Below, in pieces: positions 1-64,000 of a DNA stretch of 64,000 nt. Location: the NCBI RefSeq assembly GCF_007004655.1, contig NZ_ML660091.1:392259-456258 (forward strand). Direction: 5' to 3'. Positions within the stretch are counted from its first letter, which is position 1. Each line of letters starts with the position of its first letter. A program made the translations under genes and the position numbers. The notes beneath the pieces were generated by a model. That model was not told the origin of the DNA and did no database searches. It saw only the letters and a list, made by a program, of their open reading frames with translations. The stretch is from Exilibacterium tricleocarpae. GTDB lineage: Bacteria > Pseudomonadota > Gammaproteobacteria > Pseudomonadales > Cellvibrionaceae.

Positions 1-132
1 CAGCGCTACCAACAGCGCCGCCGGGCGCTGCAAAAAACCTGCGCCGCACTGGCGGTGCCGCTGGTGAGTGTCGCTACCGGCGATGACCCGGTAGCCCTGT
101 TGCGCGGTCTGTACGGGAGAAAACGCCGGTGA
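1..132 (+). CDS. C-terminal end of a DUF58-type protein (partial)
   Basis: The first 43 codons are open in frame 1 and end at a TGA at 130-132. The 5' part lies outside the window. The tail is basic (ends GLYGRKRR). The identity is inferred from position: in MoxR/Bat loci a DUF58 protein normally precedes the DUF4381 gene, and here the stop overlaps the next gene's GTG start by four bases (GTGA), a sign of translational coupling. The visible residues alone do not identify the family. Confidence 0.5.
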   Translation, partial: QRYQQRRRALQKTCAALAVPLVSVATGDDPVALLRGLYGRKRR

Positions 133-659
133 CCCAAACCGTGCCCGCCAACCCCACCCAGCCGCCGATCCCCAACCTGCTGGATATCGAATTGCCCGAC
201 CCGGTTACCCTCTGGCCGCCGGCACCGGGCTGGTGGCTGGTAGCCGCCGCCGGCTGCACCCTGTTGCTGTGGGCGGCGCTCAAACTGCGCGCCTATTGGC
301 GTCACAATGCTTACCGCCGGGCTGCCAAGGCAGCGGCGCTGGCAGCCTGGCGGGATTACGAATCCGATCGCGACGGCGCCCGCTACGCGCGGGCCCTGAA
401 CCGCCTGCTCAAACGCACGGCACTGGCCGCCTACCGCCGCCCGCTGGTAGCGAAGTTGAGCGGCGAAGCCTGGGCGAACTTCCTGGCCAGTACCGCCGGC
501 TCCCAGACCCCGTCGGCCGCCATGCTGGCGTTCTTACGCTCCGCCCCCTACCGCACGGCAACAGACCCGGCCAATACCGCCGAATTGAACGAGATTCACC
601 GCCTCGCGCTGGGTTGGATCAAGCACCACCGCCCCACCGCGGAGTTTCCCTATGCTTGA
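129..659 (+). CDS. DUF4381 domain membrane protein of the Bat locus
   Basis: This 176-residue protein begins with GTG at 129, overlapping the previous stop. The N-terminus has a proline-rich stretch, then one transmembrane helix at about residues 34-54 (GWWLVAAAGCTLLLWAAL), then a basic cytoplasmic domain rich in R, A and L. This layout matches DUF4381 proteins found between DUF58 and the von Willebrand proteins in MoxR/Bat operons. Its end overlaps the next ATG by eight bases (652-659), so it is very probably co-transcribed and coupled. The biochemical role of DUF4381 is not known; a membrane scaffold for the VWA proteins is an inference from context. Confidence 0.8.
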   Translation: MTQTVPANPTQPPIPNLLDIELPDPVTLWPPAPGWWLVAAAGCTLLLWAALKLRAYWRHNAYRRAAKAAALAAWRDYESDRDGARYARALNRLLKRTALAAYRRPLVAKLSGEAWANFLASTAGSQTPSAAMLAFLRSAPYRTATDPANTAELNEIHRLALGWIKHHRPTAEFPYA

Positions 660-1689
660 GTTGCAATGGCCCTGGGTGCTGTTACTGTTGCCGCTGCCGG
701 CGCTGGTCTATTTCCTGATGCCGGCCAACAAACGGGAGGAGGCCGCGTTACTGGTGCCCTTCTATGACACCCTGGCGGGCCTCGAACGCGGTGGCCAGAC
801 CCGCAGCGGCGCCGGTCGCTGGTCGCTGGGGCTGCTGCTGGGCATCTGGCTCGCCTGTGTGCTGGCGGCGGCGCGACCGCAGTGGATCGGCGCCCCCATC
901 GCGCTGCCCGCCAGCGGCCGCGACCTGCTGCTGGCGGTGGATATTTCCGGCAGTATGGAAACCCGGGATATGCAGGTGGCCAACCAACAAGTGGATCGCC
1001 TGTCGGTGGTAAAACGGGTGGTGGGCGAATTTGTCGAACGCCGCAAAAGCGATCGACTGGGCCTGGTGCTGTTCGGCACCCGGGCCTATCTGCAGGCGCC
1101 GCTCACCTTCGACCGGGTCACGGTCAACCGCCTGTTGCAAGAGGCGCAGTTGGGCTTTGCCGGTGAAAAAACCGCCATCGGCGACGCTATCGGCCTGTCC
1201 ATCAAACGCCTGCGCGAGCGCCCGGAATCGAGCCGGGTATTGATCGTGTTGACCGACGGCGCCAATACCGCCGGCGAGGTGACACCGCTGCGGGCGGCAG
1301 AACTGGCGCAGCAGGCGAAGGTCAAAATATACACCATCGGCATTGGGGCCGACGAGATGGTGACACCGGGTATCTTCGGCGGTACCTTTGGCGCCCGGCG
1401 TATCAACCCCTCCATCGACCTTGACGAGGAGAGCCTGAAACGCATCGCCGAGCAGACCGGCGGGCAATACTTCCGGGCGCGGGACCCGGCGCAGCTGCGG
1501 GACATTTACCTCGCCCTTGACCAACTCGAACCGATCGAGCAGGACAACGAGGTCTTTCGCCCGACCCGTGCACTGTTCCACTGGCCGCTGGGTCTGGCGC
1601 TCCTGCTCAGTTTCGGGCTTGCCGGGCGGCAGCTGTACCGGCGGCGCCCGGCTCGGCAAAGTGGTGGAAAACTCGTGTTGGAAAAATAA
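652..1689 (+). CDS. batA: BatA-like von Willebrand factor A membrane protein
   Basis: A 345-residue inner-membrane protein. Two N-terminal hydrophobic helices (about 5-23 and 58-75) precede a VWA domain with the metal-ion site DISGS at 97-101 and the later TDG motif (LIVLTDGANTAG). A final helix lies near residues 308-326, giving the usual BatA plan of a VWA domain held between membrane segments. BatA/B/D loci with MoxR ATPases are linked to envelope stress and oxygen tolerance in Bacteroides and Leptospira, though the mechanism is unsettled. The start overlaps the DUF4381 stop. The end carries a short direct repeat that includes the stop codon. Confidence 0.85.
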   Translation: MLELQWPWVLLLLPLPALVYFLMPANKREEAALLVPFYDTLAGLERGGQTRSGAGRWSLGLLLGIWLACVLAAARPQWIGAPIALPASGRDLLLAVDISGSMETRDMQVANQQVDRLSVVKRVVGEFVERRKSDRLGLVLFGTRAYLQAPLTFDRVTVNRLLQEAQLGFAGEKTAIGDAIGLSIKRLRERPESSRVLIVLTDGANTAGEVTPLRAAELAQQAKVKIYTIGIGADEMVTPGIFGGTFGARRINPSIDLDEESLKRIAEQTGGQYFRARDPAQLRDIYLALDQLEPIEQDNEVFRPTRALFHWPLGLALLLSFGLAGRQLYRRRPARQSGGKLVLEK

Positions 1690-1707
1690 GACTCGTGTTG
1701 AAAAAAA
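1671..1707. repeat. 20-bp tandem duplication across the batA stop codon
   Basis: ACTCGTGTTG followed by an A-rich tract occurs at 1671 and again at 1691, a 20-bp period. The first copy encodes the last residues of the BatA-like protein and the second lies just past its TAA. It looks like a slippage duplication and may have moved the stop codon. Confidence 0.6.
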
Positions 1708-1795
1708 GAGTGGTGCAACAGTAGTAACGGAAAAATGGTGGTCACTGACAAGTGCTAGATTACATGTCGACTGACAGATAGCGGTGTAGCAGCCA

Positions 1796-3679
1796 ATGTT
1801 TGACACAATGAGCGATTTTCACTTTTTACGCCCCTGGTGGCTGGCGGCGCTGGTGCCCGCCTGCGCGCTGATCTGGCTGTTGCAGCGCCAGTCGCGCACC
1901 GCCACGTCCTGGGCCGACCTGATTGCCCCGGAATTGCTGCAACACCTGCTGGCCGGCACCCTGTCGAAGCGCCAGCAACTGCCCTTCTGGGCGCTGGGGC
2001 TGGCGTGGCTGATCACCGCCGTCGCCCTGGCCGGCCCCACCTGGGAGAAGCTACCGCAACCGGTGCACAAAACCGAATCGGCACTGGTCATTTTGCTGGA
2101 CCTGTCGCCGTCGATGCTGGCCCAGGATTTAAAACCCTCGCGCCTGGTCAGGGCCAAACACAAATTGACCGACCTGCTCAACAAACGGGTAGAGGGTGTC
2201 ACCGCGCTGGTCGCCTATGCCGGTGAAGCGCATGTGGTGACACCCCTGACCGATGATACCCGCACCATTGACAGTCTGTTGCCGGCCCTGCACCCGAGTG
2301 TGATGCCGCTCAGCGGCAGTAATACCGAGATGGCGGTGGAGCTGGCGCTGCAGCTTTTCGACGATGCCGGTATCCGCCGCGGCCGCCTGCTGCTGGTCAC
2401 CGACGGCGTGGAGCCCGAGGCGCGGGCCACCGTGAAGGAACGCCTGCGGGACGGGCGTTTCACCCTGTCGGTCATGTCGGTCGGCACCGATGAAGGCGCG
2501 CCGATTCCACTCGGCAACGGCGGCTTTGCCAAGGATCGCCAGGGCGGCATAGTGGTGGCGCGGGTCGGCAGCGGGCAACTGCGCGATATGGCCCAGGCGC
2601 TGGGCGGTGTCTACACCCCGCTGTTGCCCACCGATGCGGATATCAAACGCCTGTCCGAGCCGCCGCTGCCGTTCGCTGACGACACCCGCGAGTTGCAGCG
2701 GGAATTCGATACCTGGAATGACCTGGGCGCCTACCTGGCGTTGTTACTGTTGCCACTGGCGGCACTCTCGTTTCGCCGCGGCTGGCTGCTGGCTGTCACG
2801 CTGGTGACCGTGCCGCTGCTGCAGCCGGCGCCCGCCCGCGCCGATCTCTGGGACGATCTCTGGCAGCGCCCGGACCAGCAGGGCCAGGAGAGTCTCCAGC
2901 GCGGCGATGCAGAGGCCGCCGCGCAACAGTTTCGCGATCATCGCTGGCGCGGCAGCGCCCATTACCGCAGCGGCAACTATGAAGCCGCGGCCGAGGCCTT
3001 CGCCAACGGCGATCGGGCCGGCGATGCCTACAACCGCGGTAATGCCCTGGCGCAGGCGGGGCAACTGGACGCCGCCCTGGAAGCCTACCGGGAGGCACTG
3101 GAGAAAGACCCGCAATTGGAGGCTGCCAGGCACAACGCCGAGATCGTGGAGGCACTGAAAAAACAGCAGGAACAACAGCAGAACCAAAATCAGCAAGGCG
3201 GCCAGGACCAGACCGACGGCGAGCAACAGCAGTCCGACGGCGGCCAGGCGGGACAACAGCAGTCTCAACAGCAGTCTCAGGGACAGCCGTCACAGGACGG
3301 CCAGCCACCCCAGGGCGGCAGCCAGCCGCAAAACCCAGCCCCCGATGAAGCGGGCCGACAGCGCCAGGAGCAGACACCGGCAGGCGAGCAGCCGCCCCCG
3401 GCGTCCGGCGCTGAGTCGAAGGCAGACTCACAGGCACAGCAAGCGGCCGGCGAATTGCAGCCAGAGGACGGGGAAGACCAGGCCGGCACCGTATCGACAG
3501 CCTCCGGCACCGGTGACAGCGAGCGGGAACAGGCACTGGAGCAGTGGTTGCGACAAATACCCGACGACCCGAGCGGACTGTTGCGGCAGAAGTTTCAGCA
3601 CCAATACCGCCAGCGCCGCAAAGAATACCGGGCCGGCATCTGGCAACCGCCTGAAAACAAGGCCAATAAACGCTGGTAA
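1796..3679 (+). CDS. batB: BatB/BatC-type VWA and TPR protein
   Basis: A 627-residue fusion. Helices at about 13-29 and 63-80 lead into a VWA domain with a variant metal site DLSPS (102-106) and a TDG motif (LLLVTDGVEPEA). One or two further helices near 316-350 are followed by TPR-like repeats (about 355-450, including NRGNALAQAGQLDAALEAY), then a long linker rich in Q, G, S and P (about 460-590). BatB and BatC are separate in some species and fused in many gammaproteobacteria, as here. A second ATG at 1808 is an equally good start, since neither has a strong Shine-Dalgarno. The gene is 106 bp after the BatA-like gene, so it may have its own promoter. Confidence 0.85.
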   Translation: MFDTMSDFHFLRPWWLAALVPACALIWLLQRQSRTATSWADLIAPELLQHLLAGTLSKRQQLPFWALGLAWLITAVALAGPTWEKLPQPVHKTESALVILLDLSPSMLAQDLKPSRLVRAKHKLTDLLNKRVEGVTALVAYAGEAHVVTPLTDDTRTIDSLLPALHPSVMPLSGSNTEMAVELALQLFDDAGIRRGRLLLVTDGVEPEARATVKERLRDGRFTLSVMSVGTDEGAPIPLGNGGFAKDRQGGIVVARVGSGQLRDMAQALGGVYTPLLPTDADIKRLSEPPLPFADDTRELQREFDTWNDLGAYLALLLLPLAALSFRRGWLLAVTLVTVPLLQPAPARADLWDDLWQRPDQQGQESLQRGDAEAAAQQFRDHRWRGSAHYRSGNYEAAAEAFANGDRAGDAYNRGNALAQAGQLDAALEAYREALEKDPQLEAARHNAEIVEALKKQQEQQQNQNQQGGQDQTDGEQQQSDGGQAGQQQSQQQSQGQPSQDGQPPQGGSQPQNPAPDEAGRQRQEQTPAGEQPPPASGAESKADSQAQQAAGELQPEDGEDQAGTVSTASGTGDSEREQALEQWLRQIPDDPSGLLRQKFQHQYRQRRKEYRAGIWQPPENKANKRW

Positions 3680-3848
3680 TTGCGCAGCCTTTGGCCCGAC
3701 TCACAACAGGTAACAGGACCGTTAAAGTGGACATCAGCCTCGCAACAGCCGATCCGTCCGGAAATCCGGCCCCGACGCTATCAGACCTCGACGGCATCGA
3801 GTTTTCGGCGCATGGAACGCCGGCGACATCGAATCCCGACCGAATCGT

Positions 3849-3912
3849 ACCTTTGCAGTCGGACCTTTGCAGTCGGACCTTTACAGTCGGACCTTTACAG
3901 TCGGACCTTTGC
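3849..3912. repeat. 14-bp tandem repeat upstream of batD
   Basis: Four complete copies of ACCTTTGCAGTCGG or ACCTTTACAGTCGG start at 3849, 3863, 3877 and 3891, and a partial fifth starts at 3905. A further GGACCTTTG occurs near 3947. The repeats fill the 255-bp gap between the VWA-TPR gene and batD, which otherwise holds nothing recognisable. The role is unknown; replication slippage is the simplest origin. Confidence 0.8.
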
Positions 3913-3934
3913 GCAAGACGTTTAAACAACACCT

Positions 3935-5737
3935 TTGATTAAGACAGGACCTTTGACAACAGTGGCCTCACTCATCCAGGTATCACCAGCGGCAATCCCG
4001 CGGACATCTTCACCGGCACGCGCGGGCCGCCTGCGCAGCGCCGCCGTTGCCCTGCTGTTGCTGGCGCAGGCGGCGCTGGCCGGGGCCGTAGAACTCAGTG
4101 CCAGTGTGGATCGCAAGAAAATCACCTTGGAAGACTCGGTGACACTGACGATTCGCATCAACGAGCAGAGCAGCTCGGGCCGGCCGGATTTTTCCGAACT
4201 CGGCGCCGATTTCGAGCTGCTCTCCGCACCCAGCGAGCGCAGTCAGTACCAGGTCATCAACGGGCGCGTGAGTTCGTTCACCCAATGGCAGATTCAACTG
4301 GCGCCGAAACGCGTCGGCAAGCTGTTGATTCCGTCGTTCGAGTATCGCGGCGCGTTCAGTGATGCCATCGAAATCACCGTGCTCGACCCGGTCGCCGGGC
4401 GCCGCGGCAACCAGGCGGATATTTTCCTGGAAGCGGAAATCGGCAAGTCCGCCGTCTATGTACAGGAGCAGCTTATCCTGAACGTGCGGCTGTTCACCTC
4501 GGTCACCCTGCAAAGCGTCAAGAGCCAGGACATCCGCCTGCCGGGCGCACGGGTCGAGGAGATCGCCGACCACCGCTACCAGCGCAATATGGCCGGCAAA
4601 ACCTATGCGGTGGTGGAATCCGTCTACGCGGTATTCCCGCAGTCGAGTGGCGAGTTGACCATTCCCGCCCTGACCTGGTCGGTGACCACGGCCGGCAACC
4701 GCAGCAGTTTCTTCGGCCCCAGCGGCGGCAGCATCAAACGCCTGCGCAGCCAGCCGCTGAACGTCGAAGTACGCCCCCGGCCCGCGACCTACCCGGCGGA
4801 CCAGCCGTGGCTGCCGGCCGAAGATGTGGCCCTGGTGCAGAGTTGGAACCGCAACCCCGATGCCTTCACGGTGGGAGAACCTATCACACGCACCCTGGAA
4901 CTCAGCGCCCGCGGCTTGACCGCCGCCCAGTTGCCGCCGCTGCCAGCGGGTAATATCGACAGCATCAAGGTGTATCCCGAGCAACCACAGAGTGAAGACT
5001 TCAAGTCCGCTGACGGCATCCGCGGGGTGCGGGTGGAAAGCCAGGCGCTGGTACCCACTCAACCGGGCCAGGTCACCCTGCCGGCGGTGGTGGTGACCTG
5101 GTGGGATACCGCCAACGACCGCCAGCGCGAAATCACACTGCCGCCCCAGGTTATCGACGTGGCACCGGCGGCGGCCACCGGCACCGTCGCCGCCATGACC
5201 CCCGCCGCCACTGCGCCGGCGCCCGGCTCCACGGTTGCAGCACCGATCACTACCGCGGGAAGCTTGTGGGCCTGGCAAGTGGCCACGGCGCTGTCAGCCT
5301 TGTTGGCATTGCTGTTTGCCTGGCTCTGGCGCCGCGCCGCCGGCCCACAGTCGGCGGCGCCTGCAGACACCCCGCGCGGCAACGCCGTCGACACCGAAGC
5401 CAAGGCGTTCCAGCAACTGCGCGCGACTTGCAGTAACGGCGAACCACGGGCCATCCGCCGGGCGCTGCTGCAATGGGCGCAACTGTATTGGCAGGAACCG
5501 CACCTGACCCGCATCGCCGATCTGGCGGCGCGACTGGCGGATGACGAAGCCAGCGCCTGCTGTGCCGAGTTGGAGGCTCTGCTCTATGCTGAAAACTCCG
5601 GCAGCGGCAATGTGCGGCAACTGTGCAACACCTTGCTGGCGTGCCTTGCGCGACTGCGGGCACAGCGGCCCGCCGCCGCGAAAGCGAGCCGCCGCGGCGC
5701 CGACCCGGCGCTGCCGGAGCTGTACGCCGCGGGCTGA
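3935..5737 (+). CDS. batD: BatD family oxygen-tolerance protein
   Basis: A protein of about 600 residues with a signal-like stretch (SAAVALLLLAQAALAGAVE), then repeated beta-sandwich BatD segments beginning ELSASVDRKKITLEDSVTLT. A transmembrane helix lies near residue 440 (WQVATALSALLALLFAW) and a helical cytoplasmic tail follows. The order periplasmic Ig-like region, helix, short cytoplasmic domain is that of BatD/BAM-type proteins next to VWA genes. The start is uncertain: TTG at 3935 gives a long N-terminus before the signal, and TTG 3953 or GTG 3962 are alternatives. The gene closes the Bat cluster. Confidence 0.8.
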   Translation: MIKTGPLTTVASLIQVSPAAIPRTSSPARAGRLRSAAVALLLLAQAALAGAVELSASVDRKKITLEDSVTLTIRINEQSSSGRPDFSELGADFELLSAPSERSQYQVINGRVSSFTQWQIQLAPKRVGKLLIPSFEYRGAFSDAIEITVLDPVAGRRGNQADIFLEAEIGKSAVYVQEQLILNVRLFTSVTLQSVKSQDIRLPGARVEEIADHRYQRNMAGKTYAVVESVYAVFPQSSGELTIPALTWSVTTAGNRSSFFGPSGGSIKRLRSQPLNVEVRPRPATYPADQPWLPAEDVALVQSWNRNPDAFTVGEPITRTLELSARGLTAAQLPPLPAGNIDSIKVYPEQPQSEDFKSADGIRGVRVESQALVPTQPGQVTLPAVVVTWWDTANDRQREITLPPQVIDVAPAAATGTVAAMTPAATAPAPGSTVAAPITTAGSLWAWQVATALSALLALLFAWLWRRAAGPQSAAPADTPRGNAVDTEAKAFQQLRATCSNGEPRAIRRALLQWAQLYWQEPHLTRIADLAARLADDEASACCAELEALLYAENSGSGNVRQLCNTLLACLARLRAQRPAAAKASRRGADPALPELYAAG

Positions 5738-5795
5738 GCCAAACGACCACTTGTCAGTCCGTTTTTAACAGAACTACACTAGAATAATTATAATT

Positions 5796-6518
5796 ATGAC
5801 GCACAACAGCGGGACGATTGACACCAATCTTATGAAGGATCGGGAAACAATACCCCTGGTTTGTCCGGTCGGCGAGAGCCATTGCGCCTTCCTGGACGAG
5901 TTGGCCCGGCTACGGCAGCAAAACCGCGAACTGGCCGAACAGGTGCGCACTGACACCCTGACCGGCGTATTCAATTACCGCCACTTGATCCAGTCGCTGG
6001 AACAGGAAATCGAACGCACCCGGCGCTCTGCCCAGCCCACCACTCTGATTATGTTGGACCTCGATCACTTCAAGCTGGTCAACGACACCTGGGGGCACGA
6101 TACCGGCAATGCCGCACTGGTCAACGCCACCGCGGCGATTCGGGGCGCGGTGCGCAAACTGGATGTGCCCTGCCGCTACGGCGGCGAGGAGTTCGCCGTG
6201 GTCCTGCCGTCCACCAGCCTGCTGATGGGCATTCAGGTGGCGGAGCGGCTGCGCAATACCATCGTCAACAGTCCGTTGCGCATCGACGACCAGGTGATCC
6301 GATTAACCGCCAGTTTTGGCGTCGATGTATTTGCCCCCGGCGATACGGAAACCCCCGAGGCGTTCCTCAAGCGCACCGATCAATACCTCTACCAGGCCAA
6401 GCAGAACGGGCGCAACCGGGTGTGCCACGCCATAGACGCGCGCCTCAACACCGGCACCAGTATCAGCCAGGCAGAACGCGATGCGCTGTTGGGCGGGGAT
6501 GACGAGACCGATAGCTGA
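5796..6518 (+). CDS. GGDEF-domain diguanylate cyclase
   Basis: A 240-residue soluble protein predicted to make cyclic di-GMP from two GTP. A short N-terminus with a small coiled coil (LARLRQQNRELAEQV) leads into a complete GGDEF domain from about residue 52 (DTLTGVFNYRHL). The active-site motif is GGEEF at 129-133, a functional variant. An inhibitory I-site RKLD lies at 120-123, exactly five residues before it, so product feedback is likely. No sensory or membrane domain is visible. A second possible start is the ATG at 5832. It is transcribed alone, 59 bp after batD and convergent with the exporter gene. Confidence 0.9.
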   Translation: MTHNSGTIDTNLMKDRETIPLVCPVGESHCAFLDELARLRQQNRELAEQVRTDTLTGVFNYRHLIQSLEQEIERTRRSAQPTTLIMLDLDHFKLVNDTWGHDTGNAALVNATAAIRGAVRKLDVPCRYGGEEFAVVLPSTSLLMGIQVAERLRNTIVNSPLRIDDQVIRLTASFGVDVFAPGDTETPEAFLKRTDQYLYQAKQNGRNRVCHAIDARLNTGTSISQAERDALLGGDDETDS

Positions 6519-6539
6519 CCGGCGCAGCGCCCGCGGCAG

Positions 6540-7304
6540 TCAGTGACCGGTGAACAGCGCCGCCAGACTGACCGCCACAGTCATCACCAACAGGAACCAT
6601 TTCAACGTCTGCTGGCTGATGCCAATGGCCACCTTCACAGCCACGTAGGCGCCCACCATGTTACCCGCCGCCAGCACCAGGCCCGGCACCCAGGCGATTT
6701 GATCGCGGGCGATAAACACCACCAGTGCCACCGCCGTGAATACCGCCGTGCAGAGCATCTTCAGGGCATTGGCGCGCACCAGGTCGTAGCGCAGGCTGCC
6801 GGCCAGCGCCGCCAGCAGGATAAAGCCGACCCCCGCCTGCACGAAGCCGCCGTAAAAACCGGCCGCGAACAATGCCGCCACCGCCCCCGGCCGGCCACCT
6901 ACCGGCAGCGCCGCGGTGCCGGGAGGTGGCGCTATCACCGCCGGACGGATCAGGATCACCAGCGCCATGGCGATCATAGCGCCCAGCAACAGGGGCTTGA
7001 GCAGCCAGTTGGGCAACACCGAGGCACTGGCGGCGCCGACCGCCCCGCCGATCAGCATCGGTGCCAGGATCGCCACCAGATCGCCGCTGGCAAGTTTGCC
7101 GTACTGCCTGAAGCCCCGGACCGCCACCAGCGACTGCAGGAACACTCCGACCCGATTGGTGGCATTGGCGACGTCGGCCGGCATACCCAATACCATCAGC
7201 GCCGGCAGCGTCAGATTCGAACCGCCTCCGGCCAGTACATTGATGACACCGGCCAACAGGCCGGTCCCGAGCAACAACACAATATCGGTAACAGCGAGCG
7301 CCAT
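6540..7304 (-). CDS. TauE/SafE (TSUP) family membrane exporter
   Basis: A 254-residue polytopic membrane protein with about seven or eight hydrophobic helices. The N-terminus carries the family's GLLAGVINVLAGGGSN glycine-rich stretch and there is a second half-repeat (FAAGFYGGFVQAGVGF), the internal duplication seen in TSUP proteins. Members export sulfite, sulfonates or other small organic anions; the substrate here cannot be told from sequence. It stands alone between a convergent GGDEF gene and a long non-coding gap. Confidence 0.85.
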   Translation of the reverse strand: MALAVTDIVLLLGTGLLAGVINVLAGGGSNLTLPALMVLGMPADVANATNRVGVFLQSLVAVRGFRQYGKLASGDLVAILAPMLIGGAVGAASASVLPNWLLKPLLLGAMIAMALVILIRPAVIAPPPGTAALPVGGRPGAVAALFAAGFYGGFVQAGVGFILLAALAGSLRYDLVRANALKMLCTAVFTAVALVVFIARDQIAWVPGLVLAAGNMVGAYVAVKVAIGISQQTLKWFLLVMTVAVSLAALFTGH

Positions 7305-7877
7305 GAGTTTGTCAGGTCAGGAAGTGGGCGACAGATGATAAGCGGTCACAGCGGTTTTGCAACCATGACCGCCCCCCGGGCGATTTTTACTGTTACCGGT
7401 ATCCAAACGAACCCACGCCGAACCAAAATGTGAACTGTGTCAAGAAATTGACATCCAGCAGTTTGTATACTGCCAGTCGACCAAAACAACAACTTTCGTA
7501 CTCACGGCATCCGCAGACCATTCTGATACCGGCAGTCCCGATCTGATATGAAGGCTTTTCAGCGAGAAAAAGCGGTCGCGATTTTGGAAATCCGCCCATC
7601 CCCGGTGCACCGCGACAATCGCCTGTGCTGAGGGCAATACGATAAAGCGGCCATTTATTGAGTGACATCAAGCCGGCGCCAGGGTCGGCTATAGTATTTT
7701 AACGATGTGAAGCAAACTAACGCGGTATCCGGGCGGTAGCTTCCCTGCGCCACCGCCGGGTCGACTGTCGCCACACCGGAGTGCGAGTTGGAACGGGAAA
7801 ACGGCACAAACAACCGCAACAAAGAAGCAGGTGCCGCCGGCCGGCGCCTGTAACGGGTCAGAGACAAGCGAGACACT
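7305..7877. other. Intergenic region, no gene recognised
   Basis: About 570 bp between the divergent exporter gene and the 182-residue hypothetical gene. Short open frames exist on both strands but have no recognisable protein features. It presumably holds the promoters of both flanking genes. No repeat or RNA was recognised. Confidence 0.4.
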
Positions 7878-8426
7878 ATGGCAAACTACCAGTTAATCTG
7901 GAATCTTCATGGTATACATTACAAAGACAAGGCCGTTAATTTTTTACAGCGCTTCGAAGATTCGCTGTGTGTATTCTCCGGCGCGGTGAGCCAGGTCTAC
8001 GCCAACTACAATATCTGGCCGATCACCGCCGACAACAGCAAACTGCTGGTGCTGCCCAACCCCAACGCCCATCACGATATCTTCCAGTCGATTGACAGCG
8101 ATGCCGTTGTCAGCACCGGGCTGTATATCCTGCCCGGTGAAGTGGTGGGTAAGAAAGGGTTGTTTCTCTCCCACAAAAGCCGCCTCAACGGTAAACTGAA
8201 AGTCACACCGCTGGCCCAGGGGCTGGAAAAAGTAGCGGCCAAGACGGACACTCCGTTTTTACCGGTTATCACCAACAAGGATTTGAAAGAGCTCAACCGC
8301 AAGAGCCCGATCCTGCATCTGCATCGCCTGCTCCCCGAGCGACTCGAGAGCCACTCGCAGTTCGACGTGCGCACCATCTGCGGCACCATCGAGGAGAAGA
8401 TGCACAAATACCTGGCCTGCGCCTGA
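7878..8426 (+). CDS. Hypothetical protein, 182 residues
   Basis: The protein is soluble, with no signal peptide or membrane segment and mixed alpha/beta composition (begins MANYQLIWNLHGIHYKDKAV). I do not recognise a family. The ATG at 7878 is the natural start, with GAGACAAGCGAGAC upstream as a weak ribosome site. The N-terminal half is rich in aromatic and hydrophobic residues. The C-terminal half is basic and ends in a helical segment (IRTICGTIEEK-like; actual text RTICGTIEEKMHKYLACA). It is a monocistronic gene convergent with pepN. Codon use resembles its neighbours, so I think it is real. Confidence 0.65.
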   Translation: MANYQLIWNLHGIHYKDKAVNFLQRFEDSLCVFSGAVSQVYANYNIWPITADNSKLLVLPNPNAHHDIFQSIDSDAVVSTGLYILPGEVVGKKGLFLSHKSRLNGKLKVTPLAQGLEKVAAKTDTPFLPVITNKDLKELNRKSPILHLHRLLPERLESHSQFDVRTICGTIEEKMHKYLACA

Positions 8427-8565
8427 CCCGGGTGCTGTACACAGGGCATGCCGGTGCTCCCGGAGGTGATGTCACTGCCGCCATCCAGCAGTGCCGTCAC
8501 CGGCGCTGTCCCACCGCTGTCATCATCCGCACTGCCGGCTGCGGCCACCGTGCCGGTGGCGCCGC

Positions 8566-11241
8566 TCAGCGGAGACTTTTGCTGACCACTTCGTAAACAT
8601 CTTTCGACAGATCCGGTTCGATCAAAATCCGCTCCAGTTCCGACTTCATCAGGATCTGTCGCTGCGGGTCGTACTTCTGCCACTTCGTCAGCGGCGTGGT
8701 CATACGCGCGGCGATTTGCGGATTGAGGCGGTTCAGGACAATGATCTGGTCGGCCAGAAAACGATAGCCGGCGCCGGATTTCAGGTGAAAGTTGATCGCG
8801 TTTTGATTGCAGAAGGTACCGATCAGCGCGCGCACCTTGTTGGGGTTCTTGATGTCGAATCCCGGGTGTTGCAACAGCGCTTTGACCCGCGCCAGCCCCC
8901 CCGGTGCCACACAGCCGGCCTGTACCGATAACCACTGATTGACCACCAGCGGCTCGTGTTGCCAGCGCTGGTAAAACGCCGCCAGCGCCGCCGTACTGGC
9001 GGCAGTGGCGGCGGCGGATGTGCCGTTCACCAGGCAGGCCAGGGCCGCCAGGACGTCGGTCATATTGTCGGCCTGTTCAAACTGCGTGCGGCACAGCTCC
9101 AGACTGTTGTCGTCTTCCCGCAACGCCAGGTAACCCAAAGCGGTGTTTTTCAAACTGCGCCGGGCAATAGCGCCGGCGTCCGCGCGGTAGGCCTCGTCGC
9201 TGCAATTGCCGTGGTAGACCCGTTCCCACTGTTCGGCCAATGCCAGTGCCAGCGCTTTGCGCAGGTGTTGGCGCGCCGCGTGTATGGCCTCCACGTCAAC
9301 GGTGTCGGCCAGTTCGCTCAGATAAGCCTCGGTGGGCAACCGCAACATCAGCGCCACCATGGCCCGATCGAGACTGTCATCGTCGAGTAGCTCGCGGTGG
9401 GCGCTGAGCAGTCGCGGGTCGGCCGGCTCGCGGTGCAATTCACCGGTTTTACCATAGCGGTCGATCAGGTCGCCGATCACCGCCACCCCCAACTGCTGGC
9501 TGGCGTCCCAGCGACAGAAGCCGTCGCTGTCGCGGCTCATCAGGCGCATCAGATCGTCGCGGCTGTAATCGTAATGCAGTTTTACCGGGGCGGAAAAACC
9601 GCGCAACAACGAGGGCACCGGTTTTTCCGCCACGCCTTCGAATACGAACGTCTGTTGCGGTTTGGTGAGTTCCAGCACACAACTGCCCTGATCCGCCTCG
9701 CCAGTGCCTGAGTCGGAGCCGCGCAACCGCAGCGCCAGGGGACCGGCCTCGCCCACCAGTCCCACGGCCAGCGGGATGTGAAAGGCCAGCTTGGTTTCGC
9801 TGTCCGGCGTCGGCGGACAGGATTGACTGACGGTCAGGGTAAACTCTTCCCGCCCGGCGTCGTAAACACCGTCGACCTCAAGCACCGGCGTGCCGGCCTG
9901 GGAATACCAGCGTTTAAACTGACCCAGGTCGCGACCCGAGGCATCCTCCATCGCCTTGACAAAATCGTCGATAGTCACCGCCTGGCCGTCGTGGCGCTCG
10001 AAATACAGGTCCGAACCGCGGCGAAACTGCGCCGCTCCCAACAGGTTGCGAAGCATGCGCACCACCTCGGCGCCCTTTTCATAGATCGTCAGTGTGTAGA
10101 AGTTGGATATCTCGATAAACGACGCCGGTTGCACCGGGTGCGACATGGGCCCGGCATCCTCGGCAAACTGCAGGGTGCGCAACAGCGACACATCTTCCAC
10201 CCGCTTCACCGTAGGCGAGCCCATGTCGGCGGAAAACTCGGCATCGCGAAAGACGGTGAACCCCTCTTTCAGACTCAACTGAAACCAGTCGCGGCAGGTG
10301 ACGCGATTGCCGGACCAGTTGTGAAAGTACTCGTGGGCCACCACGGCTTCAACGCGCTGGAAACCGGCATCGGTGGTCGTCTCCGGTTTGGCCAGTACGC
10401 AGGAGGTGTTAAAAATGTTGAGGCCCTTGTTCTCCATCGCGCCCATATTGAAATCGTCCACCGCCACGATCATAAAAATGTCGAGATCGTATTCGCGCCC
10501 GTAGACTTTTTCATCCCAGGCCATGGCATTTTTCAGCGACGCCATGGCGTGATCGCATTTATCCAGGTCTTTGGCCTCGACAAAGATGCGCAGCGTTACC
10601 TCCCGGCCGCTGCGGGTGGTGAAGGTATCGTCAAGCGCGCAGAGATCGCCGGCCACCAGGGCGAACAGGTAAGCGGGTTTTTTAAACGGGTCGTGCCACC
10701 GGACCCAGTGGCGGCCGCCATCACCCTCACCGCGATCGACCAGATTGCCGTTGGAAAGCAGCACCGGGTAGCGGCTGCGATCGGCGTCGATGGTGGTGGT
10801 AAATTCACTCATCACATCGGGCCGGTCCAGGTAGTAGGTGATTTTCCTGAACCCTTCCGCCTCGCACTGGGTGCAGTACATCGAGTGCGATTTATACAGG
10901 CCTTCCAGGGAGGTGTTTTGCGCCGGTTTGAGGCGGGTTTTACAAGTGAGTTTGAACTGCGCCGGCACCTGCGGCAGCGTCAACAGTTCGTCGGTGAGTT
11001 GATACTCCCGGGGCGCCAGGGGGCGGCCGTCGACGGCCACCTCGATCAGTTCCATGTCCTGGCCGTGCAAGACCAGCGGCGCGCCCGCGGCGGCCTCGGC
11101 GTTGCGTCGCAACATCAGCTCGGCGGTCACGTCCGTCGCCTCCTCGGCCAGCGAAAAGTGCAGGTCGGTCTTGTCAATCCAGTAGTCCGGAGCCCGATAA
11201 TCGCGCAACAAAATGGCGCGCGGTTGGAAGTCTTTCATCAC
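8566..11241 (-). CDS. pepN: Aminopeptidase N, M1 zinc metallopeptidase
   Basis: An 891-residue cytoplasmic enzyme that removes N-terminal residues from peptides. The exopeptidase signature GAMEN lies at 267-271 and the zinc motif HEYFH at 303-307, with the third ligand Glu in LKEGFTVFRD about 19 residues later. The length matches E. coli PepN (about 870). The N-terminal beta domain, catalytic domain and long helical C-terminal domain appear complete. The ATG at 11241 has GAGGAT upstream; the adjacent ATG at 11238 is equivalent. It is the last gene of a yeaC-DUF2797-pepN unit, 36 bp after DUF2797. Confidence 0.97.
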   Translation of the reverse strand: MMKDFQPRAILLRDYRAPDYWIDKTDLHFSLAEEATDVTAELMLRRNAEAAAGAPLVLHGQDMELIEVAVDGRPLAPREYQLTDELLTLPQVPAQFKLTCKTRLKPAQNTSLEGLYKSHSMYCTQCEAEGFRKITYYLDRPDVMSEFTTTIDADRSRYPVLLSNGNLVDRGEGDGGRHWVRWHDPFKKPAYLFALVAGDLCALDDTFTTRSGREVTLRIFVEAKDLDKCDHAMASLKNAMAWDEKVYGREYDLDIFMIVAVDDFNMGAMENKGLNIFNTSCVLAKPETTTDAGFQRVEAVVAHEYFHNWSGNRVTCRDWFQLSLKEGFTVFRDAEFSADMGSPTVKRVEDVSLLRTLQFAEDAGPMSHPVQPASFIEISNFYTLTIYEKGAEVVRMLRNLLGAAQFRRGSDLYFERHDGQAVTIDDFVKAMEDASGRDLGQFKRWYSQAGTPVLEVDGVYDAGREEFTLTVSQSCPPTPDSETKLAFHIPLAVGLVGEAGPLALRLRGSDSGTGEADQGSCVLELTKPQQTFVFEGVAEKPVPSLLRGFSAPVKLHYDYSRDDLMRLMSRDSDGFCRWDASQQLGVAVIGDLIDRYGKTGELHREPADPRLLSAHRELLDDDSLDRAMVALMLRLPTEAYLSELADTVDVEAIHAARQHLRKALALALAEQWERVYHGNCSDEAYRADAGAIARRSLKNTALGYLALREDDNSLELCRTQFEQADNMTDVLAALACLVNGTSAAATAASTAALAAFYQRWQHEPLVVNQWLSVQAGCVAPGGLARVKALLQHPGFDIKNPNKVRALIGTFCNQNAINFHLKSGAGYRFLADQIIVLNRLNPQIAARMTTPLTKWQKYDPQRQILMKSELERILIEPDLSKDVYEVVSKSLR

Positions 11242-11277
11242 TGTATCCTCAAACCTCCGCCCGGCGGCGACGGGCCG

Positions 11278-12111
11278 CTACGCTGTTTCAGCGGCCAGTT
11301 CGACATGATAGGAGGTAAATTTTCTGATATTCAAAACGCCGGTATCCAGCAACAGATACTGGCCCTTGATGCCCAGCAACCGGCCACCGGCGACCGGCTG
11401 TTTATCAAAGTTATGGGTGCTGATTTTGGCCGGGTACTCGAGCACCGGATAACGGATATCCACCGCCGTCGCCGCCAGCGCCTGCACCGCCTGCACACCC
11501 CAGCGCTGTTGTAAATCCTCGATAACCGACGCCGCCTCGCACAGCAGTTGCCGCCCCAGTGAGACCAGGTCTACCGCACCGGCCTCCCCTTTCAACATCG
11601 CCCGCCAGTTGGTTCTGTCGGCCACGAACCGGCGCAGAAAGGCCTCTACCAGTCCCGACTGCTGTCGCGTCTGCACCCGCAACAACGGCAGCGCCTGCAC
11701 CGCTCCCTGGTCGATCCAGCGCACCGGTACCTGGGAGGCGCGGGTAATACCGACTTTCGGACCGGAGGAGTTGGCCAGGTAAACGATATGGTCGGTCATA
11801 CAAAAGCGCGTGCCCCAGTCCGGTTCGCGGCAGGTGCCCTGCGCGAAGTGGCACTTCTCCGGGCTGACGATGCACTGATCACAGCGTGCCAGGCGCTTGA
11901 AGCAGAGGTAGCAATACCCCTGGTTGAAGCTCTTGCGGGTGGCTCGCCCGCAGTGCTGACAAGCGATCGCGCCGCCGTAGCGCAACTCCAGCGAGCCGCC
12001 CAGGTAGCGGTTCAGGGGAACGAGGGTGTCGTCGAGCGGCAGCGCGTAAGTGACAGGTTCTTGCAGTTCCACCTGCATTTTGCGCAGGTGACCGGCGGCG
12101 ATAACATCCAT
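11278..12111 (-). CDS. DUF2797 family protein with cysteine cluster
   Basis: A 277-residue protein. After the first 50 residues comes a cysteine-rich segment (HCGRATRKSFNQGYCYLCF, then RCDQC and later cysteines) that looks like one or two zinc-binding knuckles. A segment beginning WGTRFCMTDHIVYLANSSG follows, characteristic of DUF2797. The function of the family is unknown. It starts one base after the yeaC stop and is followed 36 bp later by pepN, an order I know from Pseudomonas-type genomes, so it is probably in the same transcript. Confidence 0.85.
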   Translation of the reverse strand: MDVIAAGHLRKMQVELQEPVTYALPLDDTLVPLNRYLGGSLELRYGGAIACQHCGRATRKSFNQGYCYLCFKRLARCDQCIVSPEKCHFAQGTCREPDWGTRFCMTDHIVYLANSSGPKVGITRASQVPVRWIDQGAVQALPLLRVQTRQQSGLVEAFLRRFVADRTNWRAMLKGEAGAVDLVSLGRQLLCEAASVIEDLQQRWGVQAVQALAATAVDIRYPVLEYPAKISTHNFDKQPVAGGRLLGIKGQYLLLDTGVLNIRKFTSYHVELAAETA

Positions 12112-12112
12112 G

Positions 12113-12382
12113 CTAGTGCCAGTTCAGGGGCTGCTCGGCGTCGGGCCCGGCCAGCTCGCCGCTGCCGCCACAGTGGGAATGGGTCTTCGGGGGAATATAG
12201 CCGCTGCGCTCGTGCTCCGGCAGGTGCTTGACCTCGTAGGCGATCACCGCCTGCAGGCTGAGCTGGCGCTGCTCGCGGGTCAGGGGGCGGCCGTCAGGCC
12301 ACTTGCCCAGCTCCACCGCCCGCTTCAGGTTGGCGTAGACCTCGGGGGTCAGTGTGTCGAGCAACTCATTGAAATCCATCAC
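12113..12382 (-). CDS. yeaC: YeaC-like DUF1315 protein
   Basis: An 89-residue soluble protein with a conserved N-terminal helical part (NELLDTLTPEVYANLKRAVE) and WPDGRPLTREQ, both typical of DUF1315/YeaC. The tail has H and C residues (THSHCGGSGE), possibly metal-binding. The function is unknown. It begins the yeaC-DUF2797-pepN block and its stop lies one base from the DUF2797 start, indicating coupling. Confidence 0.85.
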   Translation of the reverse strand: MMDFNELLDTLTPEVYANLKRAVELGKWPDGRPLTREQRQLSLQAVIAYEVKHLPEHERSGYIPPKTHSHCGGSGELAGPDAEQPLNWH

Positions 12383-12495
12383 TAAAATCCAAATTCCTCC
12401 ACCGGCACGACGGCGGTCGTGCGATTAATCACCAGCGGCATCCGGCAACACCTGGTCGCCAGCGCGCTAAGTATAGCAATCGCCCTGCGCGCCGA

Positions 12496-13338
12496 CTACG
12501 ACTGTGACGCCTGCCGCCGCGCCGACCAGGTCCCGGCGATAACCCCCACCAGTAAACCGGAAAAATGCGCCGCGTTGGCGATGCCCACCTGCGCCACCCA
12601 AGTCACCACCCCGGACATACACAGCACCAGCCAAAACAACATAAAACCGATGTAACCGGACGGCAGCGCCAACTGTGACACCGGCGCCAGGCGCTGGCGC
12701 AACCAGATATAGCCGATAAACCCATAAATCACGCCGGACATGCCGCCGAACGTCACCGGGCGACTCCAAAGATACTGGCAGGTGTTGGACACCACCGCGG
12801 TGAGGATGATGAAGCCCAACAACCGCCAGGGGCCCATAAAGCTCTCCAGCTTTTGACCCAGCACCCACAACCACAGGCTGTTGAAGACAATATGGAAAAT
12901 GCCGAAGTGCAAAAAAATTGGCGTCACCAGCCGCCATAGCTCGCCTTGCTGAACGACCCGGGGAGCCTCGTAGGTGAGGAAGTAAAGCCAGCCCAGGGTA
13001 CCGTCCAACTCCACGAGCAGGGCACCGCAAATACTCAACACCATCAGGCTCAGGGTCAGGGGCAACTGCTGCCAGGACCGGGCCAGTCGCGCCCAGGGTG
13101 GCGCCGCCGGCAGCGCGGGCGCGGCGCTCGGGTTCACCTCGATGACGATATCGCCGGCGATAAAACGCCGCAGTAACTGCTGCAGCGGCTCCGCATCTTC
13201 GCGCCGCTCGACCCAGATCACCTGCCGCCCCACCTCCTCGGTCACCCGGTGGGCGATCCGCTGCTGGTACAGATAGCGGCTCAGATCACCGAGATCGACG
13301 TCGGCCGGTACGGCAGTGACTTTTACCCAATCTCCCAA
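12496..13338 (-). CDS. glpG: Rhomboid intramembrane serine protease, GlpG type
   Basis: A 280-residue protein with a cytosolic N-terminal domain (residues 1-75) like that of GlpG, then about six transmembrane helices. The catalytic dyad is visible: Ser201 in GGMSGVIYG and His258 in NAAHFSG. The oxyanion-site His149 and Asn153 lie in HFGIFHIVFNSLW. It cleaves membrane-spanning substrates inside the inner membrane. It begins three bases after the upstream phosphatase gene stops, so nadK, phosphatase and glpG form a probable operon. Confidence 0.93.
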   Translation of the reverse strand: MGDWVKVTAVPADVDLGDLSRYLYQQRIAHRVTEEVGRQVIWVERREDAEPLQQLLRRFIAGDIVIEVNPSAAPALPAAPPWARLARSWQQLPLTLSLMVLSICGALLVELDGTLGWLYFLTYEAPRVVQQGELWRLVTPIFLHFGIFHIVFNSLWLWVLGQKLESFMGPWRLLGFIILTAVVSNTCQYLWSRPVTFGGMSGVIYGFIGYIWLRQRLAPVSQLALPSGYIGFMLFWLVLCMSGVVTWVAQVGIANAAHFSGLLVGVIAGTWSARRQASQS

Positions 13339-13341
13339 GCG

Positions 13342-14355
13342 TTAGACCTCCTGCGACCACTGCGGCGGATCGACATAGACCCAGACGAACTTGTCGGTGC
13401 GCAACTGCGACTCACCGTCATAGCGATAGGCCACCAGGCGTCCGTACTTGACAGCACTGTAGTCCAAACAGGCGATATTGGGCCGAATCGGTCGGGGGCG
13501 ACCCTGCAACCAGTAGTGTCCGACAAACAGCGGCGGCTCGGTGGCCCCGTAAGTCAGCAGCTTGGCGCGGTCGGCGCGACTGATGGGCCGATCGGCGATA
13601 TCGTCCGGCAGCGGATCGGGCTGGAAGGCGACATCGCGGTATGTCTGCGGGTCCTGCGCCCAGAATTTGGTGCGGAAAAAGTGCCGCTGATAACCGTCGC
13701 GACTGTGCATGACACCGCCGCCCGGTATTCGCATATCCGTGCCGCGGGTAAGTCGGTCCATGACCTGACCGGCAAAGGAATCTTTCTCCATGGATGCAAT
13801 GACAAAGTCGCGATCGACGCGGTTGTCGGCAAAGCGCTCGCGGTAGGTCTCGATCAGGGTCGCATCCCAGCAGGCGTGTACGACGCGGAAACTCTGCCGC
13901 TCGACCTGCTCCTCCAGAAACAGCGGCAAGGTGAGAAACCAGTCGAGAAACCCGCGCCAATCCTCCGGGTAGTTGGCGAACTGTTCCAGCGTCTCGGCAA
14001 TCAGCCGGTTGTGCCGCTCATTGTGCTCGCGCAGGTAGGCGTGACCGCTGCCGGGGGGACCCGGCGTCGTATAGCCCAGGGCGTTGTACTCATGATTGCC
14101 CATCACCATCTGCGCGGCACCGCCCTCGACCATATCGTAAACAAGGTGCAGGGCTTCGCGAATACGCGGTCCGCGGTCCACCACATCGCCGACAAAAATG
14201 GCCTGGCGCCGGCGATGCCGGTAGACGCCGTCGCGCCGGCTGTAACCCAGACGTTGCAGCAGAAGCTCCAGCGTATTACTGCAACCGTGGACGTCGCCGA
14301 TAATGTCGTAACCCTGAAACGCTTTGGCTATCACGCCATACCTCAAACCGTACAC
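13342..14355 (-). CDS. Calcineurin-like metallophosphoesterase (PrpE/ApaH-like)
   Basis: A 337-residue cytoplasmic phosphatase. The first third carries the full metallophosphoesterase signature: GDVHG, then GDVVDRGP, then GNHE. Histidines later in the chain (for example FVGHYWLQG) complete the dimetal site. This arrangement is shared with serine/threonine phosphatases, PrpE and ApaH. The physiological substrate cannot be told, with diadenosine polyphosphates or phosphoproteins as options. It lies 30 bp after nadK and three bases before the rhomboid gene. Confidence 0.85.
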   Translation of the reverse strand: MYGLRYGVIAKAFQGYDIIGDVHGCSNTLELLLQRLGYSRRDGVYRHRRRQAIFVGDVVDRGPRIREALHLVYDMVEGGAAQMVMGNHEYNALGYTTPGPPGSGHAYLREHNERHNRLIAETLEQFANYPEDWRGFLDWFLTLPLFLEEQVERQSFRVVHACWDATLIETYRERFADNRVDRDFVIASMEKDSFAGQVMDRLTRGTDMRIPGGGVMHSRDGYQRHFFRTKFWAQDPQTYRDVAFQPDPLPDDIADRPISRADRAKLLTYGATEPPLFVGHYWLQGRPRPIRPNIACLDYSAVKYGRLVAYRYDGESQLRTDKFVWVYVDPPQWSQEV

Positions 14356-14385
14356 CCGGCTCCTGTATGTAATGCAACGATAATG

Positions 14386-15267
14386 TCAGTTCACCAGGTG
14401 ACTGCCCCACCCGAGTTTGTTGCGGCATATTTCGTAGAAATTATGGTTGAGTGGATGAATCAAATGTAGCTTATGGGGCTTTTTGTGCACGTGAATTTCA
14501 TCGCCGGGTTCGGTGACCACATGGGTTTGCCCATCGCAGGTGACATGGGGATAAGCGGTGTTCTGCTCTCCGATCAACAGGCGAATTTCGGCGTTGCCGT
14601 CGACGACGATGGGCCGGCTGCTGAGTGTGTGGGGGTACATCGGCACCATAACGATGGCATCCAGTTTGGGGTGCATGATCGGCCCGCCGCCGCTCAGCGC
14701 ATAGGCGGTCGAGCCGGTGGGGGTCGACACGATCATGCCGTCGGAGCGCTGGCTGTAGACAAACTGACCATCGATATACAGTTCAAACTCGATCATGCGG
14801 ATAAATTTGCCGGGGTGAACCACCACATCGTTCAGCGCTTCACCACCGCCGATCAACTGTCCGTTGCGCAACACCGACATATCCAGTAGAAACCGGCTTT
14901 CCATCATGTACTTGCCGGCCAGCACTTCACCGACCTTGACCTCGATTTCCTCGGGGGTGATATCGGTGAGAAAACCGAGCCGGCCGCGGTTGACGCCGAG
15001 CAGCGGCACATTGAACTTGGCCAGCAGCCGCGCCGCCCCCAACAGGCTGCCGTCGCCGCCGACGACAATCACCAGGTCGCAGGATTTGCCGAGATCGTCG
15101 CGGGTGACAGTTTCCATGGTTTGATCCGGCAATACCGAGGCGGTCTCCTCATCCAGGATCACCTCGCTGCCCTGGGTCTGCAGAAAATGAATCAGGCGCT
15201 TAAGGGAGTAGACTGCCGTCTCGCTGCCCAACCGGCCGATCAGTCCGATCCGGGTGAATTCCGCCAT
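14386..15267 (-). CDS. nadK: NAD kinase
   Basis: NAD kinase phosphorylates NAD to NADP. The protein shows the GGDGS motif (VVGGDGSLLGAARLL), NRGRLGFLTDI, and the glycine-rich nucleotide loop STPTGSTAYALSGGGP, so it is complete. The preferred start is the ATG at 15267 (MAEFTRIGLIGR, 293 residues), matching the family's N-terminus. An in-frame ATG at 15285 would add six residues. It is first in an operon with a metallophosphoesterase and a rhomboid protease and divergent from DUF1853. Confidence 0.96.
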   Translation of the reverse strand: MAEFTRIGLIGRLGSETAVYSLKRLIHFLQTQGSEVILDEETASVLPDQTMETVTRDDLGKSCDLVIVVGGDGSLLGAARLLAKFNVPLLGVNRGRLGFLTDITPEEIEVKVGEVLAGKYMMESRFLLDMSVLRNGQLIGGGEALNDVVVHPGKFIRMIEFELYIDGQFVYSQRSDGMIVSTPTGSTAYALSGGGPIMHPKLDAIVMVPMYPHTLSSRPIVVDGNAEIRLLIGEQNTAYPHVTCDGQTHVVTEPGDEIHVHKKPHKLHLIHPLNHNFYEICRNKLGWGSHLVN

Positions 15268-15411
15268 AATAATCTGTCTCTGCAAGTCGGCCCCGCATTA
15301 TAGCGGGAAATGTTAGAATCGGCACACCTGCAGACCGTCTCGACATAACCCCAACGCCGGTGGTACCGACCTGCAACGCCGGCGCGGCACCAGACCAGGA
15401 GCAACCCGGCC

Positions 15412-16335
15412 TTGATTTGGAATGTGTATCACCAGCCGCAGGTGAGGGACCTCGCCTGGTGTCTGTTCAGCCCCCCGCTGATGGCGCAACTGCCCGCCCG
15501 GCACGCCATCGACATCGACGCACGCACAGCGGATACCGCGCAGCGGCGGTGGCTGAGTCAGCTCGACAAGGCACCCGCCCCGCTGCTGCAACACCTGGCG
15601 GATCGCCCGACCCGCCGGCTCGGTATCTACTTCGAGAACCTCCTGTCTTTTTTTTACCGGTCATCGCTGTGCCGGCAGTGCGACCAACTGAGCCTGCGGG
15701 CGCAGAATTTACAGATTGCCGAAGGCGGTAAAACGCTCGGCGAATTCGACTTCCTGCTGCAAAGCCACGCATCCGCACAGGTCTTACATACCGAAGCCGC
15801 GGTTAAATTTTATCTCGGGACACCGGCTGCCGGCGCGGCGGCAAGCGACTGGCGACAGTGGCTCGGGCCGGGCTGTCGCGACCGCCTGGATATCAAACTG
15901 ACGCACCTGATCGACCGCCAATTGCAACTGTCGCGGCAACCGGCGGCGCAGGCGATACTGCGCGCGCGGGATATAGACCCGCAGCAGGTTACGCCGCTGG
16001 CATTGCTGCGGGGCGTGTTGCTCTACCCCGCACACACCAGCGTGCCGGCCCCGACCGGCGCGCACCCCGGACACCTGCGCGGCACCTGGCACTACCTGGA
16101 AGATTTTTTGGCCCGGCAACGTCCGCACGGCTGGGAGTGGTTGCCGCGCTTGCGCTGGCTGGCACCGACCCACCCGGGGCAGGCCGTTCTTTACAGCGCT
16201 GCCGAGGTGCGCCAACACCTGCTCGAACACTTCACCAAACAGCGCCAACCGGTGATGTTGCGCAACCGGACTGCGGCGGCGCCGGACCCGCAGTTGCATA
16301 TGATCGTCCCCGACTACTGGCCCTGGACCACCTGA
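15412..16335 (+). CDS. DUF1853 family protein
   Basis: A 307-residue protein starting at TTG 15412 with the sequence IWNVYHQPQVRDLAWCLFSPPL typical of DUF1853. The middle carries GIYFENLLSFFYR and GEFDFLL, resembling restriction-endonuclease-fold cores, with acidic residues after beta strands. The nuclease-fold remark is my inference; the family has no established function. It is divergent from nadK, a common arrangement in gammaproteobacteria. The 3' end overlaps the convergent cNMP-binding/rhodanese gene by 22 bp. Confidence 0.8.
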   Translation: MIWNVYHQPQVRDLAWCLFSPPLMAQLPARHAIDIDARTADTAQRRWLSQLDKAPAPLLQHLADRPTRRLGIYFENLLSFFYRSSLCRQCDQLSLRAQNLQIAEGGKTLGEFDFLLQSHASAQVLHTEAAVKFYLGTPAAGAAASDWRQWLGPGCRDRLDIKLTHLIDRQLQLSRQPAAQAILRARDIDPQQVTPLALLRGVLLYPAHTSVPAPTGAHPGHLRGTWHYLEDFLARQRPHGWEWLPRLRWLAPTHPGQAVLYSAAEVRQHLLEHFTKQRQPVMLRNRTAAAPDPQLHMIVPDYWPWTT

Positions 16336-17453
16336 CCATTGCGCAGCACATAACTGTGTTCGGTCTCGCGCAGGCGTGCCCAGGACTCCGCATCGAGTGC
16401 ATGGATACCTTCAGCCAGTGCCAGCGTCTGAAAGCCCTGCTGGTTCAGCAGATAGGCCGCGGCGCGGCCGCGGCGCCCGGTATTGCAATAGATAACATAG
16501 CGGGTCGCCTGATTTAACAGCCGCGATTTGATCCGCAGCAGGTTGAGAGGAATATTGACCGCCCTGTGTACATGACTGCGCGCGTACTCCTCTTCGGTGC
16601 GCACATCGATCATCACGGTACCCGCCGCCACTTCGCCGGCCAGTTGCGAGCCCTCGAGCGTATCGACCTCCGGCTCGCGCAGCAACAGAATAAAATCTTT
16701 TTTCTCCAGCCGCATCACCACACCGCCGGTCTGCATAGTCACTGTGGCGTTGCGCACTGCCGCGTTCACCAGCGCGTCCTCGCCGAAACAGCGACCGGGA
16801 CCGATATCGGCCAGCGGCAGCGGCTTGCTGACGCCGTCCGGGGAACGGGTAACGCTGGCGCTGCCTTCCTTAATAAAGTAACAACCGTCGCCGATCTCGC
16901 CCTGGCGCAGTATCACCTCACCGGCATCCACCACCATCGGCGAGAGCCGTGAGAAAATTTGTTGCACATTGATCGGCGGCACTTTGAAAAACAGGTTCGA
17001 CTTTAACACTGTCATCATCCAGTCGACATCTTCGTCCAGGTCGCGCTGGTAGGCTATGTCGACCAGCAGGTATTCGCTGATCTGGCTCCAGGCCAATAAT
17101 TTGTCGAGCGCCTCGCTGTCGAGGCGCAGGATACTGCAATCGGTTTTTGCCACCGCCGTGGCCGCGCGGCGGCGCCGGTGGGCCAGCGGGTAGAGCTGGG
17201 TGCGGGCCGAGGCAATCGTCGAGCGGCCAGCCCCGTCCGCCAGCGCCACATCGCCGTGCAGCAGATAAACGTGAGTGGCATCGCGACTGTCCCGCTCGAA
17301 CAGCACCTGCCCGGCACATACAGTAAGCACGGCACCCGTATCCAGCAGCGCCGCTAAATGGTTTTCGCTCATGCTCTTGAGAGGAACCAGCGACCGGGTC
17401 AGCGCCAGTTCGGGCCGGCTGGGCACAGGGCCGGATTGCGGTGCGTTTAACAT
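16314..17453 (-). CDS. Cyclic-nucleotide-binding domain and rhodanese fusion
   Basis: A 379-residue soluble protein. The N-terminal part has two cNMP-binding-type beta-barrel regions (residues about 25-125 and 145-250, the second with GEIGDGCYFIKEGSASV and GPGRCFGEDALV). A C-terminal rhodanese domain starts near residue 275 (VMIDVRTEEEYARSHVHRAVNIP) and has a catalytic cysteine in YCNTGRRG. It may couple a small-molecule signal to sulfur transfer or thiosulfate chemistry; ligand and acceptor are unknown. Similar fusions are common in gammaproteobacteria. It lies just downstream of the PLP-enzyme gene on the same strand. Confidence 0.9.
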   Translation of the reverse strand: MLNAPQSGPVPSRPELALTRSLVPLKSMSENHLAALLDTGAVLTVCAGQVLFERDSRDATHVYLLHGDVALADGAGRSTIASARTQLYPLAHRRRRAATAVAKTDCSILRLDSEALDKLLAWSQISEYLLVDIAYQRDLDEDVDWMMTVLKSNLFFKVPPINVQQIFSRLSPMVVDAGEVILRQGEIGDGCYFIKEGSASVTRSPDGVSKPLPLADIGPGRCFGEDALVNAAVRNATVTMQTGGVVMRLEKKDFILLLREPEVDTLEGSQLAGEVAAGTVMIDVRTEEEYARSHVHRAVNIPLNLLRIKSRLLNQATRYVIYCNTGRRGRAAAYLLNQQGFQTLALAEGIHALDAESWARLRETEHSYVLRNGQVVQGQ

Positions 17454-17471
17454 GACTGATAATTCACAGAT

Positions 17472-18422
17472 TCAATCGAGGTCAAAGCCCCGGCGTCCCT
17501 GTAACCCTCCCGTATGAATGACAACGATACGCGCCCTCTTCTCAAACTTGCCGAGACTGGCTAAACGCGACAGTCCCCAAAGCATTTTCGCCGTGTAAAC
17601 CGGGTCCAAAAATATACCCGTGTGGGTTTCAAACGCCGCCATAAAGGCACGCAGGTCGGGCGGGAACTTGGCGTAGCCGCCGCCGTGAAAATCCCGGTGC
17701 AGGACCCATCGCGCGGCAGTGGCGCCCAACTCTTTCAATATAGCAGTTATTCGCGCCTCGAGGCTATCCTCGCCGCCGGGGTTTTCCTTGAGCACGGCAA
17801 AGCCGTGGGCCAACACCTGGGCGGGCAGCGCCGAGGCAATCCCGGCCAGGGTCGCGCCGGTGCCGCAGGGCACACACACGTGGTCGACGCCGCCCGGCAC
17901 CTGGGTCAGAATACCCACCGCCAGGGCCCGGCAGCCGAGTGCGCCCAGGCGATCACCGCCCCCCTCCGGCACGCAATAAAACTCTCCCCAGCGTTGCGCC
18001 AGGCGCGCCTGCAGCGCTGCGGTGTGTTTTTCACGGTAATCGGCGCGGGAGAGAAAATCCAGGCGCATGCCCCAGGCCTCGGCGTCGCGCAGCGTGGGAC
18101 TCAGTTGCCGCGGCCGCTCGCCGCGAATCACACCGATGGTGGCGAGTCCCAGGCGCTGGCCCATGGCGGCAAGTGCATGAATGTGATTGGAATAGGCGCC
18201 GCCGAAACTCAGGATCTGCCGCGCGCCCTGCCCGCGGGCCAGGCGCAGATGCTCGTACAGTTTGTAGTATTTGTTGCCGGAGCAGGCGGCATCCACCAGG
18301 TCTTCGCGCTTGATAAATACCTGCAGGCCAGCCGCCGTGAAGTCCGGCCAGTCGATCGGTTGCAGGGGTGTCTGGGCCGCGGCTTGTTGTGGTGATAGCA
18401 GGTCGGTGTTGGCCGTCAACAC
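17472..18422 (-). CDS. ACC deaminase/D-cysteine desulfhydrase-like PLP enzyme
   Basis: A 316-residue fold-type II PLP enzyme. The PLP lysine is in SGNKYYKL and the downstream GGAYSNHIHALAAMG motif is the classical substrate loop; a glycine-rich phosphate loop PCGTGATLAG follows. The family includes 1-aminocyclopropane-1-carboxylate deaminase and D-cysteine desulfhydrase. The sequence does not decide between them, and D-cysteine desulfhydration is more usual in bacteria of this kind. It lies between the coiled-coil gene (14 bp upstream) and the cNMP-rhodanese gene (18 bp downstream), so the three are probably co-transcribed. Confidence 0.88.
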   Translation of the reverse strand: MLTANTDLLSPQQAAAQTPLQPIDWPDFTAAGLQVFIKREDLVDAACSGNKYYKLYEHLRLARGQGARQILSFGGAYSNHIHALAAMGQRLGLATIGVIRGERPRQLSPTLRDAEAWGMRLDFLSRADYREKHTAALQARLAQRWGEFYCVPEGGGDRLGALGCRALAVGILTQVPGGVDHVCVPCGTGATLAGIASALPAQVLAHGFAVLKENPGGEDSLEARITAILKELGATAARWVLHRDFHGGGYAKFPPDLRAFMAAFETHTGIFLDPVYTAKMLWGLSRLASLGKFEKRARIVVIHTGGLQGRRGFDLD

Positions 18423-18436
18423 AGGCGGGGGTGGCC

Positions 18437-19798
18437 CTAAACCACGGCCAGGGTAGTCACATTGGACTGGTGTTCGTAGCAGCGATCACTCTCGCCACTG
18501 TGAAAGTCGGCGGGGGATTCGACCCGCGTCACCAGCGTCCCGCACAATTCGCCCTGCTCGTTGAGCGCCTGGCAAGTGGGCGCGGTGTAGTGGGCCAGCC
18601 AACCTTCGTATTGTTTTTCACCGACACCGCAGCGCTGCGCGGCATAGGCGGTGGGGTTCTCGAGGTAGGTGGACATATCACTGAGTGGGATGGTCATATG
18701 GCCGGCGCCGGGGTGAAAGGCCACAAAACTGATGCCGCTGCGGTTCATTTTGTCAAGCAACTGGTCGGCGCTGTCCGACAGCAATTGCTGATTTTCCTGG
18801 CGCAGGCGGGAGATCTCTTCGTTGAGATTGCCCACCAGTTCATTGCGATAGGTCAACTCGACCTCGCGCATCTGCAGCATTTCTTTCAGCTCGGTGGTAG
18901 CCGCCTCGATCTTGGCGTCCAGTTCCATTTCGAAATTGGTTTTCAGCGTCTGTAACTGGGCGATCTCGATAGACTTGGCGGTTTTCAGCTTGTGCTCGAA
19001 GTACTCGCGCACGCCCTCTATTTTTGCCGCCTGCCCATCGATGGTTTGCTTCAACTGCTGGTTGCGCTGCTGCTCGTCGCTGTGGAGCTGGCGTATTTGC
19101 TCGATTTTTTCCTGGTGCTCCTGAATGCGGCGCTGGTGCTCGAGCTGCAATTCCTGCAATTCCTGCTTGCGCTTGGAATCCAGTGTCAGAATGCGCAGGC
19201 GCTGCTCTTTCAGTGTTTGCGCCATGCGGTCGCGAAACTCCTGCTCGAGCTGGCGTTGCAGTTTCTGACTGATATGGCGCTCCAGCGCGGCCGGTTCGAT
19301 AATCTGAGTCGGGGGTGCAGCGGCGGCCGGGGGCGGCTCGGGCGGCGCCTCTTCGACGACCTGCAAACCCAGCCGGTTGCGCTGTACGCCCTTGCGCAAA
19401 ATCACGAAATTGTTGGCGCCCGGTTGCATCTCCGGGTCCCACAACTGTTGTTGATGCCAGGCCACCGGACACTGGCTGCGACAGGCCAGGCGAATCGGAC
19501 CGGCACCCAGATCGGGGCCTCTGCCGGCGGTGTCGGCGAATTGTTCCAGTGGGATATTCCAGCGCTTGTCGGCAAAGCCGCGGGGATCGAAATCGATCAG
19601 GAAGAATACCGCAGCGGTGATTTTCAACTGCGGATTAACCCGCAAAAAAACCGCTTTAACCGTATCGCCCGCCTTCTCCGTTACCGGTACAAAGCCGTCC
19701 AATATGGCTTCGAACTCGGCATGCAGCATTTCCCGCACAATGGCATTGTGTTCGAAAAACAATACAGCTTGCGTCTGCGCGCCTGGTTTTGCTGCCAT
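18437..19798 (-). CDS. Hypothetical long coiled-coil protein
   Basis: A 453-residue protein with no signal peptide. Residues 1-150 form a globular part. Residues about 185-370 are strongly heptad-like (KLQRQLEQEFRDRMAQTLKEQ and onward) and should form a long coiled coil. The C-terminal 80 residues are globular, contain several cysteines and end with CYEHQS. I do not recognise a named family, though it recalls scaffold or chromosome-partition helpers by shape only. The gene is upstream of the PLP-enzyme gene on the same strand. About 260 bp before it hold nothing notable. Confidence 0.7.
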   Translation of the reverse strand: MAAKPGAQTQAVLFFEHNAIVREMLHAEFEAILDGFVPVTEKAGDTVKAVFLRVNPQLKITAAVFFLIDFDPRGFADKRWNIPLEQFADTAGRGPDLGAGPIRLACRSQCPVAWHQQQLWDPEMQPGANNFVILRKGVQRNRLGLQVVEEAPPEPPPAAAAPPTQIIEPAALERHISQKLQRQLEQEFRDRMAQTLKEQRLRILTLDSKRKQELQELQLEHQRRIQEHQEKIEQIRQLHSDEQQRNQQLKQTIDGQAAKIEGVREYFEHKLKTAKSIEIAQLQTLKTNFEMELDAKIEAATTELKEMLQMREVELTYRNELVGNLNEEISRLRQENQQLLSDSADQLLDKMNRSGISFVAFHPGAGHMTIPLSDMSTYLENPTAYAAQRCGVGEKQYEGWLAHYTAPTCQALNEQGELCGTLVTRVESPADFHSGESDRCYEHQSNVTTLAVV

Positions 19799-20059
19799 AA
19801 ATCGAGGTCCGTCGCGGCGGTCCGCACTAGCTACTGGGATCTCAGAGTAAACGGAGTGGTTTAAGCGCCAATCAGTCCCTGGCGTGACCTGCTAACCATC
19901 GGGTTCTCGAGACTATACCGACTTATTATTGACCACAATTACCGCAGGCGCTGTGACAGGATCATCACTTTATAGATTAAAACTTAAGCATTTGATACAA
20001 ACGTGGGGGTTTTGAGCATAAGTAACAAACAGCAACAGGGACCCGTGACCGGCGCCGGG

Positions 20060-20158
20060 TCAGAGGTCTACACAGTCATCCAGCCAGGTCTCGTCCGCTT
20101 CATCGTCCGGCAGGTCCACCAAGTCCCCTTGCAGCAGTTCTTCCAGATAGTCTTCCAT
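20060..20158 (-). CDS. Small acidic protein, 32 residues
   Basis: On the minus strand an ATG at 20158 opens 32 codons to a TGA at 20060-20062. The start has an excellent Shine-Dalgarno, GGAGG eight bases upstream. The product is very acidic (begins MEDYLEELLQGDLVDLPDDE and has 13 D/E residues) with a few aromatic residues, so a random open frame is unlikely. No family is recognised. It lies divergent to the transporter-trehalase unit, which has two operator-like palindromes near its promoter. It could be a small regulator or DNA-mimic peptide, but nothing proves that. Confidence 0.55.
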   Translation of the reverse strand: MEDYLEELLQGDLVDLPDDEADETWLDDCVDL

Positions 20159-20278
20159 AGTTACGCCCTCCGGCGCGCTGTTACAGTTGGCACGGAAAAG
20201 TTACAACAAGCAGATGACAGTGATATGACGAGCAACAGGCCGCGCTCTGCGCTCACTATCACCCTGTCCGGGCACAAC

Positions 20279-20329
20279 TGAAATGCATTTCAAAAAAGGA
20301 TTGAAATGCATTTCATATCATCGTAATGT
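20279..20329 (+). promoter_or_regulatory. Two palindromic operators and promoter for transporter-trehalase
   Basis: The 14-bp perfect palindrome TGAAATGCATTTCA occurs at 20279-20292 and 20302-20315, centres 23 bp apart. A plausible -35 TTGAAA (20301-20306) lies inside the second copy, with a 17-bp spacer to a weak -10 TAATGT (20324-20329). A repressor bound here would cover the -35. The regulator gene is not in the neighbourhood, so its identity is unknown; LacI- or GntR-type is the guess. Confidence 0.7.
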
Positions 20330-20383
20330 AAATAATCGAACACCCCGCCAGCGGCGGTATCGGAAAGCAGCCGGAACCCTGAC

Positions 20384-21619
20384 ATGAGCAACCTTCCCAT
20401 CAAACTGTCGCTGTTTATCAACTATTTCCTGTTCGCCATCCTCCTCAACAGCGTCGGCACGGTCATCCTGCAGGTGCAGAACAGCTACGGCGTCACCGAG
20501 TCGGCTGCCAGCGTCCTGGAGGGCTTCAAAGACTTGAGCATTGCCCTGACGTCGTTCCTGGTGGCCTCCTTTATCGCCCGTATCGGCTACAAGCGCAGTA
20601 TGCTGTTTGCCCTGGGCTTCATCGGCCTGGTGTGCCTGCTGATGCCCCAGGTGCCGGCGTTCTGGATGACCAAACTGCTGTTCGCCGCCATCGGCGTCAG
20701 CTTTGCGCTGGTCAAGGTATCGGTGTTTGCCACCCTGGGCCTGGTGACCGGCAGCCGCAGGGAACACGTCAGCACCATGAATTTCCTGGAGTCGTTTTTT
20801 ATGGTGGGGGTGATGTCGGGGTATTTTATCTTCAGTGCGTTTATCGACGATGCCGACCCCGGCGCCGAGCGCTGGTTGCAGGTCTATTACCTGCTCGCCG
20901 TGCTGGCGTTTGCCGCCCTGGCGCTGCTTCTGTTTGCCCCGCTGGACGAAGCCGGCGTCACGCCCGAGGCCGGCCGCCCCCTGCGGCGGGAGTTTACGGA
21001 TATGATGGCACTGGCGATCAAACCGCTGGTGTTGGTTTTCGTGATCAGCGCTTTTCTCTACGTGTTGATCGAGCAGAGCATTATGTCCTGGCTGCCCACC
21101 TTCAACAGCAGCATTCTCAATCTGTCCACGTCGCTCAGTATTCAGATGGCCAGCATCCTGGCGGCCGCCACGGCCTGCGGGCGCTTTGCCGCCGGTGTGG
21201 TGCTGCGGCGCTATCACTGGTTCGGGGTGCTGGCAGTCGGGCTGGCGCTGGCGGCGGCGCTGGTGCTGGTCAGTCTGCCCCTGGCCGGCAACAGCGGCGG
21301 TGCGCCGGTCACCAGTTGGTTCGATGCGCCCCTGGCATCGTTTGTGTTCCCGCTGATCGGGTTGTGTATTGCGCCGGTGTACCCGGCAATCAACTCGGTG
21401 ATTCTCTCGGCGCTGCCGGTACATAAACACGCACCCATGTCCGGCCTGATTGTGGTGTTCTCCGCGCTGGGTGGTACTACCGGCTCTCTGGTGACCGGCC
21501 ACCTGTTCGAGGCCTTTGGCGGTAAAACCGCGTTTTATTTCTCGCTGCTGCCCATAGCGCTGTTATTATTCGCGCTCTATTTGTTCAAACGCCAAACCGA
21601 TGATGTACCCAATGGCTGA
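20384..21619 (+). CDS. MFS transporter, probable sugar importer
   Basis: A 411-residue polytopic membrane protein with about twelve hydrophobic helices in two halves of six and no signal peptide. The general MFS pattern is clear, with basic loops after helix 2 (ARIGYKRSM) and no distinctive substrate motif. Its last codons overlap the trehalase start by 20 bp, so the two are translationally linked. That suggests import of trehalose or a related glucoside. Two palindromic operators lie upstream, so the unit is probably repressed without substrate. Substrate assignment is inferred from context only. Confidence 0.85.
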   Translation: MSNLPIKLSLFINYFLFAILLNSVGTVILQVQNSYGVTESAASVLEGFKDLSIALTSFLVASFIARIGYKRSMLFALGFIGLVCLLMPQVPAFWMTKLLFAAIGVSFALVKVSVFATLGLVTGSRREHVSTMNFLESFFMVGVMSGYFIFSAFIDDADPGAERWLQVYYLLAVLAFAALALLLFAPLDEAGVTPEAGRPLRREFTDMMALAIKPLVLVFVISAFLYVLIEQSIMSWLPTFNSSILNLSTSLSIQMASILAAATACGRFAAGVVLRRYHWFGVLAVGLALAAALVLVSLPLAGNSGGAPVTSWFDAPLASFVFPLIGLCIAPVYPAINSVILSALPVHKHAPMSGLIVVFSALGGTTGSLVTGHLFEAFGGKTAFYFSLLPIALLLFALYLFKRQTDDVPNG

Positions 21620-23123
21620 ATACCCAACCCCCGATCAGTTGTATGCAGAGTTGTTTGAAGCGGTACAGTCCGGACATCTCTTTGCCGATTCCAAAACCTT
21701 TGTCGATGCGGTGCCGAAAACCGACGCCGCCACGATCAATCGCGCCTTTCGCGAGCAGGTCGGCCAACCGGGCTTTGCGCTGCCGGCGTTTGTCGAGGCC
21801 AACTTCGATTTACCGGCAACCACAGCCAGCGGGCTGGCACCGGATAGCGGGCGTCCGGTGCGCGACCATATCGAACAGCTCTGGGGACTGCTGACACGGG
21901 TGGCCGAAAACGACAACCCCAACGCTTCACTGATCGCACTGCCCCACCCGTTTATCGTGCCCGGCGGACGGTTCCGGGAAATTTATTATTGGGACAGCTA
22001 CTTCACCCTGCTGGGGCTGGCAGCCTCAGGTCGCACCGACCTGGTCGCGCATATGGTCGCCAACTTCGCCTACCTGATCGACACTATCGGCTTTATCCCA
22101 AACGGCAACCGCAGTTACTTCTGCACCCGCTCCCAGTTGCCGTTGTTTGCGTTGATGGTCGAACTGCTGGCCGAGACAACGGGCGATGAAAACGTTTACC
22201 GGCGTTTTCTCCCGCAACTGGAACAAGAGTATCGCTTTTGGATGGACGGGTCAGCGCAACTGACCGACAACCTGAGCACTGCCCGGCGCGTCGTGGCAGT
22301 GGACGGCGGCCACCTCAATCGCTTCTGGGACGACAGCGACCTGCCGCGCCAGGAGAGCCACAGCGAGGACCTGGCACTGGCGGCCCGCAGCGCCCGCCCG
22401 GCGGCGGAACTTTACCGCGACCTGCGCGCCGCCTGTGAATCGGGCTGGGATTTCAGCGCCCGCTGGCTCGCCGACCCGCAGGACCTGGGTTCGATTCGCA
22501 CCACTGAAGTGATCCCGGTCGATCTCAATGCCGTGATGTACAAACTCGAATCGGTACTGGCCCACAGCCATCGCCTGCAGGGAGATAAACAACGGGCGGC
22601 CCGGTTCACCGAGCGCGCCGCCCAGCGCCGGCACCTGCTGCAAACCCGTTTTTTCGACGCCCAAACCGGCTGCTTTACCGACTTGCTGCTGCCGGATTTG
22701 CGGCCCTCTACCACCTTGTCGCTGGCCATGGCGTATCCGTTTTTCTTCGAGCTGGCCACCCGGCGGCAAGCGCAGCAGTTTGCACAAAAAATGCAGTCGG
22801 CGTTTTTAAAACCCGGCGGCTGGGTAACGACTTTGATCGACAGCGGCCAACAGTGGGATTCTCCCAACGGCTGGGCACCTCTGCAATGGGTCACCTACAC
22901 CGGCTTATGCAACTATGGTTTCACCGCCGAAGCCCGCGCCGGCGCACGCCGGTGGGTGGACAACAATCTCGCGGTTTACGGCAGCACCGGCAAACTGCTG
23001 GAGAAATACAACGTCGAGCAAGTCGGGCGGATCGCCGGCGGTGGCGAGTACGCCGTGCAGGACGGCTTCGGCTGGACCAATGGGGTATTACTCAGGTTTA
23101 TGGATCAATTGGGGATACCGTAA
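21600..23123 (+). CDS. Cytoplasmic trehalase, GH37
   Basis: A 507-residue alpha,alpha-trehalase that splits trehalose into two glucose molecules. Both GH37 signatures are present: PGGRFREIYYWDSY at 121-134, and QWDSPNGWAP near residue 418. The predicted catalytic acid is Asp284 in ESGWDFSARW. The glycine-rich GGGEYAVQDGFGWTNG lies near the end. No signal peptide is visible, so it resembles cytoplasmic TreF rather than periplasmic TreA. The start ATG at 21600 lies within the end of the transporter gene. The length is close to the family norm. Confidence 0.94.
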   Translation: MMYPMAEYPTPDQLYAELFEAVQSGHLFADSKTFVDAVPKTDAATINRAFREQVGQPGFALPAFVEANFDLPATTASGLAPDSGRPVRDHIEQLWGLLTRVAENDNPNASLIALPHPFIVPGGRFREIYYWDSYFTLLGLAASGRTDLVAHMVANFAYLIDTIGFIPNGNRSYFCTRSQLPLFALMVELLAETTGDENVYRRFLPQLEQEYRFWMDGSAQLTDNLSTARRVVAVDGGHLNRFWDDSDLPRQESHSEDLALAARSARPAAELYRDLRAACESGWDFSARWLADPQDLGSIRTTEVIPVDLNAVMYKLESVLAHSHRLQGDKQRAARFTERAAQRRHLLQTRFFDAQTGCFTDLLLPDLRPSTTLSLAMAYPFFFELATRRQAQQFAQKMQSAFLKPGGWVTTLIDSGQQWDSPNGWAPLQWVTYTGLCNYGFTAEARAGARRWVDNNLAVYGSTGKLLEKYNVEQVGRIAGGGEYAVQDGFGWTNGVLLRFMDQLGIP

Positions 23124-23300
23124 AAACACGGCGCCCGTATCACACTGTCAGTCTATTTCTCCCGGTATCGATCTTATCAATTTTCCCGGCGACCAGTGAC
23201 TCAGTTGTTACCCGGACAGGTAATCGATATGCTTGTGCGCATATCGGCAACCAGAAACAGTGATAGCCACAGGGATAAACGCAAAGGTCAATTGCCTGCC

Positions 23301-24335
23301 ATGTCAGATCGCGACCAAGACGGCGATAAAGAGACAGACACGACGGAGTCGGCGCCACCGATCCTCCCCCGCCAGACTACCCGGGACAAAAAAATAGCGC
23401 TGGCCCTCGGCAGCGGCTCCGCCAGAGGCTGGGGACATATCGGGGTGATACGGGCGTTGCACGATGCCGGTATCGCCCCCGATATCGTCTGCGGATCGTC
23501 CATCGGCGCGCTGGTCGGTGCCAGTTATGCCAACGGCCGGCTCGCCGACCTGGAAACCTGGGCGAGAAGCCTGACCACCTGGAAGATGGTGCGTTTCGTC
23601 GACGTTCGCATTACCACCGCCGCCATGATCGACGGCGGCCGCCTGCGCATGGAATTAAGTGAGGTCATCGCCGATCAGGATACACTGATAGAAGACCTGC
23701 CGATCCGCTTTGGGGCGGTGGCGACAAAACTGTTGTCCGGCCGGGAAATTCAGTTTACCCAGGGCTCGCTGCAGGAAGCCATCTGGAGTTCCGCCGCCAT
23801 TCCCGGTATCCTGCCGCCGGTGCGGCTCGACGATGAGTGGCTGGTGGACGGCGGCGTGGTCAACCCGGTGCCGGTGAGTCTGTGCCGCACCCTGGATGCC
23901 GACCTGGTTATCGCCGTCAATCTCAATGGCAATATCATCGGCGCCCGCGGTGGCGATGCCAAAAAACGCAGTGCCAGACCCGCCAGGAAACACAGCGGCG
24001 GCAAGGACGGGAGGGAAGACTCCTTCTCGAAATTCAAAGAGTCCATTATCCGCCACCCGCTCTATCCCTTTCCGCTCGAAGAACCTGAAGACATCAAGGC
24101 CGGTGTCAAACCGCCGGGTATGTTCGAGGCCTTTGCCGATGCCATCAATATTATGCAGGACCGGATTACTCGCAGCCGCATGGTGGGCGACCCGCCCGAT
24201 GTCTTGATCGCCCCCCATATGGCCGGCATCTGGATGATGGACTTTACCCGGGCAGCCGAAGCGATCGATATCGGTTATGCCAGCGTGGAGCGGCTGCTGC
24301 CGGAAATTCTGCACCAGATAAAAATGGCGAAGTAA
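23301..24335 (+). CDS. Patatin-like phospholipase, RssA-like
   Basis: A lipid acyl hydrolase of about 344 residues with a Ser-Asp dyad. The glycine-rich oxyanion stretch GSGSARGWGHIGV lies at 37-50, the nucleophile elbow GSSIG at 65-69 (Ser67) and the catalytic Asp in VDGGVVNP. No signal peptide or membrane helix is visible. The ATG at 23301 is preferred because it leaves a short N-terminus before the conserved domain; in-frame starts at 23196 and 23229 would lengthen it. It may act in membrane phospholipid turnover. It is monocistronic and convergent with the protease gene. Confidence 0.87.
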   Translation: MSDRDQDGDKETDTTESAPPILPRQTTRDKKIALALGSGSARGWGHIGVIRALHDAGIAPDIVCGSSIGALVGASYANGRLADLETWARSLTTWKMVRFVDVRITTAAMIDGGRLRMELSEVIADQDTLIEDLPIRFGAVATKLLSGREIQFTQGSLQEAIWSSAAIPGILPPVRLDDEWLVDGGVVNPVPVSLCRTLDADLVIAVNLNGNIIGARGGDAKKRSARPARKHSGGKDGREDSFSKFKESIIRHPLYPFPLEEPEDIKAGVKPPGMFEAFADAINIMQDRITRSRMVGDPPDVLIAPHMAGIWMMDFTRAAEAIDIGYASVERLLPEILHQIKMAK

Positions 24336-24349
24336 TTGGCGATCAGCCC

Positions 24350-24382
24350 AAAAAAAGCGGTAAAGCCAACCGGCTTCACCGC
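24350..24382 (-). terminator. Rho-independent terminator of the minus-strand protease gene
   Basis: An 11-bp hairpin with one mismatch (arms GCGGTAAAGCC at 24357-24367 and GGCTTCACCGC at 24372-24382). On the minus strand it is followed by seven T residues (an A tract at 24350-24356 on plus). It lies between the convergent lipase and protease genes and best serves the minus-strand gene. Confidence 0.75.
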
Positions 24383-24477
24383 AACTATCGCTTTGGTTTA
24401 CTTGTGCGGCCCCGATTTCCGGGCGAACCACTGGGATTTCTCAGCCTACTCGCCGGGTTTTTCCAAGCACCGGACGT

Positions 24478-27456
24478 TCATCTAATCCAGACTTGATATT
24501 CGTTCCACAAGGTATTGATATCCTGCCCGGTGGTATTGCGAATGGCGCTTTCCCAGGTCCAGTTATTGGGATTGTCGGGATTGGCCTGTTGGTTGAAGTC
24601 ACGGACAAAATTACTGAAACCCGCCTCCTCTTGCAACCACGCCAAAAAGAAACCGGTGGTTTTGTAACCGCTGGTCCAGTGGCCGCCACTGCGCCGTTGC
24701 GACAGCGGCGCGTAGCCGGCTAAATGCCGCACCGTATCGGCCAGGCCCTCGACGGCCGAAGACGCCGCACCGCTGGCGTGCTGGTAGGCGTGGGTCATTT
24801 CGTGATAGAGAATCCCCGTCACTTCGTCCAACACATCGCGATTGGCGCTGCGCAGGCGATCGAGATAGTAGGCGTTGATATTGACAGTGATCCGCGGCGG
24901 CCGCCCCGCTTTCCACGCGATCCCGTCGCGGTTGTTATCCCAGTTCTCGATCCGCAGCTCCAGTTCGGAAAAGTTCGGCACCGCAGCCGGCGTTTCGTAT
25001 AAAAGCGGGCCTACCTCAGCGGCAATCCGATGAATATAGCCGTCCACATCGGGCACCAGTTCCCTGAACAACCGGGCACCGGACGAATTGTCGGGGCGAT
25101 AATCAATCGACGGCTTCAACACGGCTTCCCAACCGGTCGCCGCCGTGCTGATACGGAAAGACGACAAGGTATCATTGAAACCGAGAGTGGTCAGGTTGGT
25201 TATATCGCGGTTGAGACCGTGAACAGTGCCGCCGAAATTGATATGGCGAAACAGCTCGACCCGATAACCGCTTTGCACGCGCACGGAAGAGACCACATCA
25301 TTCCATCCGCTCGGCATGCTGGTGTAGTCCCCCGCGCCGCGACAAAAGCTGGCGCCGCGGTACTGGGAATGTTGATAGAAACAGACAACACCATCGGTTA
25401 TGGTCACTTCTGTAGTGGCGCGCTTGGAGGCACCACTGTCATCCAGCACAGTCAGGGCCACCGTGTAGGTGCCTTTCGTCGTATAGGTATGTTCAGGGTT
25501 GGCGTCGTCGCTGGTGTTACCGTCACCGAAATCCCACTGGTAACTGATAATGCTGCCGTCAGGGTCTGAAGTGCCGGTACTGCGAAAGCGCACGACACTG
25601 TCGACCGTACCGGAGTAAGGACCGTTGACCCGTGCCACCGGTGCCTGGTTTTGACCTTCGGTAACCGGCAGCAGGCGAAATTTCTGGTTACTGTTCCCGT
25701 GGCAGCCCCACTGCAGGATGTTGGCTCCATCGCCCGTTCTGGCTCCCTCCACATCGACACACTTGCCGCTGCCCACATTTTGCAGCGCAACAATATTGTT
25801 GCCGTAGTCGATAATACCGAAGCGTCTGCCGGTGGAACCGTCACAGGATTGCTGTTCGATATTTTGTCCGTCACTGCGATCGCCACTGCCGGGCCTGACC
25901 GCCAGGCATTGACTACTGTGTCGCGCCTGCAGGTCAATCTGGTTGTTGCCGCGGTCGCGCAGCTCCCACTGTTGGTTTTCGCCTTGATTGCAGTCCCATT
26001 GCACAATATTGCCACCACGGCTGGGGCTTCTGTCGGCAACATCGAGACATTTCCCGGAATGCAACGCCTGCAGTGCGAAGGTGCCGGTGACCACCGGACC
26101 GACGCCATTGCGAAAGCCCGCCATTATCGGTGCCGTAATGTTTAACACGCGATGGTTATCGTGCCAGGCCGCGGTGCCGCGGGGCGCGCCGCGAAACGTT
26201 TTGCCCGGGTGCGACCAGAAGTTGCGGCGCCGGCAGCAACCCTGGATATTGTAAGACATCACCGTGCGCCAGCCGCCACTGCGATTGGCATAGCCGTGAC
26301 CGAAGGGATAGGGAGAGCGGCTCGAGTCCTGTTCCGGATTGTGGCGTGCCCCCTGCAAGTGACCGATTTCATGGGCAAAAGTGTAGTTACCTGTCGCGCA
26401 GTTTTTCGCCACTATGGCATAGGCGGAGTTGACATTGGAGCCGATCCCCCGGGCGATGCCGCAGTAGCCGCCGCCATTGGTAATCAGTATCGCCACATCG
26501 GCGCTGCGCTGTTCGAGCAGGCTGTGCACCTCGTCCATATAACCGTCGCGGCGACCCGCAAATCGACTTAAATCGGTGCGCATATCGCCGGACTCCCGGT
26601 AGTTGACCTGCGCCATATGGGCCAGTCGTACACGGGCGTTGATATCACTGTCGGCGTAACCGGCATTGGTTTCGGCGATGGCCAGATCGATAGTACCGGC
26701 GATATTGTTGCGGACCGCCGGCGTATAGACCACCAGCAAATCGATTACCGCGGTGTCGGCCCGGGGATCGGCCGCGGCGGTAACGGCCAGTTGCTCGAGC
26801 ATCTGTTCGTCGACCAGAGAGGTATCGCCGTCAACGGCGGGCGGGTGATCTTCGGGTAAGGCATCAGGATTAATTTCCTTGATAACGTGCGCGCCATCGG
26901 CCAGCGGTTCGACCTTAAACAACCTGTCGGCATAGTGAATGGTCGCGGTGATTTCATTGCCGCGGCGAACGATGATAACTGAGTCCGCAACGGATTCTGT
27001 GTTGGATGCCGAGGGCTTTTTCAGACTACCCGCTGAAGGTTTCCCCACATTGCTTACTGAAGGCTTTCTCACATTACTTGCCGAGGACTCTCCACCACCG
27101 GCAGCGGTCATTTTGCCCTGGCCGGCGGCTATACTGCCGCGCCACACCACTGCCCCGGTACCGCTGGCATAAGCGTTTCGACGCACAGCCCGCAGGTCTA
27201 TACCCCCGTCGAGGTTCAACAGGATACTGCCCTGCTCCTCACTCACTAAAGCAGCGTTCACGGTTCTTAAAACCTGATGATCAACTTCCCGATCCTCAAC
27301 TGTTCTACTCAGGGCCACCGCAGCAGTTGACTGCAGTTTATCGGGCAACGGGGAAAACAGCGGTTGATCAACGTCCGCAGCCGCGGCACTGCCCGACACC
27401 AGGAGCCCGCAGAAAACAATGGCTGTAGCGACGGGTGAAAAAAATGGTTGGCGCAT
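24478..27456 (-). CDS. Secreted multidomain metalloprotease with ricin-B, PKD, crystallin and BSP domains
   Basis: A protein of about 992 residues from the ATG at 27456, chosen for a strong GGGAGGA upstream and a following signal peptide (ending GSAAAADVDQ). Order of parts: prodomain with a short KPSxSN repeat; zinc metallopeptidase with HEIGHLQGARH at 362-372 (HExxHxxGxxH type); ricin-type carbohydrate-binding repeats (QQW motifs, about 465-605); PKD domain (about 605-690, SYQWDFGDGN); beta/gamma-crystallin motifs (about 700-785); and a basic-secretory-protein-like end with a second zinc motif HEMTH. It is probably secreted and digests protein in carbohydrate-rich material. Two identical palindromes flank its promoter region. 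Confidence 0.85.
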   Translation of the reverse strand: MRQPFFSPVATAIVFCGLLVSGSAAAADVDQPLFSPLPDKLQSTAAVALSRTVEDREVDHQVLRTVNAALVSEEQGSILLNLDGGIDLRAVRRNAYASGTGAVVWRGSIAAGQGKMTAAGGGESSASNVRKPSVSNVGKPSAGSLKKPSASNTESVADSVIIVRRGNEITATIHYADRLFKVEPLADGAHVIKEINPDALPEDHPPAVDGDTSLVDEQMLEQLAVTAAADPRADTAVIDLLVVYTPAVRNNIAGTIDLAIAETNAGYADSDINARVRLAHMAQVNYRESGDMRTDLSRFAGRRDGYMDEVHSLLEQRSADVAILITNGGGYCGIARGIGSNVNSAYAIVAKNCATGNYTFAHEIGHLQGARHNPEQDSSRSPYPFGHGYANRSGGWRTVMSYNIQGCCRRRNFWSHPGKTFRGAPRGTAAWHDNHRVLNITAPIMAGFRNGVGPVVTGTFALQALHSGKCLDVADRSPSRGGNIVQWDCNQGENQQWELRDRGNNQIDLQARHSSQCLAVRPGSGDRSDGQNIEQQSCDGSTGRRFGIIDYGNNIVALQNVGSGKCVDVEGARTGDGANILQWGCHGNSNQKFRLLPVTEGQNQAPVARVNGPYSGTVDSVVRFRSTGTSDPDGSIISYQWDFGDGNTSDDANPEHTYTTKGTYTVALTVLDDSGASKRATTEVTITDGVVCFYQHSQYRGASFCRGAGDYTSMPSGWNDVVSSVRVQSGYRVELFRHINFGGTVHGLNRDITNLTTLGFNDTLSSFRISTAATGWEAVLKPSIDYRPDNSSGARLFRELVPDVDGYIHRIAAEVGPLLYETPAAVPNFSELELRIENWDNNRDGIAWKAGRPPRITVNINAYYLDRLRSANRDVLDEVTGILYHEMTHAYQHASGAASSAVEGLADTVRHLAGYAPLSQRRSGGHWTSGYKTTGFFLAWLQEEAGFSNFVRDFNQQANPDNPNNWTWESAIRNTTGQDINTLWNEYQVWIR

Positions 27457-27498
27457 GAAGTATCCTCCCATGGCGGGATTGATTTTGGACCCCTTTTT

Positions 27499-27510
27499 GA
27501 CAACGTTGTC
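27499..27510. promoter_or_regulatory. Operator-like palindrome GACAACGTTGTC, promoter-proximal copy
   Basis: A perfect 12-bp palindrome 43 bp upstream of the metalloprotease start, with a second copy at 27594. A CpG-centred palindrome of this kind resembles sites bound by LacI-family repressors of carbohydrate genes in gammaproteobacteria. The regulator is not identified. Confidence 0.65.
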
Positions 27511-27593
27511 GCTGGCAAGGTTGAGCAATAGACACGCCATCTAGGGTAATTTATAAAATTTCTTCTAGATTTTTAGGTTAGACAAACCAAAAA

Positions 27594-27609
27594 TAGACAA
27601 CGTTGTCTA
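27594..27609. promoter_or_regulatory. Operator-like palindrome TAGACAACGTTGTCTA, distal copy
   Basis: A 16-bp perfect palindrome containing the same 12-bp core as the copy at 27499, about 97 bp apart centre to centre. The two flank an AT-rich stretch (27541-27590) that probably contains the protease promoter, an arrangement that would allow looping between two bound repressors. Confidence 0.65.
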
Positions 27610-27785
27610 ACCGGCGTGAAGCGTATCACCCGCATTCAGAAAAGTGCGTGAGGCCGATCACAGTCTGTATTGGGATTACGCTGACAAGCGTGTGCGCAAC
27701 ATCAAAGTGTCAGGCTTTTGGCATCGAAGACTACTGCAGTCCGAGGTGCGCCAGCGCAGCCGTGCAGGACATGGCATGCAACCCG

Positions 27786-29393
27786 TTACACCGCAAACCG
27801 CACCGCAACCTCATCGCTATCCGCGAGATTGCGATGGACGAGATCGGCCAGGGATGTGGTCTTTTCAATCAACTGCAGGCCATAATCTGAAAAGGTGTGG
27901 GCGTTGTAAACATTCTGTGACAGTAAGGGGTTGGTATAGATTTGCGTAAACGCATCATAGGCGACCATGGCGTTGAGCAGATCACCGAACAACCCCTCCC
28001 CCACACTCCCCTGCGCGAACATTCCGACGATAAACTCCACTTGGTTAACATCGTTATAAAGGCCCTTTAACGCGTCGATTAATTGCGCGTCATCGGTCAA
28101 CTCATCAAACCGGGACAGGGGTTTGAAACCAAACTGCCGCCGGTAGTCGTTATAGGGACGCAGCCTGAAGTCCCGCCCCATCCTTACCGTCGCATACTCG
28201 GCCCCCAACATAAACTCGGGAACGTTCTGCAGCGAGATGGCACCGGCGGCCTGGACGGAAGCCGCCTGAATAACACTGCCGAGCCCGGCGGCTTCAAACA
28301 GCGCGTTGTTTACCCGGTACTGCAGATGATCGTAGTTTCGCCCGCCTATTACTATCTGGTCGGGAATCAAACCGTGCCAGCGATACAGCAGATCAAACTC
28401 CAGGGCGATCCAGGGCGTTCGGTACCACGCCTGTCGTTCGGCAAAAGTGTGGTCCAGTTTGAACAGCCTGAGCCCGGCAATATGGTTTATATACTCTTCG
28501 ATGACCAGTTTCATCAGAATAACGGTATTGATCATTCGCGCGGTCTGAAAAAGTCGTTCATCGTCCCAGGCAGGATATCTGTTATGCAACTCGTCGCATA
28601 TTCTGTTATGTTCGCGCAAAAACAACGTGCTGATAGCCACATAACCAATCGAGGAATTGCCCCGGTCGAGCCCGGTGGCATAGAGCTTGTGCTTGCGGTC
28701 CTGCGGCCAGGCGCCAAAAATTTGCGCCAGTCTCTCATCGCTCGTGTAAGGAAGCACCCGGTAGTGTTCCTTGACCTGCCAGTGGCCACCGGCGTCGACG
28801 GTGCCCAGATAGTCCGGGTATTCCGCGCCATCGATGTGTTGACTGCGCAGCTTGCCGCCGCGTTTTGAGCGCAGGGCATTTGCGGCGGTCTCTGTCAGCC
28901 CATAAATTTGACAGAGATCGATATTGTGGTTAGAGGTATTTTTGCGGCGGTCACCGGGGTCGACTCTAAGCACGCTGTCGGTAAACCATTGGGCGAAAAA
29001 CATAAACAACAACGAGGAACGACTGGGCTTCATCGAGCCCTCTCTGCGGAACAAGGCGGTAACGGCACCGGTTGCTCCCGTGTCGGGATTGTATGGCCGG
29101 TCCTCGGGCAATTGGGTGGTATAACCCGGATCAGCCGGAGGCAAATGTCTGGCAAAATAAAGGCGATTGGTCAACATCGGCCAGGTGGTGTAGTCGCCGA
29201 CAGCCCCCTGTTCTTCGTAACCGGTCGGGGTCGGGGTGCTGCCGCGCGGCATGGGCTGGTGCGACCACAGACTAAATGCCCTGGGGCGGGGTTTGATGAT
29301 AGTGCATATGCGGTTGGTAGCGTACCGGTTTAAGAACGTGTTGGTGTAAGGGATTTTACTGACAATATTAAAGATCCTATTGACGATTCCCAT
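27786..29393 (-). CDS. Cyclooxygenase-like heme peroxidase/dioxygenase
   Basis: A 535-residue animal-peroxidase-superfamily protein, closest by eye to prostaglandin-endoperoxide synthases and fatty-acid dioxygenases. FFAQWFTD (132-139) aligns with FFAQHFTH of animal cyclooxygenase, NIDLCQIYG (157-165) and GKLRSQHIDGAEYP follow in the same order, and YRWH at 337-340 gives the catalytic Tyr337 and proximal heme ligand His340. The distal peroxidase His appears replaced by Asp139 while the neighbouring Gln135 is kept. It probably oxygenates a fatty acid. No signal peptide is seen; an N-terminal hydrophobic stretch may bind membrane. It is a single gene with no obvious terminator before the palindrome region. 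Confidence 0.85.
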   Translation of the reverse strand: MGIVNRIFNIVSKIPYTNTFLNRYATNRICTIIKPRPRAFSLWSHQPMPRGSTPTPTGYEEQGAVGDYTTWPMLTNRLYFARHLPPADPGYTTQLPEDRPYNPDTGATGAVTALFRREGSMKPSRSSLLFMFFAQWFTDSVLRVDPGDRRKNTSNHNIDLCQIYGLTETAANALRSKRGGKLRSQHIDGAEYPDYLGTVDAGGHWQVKEHYRVLPYTSDERLAQIFGAWPQDRKHKLYATGLDRGNSSIGYVAISTLFLREHNRICDELHNRYPAWDDERLFQTARMINTVILMKLVIEEYINHIAGLRLFKLDHTFAERQAWYRTPWIALEFDLLYRWHGLIPDQIVIGGRNYDHLQYRVNNALFEAAGLGSVIQAASVQAAGAISLQNVPEFMLGAEYATVRMGRDFRLRPYNDYRRQFGFKPLSRFDELTDDAQLIDALKGLYNDVNQVEFIVGMFAQGSVGEGLFGDLLNAMVAYDAFTQIYTNPLLSQNVYNAHTFSDYGLQLIEKTTSLADLVHRNLADSDEVAVRFAV

Positions 29394-29962
29394 TGATTTT
29401 CCCCTGTCGTCAAAGTGGTGGAAAACACCACATATCCGTTAACCGATTGCCACGATAGGCCGATAGATACGGTATAGGCAAGTGCCGGTTTCGCAAAAAA
29501 ACAATGCAAAACCGGCCAACAATGAAAAATGCCGTTTTTAGTACTGAGGGAAAAAAAGAGGCCTGCGTATTATTCTAAATCGACCTTATAGTGGCTGCTA
29601 AAATACAGTGGCTGCTGAAGCCTGGCGAAGTCACCGTCTAATCGGGAGCAAGCGGGCTTTGGCGGGGTTGCGACAGTCATCACATGACGACTATAAGTAT
29701 CATTTTTTAAATATCAGTTTAACTATAACTAACCTTTTTATATATTATTTAAAATCCATAAAAACGATAACTCACATGGAATAGTATTACTTATCTCTGT
29801 CAGGATGACAGGCTTATAGCACAAATAATATGCATATAAATTAAAAGACGAAATAAGCATCCCGGTTAGTCCGACAAGTACTCACCAATACCGGCAGTTC
29901 TCTCCGCTTTCACGGTGACTGTGGGCGAGATTCGTCTAATTTTATACGTTCAAGGAGCCACC
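29394..29962. other. AT-rich intergenic region
   Basis: About 570 bp between the divergent peroxidase and TIR genes, much more AT-rich than either gene. It should hold both promoters. A tandem TAACTATAACTAAC lies near 29713. No gene, RNA or terminator was recognised. Confidence 0.4.
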
Positions 29963-31987
29963 ATGACCCGAGGTCAGCGTGACAGAACAGTTTCTGTTTT
30001 AACGACTGTCAAACTGCAAGCCCTGTTGGATTCCGGGCTAAACCCCACCCTTCGCAATCGACGGGCGCTGGCCGACTCCATGACTGCCGGTGGCGATAAG
30101 ATCAGTGTGCACGGCGTGGAAGGTTGGTTTAAGCACGTAGACTCCAACTATGCACTGGCACGCGAGTCGCTCCATCCGGAGCTAAAGTCCTATCCTGTGC
30201 CGAGACGGCGCTGGAGCGCCATCCTGAATTTGTTTCCCGTCGATGCCGACGATTTGAGACTATCGGACCAAGCCTTCAAAGACATGTGCTTCGAGCGCCT
30301 GAAAACATCCGTTCCCGCCGCGACCACGGACACACCCGATCCGGACAGCGACTACCCGCCACTGGTATTCGTCATCTACGCTATGCGCGATGGAGAAAAC
30401 CTCTATGAGGAGCTGCTCTGGCTGCGGGGCAGAGGCCTGAATCTCTGGTGGGACACCAGCCTCGCGGAAGACCCGCTATGGTCAAATACCGTAGCCACGG
30501 TCATCGAACGGGCCTGCGTGTGTTTGTTGTACCAGTCGGCGGCATTGATCAGCTCCACCCGTTGCCAGCGGGAACTGGAACTGGCCTGTCACCTCGGCAA
30601 AACCATTGTCGTATCACGCAACCCCGACACCACCGCGACACCGGCGCTGGCCCAGTTACTGGAGCAGCAGCCGTCACTGGTACGGCGGGAACACAACAGC
30701 CACTACTTGGACGAACTGGAGACAAACATTCGTGCTCACCTGGCAGCGGGCGATAGGGCCTCCGCCGGTCCTCCCCCCCTGGCCGCGCCAATGCCCGACC
30801 AACCTTCGATTGTGGTGTTGCCGCTAACCAACCTGACAGGACATCGGGAAGTGAATTACGTGGCCCAGGGTATCACCGAAGACATCATCACTTTACTGTC
30901 GCGTGTGCCGGAGCTTTTTGTTATCTCGCGCACGGCAAGCAATGCCTACGCCGGTACACTGACCGATCACCGCACGATTCGTGAACGACTGGGAGTGCGC
31001 TTTGCGCTGGAAGGCAGTGTCCGCCGCTGCGGCGCAAAGTTGCGGGTGACGGCCATGCTCACAGACCTGGTCAATGAGCAACAGCTCTGGGCAGACAAGT
31101 TCGAGGGCGAGTTTGACAAAATCTGGGATGTACAGGACGAGATCACCACCTGTATCTGCGCCCGGCTGCAGCCCAGAATCGTCATGACATCCCTCGACTA
31201 TGGCTCGCGAACGGATAATTACGCCACTTGGCGATACTGGCAGCTGGGGTGGTACAAGTTGTTCGTAGACCCGCCGATACCGGCGCTGAGAGAGGCGCTG
31301 GATTGCTTCCACAAAGCATTGGAACACGAGCCGGATTACGCCCTCGCCCATGCCGGTATTGCCAACGCCATGGGCACGGGTATGTTGTGGGGCGGCATCG
31401 GCCCCGAGGACTACCCCACTGCAAAAGCCCATGCCGAAACCGCTTACCGTCTTCTGCCCGACAACCCGGCGGTATTGTACTCCATGGGTATGGTCGCTTT
31501 TATTGCGCCCAAACCGCTGACGGTAGCTCGCGACTGGGTCCGGCAGGCGGTGGATTTGGAACCGAGTAATGCCGCCTATGTGGCGGCATTGGGTTACCTT
31601 ACGGCCCAGGTTGGCGAGGCAGACAAAGGGCTTGAAATCTGCGAGTATGCAGCGCGCCTCGCGCCGGGCGACAGGCGTCAGCCCTTTATTAACTATATGC
31701 TCAGCGCCACCCAGGTGGCGGCAGGCCGTTTTGAAGCCGCCGTGCAAACCATGCTGCTGAGCGACCGCCTGACCAGCGTGGATTTCGTCTGGATCATAAT
31801 AGGCTTTGCCTGGTTCAAACTGCATCGAATCGATAAGGTCGAGGAGGCTATTGCAAAATGCATTGCCCTCGGTGCCCGACCGCTATCGCTCTATCACTAT
31901 TCTGTTACCTCGCGGCTCTGGCCACAGTACGGCATTGAGGAAAAGGAAGCGTATCTAAAAATCTGTGCGCAAATGGGTATTCGATAA
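29963..31987 (+). CDS. TIR domain, TolB-like domain and TPR protein
   Basis: A 674-residue protein starting at ATG 29963, with AAGGAG upstream; an in-frame GTG at 29915 is less likely. Residues 1-115 are a helical domain of unknown type. Residues 131-225 resemble a TIR domain: VFVIYAMRDGENLYEEL, then WWDTSLAEDPLW, then CQRELELACHLGKTIVV, with Glu204 as the probable catalytic acid. Residues 280-400 match the FlgO/TolB-like domain of adenylate-cyclase and CadC-type proteins (IVVLPLTNLTG, FALEGSVRR). TPR helices fill about 420-674. TIR domains often act in NAD cleavage or signalling in immunity. No membrane helix is seen. It is convergent with the FAD gene, two bases apart. Confidence 0.8.
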   Translation: MTRGQRDRTVSVLTTVKLQALLDSGLNPTLRNRRALADSMTAGGDKISVHGVEGWFKHVDSNYALARESLHPELKSYPVPRRRWSAILNLFPVDADDLRLSDQAFKDMCFERLKTSVPAATTDTPDPDSDYPPLVFVIYAMRDGENLYEELLWLRGRGLNLWWDTSLAEDPLWSNTVATVIERACVCLLYQSAALISSTRCQRELELACHLGKTIVVSRNPDTTATPALAQLLEQQPSLVRREHNSHYLDELETNIRAHLAAGDRASAGPPPLAAPMPDQPSIVVLPLTNLTGHREVNYVAQGITEDIITLLSRVPELFVISRTASNAYAGTLTDHRTIRERLGVRFALEGSVRRCGAKLRVTAMLTDLVNEQQLWADKFEGEFDKIWDVQDEITTCICARLQPRIVMTSLDYGSRTDNYATWRYWQLGWYKLFVDPPIPALREALDCFHKALEHEPDYALAHAGIANAMGTGMLWGGIGPEDYPTAKAHAETAYRLLPDNPAVLYSMGMVAFIAPKPLTVARDWVRQAVDLEPSNAAYVAALGYLTAQVGEADKGLEICEYAARLAPGDRRQPFINYMLSATQVAAGRFEAAVQTMLLSDRLTSVDFVWIIIGFAWFKLHRIDKVEEAIAKCIALGARPLSLYHYSVTSRLWPQYGIEEKEAYLKICAQMGIR

Positions 31988-31989
31988 AC

Positions 31990-33507
31990 TCACATACCAT
32001 CGAGCAGTTCGGGCAGGCGATACTTCATAAAGGTCATTATTCTGCCCGGCCCCACCTGCTCGGAGCGTAACCTCATCAACTGCTCTTCCGGTATTGCCAC
32101 CGGCGGCAGAATAACCACCGGTTTTACGTGAGGCGCATAGCGTTGGCGAATCGCCTCGGCGGCGTTCATCCCTGAACGCACCGCACCTTCCATAGACGTG
32201 ATGTCCGTATCGTTTTGGACAAAATCCCCGGCGAAGTAAAACTGCTCGCCCTGGGTCTGCGGCCGCAGCTCCCAAGTGCCTACATCATTGACGAACAACG
32301 GCTGATCGGCATTCGGGTGCGGCACCAGAAACGCCATCTCCGACGCCCTGGCGGCGGGCAGGTACTCCCGAATTTCACGCACCAGCGCATGCATAAAACC
32401 AACCTCCGACAGGCCCTGCAGGCGCCTGCAGTTTCCCGCCACAAACTGTAAGACCGTGCCGGGATATCCGCTCAGGCTGTCCCAGTGCTGGGAGATATCA
32501 AAAGCGGAGAGACTGTAGGTGGAGCCCAGCAGATCAAAGTGATCCTGCGGCACTTTCGGCAGTTTATGCTTGAAATAGATATCGATAGCGCCAAATTGAT
32601 GGGCGCGCAGATAACTGAGATTGGCAAGCGCCGGTTCGGCTGCAAACAAGGTGTCACTTTGCAGGCTGCGCAGTACCTCCAGCGGCACGGCAAGCACCAC
32701 CGGGCCGCGATCAATAATCCGTGTGCTGCCTTTGTTATCGGTAATCTCGATCGCCATCGGTGCATCTTCGGCAGTGATTTTCGTCAGCCGATGGTGATAA
32801 TGCAATTGAAACTGCAGCCCCTTTTCTTCAGCCCGGCGGCGGATAGTGCTCTCCATCGGAGCAATCAGTATCTCATCCAGACTACCCTTGAGCGCCGCCC
32901 AGTTTTTTTCCTTAAGTACGGGGTACCACTGGCAAAAGAGATTGCGCACTACCCTGGAGCTGATATCGTACTCCTCGATGGACAGTGCGTTGAGAAACAG
33001 TGCCCTGAGACTGACCGACTCCAGGCCGTTGTAACAGCGCGAATACAGAAAGCCGCGGAAACTGAGATCGTTGACCTCTGCATCTGTACGGGTAACCAGG
33101 TCCATCACACTGAACGCTTCGCGTTCTTGTCTCGGGCGCGGTGGCTTAAAATCGTAACCGGTCCCTCGCGACAACTGGTAGTAATCCCCACCCTCAAACA
33201 CCTGTTGCGGCGTGATCCCCACCCGCGTCCACAATCGGCGCATATTGACATACCAACGCGGGAAAACGTGGTAACCGTGATCCGAGGGTATGCTGTTTGC
33301 TATCTGATCATAGACCGGTTGCATTGCGCCGTCGTAAACGCGCCCGTCGCGGATGCTGCCCGCCTTGCCGCCGAGATGATCACTCGCCTCGTAGAGCGTC
33401 ACAGAAAAGCCGCATTCGATTAACTCCAGCGCAGCTGTCAGACCTGCCAGGCCGCCGCCAACAACGGTGACGGCCGGTACATTGGTATTGGTATCTTGGG
33501 TCGACAT
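31990..33507 (-). CDS. FAD-dependent amine oxidase/desaturase-like oxidoreductase
   Basis: A 505-residue flavoprotein. The N-terminal Rossmann motif VVGGGLAGLTAALELIECGF binds FAD, followed by LYEASDHLGGKAGS. The C-terminal FAD-contact region is near TSMEGAVRSGMNAAEAI. These are features of the amine-oxidase/phytoene-desaturase/hydroxysqualene-dehydroxylase superfamily, and the substrate is not clear. No signal peptide is visible. It lies three bases after the protease/hydrolase fusion, so they are almost certainly one operon. Confidence 0.85.
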   Translation of the reverse strand: MSTQDTNTNVPAVTVVGGGLAGLTAALELIECGFSVTLYEASDHLGGKAGSIRDGRVYDGAMQPVYDQIANSIPSDHGYHVFPRWYVNMRRLWTRVGITPQQVFEGGDYYQLSRGTGYDFKPPRPRQEREAFSVMDLVTRTDAEVNDLSFRGFLYSRCYNGLESVSLRALFLNALSIEEYDISSRVVRNLFCQWYPVLKEKNWAALKGSLDEILIAPMESTIRRRAEEKGLQFQLHYHHRLTKITAEDAPMAIEITDNKGSTRIIDRGPVVLAVPLEVLRSLQSDTLFAAEPALANLSYLRAHQFGAIDIYFKHKLPKVPQDHFDLLGSTYSLSAFDISQHWDSLSGYPGTVLQFVAGNCRRLQGLSEVGFMHALVREIREYLPAARASEMAFLVPHPNADQPLFVNDVGTWELRPQTQGEQFYFAGDFVQNDTDITSMEGAVRSGMNAAEAIRQRYAPHVKPVVILPPVAIPEEQLMRLRSEQVGPGRIMTFMKYRLPELLDGM

Positions 33508-33510
33508 TAT

Positions 33511-35346
33511 TTAATAGTCCAATATTTCTCGAGTAAAATGCACCGCCGGGAGATGACAGCAACCCAACATGCGCATCAGTATGTTGTTCATGGTGGCGGG
33601 ATCATTATCAAAACCGCTGTGGGTTTCACTGTGCGTCAGGGGCTCAGCCCCGCCTGAACCTTCACTGTAGATAAACTCCAATTCGGAACCGTGTAAGGCG
33701 GTGCTGTATTTTTCCATACCCAAAAGCGCCGTGTTTCCGCTTGCCTCAAAAGCGGTGGAGACCAGATAAAGCAGTGATTTCCGATAGACGCCGGCGACGC
33801 TGTCATCTCGCTCCAGTCTGTCGCTGAGGTTATAGACCGTCATATCATCGATACCGAAGGTTGCGCGGCCAGTCCCGAGCAATGGCCTGTAGTACTGATG
33901 AAAATCCGCCACCGTACAGGCGGGGGCCATTAGCGAACAAGTGGCGATGCGTCGCGACGCCGGCCCCGCGCCCAGCCGCTCGAGGAGATAGGCCAGCAAC
34001 AGCGCGCCGGCGCTGTGCCCGACCAGGTGTATCTTCCAGTCGCCCTGGAGCAAATCCACGATGGCTTGCAGGACCTGAGTGCCGGCGCCGCCAGCCGTAA
34101 AGCCTTTGGCGGCCCCCCGCTTTATCTCCCGCCATATCGCCCGGCCCGGTACCCGGACCGACCGCGCCACAACACCGTCCCAGATGTCGTCAAACCCGGT
34201 TACCCGGTTTGGGTCGGCGCTTCTGCGCAGCACCAGGTCCTTTATCTCTTCCAGCAACCCGGTGTCGTACATAAAATGGAACGGATAGATACCGTTTTTC
34301 TTGTAGATATCCTTCATCGCCACGATACGTCGGGCGGATGCCTTGGTGCTGTTGAGTCCGCCGTGCGCATAGAGCAGCAGGTGTCGGTAGCGGTCCTGCC
34401 CCCTCAAGTACTGCGCCGTTTCCTGCACATCGGTGAGCTCGCTGAAGTAAGGCCCGGTCGGGTGAAATTCGCCATCATCAAGGTGAACAAAGTGCCCGGC
34501 GATATCGCTGCGGCGGACTTTGCGGCGACCAAACTGCACCGGGCGGCCGTCATCAACCGCAGAGTGAGCATCGGCATGAAAACGCGGTGTCGGCACCGTA
34601 AACCGCACCACCCAGGCATCGATCACATGGGTCTGCCAGTCGTCATAGCGCCACAGGGCCAGCCCGGCTTTAGCCCAGCGTTTACCCCATGAGTTCTGGA
34701 CCCAGAAGCCTTCCTGGTTGTAACCCACAATGGCGAAAGCGTGGCCTCCCGCAGCGGTGACGGCGTATGGAATCGCACCTGTTTCTGCGTCCGGCTCATA
34801 CCAACCGGCATGGACTCGCGCCGACACATAGATGGCTCCCGCCTCGTTGATGGCGGCGTGATAATCGGCCAACCGCGGTCGCAGGCGATAGTAGGCCCCG
34901 GGTTTGTTGAACCGCGCCGAAACGGCGCGGCTGCGGGTCAGGTCGCCGGGGCGATTCTCCTCATAGGGCCACTCCCGATCGGTACAGACCCCCATATTCT
35001 GCCAGCCGCGAATAGCGCCGCGACAGCTGGAGCCGGCGTATTCATCACCGGGCCATTCATCAAATTTACGGGCCATTTCGTAGAGCATACGCGCACTTAC
35101 CGGACCCCTGGGGGCGGCGCCAATATCGCGCCGGCGCCGCACATCCAGCAGATTGAGCACGGCCGCCAGGGCAAAACCGGTGCAGGCACCTTCACCGCCC
35201 TGATCCAGTATTTGAATACCCGTCGGTGCCGGCCAGGCGTCCCTGACTGCGATAAGCGCGGGCTGGTAAACAAGATCACGAATATCATAGGTATCGGCCA
35301 CCGCGTTTAACAGATGCCCGGTGGGTGTAACATAGCGATTTTCCAT
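33511..35346 (-). CDS. Papain-like (C1) protease fused to alpha/beta hydrolase
   Basis: A protein of 611 residues from the ATG at 35346 (MENRYVTPTG), preferred because GAGGGG lies six bases upstream; an in-frame start at 35460 would add 38 residues. The N-terminal part is a C1-type cysteine peptidase: oxyanion Gln49 and Cys55 in DQGGEGACTGFA, His in GGHAFAIVGY and Asn in VQNSWG. The C-terminal part has an alpha/beta-hydrolase nucleophile elbow GHSAG in KIHLVGHSAGALLLAYLLE. No signal peptide is seen. It is transcribed with the FAD gene and divergent from the lipoprotein operon that also encodes a C1 protease. Confidence 0.85.
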   Translation of the reverse strand: MENRYVTPTGHLLNAVADTYDIRDLVYQPALIAVRDAWPAPTGIQILDQGGEGACTGFALAAVLNLLDVRRRRDIGAAPRGPVSARMLYEMARKFDEWPGDEYAGSSCRGAIRGWQNMGVCTDREWPYEENRPGDLTRSRAVSARFNKPGAYYRLRPRLADYHAAINEAGAIYVSARVHAGWYEPDAETGAIPYAVTAAGGHAFAIVGYNQEGFWVQNSWGKRWAKAGLALWRYDDWQTHVIDAWVVRFTVPTPRFHADAHSAVDDGRPVQFGRRKVRRSDIAGHFVHLDDGEFHPTGPYFSELTDVQETAQYLRGQDRYRHLLLYAHGGLNSTKASARRIVAMKDIYKKNGIYPFHFMYDTGLLEEIKDLVLRRSADPNRVTGFDDIWDGVVARSVRVPGRAIWREIKRGAAKGFTAGGAGTQVLQAIVDLLQGDWKIHLVGHSAGALLLAYLLERLGAGPASRRIATCSLMAPACTVADFHQYYRPLLGTGRATFGIDDMTVYNLSDRLERDDSVAGVYRKSLLYLVSTAFEASGNTALLGMEKYSTALHGSELEFIYSEGSGGAEPLTHSETHSGFDNDPATMNNILMRMLGCCHLPAVHFTREILDY

Positions 35347-35428
35347 TCCCAGCCCCTCGAAGCCTGTCCGTTTGTTTTCAGCTCGATATCCGATCATAAC
35401 CACTGTGCAGGGAAAAGCATCCGCTCCA

Positions 35429-35487
35429 TAACTACGTTTAACTACGGCCCGCCCACCCACGGACGCCCCTAACTACGTTTAACTACG
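35429..35487. promoter_or_regulatory. Four TAACTACG direct repeats between divergent operons
   Basis: TAACTACGTTTAACTACG occurs twice, at 35429-35446 and 35470-35487. The octamer TAACTACG starts at 35429, 35439, 35470 and 35480, with spacings of 10, 31 and 10 bp, and 41 bp between the 18-mers. Ten-bp spacing places sites on one face of the helix. Lying between the two divergent operons, it looks like a shared binding array for a response-regulator-type protein. Confidence 0.65.
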
Positions 35488-35565
35488 ACGGCCTTGTCCA
35501 GTGCCTCGGGCGATCGGATACTGACCTCACACCCGCCGAAAACAACGATACCAAGGGGAATGCCG

Positions 35566-38019
35566 ATGATTAAGCATTGCGATAGTGCCTCGAGATGGGT
35601 CGGCCTACTGGCCGGTTTGACGCTGACAGCCTGCACCACGGTGTCGCAGACCGATATCAGTTACGCCGAAGCGCTGCTGGCGGAGTGGGGAACTGCCACC
35701 GCTTCCTCACCGATATTGAGCAGGAAAAAGGATCACTATAAATTTAATCTGAAGAAAGATGCCGACAGCTTTTATGCCACCGCAAAATCTGAAATCAACG
35801 CCGGTATTGCGCGGCACACCCAACGGGTAACCTCGGTACTGCTGGCCGGGTCAACCCAGGCCAACTCGGTAAGCAAGGGTCTGTTCGATGCGCAAAAACA
35901 AAAGTTCTCTGCAGTCCAGACCGCGGCACTGAGCGACAACGAGAAAAGTCGTATAGACAATGAACAGAAATTTCTTATGGAGCAGGCCAGGCTAAATTAT
36001 GGAATCTGCCTGAACGCAGCCGACAGTGAACTGGCGATTGCCGCCACCCTGCAAGACACCGATAAGATAAGTGCCTTAAACTCGCAAGCGCTGGCCCGGC
36101 GCAATGGATGTTTCAGCGAGTATTTGAACCGGATCGCCCCGCAAAGCCCGGCTGCCGATACCCTCCACCCCGGTCTGCCCGAGGATAACGTACCGGCGTT
36201 GAGCCGTATCCAATCACTGCCGTTTCAAGCAAAAGAGGCCTTACTTACCCCCTACTCCACCAATGACATAAGCGGCTTGAGCGGCTCCCCGGCCCTCCCC
36301 GACCACGAGGCGATTGCACAGGCAGCAACCAATAACTTTCACAAAGCCATGTTTACCACCCTGGGTGGTGAGAATGTGGGGAATGCGCTTTTTGGGGTGG
36401 CAATGGTCTCTGTCAATCCGGGGTGGCGTACCCGGCAAAACTATAAAGCCGTTGTCAATATTCAACCCCAATTGATATACAAAAGGGCAACCCGGAAAAC
36501 AACACTAAACTACCTGAAAGACTCAACGGTTCCGGCAGAACTGCGAGCAGCCATTGCCTATCAGGTCGGTGAAGGTTGTGAGGAAAAAAATCTAGCACCA
36601 CTTTGTAAAAATCACGAGGCATTGCTCCACAGCCTAAAAACCAACTGGCAACATGACAGCCATGCTGATGTAGTCAGCAACCCATCGGCAGTAACGGTGA
36701 CGGCTATATCACCGGTTTCTTACGGGCAGACACTGGATCTGAAAAATCGGCAGTTGACGCAACTGCATCTAACGACAATGTTGGCGGCGGCGTTGCAGAA
36801 CGCCGGTCTGGAAAAAGCCGCTGAGTTCTATGTGGATTTCTCCAAACAACAACGCCTGGACTTTGCTTCCCGCAATAAACGCAACAACGTCAACGTTTTT
36901 TCCCATGGTAATTCAGTGATTGGCATCGAAGTAGGGCCTGAATTCCTCGCCGCCGCCGCGGGGCGAGAAGGCTCCGCCTGGCGCCTGCAACGCCAGACAA
37001 TACCGGTTTTATTGGCTATAGATATAGTCGACGAGAAGGATGACCATTATCGACCTATTTTTGTAAAGTCCTGCAAGCCGCACGATGATCTAGAGCACTA
37101 TTGTCTCTTGGAGCCGAAATTGCAGTTCGTCAATACCCACAGGTGGTTGCCAATAGATAAGAACCGTTTCAATATACCGTTTCTGCCGGAACGAAAACTG
37201 CTGTCAACAAAGCAGCTAACCGACGTACAAAAAACGCTACGTAATGCTTGCGGAGAAGAACCGAAAGACACAGGCCGGCAAAACAATCAATTTTTACAGG
37301 CCAGATGCAATGAGCTACGGGCCAAACTGCTTGGCCACTACAACTATTCCAGCCTGCCAATTTTGGCTCAAGCGAAACCCAAGCCCGCTATTCAACACAT
37401 TTATCCCGACAAAGTCACCCTTGCGGTTGCAGACGGAAAAGTAAAGCCGAAGCAAGTCCGCTTTATTGTATCCGGAAGCGACCTGAGAACTTTAGCCGCT
37501 GGTGACAATACGGATATCACCGGCCAGATAGCCCCCTACTTCGACGGCCAGGCTGTCGAGGCGGCAGCCCTGGTCGGCGACAGTATCGTAATAGATATGC
37601 GGATTACCGACAATAAAGGGCCGGTTATGTTCAAGATAGGCTACGAAGGCGGCTCCATAAATTCCGGCACATCACCCGCAACCCTGGCTCAGGTACTGAC
37701 GAAAGTATCAAGCCAGGGACCGAATGAAGTGCAGTATGTGATCAAGTCCGACGCCATAGGTGCCGAACTCACGTTACCGCCCGGCCAACGGGATTTGCCT
37801 GAGCAGGTTGGCAAACTGCTGCAAACGATCCACACGCCGCCAAATCCCGCTACCGGGGTAGTCGCTTTGCCCGGTACCTGCGCCTACCTCGTTACCCAAA
37901 AACCAAACCTGGTGACTCAGCTCGGCGACTGTACGGCCGGCACAGATGAGAGAGCCCCGGAGTACCTGTCGCCAATCCATTCAGAGTCAGCCAAGACTGA
38001 TCTCGTTACTCAGGAGTAA
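35566..38019 (+). CDS. Large hypothetical lipoprotein
   Basis: A protein of 817 residues from the ATG at 35566, which has AGGGG seven bases upstream (an ATG at 35560 is too close to it). A type II signal peptide ends at Cys23 in the lipobox LTAC, so it should be a membrane-anchored lipoprotein facing periplasm or surface. The remainder is soluble and mixed alpha/beta, with a helix-rich part to about residue 220. No family is recognised. It lies five bases before a C1-protease gene on the same strand, so the two are very probably co-expressed, and it could be substrate, partner or envelope anchor of that protease. Confidence 0.7.
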   Translation: MIKHCDSASRWVGLLAGLTLTACTTVSQTDISYAEALLAEWGTATASSPILSRKKDHYKFNLKKDADSFYATAKSEINAGIARHTQRVTSVLLAGSTQANSVSKGLFDAQKQKFSAVQTAALSDNEKSRIDNEQKFLMEQARLNYGICLNAADSELAIAATLQDTDKISALNSQALARRNGCFSEYLNRIAPQSPAADTLHPGLPEDNVPALSRIQSLPFQAKEALLTPYSTNDISGLSGSPALPDHEAIAQAATNNFHKAMFTTLGGENVGNALFGVAMVSVNPGWRTRQNYKAVVNIQPQLIYKRATRKTTLNYLKDSTVPAELRAAIAYQVGEGCEEKNLAPLCKNHEALLHSLKTNWQHDSHADVVSNPSAVTVTAISPVSYGQTLDLKNRQLTQLHLTTMLAAALQNAGLEKAAEFYVDFSKQQRLDFASRNKRNNVNVFSHGNSVIGIEVGPEFLAAAAGREGSAWRLQRQTIPVLLAIDIVDEKDDHYRPIFVKSCKPHDDLEHYCLLEPKLQFVNTHRWLPIDKNRFNIPFLPERKLLSTKQLTDVQKTLRNACGEEPKDTGRQNNQFLQARCNELRAKLLGHYNYSSLPILAQAKPKPAIQHIYPDKVTLAVADGKVKPKQVRFIVSGSDLRTLAAGDNTDITGQIAPYFDGQAVEAAALVGDSIVIDMRITDNKGPVMFKIGYEGGSINSGTSPATLAQVLTKVSSQGPNEVQYVIKSDAIGAELTLPPGQRDLPEQVGKLLQTIHTPPNPATGVVALPGTCAYLVTQKPNLVTQLGDCTAGTDERAPEYLSPIHSESAKTDLVTQE

Positions 38020-38024
38020 CAACC

Positions 38025-38993
38025 ATGAAAAACACTACCTGCGATCAAAAGCCACCCACTCCATCGCAACGGCGGAGACGACATTCCAACCCTTATGGTC
38101 GTCGAACAGGCGGCGGGACTTTCCGGTTGGGCTGTTTAAAAGATCTACCGGATAGACGCGATATTTCAGTGGCACGAGTCAACAAGGATAATAATCTGAC
38201 CCACACTATCCAGGCTCTTTCGGAAAAAATAACATCCGCCAAAGAATCCTTTTTACTTTCGCCGGAAGAAGCATCGCTACCCGCTAGCTGTGAGTTAGCC
38301 CACGTCCTGTTTACAGAAATAGAAGACCAACGAACGCTGGGAAGCTGTACAGCCAATGCCGTTATCAGCCTGATCGAGTACCTGATCAAATCAGCTAGTA
38401 GCAGGAATACGGATCTTTCCCGCATTTTTCTGTATAAAGTCACAAGAAACCTGATGGGTGAGAGAGGCCTCGGGGACAGCGGTGCTTTTATTCGCGATAC
38501 GATTAAGGCGATGAAAATTTTTGGCGCTCCGCCGGAGAGGTGGTGGCCTTACGATACCGAGAATTTTGACGATGAACCGGATGCGTTCATTTATACCATG
38601 GCCCAAAACTTCCAGTCTATAGACTACCTGCGCCTTGACGCCCCAGGCGTCAACGGCGGCGAAGAAACGCTTAAAAACGTTAAGTGTTGTATCGCAGACG
38701 GTTTTCCGGCTGCGTTTGGTTTTTGGGTAACAGAGGCTGTTTTCGAAGCTGGCGTGGGGACTGGCGTCATACACCTACCGGACGATTCCACAGCGATCAG
38801 CGGCGGACACGCCGTGTTGGCCGTTGGCTACGACGATGCAAAAAAGGCGATAAAAATCCGCAACTCCTGGGGCACCAGTTGGGGCGACAACGGCTATGGA
38901 TGGCTCTCGTACGACTACGTGTTGGAAGGTATGGCTTTCGATTTCTGGACCATTTTCAGCCAGGAATGGGTGGATACACAGACTTTCGCCTGA
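38025..38993 (+). CDS. C1 papain-like cysteine peptidase
   Basis: A 322-residue protease. Gln102 and Cys108 lie in EDQRTLGSCTANA. The His motif is GGHAVLAVGYDD and the Asn motif is RNSWGTSWGDNGYGW. The first 90 residues are a basic, glycine- and arginine-rich stretch that could be a propeptide. No signal peptide is apparent. It lies five bases after the lipoprotein gene and is the second papain-like protease in this region, the other being the fusion at 33511-35346. Confidence 0.87.
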   Translation: MKNTTCDQKPPTPSQRRRRHSNPYGRRTGGGTFRLGCLKDLPDRRDISVARVNKDNNLTHTIQALSEKITSAKESFLLSPEEASLPASCELAHVLFTEIEDQRTLGSCTANAVISLIEYLIKSASSRNTDLSRIFLYKVTRNLMGERGLGDSGAFIRDTIKAMKIFGAPPERWWPYDTENFDDEPDAFIYTMAQNFQSIDYLRLDAPGVNGGEETLKNVKCCIADGFPAAFGFWVTEAVFEAGVGTGVIHLPDDSTAISGGHAVLAVGYDDAKKAIKIRNSWGTSWGDNGYGWLSYDYVLEGMAFDFWTIFSQEWVDTQTFA

Positions 38994-39157
38994 CCTGCTC
39001 CGAAAGCGAATCAACGTTTACCAACAGGATCGCGCTTAGCCGATCGCCGCTTGCGGAGCGATCAAAAAGCCGCCGATAGATAACTGCGGGGCGCATCATA
39101 CAGGGAGAACTTTTTAATAACGTTATTGCGAAGACGCAAATATAGGGAGAATCGACA

Positions 39158-39622
39158 ATGCCAGTCACTATCGATGAAAATATTCAAAATATGATTTCGC
39201 ATCATTTGTCATTGATAAAAACCCAGATCGAAAATCGGTCGTTGGAGTTGGCCTCGAAAGAAACGAAAGAAACGGAAGAAACGGAGAAAAGCGCGGTGAT
39301 GCCCCGGCACGCGTTTCAATCAATTAATGAGTATGCCCCCGGAAGACCTATTACGGAAGAAGACCCCGAATCGAAGGTTACCGCCTTTTTTCGTATGCTT
39401 TTTACTTCGACGCTTGGGGTTTCCGCGATACTGGCCGTCGTTTTCGGGATATTTGGCCTGGTTGGCTTCGGTGGCGTAGAACAGGGACACCCCGAACTCG
39501 TGGAGTTAGTTGAGCAACAAAGGGCGGCCTTTATCGACATTGCCAAGATCTTTGCAGGTGCCGTGGTAGGTGCCGCCGGCGCCAACGCCCTCACCTCCCA
39601 TGGCAGAGTAGCCTCCAGTTAG
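39158..39622 (+). CDS. Small membrane protein, hypothetical
   Basis: A 154-residue protein. The first 75 residues are hydrophilic, with an acidic low-complexity run (KETKETEETEKS). Two hydrophobic segments follow, about 86-112 (FFRMLFTSTLGVSAILAVVF...) and about 128-148 (IAKIFAGAVVGAAGA). AGGGAG upstream supports the ATG at 39158. No family is recognised. It is 164 bp after the C1 protease on the same strand and may belong to the same unit. Confidence 0.65.
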   Translation: MPVTIDENIQNMISHHLSLIKTQIENRSLELASKETKETEETEKSAVMPRHAFQSINEYAPGRPITEEDPESKVTAFFRMLFTSTLGVSAILAVVFGIFGLVGFGGVEQGHPELVELVEQQRAAFIDIAKIFAGAVVGAAGANALTSHGRVASS

Positions 39623-39757
39623 TCCTGGTCTGCAATAAGAACACGGAACGGGGTAGTCGGTACACTTGTACTGCCACCCCTTATGGTTCCCAGGGATGGG
39701 CGCTTTATCAGGAGTCTTGCCCGCCACTTGCCCGACGGGAGACCACAACGCGTAGGC

Positions 39758-40423
39758 TCACAAGACCGCATCACCGGTGTCCGCCTCACGCAAAAAGGCC
39801 TGCTCTGCAAACCGGCAAGCATAGTATCCGATGTCGCTTGGCCACGCTTGGCCGGCCGCCGTAAAGCGCTGGCGATCCCCGGCATAGAGCGCACGGATTG
39901 CCTCTTCGAAACCGGGCAGGTCGCCGGCAATAGCCGATAAAAACCCGTGAGTTCGATTTTGGGATCGACGTACAAGGTCCTGATGTTGATTCGACGTCCG
40001 CTCCCGCTCTATCAGGCGCCTGAGTGTATTTGAGGCGCCCCCCGGCTGCTCATCCAGCCATGCCCAATGTCGCGGCAACAGGGTCACTTCGCGCCCAACC
40101 ACACCAAGCTTCGGACGGCCCCGCTGCCTCTTGGGGGGCGATTCGCAGACAACTTCCATGGTGGAGGCATCAGCGGCGGCCTCGCCGGCACCGTAACGCT
40201 CAATCAACGCCGCCTCATCGCCTCGTATATCGATATCCATTTGTCGTCCTGATCTTGTTTCAAATACGAGCAGCGTGCCCGGGTTGTTTTCCGCCCGCAG
40301 GTCCTCCCGCTGACGCCTCATCAACTGGCGCTTAAAAGCCAGAGCGACCACGAGCAGCTCTCCGGCAGCCAGCAACTCCGCACCTTCGAAAAGAAGGTGG
40401 CTTGGATTCATAAATGTTTCCAT
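39758..40423 (-). CDS. DUF2239 family protein
   Basis: A 221-residue protein. The N-terminal part (LLFEGAELLAAGELLVVALAFK) and the C-terminal signature GRPKLGVVGREVTLLPRHW followed by LDEQPGGASNTLRRL are typical of DUF2239. The function is unknown; the second motif resembles ribbon-helix-helix-like DNA-binding segments found in some regulators. A pair of direct repeats just upstream could be its own operator. It is transcribed alone. Confidence 0.8.
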   Translation of the reverse strand: METFMNPSHLLFEGAELLAAGELLVVALAFKRQLMRRQREDLRAENNPGTLLVFETRSGRQMDIDIRGDEAALIERYGAGEAAADASTMEVVCESPPKRQRGRPKLGVVGREVTLLPRHWAWLDEQPGGASNTLRRLIERERTSNQHQDLVRRSQNRTHGFLSAIAGDLPGFEEAIRALYAGDRQRFTAAGQAWPSDIGYYACRFAEQAFLREADTGDAVL

Positions 40424-40441
40424 AAGTGATTACAGCCATTA

Positions 40442-40478
40442 TTGCCAAGGTAAAAATATTTTTGCCATGGTAATAATA
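40442..40478. promoter_or_regulatory. Two near-palindromic direct repeats upstream of DUF2239
   Basis: TTGCCAAGGTAAAAATA (40442-40458) and TTGCCATGGTAATAATA (40462-40478) match at 15 of 17 positions with a 20-bp period, two helical turns. The second begins with the near-palindrome TTGCCATGGTAA. They lie 19 bp upstream of the DUF2239 start codon and could be an autoregulatory operator. Confidence 0.5.
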
Positions 40479-40838
40479 GAATAAAAGTCTTTCAAGTGTT
40501 TTTTGAAACATGTCGACAAGCCCTTTATGGACTCAACAAAATAACAGTAACACTTTGATATAACTAGCTTTTTACTTTATCCAGAAAAGACGGTGGCGGG
40601 ACCTTGTAGGAGCAAAGACATCCCGAATTTTGTGCCAATCAGGACGTCCTGCCAGGATTGGGGGTACTGGAACGTACCGGCAGCCCGAGCTGGCCGCTTT
40701 CCGTTAGCGTTGTCTGCCAGACTCCGGTGGCGGCGGGTAACCCTGGCCAGCCGCCGATACGGCTTGGCTCCAGGGTGTGTTTTTGTGGGGACCAAGGGGC
40801 CTTGTGCGTTAACCAGAGACACCCCAGGCGACTGTCTT
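40479..40838. other. Intergenic region with a GC-rich block
   Basis: About 360 bp. An AT-rich first part changes near 40577 to a GC-rich block of about 245 bp ending near the chemoreceptor 3' end. The block is open in several frames but gives no recognisable protein. It may be a decayed element. No repeat was recognised. Confidence 0.35.
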
Positions 40839-42947
40839 TTAAACTTTGAATTGTTGCACCAGGCCGGATAACTCGTGGCCGAGAGCCTTCAGCCCGCTGG
40901 AGTGTTCAGTCGTTTTCTCGGCCGCCGAGGATGTCTCTTGAGCCGTGCCTACGATGGTATTGATACTGTGGTTAATGTCGTTTGTAACCTCAGATTGTTG
41001 CTCTACAGCGGTGGTTATCTGCGCAATCATAGTGTCTACCTCGGTAACGGAAGCGCTGATGTTGTCAAGCAAGCCGCCTGTCTCCACTGATTTGGCGACG
41101 CTGGTATTACTGTTGGCCTGACTACGCTCCATACTTTTCACGGCACTCGAGACACCCGACTGCAGGCTTTCGATCATCACTTGTATTTCTTCGGTGCTGT
41201 TTTGCGTGCGTGCGGCCAAGGTTCTGACCTCATCAGCCACAACAGCAAACCCTCGTCCCTGCTCGCCTGCGCGGGCGGCTTCAATCGCGGCATTTAGTGC
41301 AAGCAGATTGGTTTGTTCGGCTATCCCTTGAATGACAGTGAGCACAGAACCGATACTGTTTGCATCGTTACTGAGTTTTTCAATCACCTCCGCACTGTTT
41401 TCAATATCCCCGGCGAGGGTGCGAATGGCGTTTACAGACTCTTCCACCACATACTTCGCCTGCTGGGCTTCTTTATTTGCACTTGATGTAGAGTTAAATA
41501 CGTTTTGAATATTGTTGTTAATCTCCCGCGCATTGGCAGACAACTCATTAATGGCTGTAGCCGTCGAATCAGTCTCTATGCTCTGTGAGCTGACATTTTG
41601 AGACACTGATTCGATCAAGGTATCCATACTGCTAACAGAACTGCTCATCTTTTCACTGGCAACGGATATTTCCTTGATCAGCTGCCGTATTTTATCGACA
41701 AACAGATTAAAAGCTTTCGCCAAATCACCGACTTCGTCATTTGAAGTATCATTGATTACTTGCGTTAAGTCACCTTCACCCTGCGCAATATCGCGTAGAC
41801 GCGCTGCAAGCTCCTTCAATGGGTTGACCAGCAGCTTGATAAATATAACCACCATCGCCACGCTGACAGTCAACGAAATAACCGCTACAATCACCTGTTC
41901 AGTAACTGCAGCAGCTACTACACCGGCAGCGGTCTCATCAGCGCTGTCCATAAATTTATCTGAAGTCTCAGCGACCTCCTCCAACACGGCGTCTGCATTG
42001 TCGACATCCTTTTCCAGCTCTTCCGTGTAGAAATCGGCTTTGTATTCCATGTCGAGCTGATCGCGGTATGAATCAAACAGTCTTTCATCTGAGTTTGCTA
42101 AATTGATCCAATCGTCAAAAGCTGCGACCAAGTCTTTGGCATCCTGCCTATCCTCGCTGGTTTCAGCCAATGACTTCAACACCTCAAAAAACGGCTTCGT
42201 CGACTCCACTAGCTCGTCAAAATTTTCTTTAATTTGCGGCAATTTATCAGGATTTTCCTCTGCCAAATACTCCCCGGAAGTGTCTTGCAGTTCAACAACC
42301 AAGCGTTGAAGTTTGAGAGAGGATTCAACAACGGGATAGTCTTTTTCAAAAAGCTCACCAAGAACCTTGTTCACAGATTTTGCCGAGCCATTACGCGCTA
42401 CAATGGCATCACCTTCGTTCTCTGCCTTTTGCATTTCCTGTTCATTTTCCGTAGCAAACTCATCCAGCATGATAATCAGCTTGGCACCTTGAGAATCAAA
42501 TTCCTCAAGTAAAGATTTAGCTTTCAACTCTTCCTCAAGCTCACTGATATGCGATTCAATCATTTTCTTGGAGTGATCATTAAACTCAGTATGTTCGGTT
42601 ATTGCCTGGTCAATAAGAGCAATATATCTCGGTTCATCAACAATATCTTTTAAAGTATCGGATGTAATCACAAATGAAGCGGATAATTGTTCAAGCTCCT
42701 CAGCCAAAACCTTCACTTCTTCAATATCTTCACTGGCAAGTATTTCATTCGCTACCTTTGCAGACTCCCACAGCGCCGCGATAAGGTCATCAGTTTCTTC
42801 AATAGTGGGGCCGGCCTCATCGGTTATGGTATTGATCTGCTCTTCCAGCAAAAATACGGACCATAACCCACCAACGGAAGATATAAGCACCAACACTGCC
42901 ATAAGAGCCAAGCCGGCGATTAATTTTGACTGAAGTGTACGTAACAT
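40839..42947 (-). CDS. Methyl-accepting chemotaxis protein
   Basis: A 702-residue chemoreceptor from the ATG at 42947 (an upstream in-frame TTG at 42956 is less likely). Transmembrane helices lie at about 9-33 and 345-370, with a large, highly acidic periplasmic helical sensor between them. A HAMP segment and a complete cytoplasmic signalling domain follow; the conserved tip [20 protein letters not shown] is present. No C-terminal CheR-binding pentapeptide is visible. The ligand is unknown. It is transcribed alone. Confidence 0.93.
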
Positions 42948-42956
42948 ATATACCAA

Positions 42957-43444
42957 ACCTTAACACGTGGTTACCATACCGAATATTTAGGTGTATGACT
43001 TTTAAGTAAAAACTGATCCAGCCATACCACTGCTTTCAAAATCGTGTTAGCGTCCCCAACCCGTAAGTGGACTCAATGCACGCGAAGACACCGCCTGCTC
43101 ATCCCGGAGAGCAAGACCCATATCTAACCCGTTCTTTGAACGTTTACCTGAGCATAGTAACAGGTGTCTATTTACACAAATAAATAGGAATAGTTTTTCT
43201 CAATATAGAATTTTCGAAAAAAATCACATTTAAGCTAGTTTTGAGCAAAACTTATACTAAAAAATGTGTATTTTTTAATGTATCCAGCGCTTGCAAAGCT
43301 TTCGCAATTGTTCCAGAAAGCACAATAGCTCGCCCTACTTCCCAGTGAGCTTGCCCTGGATGAATTCCAGAAGGCACTGTAGATAACCGTTCCTTGCCGT
43401 AGGCCACCTCCCCATAAAAGTGCAGTCAATGCACGGCACAGTAT
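42957..43444. other. Intergenic region, no gene recognised
   Basis: About 490 bp between the chemoreceptor and the outer-membrane protein gene. A weak internal duplication is seen around 43310-43385 (TTCCAGAA followed by similar bases), and similar sequences ending TCAATGCACG occur near 43080 and 43430. I find no gene or terminator. Confidence 0.35.
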
Positions 43445-44128
43445 TCAAAAATTATAGCTGACGTTAAGCCCCAGCCAAGTTGATTCAACCAGTGTATCCC
43501 CAGGCTCCTCGTCGATTGGGGCGACAGCCGATATATGGCCGCCCACAGAAAATTCTTCCAGGGAATAGCTTAATTCAACCCCAACGGCATAGTGGTCCGC
43601 ACCATTGTGTTCATCAGCGACATAGTCGTTGTTTATACCAATAGAGGCGTAAGGCGAGAACTCAAAATTCTTTATCCCGGTTATATAAGCTATACCAACC
43701 GTGCTATAGACGCCTTCACTTTCCTCACTGTACGTTGAGGTTACGTCTAGCGCCAGACTGGTGGTAATTTCCACTACCCAAGACAAAGATACCTCGTGAT
43801 CGCTTGGTTCATCACCAGAAAAATCGAGGTAAGTATAGTCCAAGCCCACTGAAGCCCATTTTGTCAGGCCCCACTCTCTCGACACGCTCAGATTGGTCTC
43901 ATGATAGTCCTCGAAGTTAGACCGGCCGTGCCACAAGCCCAACGAGAAACCGGCGACATCATCGGTCGTCACCTCCATGTATTTCAGTGCCGTTTTATCT
44001 GTATTATCGCGTCCCTCGCTAATGTATCGAGAATCTATTCCCACCCCAATGGCCACATCACTGGCATCAACCAAAATTGAGAATGTCATTGACGAAAGAA
44101 CTACTGAGAATCTTACAAGCTTTAACAT
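43445..44128 (-). CDS. Outer-membrane beta-barrel protein, TorF-like
   Basis: A 227-residue protein with a signal peptide (MLKLVRFSVVLSSMTFSILVDASD) and alternating polar and nonpolar beta strands. It ends in the C-terminal aromatic residue typical of outer-membrane barrels (LGLNVSYNF). The pattern resembles TorF-type putative porins but the match is only moderate. It is probably an outer-membrane channel. It is transcribed alone. Confidence 0.7.
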   Translation of the reverse strand: MLKLVRFSVVLSSMTFSILVDASDVAIGVGIDSRYISEGRDNTDKTALKYMEVTTDDVAGFSLGLWHGRSNFEDYHETNLSVSREWGLTKWASVGLDYTYLDFSGDEPSDHEVSLSWVVEITTSLALDVTSTYSEESEGVYSTVGIAYITGIKNFEFSPYASIGINNDYVADEHNGADHYAVGVELSYSLEEFSVGGHISAVAPIDEEPGDTLVESTWLGLNVSYNF

Positions 44129-44521
44129 GACCGGCCATCACTCTATCAATACTGCTAGATATGCTTAGAGTGTAGTTCAATGAATTACTTGCCACTGATT
44201 TTTTTGTGGATAAGCACTGGGAGGAAAAATTCTGGAAAGAAGTCCGGGATTCGACAAGAAATGACACAGGTAGCAGAAGACCAGCCGCACAAGTGGAATG
44301 TGTCAAATACTTGTCGCATTTAGGAAGGTAACTGATAAGGCATTGAAATCTAAAAAAACTTATGGGCGAGCCGATCCCGGACATCTGAACTGCGCTATAA
44401 CCAGACCAAGCTGCAGCCTATCAGTGACGTATATAAAGGTAGCAGTCGAACAATAGGCGGAAAACTCTCGGGCTAGACAGGTCCCGCCCCGGGTGCCTGA
44501 GTCAATGGATTGTAGGAAGGG
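44129..44521. other. Intergenic region, no gene recognised
   Basis: About 390 bp between the outer-membrane protein and the toxin-antitoxin remnant. It contains only short, unconvincing frames and no repeat or RNA that I can identify. Confidence 0.35.
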
Positions 44522-44848
44522 TAATCAGGTGTAGTGATATGCTACTTGAAGTCTCATGCAGCAGAGGTCGTCCGCCAGCTCGCCAGCCAACAAGAGCCCA
44601 TGATCATTACTCAAAACGGTGGGGCCAAAACAGTTATACAAGATGTCAAAAGCTACGAGTAAATGCCAGAAATCATGGCATCGCTCAAAATTTTGACGCT
44701 GGGTAATCGCCAGGTTGAGGCGTTACCCGGCGGAGCTTTCTCGCAGGGGATTAAATAGCACCGGGAAGTCTGCTTTAAACCTTATCGCATCATTTATCGT
44801 GCTGTTGACCGAAAGGTTTATGTGGATCATAACTCTCCCTGTGCCTGA
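44522..44848 (+). pseudogene. Decayed Phd/YefM antitoxin and RelE/ParE toxin remnant
   Basis: One frame from about 44528 reads SGVVICYLKSHAAEVVRQLA then EPMIITQNGGAKTVIQD, the core of a Phd/YefM antitoxin, but a TAA at 44660-44662 interrupts it. After the stop it continues with ASLKILTLGNRQVEA, the normal antitoxin C-terminal helix. After a TAG at 44756-44758 the same frame gives HREVCFKPYRIIYRAVDRKV, a RelE/ParE toxin end, until TGA at 44846. Most of the toxin N-terminus is missing. It is a dead toxin-antitoxin module. Confidence 0.8.
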
Positions 44849-44891
44849 GCTGTACTCGACGCACTTTGGACAACAAGATACGATGGTGTGG

Positions 44892-45920
44892 TTAACCGAG
44901 GTATTCACCCAGGAGGTTCTCAGAATATTCCCACAGGCGATCGGCCAAGGCATTATTTTCAAGATGATGGGTGCCACCTATAGTGACCACATTAGAATCG
45001 TATAAAAACTGCCCGGTGACATTAGCCATGTTTGGGTGACTGGCTGCATAACACGTGGTGGCGGCGCCCTCCCCTACGTTTTTGGCTATAAACAGCCCAA
45101 GAACGTTAAACATTGCCTTGGTTGACCAATCCGCATCGCGGGCAATGTTAGTTCTGACGAAGCCTGGGTGGAGTGCGTTGGACGTGACGCTCGTACCTTG
45201 ATATTTATTGGCCAACTTCAGCGAAAATAGTGCATTTGCGAGTTTCGATTGACCATAATACTCCCAGGGATCGTACTCAACGCCGCCATTACTTTCGCCC
45301 AGCGAATCAAACCGGATCCCAGCCGCCGATGGGCGTGTGTAAGCTGCGGTGCTGCTAACGTGTACGATGCGACCTTGCTTTGATGCCTCTACAGCCGAAA
45401 TGATTTTATTCACGAGTAAAAAGTGCCCCAGGTAGTTCACCAGAAAGGCTTTTTCGATGCCGTGAACAATCTGCTTTTCTTGTTGGCCGGCGATTCCCGC
45501 ATTGCAAATGAGTGCATCTAGCGGTATACCGAGCTTAAGCACGTCGTTCGCGCAATTAAGGATAGACTCAAAATCCGTAAGTTCTAAAACAACCGGTGTA
45601 GTATTACCTGTTACGCTTGCACACGCATTGGTTGCTTTCTCAACAGTACGGCCAGTACCTATCACATGGGCACCACGTAGTGCCAATACGCGCATGGTTT
45701 CATAACCAAGCCCGGAATTACACCCTGTCACGAGCACGTTTTTTCCCGTCAAGTCCAACTCTTGTGTGACCTCTTCGGCGGTCGATTCCGGGCCGAAGCC
45801 GCTGTCGGTAAAACCGGGGGCCAGCATTACAGGAAACTTTTCTGGTCCCGTATCACAACCAGGCAAGGTGGATGTTGCCACCGCTGCGGTTGAGAGTTTT
45901 AAAAACTGTCTGCGGTGCAT
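44892..45920 (-). CDS. Tat-exported short-chain dehydrogenase
   Basis: A 342-residue SDR. The N-terminus carries a twin-arginine motif (HRRQFLKLS, arginines 3-4) and a lipoprotein-like cysteine (LPGC, Cys22), so it should be exported folded, probably with NAD(P) bound, and perhaps anchored as a lipoprotein. The Rossmann motif VTGCNSGLGYETM and the catalytic Tyr-Lys pair in YYGQSK are intact. The substrate is unknown. It is divergent from the PQQ dehydrogenase, whose product also works in the periplasm. Its 3' end adjoins the dead toxin-antitoxin remnant. Confidence 0.85.
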   Translation of the reverse strand: MHRRQFLKLSTAAVATSTLPGCDTGPEKFPVMLAPGFTDSGFGPESTAEEVTQELDLTGKNVLVTGCNSGLGYETMRVLALRGAHVIGTGRTVEKATNACASVTGNTTPVVLELTDFESILNCANDVLKLGIPLDALICNAGIAGQQEKQIVHGIEKAFLVNYLGHFLLVNKIISAVEASKQGRIVHVSSTAAYTRPSAAGIRFDSLGESNGGVEYDPWEYYGQSKLANALFSLKLANKYQGTSVTSNALHPGFVRTNIARDADWSTKAMFNVLGLFIAKNVGEGAATTCYAASHPNMANVTGQFLYDSNVVTIGGTHHLENNALADRLWEYSENLLGEYLG

Positions 45921-46053
45921 TTTCGTCTACCCGTTAAGTTTTATCGCTCAAAATCAGTCCAACTACACTTTTGGCCTGTCGAGCAGATGGCCACTCGAAC
46001 CCAATCTATCACCTCAATTACAATAAAATCAACTTAAAAGGCTTTTTAGGTTG

Positions 46054-46070
46054 CAAAATGGGCCATTTTG
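46054..46070. promoter_or_regulatory. 17-bp palindrome between SDR and PQQ dehydrogenase
   Basis: CAAAATGGGCCATTTTG is a perfect inverted repeat around one central G (8-bp arms). It lies in the gap between the two divergent genes, about 84 bp before the PQQ dehydrogenase start, and is a candidate operator for both. TetR-type regulators are encoded further to the right. Confidence 0.5.
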
Positions 46071-46153
46071 GATATTATATTGCACTTAACTACAACAAAA
46101 AATAATTACAAATGCATAAGGCTCGATGCCATCCAGCTAGGAGAGATTAATGA

Positions 46154-48631
46154 GTGGGGTTATTTAGTTTCATGCCATCCAAAATTATGCTTTGGTTTTT
46201 TGTTTTCGTGTTATCACTAACGGGTTTGCTTCTCTTTTCCCTGGGCAGTTATCTCGCCTATTTAGGCGGAAGTTTGTATTACGTTTTCACCGGTATTGCA
46301 GTTATCACCATTGCCGTGTTAATCGTGCGGCGTAAACCCGTCGCGGCCAAGCTCTACGGCGCCCTGTTGAGCATCACCTTGGTGTGGTCAGTGTACGAAG
46401 CTGACGGCTACTTTTTAGCGCTGTTGCCACGCCTTGCTTTTTGGTTTGTTTTGGCGGGGTTTTTCTTCTTGCCCTGGTATAGCAAGTCATTGAGCGAAAG
46501 CAAAGTGGCAGTCAAGTTAGACGCCGGCACCAGATACTGGTTAGCTGTTCCCTGTGCCGCCACGGTGGTGGTGCTGTCGATCGCTGCGGTACAGGACTAT
46601 GAGTACAGTGGTAGCGGTACAGTGCGCGAGATTTTACCGTCCGAGCCCGTAACCGATTGGCGGCACTGGGGCAATGACGCTGGAGGCTCGCGATTTTCCG
46701 AAGTCGATCAAATCAATACAGAGACCGTTGGCAGACTAAAAGAAGTTTGGCGCTTCCGTACAGGTGTCAGTGAAGTTTTTAAATCAACACCGCTGCAAGT
46801 GGATAACCATTTGTATGTATGCGCCGCGAATAATATTGTAATCGCACTGGACAGTGATAGTGGTGAAGAAATCTGGCGCTTTGACCCAAAAATACGACTG
46901 TCTATACAGAATCAGTACACCAAAACCTGTCGCGGGGTGGGGTACCATGAGGCACCGGAAGAGTACGCCGGCGCCTGCCCAAAGCGTATTGTGATAGGCG
47001 CACTGGATGCCCGCTTGGTTGCAGTCAACGCCATAACGGGTGAGCGCTGCGGTGACTTCGGGATAAATGGCGAGGTCGACTTAACGAAAGGCATGGGCAT
47101 TACCCACGACAGCCAGTATTCGGTGACAGCGCCCCCCTTGGTTGCGGATGACGTACTGGTGGTTGGCGGCATGGTGGCTGACACGCAAGAACTCGGTATG
47201 CCCTCAGGGGTGGTTCGTGCTTACGATGTTTTGACCGGTGAATTCGCCTGGGCATGGGATCTTGGTAACCCCGGAGAACATGGTGAACCTGCTGAGGGCG
47301 AAACCTACACACTCGGCACACCCAATGTTTGGACAGTAATGAGTTACGATTCGGAGCTTGACTTGGTGTTCGCCCCCACCGGTAACTCTCCACCCGATTA
47401 TTTTGGTGGCGCAAGAAGACCTTTCGATGATGCGTATTCGTCCACCATTGTCGCTATTGACGCTGCAACCGGGGCCGAGCGCTGGAAGTACCAGACTGTG
47501 CACCATGATATCTGGGACTATGATCTGCCATCGCAGCCCGTGCTGGTGGATGTTGATCGAGCGGGAGAACGCGTACCTGCAGTGGCGGTGCCCACTAAGA
47601 TGGGGGATATTTTCCTGTTAGATCGACGTGACGGTACGCAAGTTTTTCCGATGGACGAACGCCCCGCCCCGCAAGCCCCGGAGTTAGGTGAATACCTGTC
47701 CCCGACTCAGCCCGTATCAGCTCTGCCCGACTTCCATCCCTATAGACATGAGAAAGATATGTGGGGGCTGACTCCAATCGATCAATTGGTTTGTCGAATT
47801 GAATATAAGATGATGCGTTACGACGGAATGTATACGCCGCCCACTATCGCCGGGCCCTTGCTAACCGGCGGAACCTTGATCGCCCCGGGTAATTTTGGCG
47901 GTTTTAATTGGGGCAGTGTCTCGGTAGACGCAGACAACGGTTTATTAATAGCAACTCCCATGCTGTTGGCCCACCGGCTTGTATTATTCACACCTGAGCA
48001 AGTCGCTAAAGCGGGTCCTGTTGCAAGGTTCTTATTGGGGCCGAGGCACCCGGCCATAAGAATGGACCCTGATGCCCCCATACCAGAGCCTCGTGATCCG
48101 GACCCAAATGACCCTTACGACCATGTCCGCATCGGCTATTACGGTATGCCACAACCCTTCATGTCGCGTTTGGGTACCGGCGTTCCGTGTTTTGAGCCCC
48201 CCTGGTCTAGGATCGCGGTGATCGACTTGAATACTCGAGAGTTACTTTGGAGCCGCCCTTTAGGCAGTATGAAAGAAGCCGGGCCTTTCGGTATACGCTC
48301 TGGGCTTCCGTTTGATGTCGGCGTTGCCGTGCAAGGTAGCACTCTGACCACTCGAGGCGGCCTCACCTTTATGGCGTCAGCGATGGACAGCACCGTGCGC
48401 GCCTTTAATGTTCGTAGCGGCGAGGTTATGTGGTCGGCAGACTTACCTGGAAACAGCCAATCCCAACCCATGACGTATCAATCCAAGAAAACAGGCCGGC
48501 AGTACCTGATCGTTACAGTACCCAACCCGAGTTGGCGCTACCCGAGGGATCCCGTGAGCGGGACTTACGTAGACTCACAAGGCGCAGATGGCAAGGGTGG
48601 CTATGTGATCGCCTATGCGCTTGAGGAGTAA
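46154..48631 (+). CDS. Membrane-bound PQQ-dependent dehydrogenase, glucose dehydrogenase type
   Basis: An 825-residue quinoprotein. About four or five transmembrane helices occupy residues 10-150, as in membrane glucose dehydrogenase (about 800 residues). A periplasmic beta-propeller follows, starting DWRHWGNDAGGSRFSEVDQI, with repeated WRF/WKY blades and a metal- and PQQ-binding core. It should oxidise a sugar or polyol in the periplasm and pass electrons to ubiquinone. The substrate is not decided by sequence. GTG at 46154 is preferred because TAGGAGAG lies just upstream, with ATG 46172 possible. Divergent from the Tat-SDR. Confidence 0.88.
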   Translation: MGLFSFMPSKIMLWFFVFVLSLTGLLLFSLGSYLAYLGGSLYYVFTGIAVITIAVLIVRRKPVAAKLYGALLSITLVWSVYEADGYFLALLPRLAFWFVLAGFFFLPWYSKSLSESKVAVKLDAGTRYWLAVPCAATVVVLSIAAVQDYEYSGSGTVREILPSEPVTDWRHWGNDAGGSRFSEVDQINTETVGRLKEVWRFRTGVSEVFKSTPLQVDNHLYVCAANNIVIALDSDSGEEIWRFDPKIRLSIQNQYTKTCRGVGYHEAPEEYAGACPKRIVIGALDARLVAVNAITGERCGDFGINGEVDLTKGMGITHDSQYSVTAPPLVADDVLVVGGMVADTQELGMPSGVVRAYDVLTGEFAWAWDLGNPGEHGEPAEGETYTLGTPNVWTVMSYDSELDLVFAPTGNSPPDYFGGARRPFDDAYSSTIVAIDAATGAERWKYQTVHHDIWDYDLPSQPVLVDVDRAGERVPAVAVPTKMGDIFLLDRRDGTQVFPMDERPAPQAPELGEYLSPTQPVSALPDFHPYRHEKDMWGLTPIDQLVCRIEYKMMRYDGMYTPPTIAGPLLTGGTLIAPGNFGGFNWGSVSVDADNGLLIATPMLLAHRLVLFTPEQVAKAGPVARFLLGPRHPAIRMDPDAPIPEPRDPDPNDPYDHVRIGYYGMPQPFMSRLGTGVPCFEPPWSRIAVIDLNTRELLWSRPLGSMKEAGPFGIRSGLPFDVGVAVQGSTLTTRGGLTFMASAMDSTVRAFNVRSGEVMWSADLPGNSQSQPMTYQSKKTGRQYLIVTVPNPSWRYPRDPVSGTYVDSQGADGKGGYVIAYALEE

Positions 48632-48673
48632 TCACAACGCCGATCTTGGTCGGTTATTAGAACCAAGCAACCA

Positions 48674-49714
48674 TTATTCATCCCTGGAATGTTCCGCTGT
48701 AACGAGTTTACGGATCGCTGCCGTCACCTCTTCACTACGCTGGAGGTGAGGCCAATGGCCTACTCCCTCGTACTTAATCACGTGAAGATTGGGAGCTATT
48801 TGCCTCATCAGTGGAATGATTTCCGGGAGCAGTATGTGGTCTTTGCTGCCCCAGATATAGAGTGCCGGCACCGTAATCGAAGCGCCCTGACTTGGCCAAT
48901 AATCGGTTTCGGTGATATCCGTATAGGCTGGAATATTGGCCCGATACCAGTTGATATGCGCGTTGATACGCCTGGCGTCAGAGAATGCACGGCGGAACAG
49001 CTTACCCTCTTCCGGCGTTAGCAAGCCATTGTCAACATGCTGCTTGTATGGGTTTTCCCAAATACGTTTTGGTACCCCGAGCGCCAGAAGCAGCGGTGAG
49101 TTTGCTTGTTTAAACCGTTCGATATATTCAGCGATGGCCTGTTGACGCGCATTCGTTTCTAATAGCTTTAGCAAGACAGTTAACGTTGGGCTGCTGATAC
49201 CAGTGACGGTAGATGTTTTTTCCGGATGTCGCTGTGCAAATCCATAGACAAACACCGCCCCCCAATCATGGCCCACCAAGTGAGTCTTCTGGATGCCGAG
49301 CTCATCAAGCAGCGCTCGAAAATGTGCAACCATTTTATCGAGTTTGTAAGCATCGACGTTATTAGGAGCATCTGATCGACCCGCCCCCAGTCCGTCAATC
49401 AAGATGACCCGATGATCCCGTCGAAGATCGTTAGCTTGTCTGATTAGGGAATACCAATATGACGGAAACCCATGGACCAATACAATGGGGTCGCCCTCCC
49501 CTGCCTCAACGTAATGCAGTTGGCGACCTTCGAACTCAAAATAACCTTCCTGAAATTCGGGTAAATCGCCAGCCAAGGTATTGGCATAAATAACGGCGGG
49601 ATCTGCGCTCTTTCTATCCACCGATATGGGTAACGCACTCCATACCATTGCAGCGACAGCGATCACAATAACCAACCCGGACAAGAAAAGCACACCGAAT
49701 GTAACAGCTCTCAA
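48674..49714 (-). CDS. Alpha/beta hydrolase, epoxide hydrolase-like, membrane-anchored
   Basis: A 346-residue protein with an N-terminal membrane helix (LFLSGLVIVIAVAAMVW) and then an alpha/beta hydrolase. The oxyanion motif is HGFPSYWYS, the nucleophile elbow GHDWG has Asp, and the catalytic His is in GHWPHLQRSEE. The Asp nucleophile suggests an epoxide hydrolase or haloalkane dehalogenase rather than an esterase. Its 5' end lies 63 bp from the SDR remnant. Confidence 0.82.
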   Translation of the reverse strand: MRAVTFGVLFLSGLVIVIAVAAMVWSALPISVDRKSADPAVIYANTLAGDLPEFQEGYFEFEGRQLHYVEAGEGDPIVLVHGFPSYWYSLIRQANDLRRDHRVILIDGLGAGRSDAPNNVDAYKLDKMVAHFRALLDELGIQKTHLVGHDWGAVFVYGFAQRHPEKTSTVTGISSPTLTVLLKLLETNARQQAIAEYIERFKQANSPLLLALGVPKRIWENPYKQHVDNGLLTPEEGKLFRRAFSDARRINAHINWYRANIPAYTDITETDYWPSQGASITVPALYIWGSKDHILLPEIIPLMRQIAPNLHVIKYEGVGHWPHLQRSEEVTAAIRKLVTAEHSRDE

Positions 49715-49777
49715 AGCTTGGCTCCTCTCGCGCGAAGCAGCCTGGTCAATGGCACAATTTTGCCCACTCGTCTTTTG

Positions 49778-50038
49778 TTACCTCGGATGAATAATTGCCC
49801 TACCGTCAAGTACAATACTCTGGCCAGTCATAAAGTCGCTGTGCTTTGACGCCAGAAACACCGCGATACCTTCCATGTCTTCCAGCACTCCGATTCTACC
49901 GATCGCGGATCGCCGTCGCGCCGCATCTCTGAATTCCTGACTGGTATTTAACGACACTTCTGTTTCAATGAAACCTGGCAAGATAGCGTTCACCCTTATA
50001 CTTGAACCAGAACGGGCTGATAAGTTTCTACTGATGCG
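49778..50038 (-). pseudogene. Truncated short-chain dehydrogenase remnant
   Basis: The reading frame gives RISRNLSARSGSSIRVNAIL then PGFIETEVSLN and VFLASKHSDFMTGQ, the C-terminal third of a classical SDR. An in-frame TAG at 50039-50041 and the absence of any SDR-like sequence upstream show that the Rossmann and catalytic parts are gone. A GTG at 49993 could start a 71-residue peptide, but it would not be an enzyme. Confidence 0.75.
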
Positions 50039-50118
50039 CTACTGTTGAATTTCGTGAAACGCACCTGCGAGTTTACCGAGCGCCACCTGTGGCGGACATA
50101 ATTTCTTTCCAGTCTTGC

Positions 50119-50760
50119 TCAGGTGCTTTTAGTGCTTTGCTTCCGTAGTTTCCGTTGTCGAACCAAGTAGTCATTTCGTAGATAGGTGATCGAGCCGATT
50201 ATCATCGCAACGGTTATATCCTCGAGTTCTTCTCGCTCAACCTCTCCCCGTAACAAATATTCGCCTGCAGCGGCCGGCATACCGTACGAAACTTCTATGG
50301 CTTTTCTAGCCAGGTCGACCGGTATATCAAAGTGTTCTGCAGTGAGAGTCGCCAAATAATTCACTGTCTCACGGCGCTGGAAATATGTGGGATCTTTCCC
50401 TCCGGACACAGCCACTTCCGACTGCAACCGATCAAAAATCAAACCCCGCTTTTCGATAAAACTCAGATAGGTATGCGTGACACCCCGAATCATTTCTTCA
50501 AAGGTTTCAGCTTTTTCCACAGCAGCGGCCTTCAGTGAATGAAGTGCTTTCAACTCTCGTACATGTAGTTCTTTCAGAAGTTCGGTAACGCTGTCAAAGT
50601 AGTTGTAGATCAGTGATTTGCTGACACTTGATTCCACAGCCACCTGTTCAAGGGTAAGTCCTGCCACCCCCCTGTTAGCAATAATTTTCGCGGCTTCATC
50701 GAGAAACATGGAGCGTCGCACTTCCCGAGAATAACGTTTTCGTTGATCAGGTTTTGTCAT
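50119..50760 (-). CDS. TetR-family transcriptional regulator
   Basis: A 213-residue repressor-type protein. The N-terminal helix-turn-helix is clear (EAAKIIANRGVAGLTLEQ, then ESSVSKSLIYNYFDS). The C-terminal ligand-binding half is helical. The ligand is unknown. It is a candidate regulator of the hydrolase/SDR/PQQ cluster, which contains a palindrome at 46054. Confidence 0.9.
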   Translation of the reverse strand: MTKPDQRKRYSREVRRSMFLDEAAKIIANRGVAGLTLEQVAVESSVSKSLIYNYFDSVTELLKELHVRELKALHSLKAAAVEKAETFEEMIRGVTHTYLSFIEKRGLIFDRLQSEVAVSGGKDPTYFQRRETVNYLATLTAEHFDIPVDLARKAIEVSYGMPAAAGEYLLRGEVEREELEDITVAMIIGSITYLRNDYLVRQRKLRKQSTKST

Positions 50761-51109
50761 TTACCAACCATAACTGAACTTCTCTTAACCCGCCACCTTG
50801 GCACCGGTATTTGAGATAAATCCCAGTTTCAGGTGCGGGTGCTGGACGACCTGGGAAAGAAAAGACGCCTGTCCGGCCTGAGGGGGTGTAAAAACGGCGA
50901 CACTACCACAGCCCATCCCCAAGGGCAATGCCAGTCCAGGGCTGTTAGACCACTATTGGTCCCCGGGCCGGCGTGCATTCGACCAGGCTTGAGGCAATAC
51001 CGATAAATGCAATGGGCCACATCTAAAAGGCAGCCCGGGGACGACTTACCGTCACTGCCACAGCGACACCGGCAAGGTTGCCTTATGATCCCTGTTATTC
51101 TTTCAGACG
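50761..51109. other. Intergenic region, no gene recognised
   Basis: About 350 bp between the TetR gene and the 3' end of the beta-lactamase-fold gene. It should contain the TetR promoter. No convincing open frame, repeat or terminator was found. Confidence 0.35.
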
Positions 51110-52720
51110 CTAACGCTCGGCGACCAAACCGTTTGAGAATAACAAGGCCACAACGGCACCTTGTTTATCTCTTTGAATCTGGATGTCAATGCCTCCCGAG
51201 AGAAATAAATCGTTCTCGGAGGCTGCGTATAGCTTTGAGCGTTGCAGTACCGGCGATTCCGCAAGCCACAAGCCGTCCGGTCCGGATTCGAGAACGATAG
51301 GAATTGACCCGAAATCCGACGTGCTGAGCCTGTATGTCCCGGCAATCGCTTCTTGCTCTGTTTGAGATAATGTTAAGGCCTCGCGAGTCAAAGACTGCCC
51401 ATACCGCCATCCGTAGTGCTGTGAGAGTGCGCCAAGGATTTCAGTAATCAAGTGCTTCGCGTTGTCTGCGTTGGCCATGATCGCCGCCCCGCCCCGCCCG
51501 TCCTGATAAACAAACCAGACCGATCGATAGCCTTGATTGGAGCCGCTATGGCTCAACACCATGCCATCTTGCTCTGCATTCAATTTAAACCCGAGCCCCC
51601 AGGAACCCGCCTGTGTCGATAACATATCCGCCGTGGCGGCAGCACTGAGAAGGGTTTCATCGTTGCGCTTATTTATTGAATAAGGCGTTGTCGAATCGGT
51701 CGCGGGTGGAACAGTAGTTGGCGAAACGAGAGCCAGCGCAAGGCGGGATAAGTCAGTTGGCGTAGTCCACAATCCGGCAGCGGCGAGTTCGGGGTGCCGG
51801 TGATAGTAACCCGATGTCGGGGCGGAAGTGCCGCCGACATGTGCGCGTGCTGCGGTCTTCATCTCCTCGGGCGCCAACACGGCTTTAAACTGACTTCGGC
51901 TCATCCCGGCGGGCTCAAGCACCAGCGCCTTCATGGCGGTGTTAAACGCAGCGCCCGTTATATCTTCGATTAGTTGCTGCACAGCGGTATAACCCCCGCC
52001 CGAATAACGCCAGTCGCTGCCAGGGTGCTGATTGACAAATGTCGGCGCTGTATTTGCCGGCGGCACACCCTGGAGTATTTGCACCGTTGTCGGAAGAGTC
52101 GCTCCGGCAGGATAACCGGGGTAACCGATAACAGTCAGCCCGGCACTATGGGACAATAGCTGCCGCAGCTTAACAGGGCTTTCCAGGCTGAATGCGTGCT
52201 GCGGAATCTGCCAGGACAGCAATTTATCGTTCACAGGAGCGTCAAGATCGAGCTTTCCCTCATCGACAAGGCGCAAGGCAGCGATCGCGGTGACCGGTTT
52301 TGAAAGCGAGGCTGCCTGGAACATGGTATCTGTGTTAACCATCGTATCTGTGTCAACACCGGTTGCGGGGGCAACAGCCGTCGTTGCCGTAGCATCCACC
52401 ACACCGTAGCCCTTGGCCCATGCTATTTTGCCATCGACAATGACAGCGATGCTCACCCCTGGTGTTTTGTAATGCGCCATGCGCCGCTCAAGTGACCAGG
52501 GTTCAACACCCTCGCCACTCACAACAAATCGCGGACGAAGCCCATGCTCTACCGCTGCAATATCGATAGCAACTTTCCCTACTTTCTCTACTTTCGCCAC
52601 TGCGGGCTCGACCGGGTTTGCCGCTTTCGATTCGCTGCCGGAGCGGTCTACAGAAGTTTTTTCGGAGCACGCTGCTATCGTCAAGAAAAAGACTACAGGT
52701 AACGCTTTATGATGAGACAT
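51110..52720 (-). CDS. Beta-lactamase-fold serine hydrolase, lipoprotein
   Basis: A protein of 536 residues from the ATG at 52720, with AAGGAA upstream (a TTG at 52726 also fits). A type II signal ends at Cys18 (IAAC). The catalytic SxxK motif is Ser138 to Lys141 (AASLSKP), and WRYSGGGY supplies the tyrosine motif. This is the penicillin-binding/beta-lactamase-related hydrolase family (class C-like, esterase or peptidase activity). It is probably periplasmic. A following TetR gene may control it. Confidence 0.85.
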   Translation of the reverse strand: MSHHKALPVVFFLTIAACSEKTSVDRSGSESKAANPVEPAVAKVEKVGKVAIDIAAVEHGLRPRFVVSGEGVEPWSLERRMAHYKTPGVSIAVIVDGKIAWAKGYGVVDATATTAVAPATGVDTDTMVNTDTMFQAASLSKPVTAIAALRLVDEGKLDLDAPVNDKLLSWQIPQHAFSLESPVKLRQLLSHSAGLTVIGYPGYPAGATLPTTVQILQGVPPANTAPTFVNQHPGSDWRYSGGGYTAVQQLIEDITGAAFNTAMKALVLEPAGMSRSQFKAVLAPEEMKTAARAHVGGTSAPTSGYYHRHPELAAAGLWTTPTDLSRLALALVSPTTVPPATDSTTPYSINKRNDETLLSAAATADMLSTQAGSWGLGFKLNAEQDGMVLSHSGSNQGYRSVWFVYQDGRGGAAIMANADNAKHLITEILGALSQHYGWRYGQSLTREALTLSQTEQEAIAGTYRLSTSDFGSIPIVLESGPDGLWLAESPVLQRSKLYAASENDLFLSGGIDIQIQRDKQGAVVALLFSNGLVAER

Positions 52721-52855
52721 GTTCAAGGTTTCCTTAGCTAATGGAGGGTTGATTCAACCGATACCAGGCGTTGGATACACGCACCGGCGTCTTCCCGTTA
52801 AAAATGCGGGAATAAGCAGACCGCGTCATTGAAAGAAGATAACCCTTGACAGATG

Positions 52856-53494
52856 TTAGCCTTCTTTGGCGAGGAACCCGAACTTAAACACACTGGCCAG
52901 TTCTCTATTCCTTGCGACTAATACGTCGGGGTCATGCGCCGGGCGGCCAATGATCGCCTCGATCGGACCGGCCAGGAATACCGGCCCCAGCTGTGCAAAA
53001 ATAATCTGGAATGTCAGCCAGACCTTGTTGGCATCGACGCGCAGTTTGCCGGCGGCTTCAAGTCGGTCTATATCTTGCCTGATTATTTGGAAATAGGTAC
53101 GGAAAGCGTTATGTGCATCATCGGTATCAAGGCTTGCCAACCGGCTGAGGTAAAAAAGAAGATCGAGGTTGGGCGATAACAGGGTTATTGCGCGTTCCAA
53201 CAGCTGATCAATATAGGCTTGTCCATCACTGACATCGATATCGTCGAGTATTTCTGTATAGGCTTTTTTAAGCTCTGTTAGTACAAGCTCTGTGGTTGCC
53301 GCTATGAGGGCATCTTTTGTACCAAAATAATGGCGGATAAGACCAAAGGAGACACCGGCTTTAGCAGCGATATGCCTGATGCCTACCTTGTCGAACCCCT
53401 GCTCAGAAAACAGTGCAATGGCCGCTGTGAGAAGTGCATCGCGCACCTGGCGATCCGATTCCTTTCTGGGTCTTCCTGCTGGTTGTTTGCTCAC
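52856..53494 (-). CDS. TetR-family transcriptional regulator
   Basis: A 212-residue regulator. Helix-turn-helix ALFSEQGFDKVGIRHIAAK and GVSFGLIRHYFGTKDAL are classical TetR features. The C-terminal part is helical with a hydrophobic ligand pocket. It is 135 bp upstream of the hydrolase gene on the same strand. A perfect 34-bp inverted repeat (53644-53677) lies about 150 bp upstream of its start and is a candidate operator. Confidence 0.92.
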   Translation of the reverse strand: MSKQPAGRPRKESDRQVRDALLTAAIALFSEQGFDKVGIRHIAAKAGVSFGLIRHYFGTKDALIAATTELVLTELKKAYTEILDDIDVSDGQAYIDQLLERAITLLSPNLDLLFYLSRLASLDTDDAHNAFRTYFQIIRQDIDRLEAAGKLRVDANKVWLTFQIIFAQLGPVFLAGPIEAIIGRPAHDPDVLVARNRELASVFKFGFLAKEG

Positions 53495-53643
53495 GTTTGA
53501 CTCCGGCTAGCGTCGGGGGAACAGGGCAAAGTACTGTTGTTGCAGTGCTGCGGTGGCCACGCTCGTATTTAATGCACTTTAATCGATCAAATACAGCGCG
53601 CGATTATCTGCCTGGCCACAGTGAATAAACGAGTTTGTTGAGA

Positions 53644-53677
53644 ATCCATTAATAATACCAGTGTATTATTAATGGAT
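53644..53677. repeat. Perfect 15-bp inverted repeat with 4-base loop
   Basis: Arms ATCCATTAATAATAC (53644-53658) and GTATTATTAATGGAT (53663-53677) are perfectly complementary around CAGT. The region from 53495 to 53966 holds no gene that I can support, and this is its main feature. It is too AT-rich for a typical terminator and better fits a regulator-binding site or a mobile-element end. Confidence 0.75.
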
Positions 53678-53966
53678 CTATATAATAATTCACCCGTGTT
53701 ATTTTTATCATAGGTCAAGGCTTTAGAGCTGTGTCGGATCAATGGGTCTGTAGGGATAGCACAGTTAGTCATCTCGACTAATAAGAACAGCAGGCAAGAA
53801 AAGCACCACGCACTGAAAGCTATGGTAACAACGGCGTTGATAGCAAAGCGCTATGTGCATCGCAGTTGAAATCAGTGTTAAGCCTGGAAGCCTCAACACG
53901 ATCATGCAAGTACGCGCACGCTTCTGCGGTTTCCAGGCTAGTGTCCAGGTTGGACCCGGGAATAAA

Positions 53967-53992
53967 TGGCGGACCGGACGGGACTCGAATCC
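53967..53992 (-). other. tRNA 3'-end fragment, probable attachment site
   Basis: The minus strand reads GGATTCGAGTCCCGTC followed by CGGTCCGCCA, the T-arm, acceptor stem and CCA end of a tRNA. The sequence on its 5' side (higher coordinates) is not a tRNA. Such a fragment is the distal direct repeat left when an element integrates into a tRNA 3' end. By that geometry the element lies to the right and the intact tRNA is beyond its far end. GC content falls here. Confidence 0.75.
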
Positions 53993-54186
53993 AGTTTTGG
54001 GTGTTTTGTCGTGAAGCGTGATGTATATATGACATTGATTTTAAAGGACTTTTCCTGTTTATCATCCACTACACATCACAGCGATTCACACTAAATGCGG
54101 CAAAAAGTGTGGCAGAACTCTACTCACCCATTGAACTTTACTCCCTCTATTGCCCCCATAAATAACATCATATAAGATATCACATC

Positions 54187-54615
54187 ATGTTAAAGCTAGT
54201 CTTAGATACCGATGTTATTGTCGCCGCTATGAGGAGCCCGAAAGGCGCTTCAGCGGCTTTGTTGGATGCAGCGCTTAATCAGGATTTGATAATGCTCGCC
54301 AGCGTGCCACTTTTTGTCGAATATGATGCCAAATGTACAGATCCACGCCATTGGACAGAAGCCGAGCTGACTGGTGAGCAAGCCCATAGCTTTGTCAACG
54401 GTATTGCCACTATGATAAAGCCTGTAAAAACGCATTTTCTTTGGCGGCCCGTGTTGCGTGATCCCAATGATGAAATGGTACTGGAAGTGGCTATGAATGG
54501 GCAGGCTGACGCTATTGTTACCTTTAACCATCGTGACTTTGGCGGTGTATCGGAAAGGTTTAATGTAGATATTCTATTGCCTTCTGAGGCAATAAGGAGA
54601 GTAAGAAATGGCTGA
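54187..54615 (+). CDS. PIN-domain toxin
   Basis: A 142-residue PIN-family protein of the putative-toxin type (COG1569-like). It begins MLKLVLDTDVIVAAMRSPKG, with Asp acidic residues after the first strand. Further acidic residues occur in RDPNDEMVLEVA and near the end (TFNHRDFG). PIN toxins are metal-dependent RNases that cleave tRNA, rRNA or mRNA. Its end overlaps the antitoxin start by eight bases. It is the first gene to the right of the probable attachment site. Confidence 0.88.
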   Translation: MLKLVLDTDVIVAAMRSPKGASAALLDAALNQDLIMLASVPLFVEYDAKCTDPRHWTEAELTGEQAHSFVNGIATMIKPVKTHFLWRPVLRDPNDEMVLEVAMNGQADAIVTFNHRDFGGVSERFNVDILLPSEAIRRVRNG

Positions 54616-54856
54616 AACATCAACGTATCCACTCAGGTTGCCGACTTCGCTTAAAGATGAAGTCACTAAGGTTGCCAAACGTGACGGAACTAGCGTTAAC
54701 CAATTTATTGCATTGGCGGTTGCTGAAAAAATTTCTGCTTTGGAAACGGAGGAGTTTTTCAAAGAACGTGGACAATTAGCCGATATGGATGAATTTAAGA
54801 ACATTCTATATCGAGATGGCGGTGTGGCTCCAGCTCAAGGAGATGAACTACCTTGA
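54608..54856 (+). CDS. Ribbon-helix-helix antitoxin partner
   Basis: An 82-residue protein beginning MAETSTYPLRLPTSLKDEV, a ribbon-helix-helix DNA-binding segment with helices KDEVTKVAKRDGTSVNQFI and LAVAEKISAL. It overlaps the PIN gene by eight bases. Such antitoxins bind toxin and repress their own promoter. The order toxin then antitoxin is the less usual one, as in several PIN-RHH pairs. Confidence 0.85.
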   Translation: MAETSTYPLRLPTSLKDEVTKVAKRDGTSVNQFIALAVAEKISALETEEFFKERGQLADMDEFKNILYRDGGVAPAQGDELP

Positions 54857-55353
54857 TCGTAAAGAGTTCGCAAAAACTGGACAAGCTATTTAGCGAGTAT
54901 TCGAGGCCTTGAGGCTGATATTGGCCGTTACGAATGGCAGATTGCTTAGGCTGTGGCCTTCATTGGAGTGCTAAGGCCATGTGGACTTACTTATTGAGGT
55001 TGGGTAAGAGGTAAAGATTGCACCTGTTGTTTGGATGCACTAAGAAGGTGATTCACAGAGCATCTTTTATCCCTGGCATCGAAAGATATAGTCTCTGAGT
55101 GGTAGTATGTAGGCTATCTGGATATTAGATAACCAATTGCACAGAGCGTCATTGCTTAAACATTACGGCGGCTTGCAAATCAAAGCTGTCTAGTAGAACA
55201 TGCTCCAACTTATTAATATTCATGGAATTTTAAGCAAAGTAAATTTGCTACCGGAGCATAAATGGGATCATTCCGGAGCTAGAAGTCAATACTGCCTGCC
55301 CATTCAATGGCGTATTTACTATCTTGGTGGGGCTTAAGTATTAAGTTTATTTT
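54857..55353. other. Intergenic region in the AT-rich element
   Basis: About 500 bp between the toxin-antitoxin pair and the HD gene. It is AT-rich with only short open frames. It probably contains the promoter of the HD-methyltransferase unit. Nothing else was recognised. Confidence 0.35.
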
Positions 55354-56658
55354 ATGGAATTTCACGACGTTTTACATGGCCATATAGTTATCGAGCACCC
55401 CGAAGTCAAAGATATGGTGCGCGACCTTATTAGTAGCACCGAGTTGCAACGCTTAAGAAATATGCGCCAAATGAACTTTGATGTTCCTCTCATACAGGAG
55501 CTAGGACGCTCGAGAAGGCTCCCTCATTCCATAGGCGTTGCACACGTGGCTTTAACTCTTGCTCAGCAAGGACAGCTAACAGTGAAAGAAATTAAAGAGC
55601 TAGTCGCAGCCGCCTTACTACACGATGCTGCGATACCACCTTATGGTCATTTGGTAGAAACAGAGTTTAAACAAAATAAGATTAAAAAATTCGATCACGC
55701 AGATATACTAAAGTCATTCATATTTGGTACCTTTCCGGATAGAAACTCGTTTACAGAAATCCTGCCTAAAAGGCAGTTAGAAGTAAATAAGGTCCTAAAC
55801 CGGCATGATGTTGATCCAGATAAAGTATTTGAGCTAGTTGCACCACATGGCAACAAAAAAAGTCCGATTGCAGCCGATGTAGACCTGGACAATATTGATA
55901 ATGTTCATAGGATGGCGGTCCTTTTAGGGTGGAAAAATGCCAAGGAAAACACTAAAAAATTACTCGATGCTACAAAGCTGAATAGCCTTAAGCAAATGAG
56001 ATTTACTACAGAAGCGGTAGAGCCACTAAGAAATTGGCTGGATTTCCGCGAAAAGATATATACCCTTATTATTGCTCACCCCGAGTGTATTCCCCACAAT
56101 GCATTACAGTCAGATCTAGTTGAATCAGCAGTAATCAATGGTGTTATATCTAATGATAATTGGTATTTATCCGAACCCGAGTTTGAAGATAATCTGAGAA
56201 AGAATGAGAAAACCAAAGATTTAGCTGAGCAGTTGATTTCAGGCTGCAATTATTCATTCATAGATTATGTCTGGATAAAAAATATTGACACTCAGGAAAA
56301 GCTCAAGAATTCAGATGTTAAAAGAAAAATGTCGGAGTCTATAGACTTTGAATTGAATGACACAGGATATTTTATTTGGAGCGAAAAAGGGTTGATTAGT
56401 AGAGAGATCAACTGGCTGGATGAAAACGGTAAAAAACATAGATTAGGGGAAAACTCGAAAAGCTGTATGATCGCCCTCGTTAAAAAAACCCCTGGAGGAA
56501 AAGCCACAAATGATCAAAAAAGCAAATGGAGAGAAGCTGTGGTAGCTGAGTTTGAGTGCCTAGCAAAAACAAGGCGTTTTGACCTGGCATTTCCCGAGGA
56601 CTACTCAGGAAGTTATTTTAGCAGAGGAACAAACGAATTTGAACTCAAATTACAATAA
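55354..56658 (+). CDS. HD-domain phosphohydrolase, SAMHD1/dGTPase-like
   Basis: A 434-residue HD-superfamily protein. Metal ligands appear in order: His58 (RLPHSIGVAH), His90-Asp91 (LLHDAAIPPYGHLVE) and an Asp near 175-177 (AADVDLDNIDNVHRM). This spacing resembles SAMHD1-like dNTP triphosphohydrolases and COG1078 phosphohydrolases. It is soluble. It may remove dNTPs or another nucleotide, a known anti-phage strategy, but activity is unproven. Its 3' end overlaps the DNA methyltransferase gene, so they are linked. Confidence 0.85.
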   Translation: MEFHDVLHGHIVIEHPEVKDMVRDLISSTELQRLRNMRQMNFDVPLIQELGRSRRLPHSIGVAHVALTLAQQGQLTVKEIKELVAAALLHDAAIPPYGHLVETEFKQNKIKKFDHADILKSFIFGTFPDRNSFTEILPKRQLEVNKVLNRHDVDPDKVFELVAPHGNKKSPIAADVDLDNIDNVHRMAVLLGWKNAKENTKKLLDATKLNSLKQMRFTTEAVEPLRNWLDFREKIYTLIIAHPECIPHNALQSDLVESAVINGVISNDNWYLSEPEFEDNLRKNEKTKDLAEQLISGCNYSFIDYVWIKNIDTQEKLKNSDVKRKMSESIDFELNDTGYFIWSEKGLISREINWLDENGKKHRLGENSKSCMIALVKKTPGGKATNDQKSKWREAVVAEFECLAKTRRFDLAFPEDYSGSYFSRGTNEFELKLQ

Positions 56659-57835
56659 AAAACTACAAGGGATAGATTGGTCATTTTCTAGTTTTAGCAA
56701 TTCAGGTATTCACTCAATACACTGGTATCCTGCGACTTATATTTCAGCAATCCCAGGGACGCTTATCCCATCATTGACACCACATGGGTCTACCATACTA
56801 GATCCATTTTGTGGGTCGGGCACTAGCGGTTTAGAATCCTTGAGATTAGGTAATAACTTTATTGGCATTGATACAAACCCTATTGCGCTATTAATGACTG
56901 AAGCGAAGCTCTACTACCCTAACCCTGTTACTTTTATAAAAAGGGCTCATGAAATAGTCCGGGATTCCCAGCTTCATTTTTCAACAGGTGATATTGAAGG
57001 TCATCCCCAAGAAAATGAGCTTAAGTGCTGGTATCACCCTGATACGGTCGCAGAACTAAATGCCTTACTATCTCAAATTATCTTTATTTCAGATAAGAGA
57101 AGTCGCAGATGTGCCCTTGCAGTTTTTTCTAGCATGTTAAAAGGCCTCTCATCTCAAGGGCGGCATTGGGGCTGGGTTTGTGACAATGTAAAACCGAAGC
57201 CTGGAGAGATAACATATAAAAATGCATTCGTCAGTTTTTTGAATGCTGTTGATGAATACATTGCTTCGTCGAAGGCTTCATTTCGCATTCTTAAAGAGAT
57301 ATCACCTAATGATACGAGACAGAAAGTAAGAAAAAGGTTTTCACTCAAGCAGGGAGACTGTGTTAACCACATGGAAAAGCTGTCTATTAACTCTGTAGAT
57401 TTAATAATGACCTCGCCCCCATACTATGGGGTAGCGGATTATATAAAATCTCAAAGACTGAGTTACCTCTGGTTTGATAGAGATGAATTGGCCTCAGAAA
57501 ACATCGGTTTTAGAGACTTTGAAAAACTAAGAAAACAAGAGAAAGGTTCTCGCTCTCATAGACATAGGAGCAACAGCCGTAGTATTTACCTAGAATTCAT
57601 TGGAGATTTTCTTAAGAGTTCTTCACGAGTGTTAAGGCCTGGCGGCCATATAGCCCTCGTGGTTGGCGAATCCAAAGCTAGAGAAGCTACGACCGAAGCG
57701 TTAGTGGAGTCTGCACTACTTGCGGGTTTTGAATTGATTCTTCGCAAAGAGCGGGATATCAAGTCTACTCGGCGACGCTTGATGGCAAAAGTCAAAGGTG
57801 AGGATGTGCTCATATTTCAGAATCAAAAGGATTAG
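56639..57835 (+). CDS. DNA methyltransferase, SPPY-type
   Basis: A protein of about 398 residues with TTG 56639 as start (AGAGGAA nine bases upstream); an in-frame TTG at 56579 would overlap the HD gene by 80 bp. The SAM-binding motif ILDPFCGSGTSGLESL is near residue 55, and the catalytic motif is IMTSPPYYG, SPPY rather than DPPY, usual for N4-cytosine or N6-adenine enzymes. The N-terminal HWYPATYISAIPGTLI is also typical. No restriction endonuclease is adjacent. Its stop is one base before the next gene. Confidence 0.87.
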   Translation: MNSNYNKKLQGIDWSFSSFSNSGIHSIHWYPATYISAIPGTLIPSLTPHGSTILDPFCGSGTSGLESLRLGNNFIGIDTNPIALLMTEAKLYYPNPVTFIKRAHEIVRDSQLHFSTGDIEGHPQENELKCWYHPDTVAELNALLSQIIFISDKRSRRCALAVFSSMLKGLSSQGRHWGWVCDNVKPKPGEITYKNAFVSFLNAVDEYIASSKASFRILKEISPNDTRQKVRKRFSLKQGDCVNHMEKLSINSVDLIMTSPPYYGVADYIKSQRLSYLWFDRDELASENIGFRDFEKLRKQEKGSRSHRHRSNSRSIYLEFIGDFLKSSSRVLRPGGHIALVVGESKAREATTEALVESALLAGFELILRKERDIKSTRRRLMAKVKGEDVLIFQNQKD

Positions 57836-57836
57836 A

Positions 57837-58595
57837 ATGAATATCAAAAACCAAGGATTTATAACTTTAGCACCAGGAGTTTTACTAGCTGATAATGCTG
57901 AGGGAAACGATATAATTGAGGTTGATGGCGTTCAATACAATCGTTTTATGGATGGTTTTTACATCGATCGGAGCACTGCAGAACTCACTACTGAGCAGGT
58001 TTTTGCTCTTTGTCGCTCCCGCTCAGAAAACCCCAATTTAGTTAGTAATGGACCAGGTAACGAGCAGGTAAAAAGTATTATATCGAGTTATATCCTAGCT
58101 AAAAATCCATCAACACTGTTAGAGTTGGGAGCAGGAATAGAGCCTACTTTGACCCACAAGGCAGATGATTCCATCTATATTATTTCCGATGCAGATGATA
58201 TTGTCGTTCAACAAAACTCTGAATTGGGAAGAGAGTGCAGTCATTTTGGCAAGGGTTTACCGTTGCTGTTTGACGATAATTTTTTTGACCTAATATTTGC
58301 TGTTTTTGTATTCCATTTTTCGATTTATCAAGATCAAATCCAGGAAATTTCAAGGTGCCTTAAGACTGACGGTGTTTTAATTGCCAATGTCTACTTGCTA
58401 GATACAAATGAGAGGGCTATTTTGGAAAAAAAATTTAGGGATGAAGGTTTAATATCACTTCGTATATCCGACCCTATGTCTTCTTGTAAAAATAATGAAT
58501 ACTGGCTATTTTCATTTTCTGAAGAAACACTTGACTTAAACAATACTATCTTTCAAAAAATATTGGCCTCCACTGTTAGTAAAAAGAACTCATAA
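57837..58595 (+). CDS. SAM-dependent methyltransferase-like protein
   Basis: A protein of 252 residues from the ATG at 57837, six bases after AAAAGG and one base after the previous stop. Class I methyltransferase features: LLELGAGIEPTL (SAM-binding loop), an acidic pair at the second strand (SDADD), and IQEISRCLKTDGVLIANVY typical of a post-catalytic helix and strand. It lacks a clear DNA-base-methylation motif, so its target could be a protein, RNA or small molecule. Its end overlaps the convergent kinase gene by 20 bp. Confidence 0.8.
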   Translation: MNIKNQGFITLAPGVLLADNAEGNDIIEVDGVQYNRFMDGFYIDRSTAELTTEQVFALCRSRSENPNLVSNGPGNEQVKSIISSYILAKNPSTLLELGAGIEPTLTHKADDSIYIISDADDIVVQQNSELGRECSHFGKGLPLLFDDNFFDLIFAVFVFHFSIYQDQIQEISRCLKTDGVLIANVYLLDTNERAILEKKFRDEGLISLRISDPMSSCKNNEYWLFSFSEETLDLNNTIFQKILASTVSKKNS

Positions 58596-59151
58596 AGCTA
58601 TCAATTGCATACTTAAGTTCAATTTCTGTCCCTACATTTTCAAATCTATGATCAGCACAATTCATCAGGATTTCAACATAACGTTCACTTTGTCGGTTAT
58701 TAAGGTTTTGAAATTGACTCGCTGAAAGTTCACCATCTTTAATAGTGTCAATATTTTCTTTAGCCCTAATATATCGTATGTCATCACTTGCAGAAATAGC
58801 GATTAGCTTAAAGTTATTGAGTGTTTTATATACTTCAATCTCCTCGATATATCTAATTCCATCTATAACATATCTCAAGTCACCTAACGGCTCATGTGCT
58901 TGAACTTGAGCTACACGGGCTCTCGCTATAATATCCCGACCCAAATCTGCAAAAATAGCATCACCAGTTGCAGCTAGTAGGTCTCTCCTTGCTGGCAATC
59001 CAAGTGCCTCTAGGATCGACTTAAGAACCCGAGCATTCGGCGCAAAGTTATAGCCGTATTTCTCTGATAAGTATTTGCTCGCTGTAGATTTTCCCGCTCG
59101 TATAGGTCCTGTAATACCTATTATCAGGGGCAAGGTGTCGCTGTAATACAT
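58576..59151 (-). CDS. P-loop kinase, nucleotide-kinase-like
   Basis: A 191-residue protein. A Walker A motif GPIRAGKST is at 15-23 (Lys21). A second acidic motif is VIDGIRY, and the chain resembles dephospho-CoA kinase and deoxynucleoside monophosphate kinases (phage-type). It could phosphorylate nucleotides or another small molecule. Its 5' end overlaps the membrane-protein gene by 28 bp, so those two are one transcription unit, convergent with the HD-methyltransferase unit. Confidence 0.8.
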   Translation of the reverse strand: MYYSDTLPLIIGITGPIRAGKSTASKYLSEKYGYNFAPNARVLKSILEALGLPARRDLLAATGDAIFADLGRDIIARARVAQVQAHEPLGDLRYVIDGIRYIEEIEVYKTLNNFKLIAISASDDIRYIRAKENIDTIKDGELSASQFQNLNNRQSERYVEILMNCADHRFENVGTEIELKYAIDSFMSSFY

Positions 59152-60023
59152 AGTAAAGTGATAAAAAACACGTATAGTGATACGGAAGTAATGATTTTAC
59201 TTATCTGACCACTGGTTAATGGAATTTCCCTAGGACTATTAGAACGTGTTCCTTCCCATGGAAAAAGCCTAATTATATATGCTTCAAGGCATTTTGTTGA
59301 ATGAAATATTCCTATTACTGCTATTAGCGATAAGTCACCATATACAGCATGGCGGGGAGTGGCATCAACTGGATAAAGCCAAAAAACCACATAGCATAAA
59401 ATAAGACATAATATAGATGAGAAGCCATATGTCAGAGTGCCAGTCAAAAAGCCAATTGATTTTTGTTTGGCGGTGATTGTTATTAGATGTGGGTGCTCTC
59501 TCGCTCCCAAAGGGCTAGATATTACGTCGGCTAGAATATCCCACACTAAAAATATTGAGAAAACAGCCACTAATTGCATCGCTTCGGGTAAAGCTGATGC
59601 TTGAAAAACAAAATCGCTATCTATACCTTGCGAGGAATAATCTTTTATATTAACTTCAATACTGACAGCTATACCAAAATATATAGTGACAAGCATTACT
59701 TCAATCAAGAGTAAAAAGAACGGTATGGATAAAAGGCTTGTAATGCTATTCTGGTGACCCGCTGCCTTTGACTTAGACCACCCTACCCAGCTAGCCGACA
59801 CTAATATTAACCCAAGCGATGCATGAGTAAATGGAGCAGCCAGTAACCAGTCATTTTTGATAAGGTTTAAAAAAATATCTGGACTAAATATTGGTATAGA
59901 CCAACCTTTAGTGACCAGAAAGAGGATGTCTGCAAAACGTTGTGCCAAGGTTGCAACAACCAAAGCAAACAACATTGCGATGAAAGTTCGTCTTAATTCA
60001 TTATTATTTGTTGCTTGCTCCAT
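59124..60023 (-). CDS. Polytopic membrane protein, hypothetical
   Basis: A 299-residue protein with about seven hydrophobic segments, beginning RTFIAMLFALVVATLAQRF. AGGAACG upstream supports the ATG at 60023. No family is recognised. It lies upstream of and overlaps the P-loop kinase, with which it may form a pair. Membrane proteins of this size are common effectors in anti-phage modules, but there is no direct evidence here. Confidence 0.7.
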   Translation of the reverse strand: MEQATNNNELRRTFIAMLFALVVATLAQRFADILFLVTKGWSIPIFSPDIFLNLIKNDWLLAAPFTHASLGLILVSASWVGWSKSKAAGHQNSITSLLSIPFFLLLIEVMLVTIYFGIAVSIEVNIKDYSSQGIDSDFVFQASALPEAMQLVAVFSIFLVWDILADVISSPLGAREHPHLITITAKQKSIGFLTGTLTYGFSSILCLILCYVVFWLYPVDATPRHAVYGDLSLIAVIGIFHSTKCLEAYIIRLFPWEGTRSNSPREIPLTSGQISKIITSVSLYVFFITLLCITATPCP

Positions 60024-61095
60024 TTATTACGTTCCTGTATGTTTTCTTGGATTTTATTCTTTGCCGTAACATTAGAAATGTCACTAAATTCGTGATCTGG
60101 ATCAGAAGTTAATTTTGGTAGCGAGTTATTGAGAAATTACTTTTCAATGCCGCTGCAAATCCAGTTCACATATCTCGGATATCACCTATGAGGTAATTTC
60201 AATTATTATTCAAGCATCCATAGCATATGCCAAGCCTAAGGCATTGATTTGATATGCAAACAGACCATCACACACTTTCTAGAACATAGATTAGCCAATG
60301 TGCCAATCATAATGCTCTCTGCGTCTTTACTAGCCTTCTTTCTTACCGTCCGCCACTTCATTAAATGTACCCAGGTTGACGCATTCCATAAATACCTACA
60401 GAACGGTACAAGCATACTGAACAAAAGTGGTTCGTGTAAATATCGATACTCCCTCGATAAATTTCTTAGACATATGAATACTTAATTACAGTAAGTCAGC
60501 GTTATCTAATAGACAATACCCCCAATATACTGTGGCGACTACAGCTTAGTCGTACTGATAGGTGGAGATAGGCCCTAGTGGCTATCTATCATGTTGTGAG
60601 CACACAACAGTATCTCTGATTCATTCCTATGCAACGGCAGTTTTCAGCAGCCATTACAGGCACCCAATAGGGTTGCCAACATGGGGTAATTTTGGACTTG
60701 AAAAGTGAAGCGGCGAAACCATAGCCGCTATCAACTGGAGGTGAAAAACTATATAGAAAATCAGAGGTAGGGCCCGTCTCTGTGCCGTTGCTTTACACAG
60801 AGACGGGCCGGAAATAGACGTAAAAACTGTAGCAAAATCAAGATATTAACGTCATGAGTACAGCTACAAAGCCAACACAATCACTTATGCGACCATTAAT
60901 CGGCCCCTTTTTAACGGGCTAATCAATAGGCACAGCACGCAACCCGCAGGTTTATTTATTTACCTGTCCAGGCGCGCCAGGCATGCGGTGATAGTCATTG
61001 TCCTGCTGTCTTATCGACAGCCGCCTGCTGGGCGTAACAGCACAGCGCGACCGGCGCTATACCCGGTTTAACACTCACCAATACGTAGGGTTTTT
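60024..61095. other. Long AT-rich intergenic region
   Basis: About 1,070 bp. Only short open frames without protein character are seen. It contains a perfect hairpin at 60771-60809 and another imperfect inverted repeat near 60550-60600. It separates the HD/methyltransferase module from the recombinase. Confidence 0.4.
60771..60809. repeat. Perfect 14-bp inverted repeat
   Basis: Arms GGCCCGTCTCTGTG (60771-60784) and CACAGAGACGGGCC (60796-60809) enclose an 11-base loop. No T tract follows on either strand, so it is not a typical terminator. It could be a structured RNA, a recombination site or a decayed element end. Confidence 0.7.
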
Positions 61096-62043
61096 ATGGG
61101 CAATGTTGGCGGCAATCGAAATTATGGCTACGGCAAACAACTGGCCTGGGCCGGGAAAAACGCCCTGGCGGATCGTTATGGCCACGGGCATTTTGCAACC
61201 CGTGCAACGCATGAGCAACGGTGGTGCCAGTTTGTCCGCTATTTAAAAGGACTCAATATCAGGGATGCCCGGCAAATCGATCAAAGTACAGTACGACAAT
61301 ATGACCTATGGCTCAAAGCACAGGTTAATAGCGGTCAGGTCCGGGTTGCCTATGCGCAGAATTTGCTATCGACGGTCAATGTCGTCTTGCAGGCTATGCG
61401 TAAAGATACCGTCCTTTTACTGTCCCCCACCGTCGTCGGCGCACGTTGCAATGTCCGTTCTACCGTCCCCGCCAGTTATGACAGGACGGTATTAGCGTCC
61501 CCTATTGCAATCCTCGACAATAAGGGGGAACAGCGGGTCGCGTTAATCGCCGCACTGGCCCGCGATGTCGGTCTGCGCTTCAGGGAAGCCTCGCTACTCA
61601 ACTGCCAGCAGGCGGTTAAGCAGGCAAATCGCCTCGGGCGCATTAACATCACGCAGGGCACCAAGGGCGGGCGCGGCAAGGGTGTGGATCGTTGGGTGCC
61701 GGTCAATGCGGATACGCTGCATACCCTGAAAGCCGCTGCTGATCTGCAAGGTAAAGCCAGTAATCTTGTCCCCGCAAACCTTACCTATGCACAATGGCGA
61801 GACCATGCCAACAGCCAGTGGCGCAACATCCCCAAGGCTGTCCCGATCAAGGGCTTTCACGATATGCGCGCTGCCTATGCCTGTGAACGCTATCAGGTGA
61901 TTACCGGCTTTCCCGCGCCGGTCATTGCCGGTGAGCGCTTAGCGCCCAAAGCATCCGATACCGATGCCAGAGCCATCATTGCCCAAGAGCTGGGACACAA
62001 TCGTCTGGATGTGGTCGCGTCGTATATCGGTAGTGCCAAATAA
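61096..62043 (+). CDS. Tyrosine recombinase (integrase domain protein)
   Basis: A 315-residue integrase of the atypical integrase-domain class (PF12835-like). The SAM-like N-terminal DNA-binding part (about 20-110) precedes the catalytic part: Arg in RDVGLRFREASLL, HxxR in KGFHDMRAAYA, His and Tyr in ELGHNRLDVVASYIG. All tyrosine-recombinase residues seem present. It sits within the AT-rich element and could mobilise it or a smaller unit. The next gene starts one base after its stop. Confidence 0.85.
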   Translation: MGNVGGNRNYGYGKQLAWAGKNALADRYGHGHFATRATHEQRWCQFVRYLKGLNIRDARQIDQSTVRQYDLWLKAQVNSGQVRVAYAQNLLSTVNVVLQAMRKDTVLLLSPTVVGARCNVRSTVPASYDRTVLASPIAILDNKGEQRVALIAALARDVGLRFREASLLNCQQAVKQANRLGRINITQGTKGGRGKGVDRWVPVNADTLHTLKAAADLQGKASNLVPANLTYAQWRDHANSQWRNIPKAVPIKGFHDMRAAYACERYQVITGFPAPVIAGERLAPKASDTDARAIIAQELGHNRLDVVASYIGSAK

Positions 62044-62044
62044 C

Positions 62045-62386
62045 ATGCGGCCGGCTAACGCCCAACAAGCCGCACGGCATATGGAACACCTGCTGGCCTA
62101 CACGTTAACCGGTAAACGCAGTGGCAAAGTCAGGGAACATGTGAATCGCGCCAAACGCATTGCGGTTATCCTCTACCGTCAATTCCAGGTCGGTCCGTAT
62201 CAATACCAGGCTAAACACCTGCGCTGGTATCTGATCACTCAAACACACCGGCTTAAACCGGCGACTCGTTACCGGCACTGGTTAACGATTAAATACTGTG
62301 CGTATGCGCTGAATAAAGAGTCTGACTGGACGGGGGCACTAAAGGGGCCTTGGTTAACGCCGGTGACCGATAAGGCACTGCACTAG
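62045..62386 (+). CDS. Hypothetical basic protein linked to the recombinase
   Basis: A 113-residue protein from the ATG at 62045, one base after the recombinase stop. It is basic, with many R, K, H, W and Y residues, and begins MRPANAQQAARHMEHLLAY. It resembles the N-terminal DNA-binding part of integrases in composition (GKVREHVNRAKRIAVILY), but no family is recognised. It may be a recombination accessory factor. A strong hairpin follows 30 bp later. Confidence 0.65.
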   Translation: MRPANAQQAARHMEHLLAYTLTGKRSGKVREHVNRAKRIAVILYRQFQVGPYQYQAKHLRWYLITQTHRLKPATRYRHWLTIKYCAYALNKESDWTGALKGPWLTPVTDKALH

Positions 62387-62415
62387 AACGAGCACCCCAG
62401 CCCGCTTTCCCTGTG

Positions 62416-62459
62416 TCCTCTGTTTTCCGGGTGAGTTTACTCGCCCGGAAAACAGAGGA
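62416..62459. terminator. Strong hairpin between convergent genes
   Basis: Arms TCCTCTGTTTTCCGGG (62416-62431) and CCCGGAAAACAGAGGA (62444-62459) are perfectly complementary over 16 bp, with a short inner GAG/CTC pairing. It lies between the convergent hypothetical and DUF6471 genes and probably stops both transcripts. Confidence 0.75.
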
Positions 62460-62505
62460 TGGCTTTAACAGTCTTAACATTTGGAAGTAATAAGCGCACC
62501 CAACC

Positions 62506-62730
62506 TCACTTGATGGGCGGCACCTCAATGTGTTTTACCTTGAGAACGGCGAGAATCTGCAACGCAAATGCAAAACTGAAAGCACCGTTGTTAACACGAT
62601 TGGCAATCGTCTGTGCGGATAGCTCCACGCCTAATTCATTGTCTAAAAGCTCTGCAATATCCTTCCATTCGACTCCATGGCGGGATTTAGCGGCTTTTAT
62701 TATGCGTGCAGCTTCTTCATTCCAATTCAT
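62506..62730 (-). CDS. DUF6471 domain protein
   Basis: A 74-residue protein. WKDIAELLDNELGVELSAQ followed by TIANRVNNGAFSFAF resembles a small helix-turn-helix-like domain (DUF6471). It is probably DNA-binding. It lies in the element, convergent with the recombinase unit and upstream of an unusually stable hairpin. Confidence 0.8.
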   Translation of the reverse strand: MNWNEEAARIIKAAKSRHGVEWKDIAELLDNELGVELSAQTIANRVNNGAFSFAFALQILAVLKVKHIEVPPIK

Positions 62731-62812
62731 TTCAGCTTCTTAGAGGATTTTAATATCAGGGAAACGCGATATTCTCTCGCTTAATGCTTGCAAGGGCAAT
62801 TTATCTTGTTAT

Positions 62813-62852
62813 AAACTAAGATTTCTTTGAAAACCCAAAGAAATCTTAGTTT
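62813..62852. repeat. Perfect 16-bp inverted repeat upstream of DUF6471
   Basis: Arms AAACTAAGATTTCTTT (62813-62828) and AAAGAAATCTTAGTTT (62837-62852) enclose eight bases. It lies in the divergent gap between the DUF6471 gene and the next hypothetical gene. It may be an operator for DUF6471 or a terminator-like structure. Confidence 0.75.
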
Positions 62853-62930
62853 TTGTGTCAATGCGCACCCCCGCGGAGGGCGAACTCCGCAGGGGAACGA
62901 CTTACCATCACCGACTTACAGGAGTCAGTC

Positions 62931-63422
62931 ATGATCGACCCGGATTCTACACAATCAGCGCCAACAGCGCCTCCCCATTATGAACTACTGAGCCACCCCT
63001 TAGTCCACTACCCCGATTCCCCCTCCTATCTGGGCTGCCTGGACATTCTGCACAATGCATCCTATCTGCTGGATTTGTTTCAGCACCTCAACCTCGACGA
63101 CACCAGTTGCAAGGGCGGCATGTCCAGCGACGCCGCCGTCTCATTTTATTGGCTGGCCAGAATGCTCGAAGATACCCTGCGCTATGTCAGCCACACCCTG
63201 CAAGCGGCATGGCAAGAACGTGACGCCGAGCAGACCGCAACCACGGTGCAGCAATCGGCCTTTTTTAATGCCCTGCGCGAACCCACTGGGGGCGATAAAT
63301 CCCATATCTATAGTGTTTTGGCGTCCTGCCTGAACATTGGCCGTGCCGATATTGAGGCATTTATTGCCATGGTTGACGGACAGCCGGACAGTACACCCAC
63401 CACACAAGACGAGGGGTGCTAG
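62931..63422 (+). CDS. Hypothetical protein, 163 residues
   Basis: A 163-residue protein from the ATG at 62931, with AGGAG upstream; the earlier in-frame start at 62853 is less plausible. It has no signal or membrane segment. The middle is helical (SDAAVSFYWLARMLEDTLRY). No family is recognised. It is followed by a second small gene three bases after its stop, so the two form a pair typical of conjugative-element cargo. Confidence 0.75.
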   Translation: MIDPDSTQSAPTAPPHYELLSHPLVHYPDSPSYLGCLDILHNASYLLDLFQHLNLDDTSCKGGMSSDAAVSFYWLARMLEDTLRYVSHTLQAAWQERDAEQTATTVQQSAFFNALREPTGGDKSHIYSVLASCLNIGRADIEAFIAMVDGQPDSTPTTQDEGC

Positions 63423-63424
63423 TC

Positions 63425-63745
63425 ATGGAAGCCAAAGAATGGTTAGCCAGTATGCCGGCGTATTTTCCGGCGGTGTTTTACCAGACACCGCTGAACCATA
63501 ACCCGCTGATCGGCAACAACCAGATTCATACCGTGGGCAATGTCTATGACGTGTTGTGCTTTGTGCTGCAAGCCATCGCCAGAAGCCGGGAAAACGAGCT
63601 GCAACTGAGTGAGAGTGAAACCAATGGTATCTACCAGGTTATCGAGACCTGCGGCGATGCACTCCACTTTGAAATCGTCCGTCGGCCTGATGGCGGCGAG
63701 CCGGACGAAGACCGTGACGAATCGGATACCGGCAGCGAGTCATAG
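63425..63745 (+). CDS. Hypothetical protein, 106 residues
   Basis: A 106-residue protein from ATG 63425, with GAGGGG upstream. It is soluble and acidic toward its end (EPDEDRDESDTGSES). No family is recognised. It lies three bases after the preceding gene and is followed by a short hairpin at 63775-63796. Confidence 0.72.
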   Translation: MEAKEWLASMPAYFPAVFYQTPLNHNPLIGNNQIHTVGNVYDVLCFVLQAIARSRENELQLSESETNGIYQVIETCGDALHFEIVRRPDGGEPDEDRDESDTGSES

Positions 63746-63774
63746 CACCACCCAACGCGTCATTTAACACATCA

Positions 63775-63796
63775 AGCCCGGATGTATCCGGGCTTG
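63775..63796 (+). terminator. GC-rich hairpin after the hypothetical pair
   Basis: AAGCCCGGAT and ATCCGGGCTT are complementary around GT, giving a stem of about nine base pairs with a four-base loop. It lies 30 bp after the second hypothetical gene. No long T tract follows, so it is a weak candidate. Confidence 0.55.
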
Positions 63797-63870
63797 GGCT
63801 ATGACTGCACCGCCGCTTTTTCTTGCTACAAGCGCTCACCCGTAAAGTATCTTTCCAGTGTGAAAGGTTA

Positions 63871-64000
63871 ATAGTGCGTATTCCGGCGAAGATGAACACC
63901 TATTCCGGGCGAACGTGAACACCTAATGTCCTAACGCATCACCCGTCCGGATTTTTAACCCAGGTGTTCATCTTGGGTCAACTGCCCGAGGATTTTTCTC
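63871..64000. mobile_element. Terminus of an IS21-family-like element (partial)
   Basis: ATTCCGGCGAAGATGAACACC at 63880 and a similar ATTCCGGGCGAACGTGAACACC at 63902 are direct repeats of about 22 bp, with an inverted AGGTGTTCATCTT at 63962-63974. Multiple repeats of this TTCCGGCGAA type near the ends are a feature of IS21-family elements. No transposase gene lies in the window, and the element would continue to the right. Confidence 0.55.

Follow-up and report, generated by a model that had tools for sequence, protein, structure and literature searches.

A cluster of seven genes in Exilibacterium tricleocarpae appears, from sequence comparison, to be an accessory cluster whose members occur separately elsewhere in the genomes searched. 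Two of them, PRX, a likely 10S-dioxygenase, and FUS, a protease joined to a predicted lipase, may together form a short lipid-oxidation route, a reading that we put forward tentatively. The other five, TIR, FAD, LIP, C1b and MEM, are taken as unlinked neighbors. The genes are listed in Table 1, with positions counted from the first letter of the 64,000-nucleotide stretch that was analyzed (hereafter the window; C5:392259-456258), which lies at a contig end in a genome of 7.18 Mb.

Table 1. Genes of the locus, with positions in the window.
Gene	Position	Strand	Product	Principal matches
PRX	27786..29393	-	535 aa, cyclooxygenase-like heme protein of 10S-dioxygenase pattern	Pfam PF03098 An_peroxidase 1.3e-49
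TIR	29915..31987	+	690 aa TIR-TPR protein	weak TIR_2 match, residues 151-245; C-terminal part TPR-type
FAD	31990..33507	-	amine-oxidase or desaturase-type flavoprotein	PF01593 Amino_oxidase 2.5e-28
FUS	33511..35346	-	611 aa, xylellain-type papain protease plus predicted alpha/beta hydrolase	PF00112 Peptidase_C1 1.8e-6
LIP	35566..38019	+	817 aa, rare large putative lipoprotein	no Pfam family
C1b	38025..38993	+	single-domain xylellain-type papain protease	PF00112 Peptidase_C1 1.9e-13; 3ois 3.5e-34
MEM	39158..39622	+	154 aa, small putative membrane protein (from sequence)	sub-threshold PT-VENN, E 0.041

The sequence-only reading had placed seven genes here, and its coordinates held, as did the gaps of three bases between FAD and FUS and of five between LIP and C1b. 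The most likely start of FUS, judged from its homologues, is at 35346, which gives the tabulated homologue-like protein rather than a 649-aa GTG frame; LIP most likely starts at 35566, yielding a lipobox-like LTAC. Strand and spacing suggest four transcription units and not one, namely PRX, TIR, FUS-FAD, and LIP-C1b with or without MEM. The domain assignments of the earlier reading were right overall, but the TIR_2 match of TIR (23.9 bits against a cut-off of 28) and its TPR matches fall below the Pfam cut-offs, and no TolB family was reported for this protein. To the left of PRX, positions 24478-27540 encode a 1020-aa protein with reprolysin-type metallopeptidase, ricin-type lectin, PKD, crystallin-like and BSP peptidase matches.

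From 8.0 to 24.3 kb the window shares its gene order with a same-genus genome, at 73-80% identity in the main pieces, and this synteny ends shortly before the locus. The same-genus contig extends 12.8 kb past this point, none of which matches the window, and window positions 39.6-59 kb give scattered matches only in that genome. The locus therefore lies in a variable stretch, in which an integrase-like gene is also found (61096-62043).

Co-occurrence was examined in 90 other FUS loci, comprising the best 80 of 313 from genome contigs, one locus from a same-family genome (L006) and 9 of 20 plasmid records. With stop-to-stop frames as the search space, FUS itself was recovered in 88 of 88 loci. 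Neither FAD nor LIP was found in any of the 90, and MEM was absent from all 80 genome loci and from all plasmid FUS loci examined. PRX was present in two (Rhizobium etli and R. gallicum) and a TPR-type relative of TIR in two others. Among the 80 genome loci, flanks of 5 kb or more are available on each side in 41 and flanks of 2.5 kb or more in 54, so the absence of neighbors is firm for about half only. Four close PRX loci from the same order were also devoid of FUS, FAD, LIP and TIR. Across 96 related genomes, FUS gave one strong and two weak matches, and C1b two weak matches.

These results speak against the earlier proposal of one seven-gene system, which was to be given up if the genes were rarely neighbors elsewhere: the set was found together in no other genome searched, and in the suggested check of gene neighborhoods no other FUS locus examined had FAD, LIP or MEM next to FUS. 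What survives of the proposed co-localization is a smaller linkage, FUS and PRX being neighbors on two Rhizobium plasmids. The sequence-only reading had also pointed to conflict systems. In one conflict or anti-phage system of all seven genes, TIR would be the trigger and the proteases, the hydrolase and the oxygenase the effectors. TIR domains and proteases are known from conflict systems. In addition, one rhizobial FUS copy lies near trypsin-like and caspase genes and another directly beside a caspase gene, and pairs of a caspase and an alpha/beta hydrolase are described in passages of PMC7159879. Against this stand the lack of co-occurrence of the gene set in the genomes searched, the outcome with PADLOC, in which FAD alone of the seven proteins had any match (one FAD-family match and two weak ones, none of them specific), and the absence of MoxR, vWA, STAND and GTPase families from the ten proteins scanned (window 24.5-43 kb). 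With no conflict-system marker seen, a role in defense is unsupported; the seven-gene defense system was rejected on the loci examined and the PADLOC result, and we regard it as very improbable.

TIR has relatives in 11 of 96 other genomes at 1e-20, which align from about residue 261 on, behind the TIR domain. FAD has no relative at 1e-40 in 243 other genomes of the order, and searches for it in plasmids (1e-30) and in viral contigs led nowhere. Its identification as the hydroxysqualene dehydroxylase HpnE was rejected (107 bits with NCBIfam against a cut-off of 283.05), as was a conserved FUS-FAD operon, given the count of zero in 90 FUS loci. Annotated NAD(P)/FAD genes near the Acaryochloris PRX and near the Eleftheria FUS gave no blastp match to FAD of the window at E <= 0.01. 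LIP was found in none of 292 other genomes of the order, none of 368 of the class, no plasmid and no viral contig; the candidates scored out of 5.8 billion proteins included seven relatives. Its predicted model is poor (pLDDT 58) and gave no Foldseek match at E <= 0.001.

The predicted model of PRX shows a cyclooxygenase fold, and its sequence carries the motifs FTDS (137-140), LLYRWH (335-340) and DAFTQ (480-484) as well as Tyr301. The catalytic Tyr, the central Tyr and the proximal heme His are retained; Tyr337 and His340 are kept in 120 of 120 homologues, and Tyr301 is invariant in two alignments (A4 and A5). Unlike the animal cyclooxygenase (prostaglandin G/H synthase), PRX has Asp139 in place of the distal His207 and Ala481 at the position of Ser530. 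The closest described relative is the linoleate 10S-dioxygenase of Nostoc punctiforme (B2J5P4), and the cyanobacterial 10S-dioxygenase is a bacterial case that has been studied, according to passages of a review (PMC13049297). By the published description, PRX resembles the Nostoc enzyme in its cyclooxygenase fold, catalytic Tyr, proximal His and central Tyr, in the F-T-D-S sequence at the distal heme site and the terminal D-A-F-x-Q motif set out in the same passages (PMC13049297), and in size (535 against 542 aa). The distal F-t-d-s-F motif is present with Val, not Phe, after FTDS, and the terminal G-x-D-A-F-x-Q motif is present as DAFTQ with Ala478 at the G position. From sequence and model, PRX is likely a fatty-acid 10S-dioxygenase-type enzyme. 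One relative of PRX (L121:8978-10543, in genome G080) has Ser at the expected position of the proximal heme His, and the genome of the window encodes a second, distant An_peroxidase-like match (G000:C31:41613-42614, 29% identity).

Within the order, 3 of 292 other genomes carry close relatives of PRX, in four copies; further ones were present in 1 of 302 genomes of the class (cut off at a contig end) and in 1 of 199 of the phylum, samples that overlap in part. For comparison of neighbors we used 15 bacterial loci with a whole PRX gene (the window; L118-L121; L172; L153, L154, L156, L159-L164), leaving out L152, in which the gene is truncated, and three further P. yeei records. A total of 3,673 relatives of PRX were obtained, and the PRX pattern spans alpha- and gammaproteobacteria. 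In 8 of the 15 loci PRX adjoins a gene for a catalase-related protein or a P450. The former, the kind of partner that the Nostoc 10S-dioxygenase has, is found in four (M. currus, P. yeei and two Ruegeria), and the Ruegeria protein matches its P. yeei counterpart at 1e-35. In another four (R. etli, R. gallicum, S. medicae and genome G287), unlike in Nostoc, a P450 takes the place of this partner; the R. gallicum and G287 P450s share 32% identity (8e-72). The window also differs from Nostoc, as neither a P450 nor a catalase-related gene was matched within it, and the G287 P450 gave only weak P450 matches in the whole genome of the window (8.1e-8). The review does not state adjacency of the dioxygenase and lyase genes as a requirement, so that the missing partner weakens only the claim of a tandem here. 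A third difference from Nostoc is the presence of FUS near PRX in the window and in two Rhizobium loci. The P450 replacing the catalase-related partner in rhizobia and G287, together with FUS nearby, sets these loci apart from the known 10S-dioxygenase.

Several further observations concern the surroundings of PRX. A guanylate cyclase-AAA protein is encoded near it in three loci (L118:4672-7782, L163:10510-13533 and L164:9333-12335), and in the window it is the TIR-TPR protein that adjoins PRX. Nine uncultured viral contigs from IMG/VR (L173-L181) encode a relative with 51-54% identity, and the active-site residues are kept in the eight viral copies checked. One of these genes (L178:7971-9659) lies between a head maturation protease/major head gene and minor tail/tape-measure genes and belongs to no PHROG family; a search of 50,697 phage records at 1e-10 gave no match to PRX. 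The cyclooxygenase relative may be a phage cargo gene, worth separate study.

FUS belongs to a large family: of 7,996 candidates scored, 5,450 proteins reach E <= 0.001. Its N-terminal half matches xylellain (3ois) at 2e-24 over the catalytic domain, and both this half and C1b resemble xylellain-type papain proteases there; unlike those proteases, FUS adds a predicted alpha/beta hydrolase. The Pfam match of the latter half is weak (E 0.053), and a GHSxG serine and a late His are conserved. Cys55, His202, Asn218, Ser445 and His576 are kept in all 119 FUS homologues listed. Eleven more divergent copies all keep the catalytic Cys-His-Asn, and Ser445 fails in one of them, the sole failure. Multidomain prokaryotic C1A proteins are mentioned, without detailed analysis, in passages of PMC10380794. 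R. leguminosarum encodes another protease-lipase fusion near FUS, which joins a caspase domain to a GDSL-lipase-like one (L157:3189-5099), and an IMG/VR contig encodes a FUS relative with 35% identity (L184:6001-7890).

The commonest neighbor of FUS is a GH108 muramidase, whose gene lies directly downstream in the same orientation in 13 of 77 loci. The R. etli FUS adjoins an amidase gene and that of S. fredii a peptidoglycan-binding protein. These neighbors give a rival reading, in which FUS and C1b would serve in the envelope or in lysis and FUS, acting with peptidoglycan hydrolases, would break cells or release cargo, PRX being irrelevant. Peptidoglycan-directed lysozyme and papain-like effectors are placed in conflict operons in passages of PMC7159879. 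No peptidoglycan hydrolase family, however, was present among the ten proteins scanned in the window (24.5-43 kb), and we consider a lytic role improbable. The GH108 muramidase behind FUS carries a PG_binding_3 domain (for example L017:5911-6480).

In 3 of the 15 bacterial PRX loci, those of the window, R. etli and R. gallicum, FUS and PRX are at most a few kilobases apart. On the R. etli plasmid a DUF1353 gene separates the two, and on the R. gallicum plasmid the order on one strand is FUS-P450-PRX, with a second FUS behind; the distance is about 1.3 kb or less on both. From the 80 best genome loci it had seemed that FUS and PRX are never linked, a view that the plasmid records overturned. 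Among 72,556 plasmid records, PRX was found in 12 (E <= 1e-30) and FUS in 20 (E <= 1e-20), 11 of the 20 FUS matches spanning over 80% of its length. Both genes occurred together in two records, against an expectation of 0.003 under naive independence that ignores the preference of FUS and PRX for large alphaproteobacterial plasmids.

The same loci can be read as a plain accessory region, in which the seven genes are of separate origin, PRX alone is of 10S-dioxygenase type and its nearness to FUS is coincidental. Consistent with this are the variable stretch beyond 24.3 kb, the finding of the genes singly in relatives, and the absence of PRX from 88 of the 90 other FUS loci, including all 80 that are most like the FUS of the window; 12 of the 15 PRX loci in turn are without FUS. 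The two shared plasmid records, with the genes so close together, speak against coincidence, and we hold separate origin to be quite possible, if short of probable. The Rhizobium FUS and PRX proteins are about 35-40% identical to those of the window, and both Rhizobium cases may go back to a single event; the case of the window would therefore be either an independent recurrence or chance. On balance, a real link between FUS and PRX is somewhat on the improbable side.

If the tentative route through FUS and PRX does operate, the predicted hydrolase half of FUS would free a fatty acid from a membrane lipid, and its papain half would cleave a protein. A tyrosyl radical of PRX would then add O2 to a C18 unsaturated fatty acid. 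Lacking the distal His, PRX would be expected to reduce the resulting hydroperoxide poorly and to pass it on to a second heme enzyme where one is present. In the window no partner gene adjoins PRX, so the hydroperoxide itself may be what is released.

A more far-reaching version, drawn by analogy, is that FUS and PRX, with a P450 or catalase-related enzyme, constitute a bacterial lipase-dioxygenase-P450 cascade that would yield a signal or a toxic oxylipin; we consider this unlikely. It would be likened to the animal series of phospholipase A2, cyclooxygenase, and prostacyclin or thromboxane synthase, with the third step lacking in the window. Fungal dioxygenase-P450 fusions form the linoleate diol synthase family, as set out in passages of PMC13049297. 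The rhizobial and G287 loci resemble the fusions, as described there, in coupling a cyclooxygenase-like dioxygenase to a P450; unlike the fusions, the bacterial genes are separate neighbors, and the window has no P450. Among the literature matches listed, none described a bacterial gene pair of dioxygenase and P450, the FUS fusion or a cyclooxygenase relative in phages.

The PRX pattern stands beside two different heme enzymes that could use its hydroperoxide and in three cases has a lipase-like fusion nearby, which makes the route testable in ordinary laboratory hosts. It would bear on the origin of the cyclooxygenase-P450 pairing seen in animals and fungi, and on the question of oxylipin production by root-nodule bacteria.
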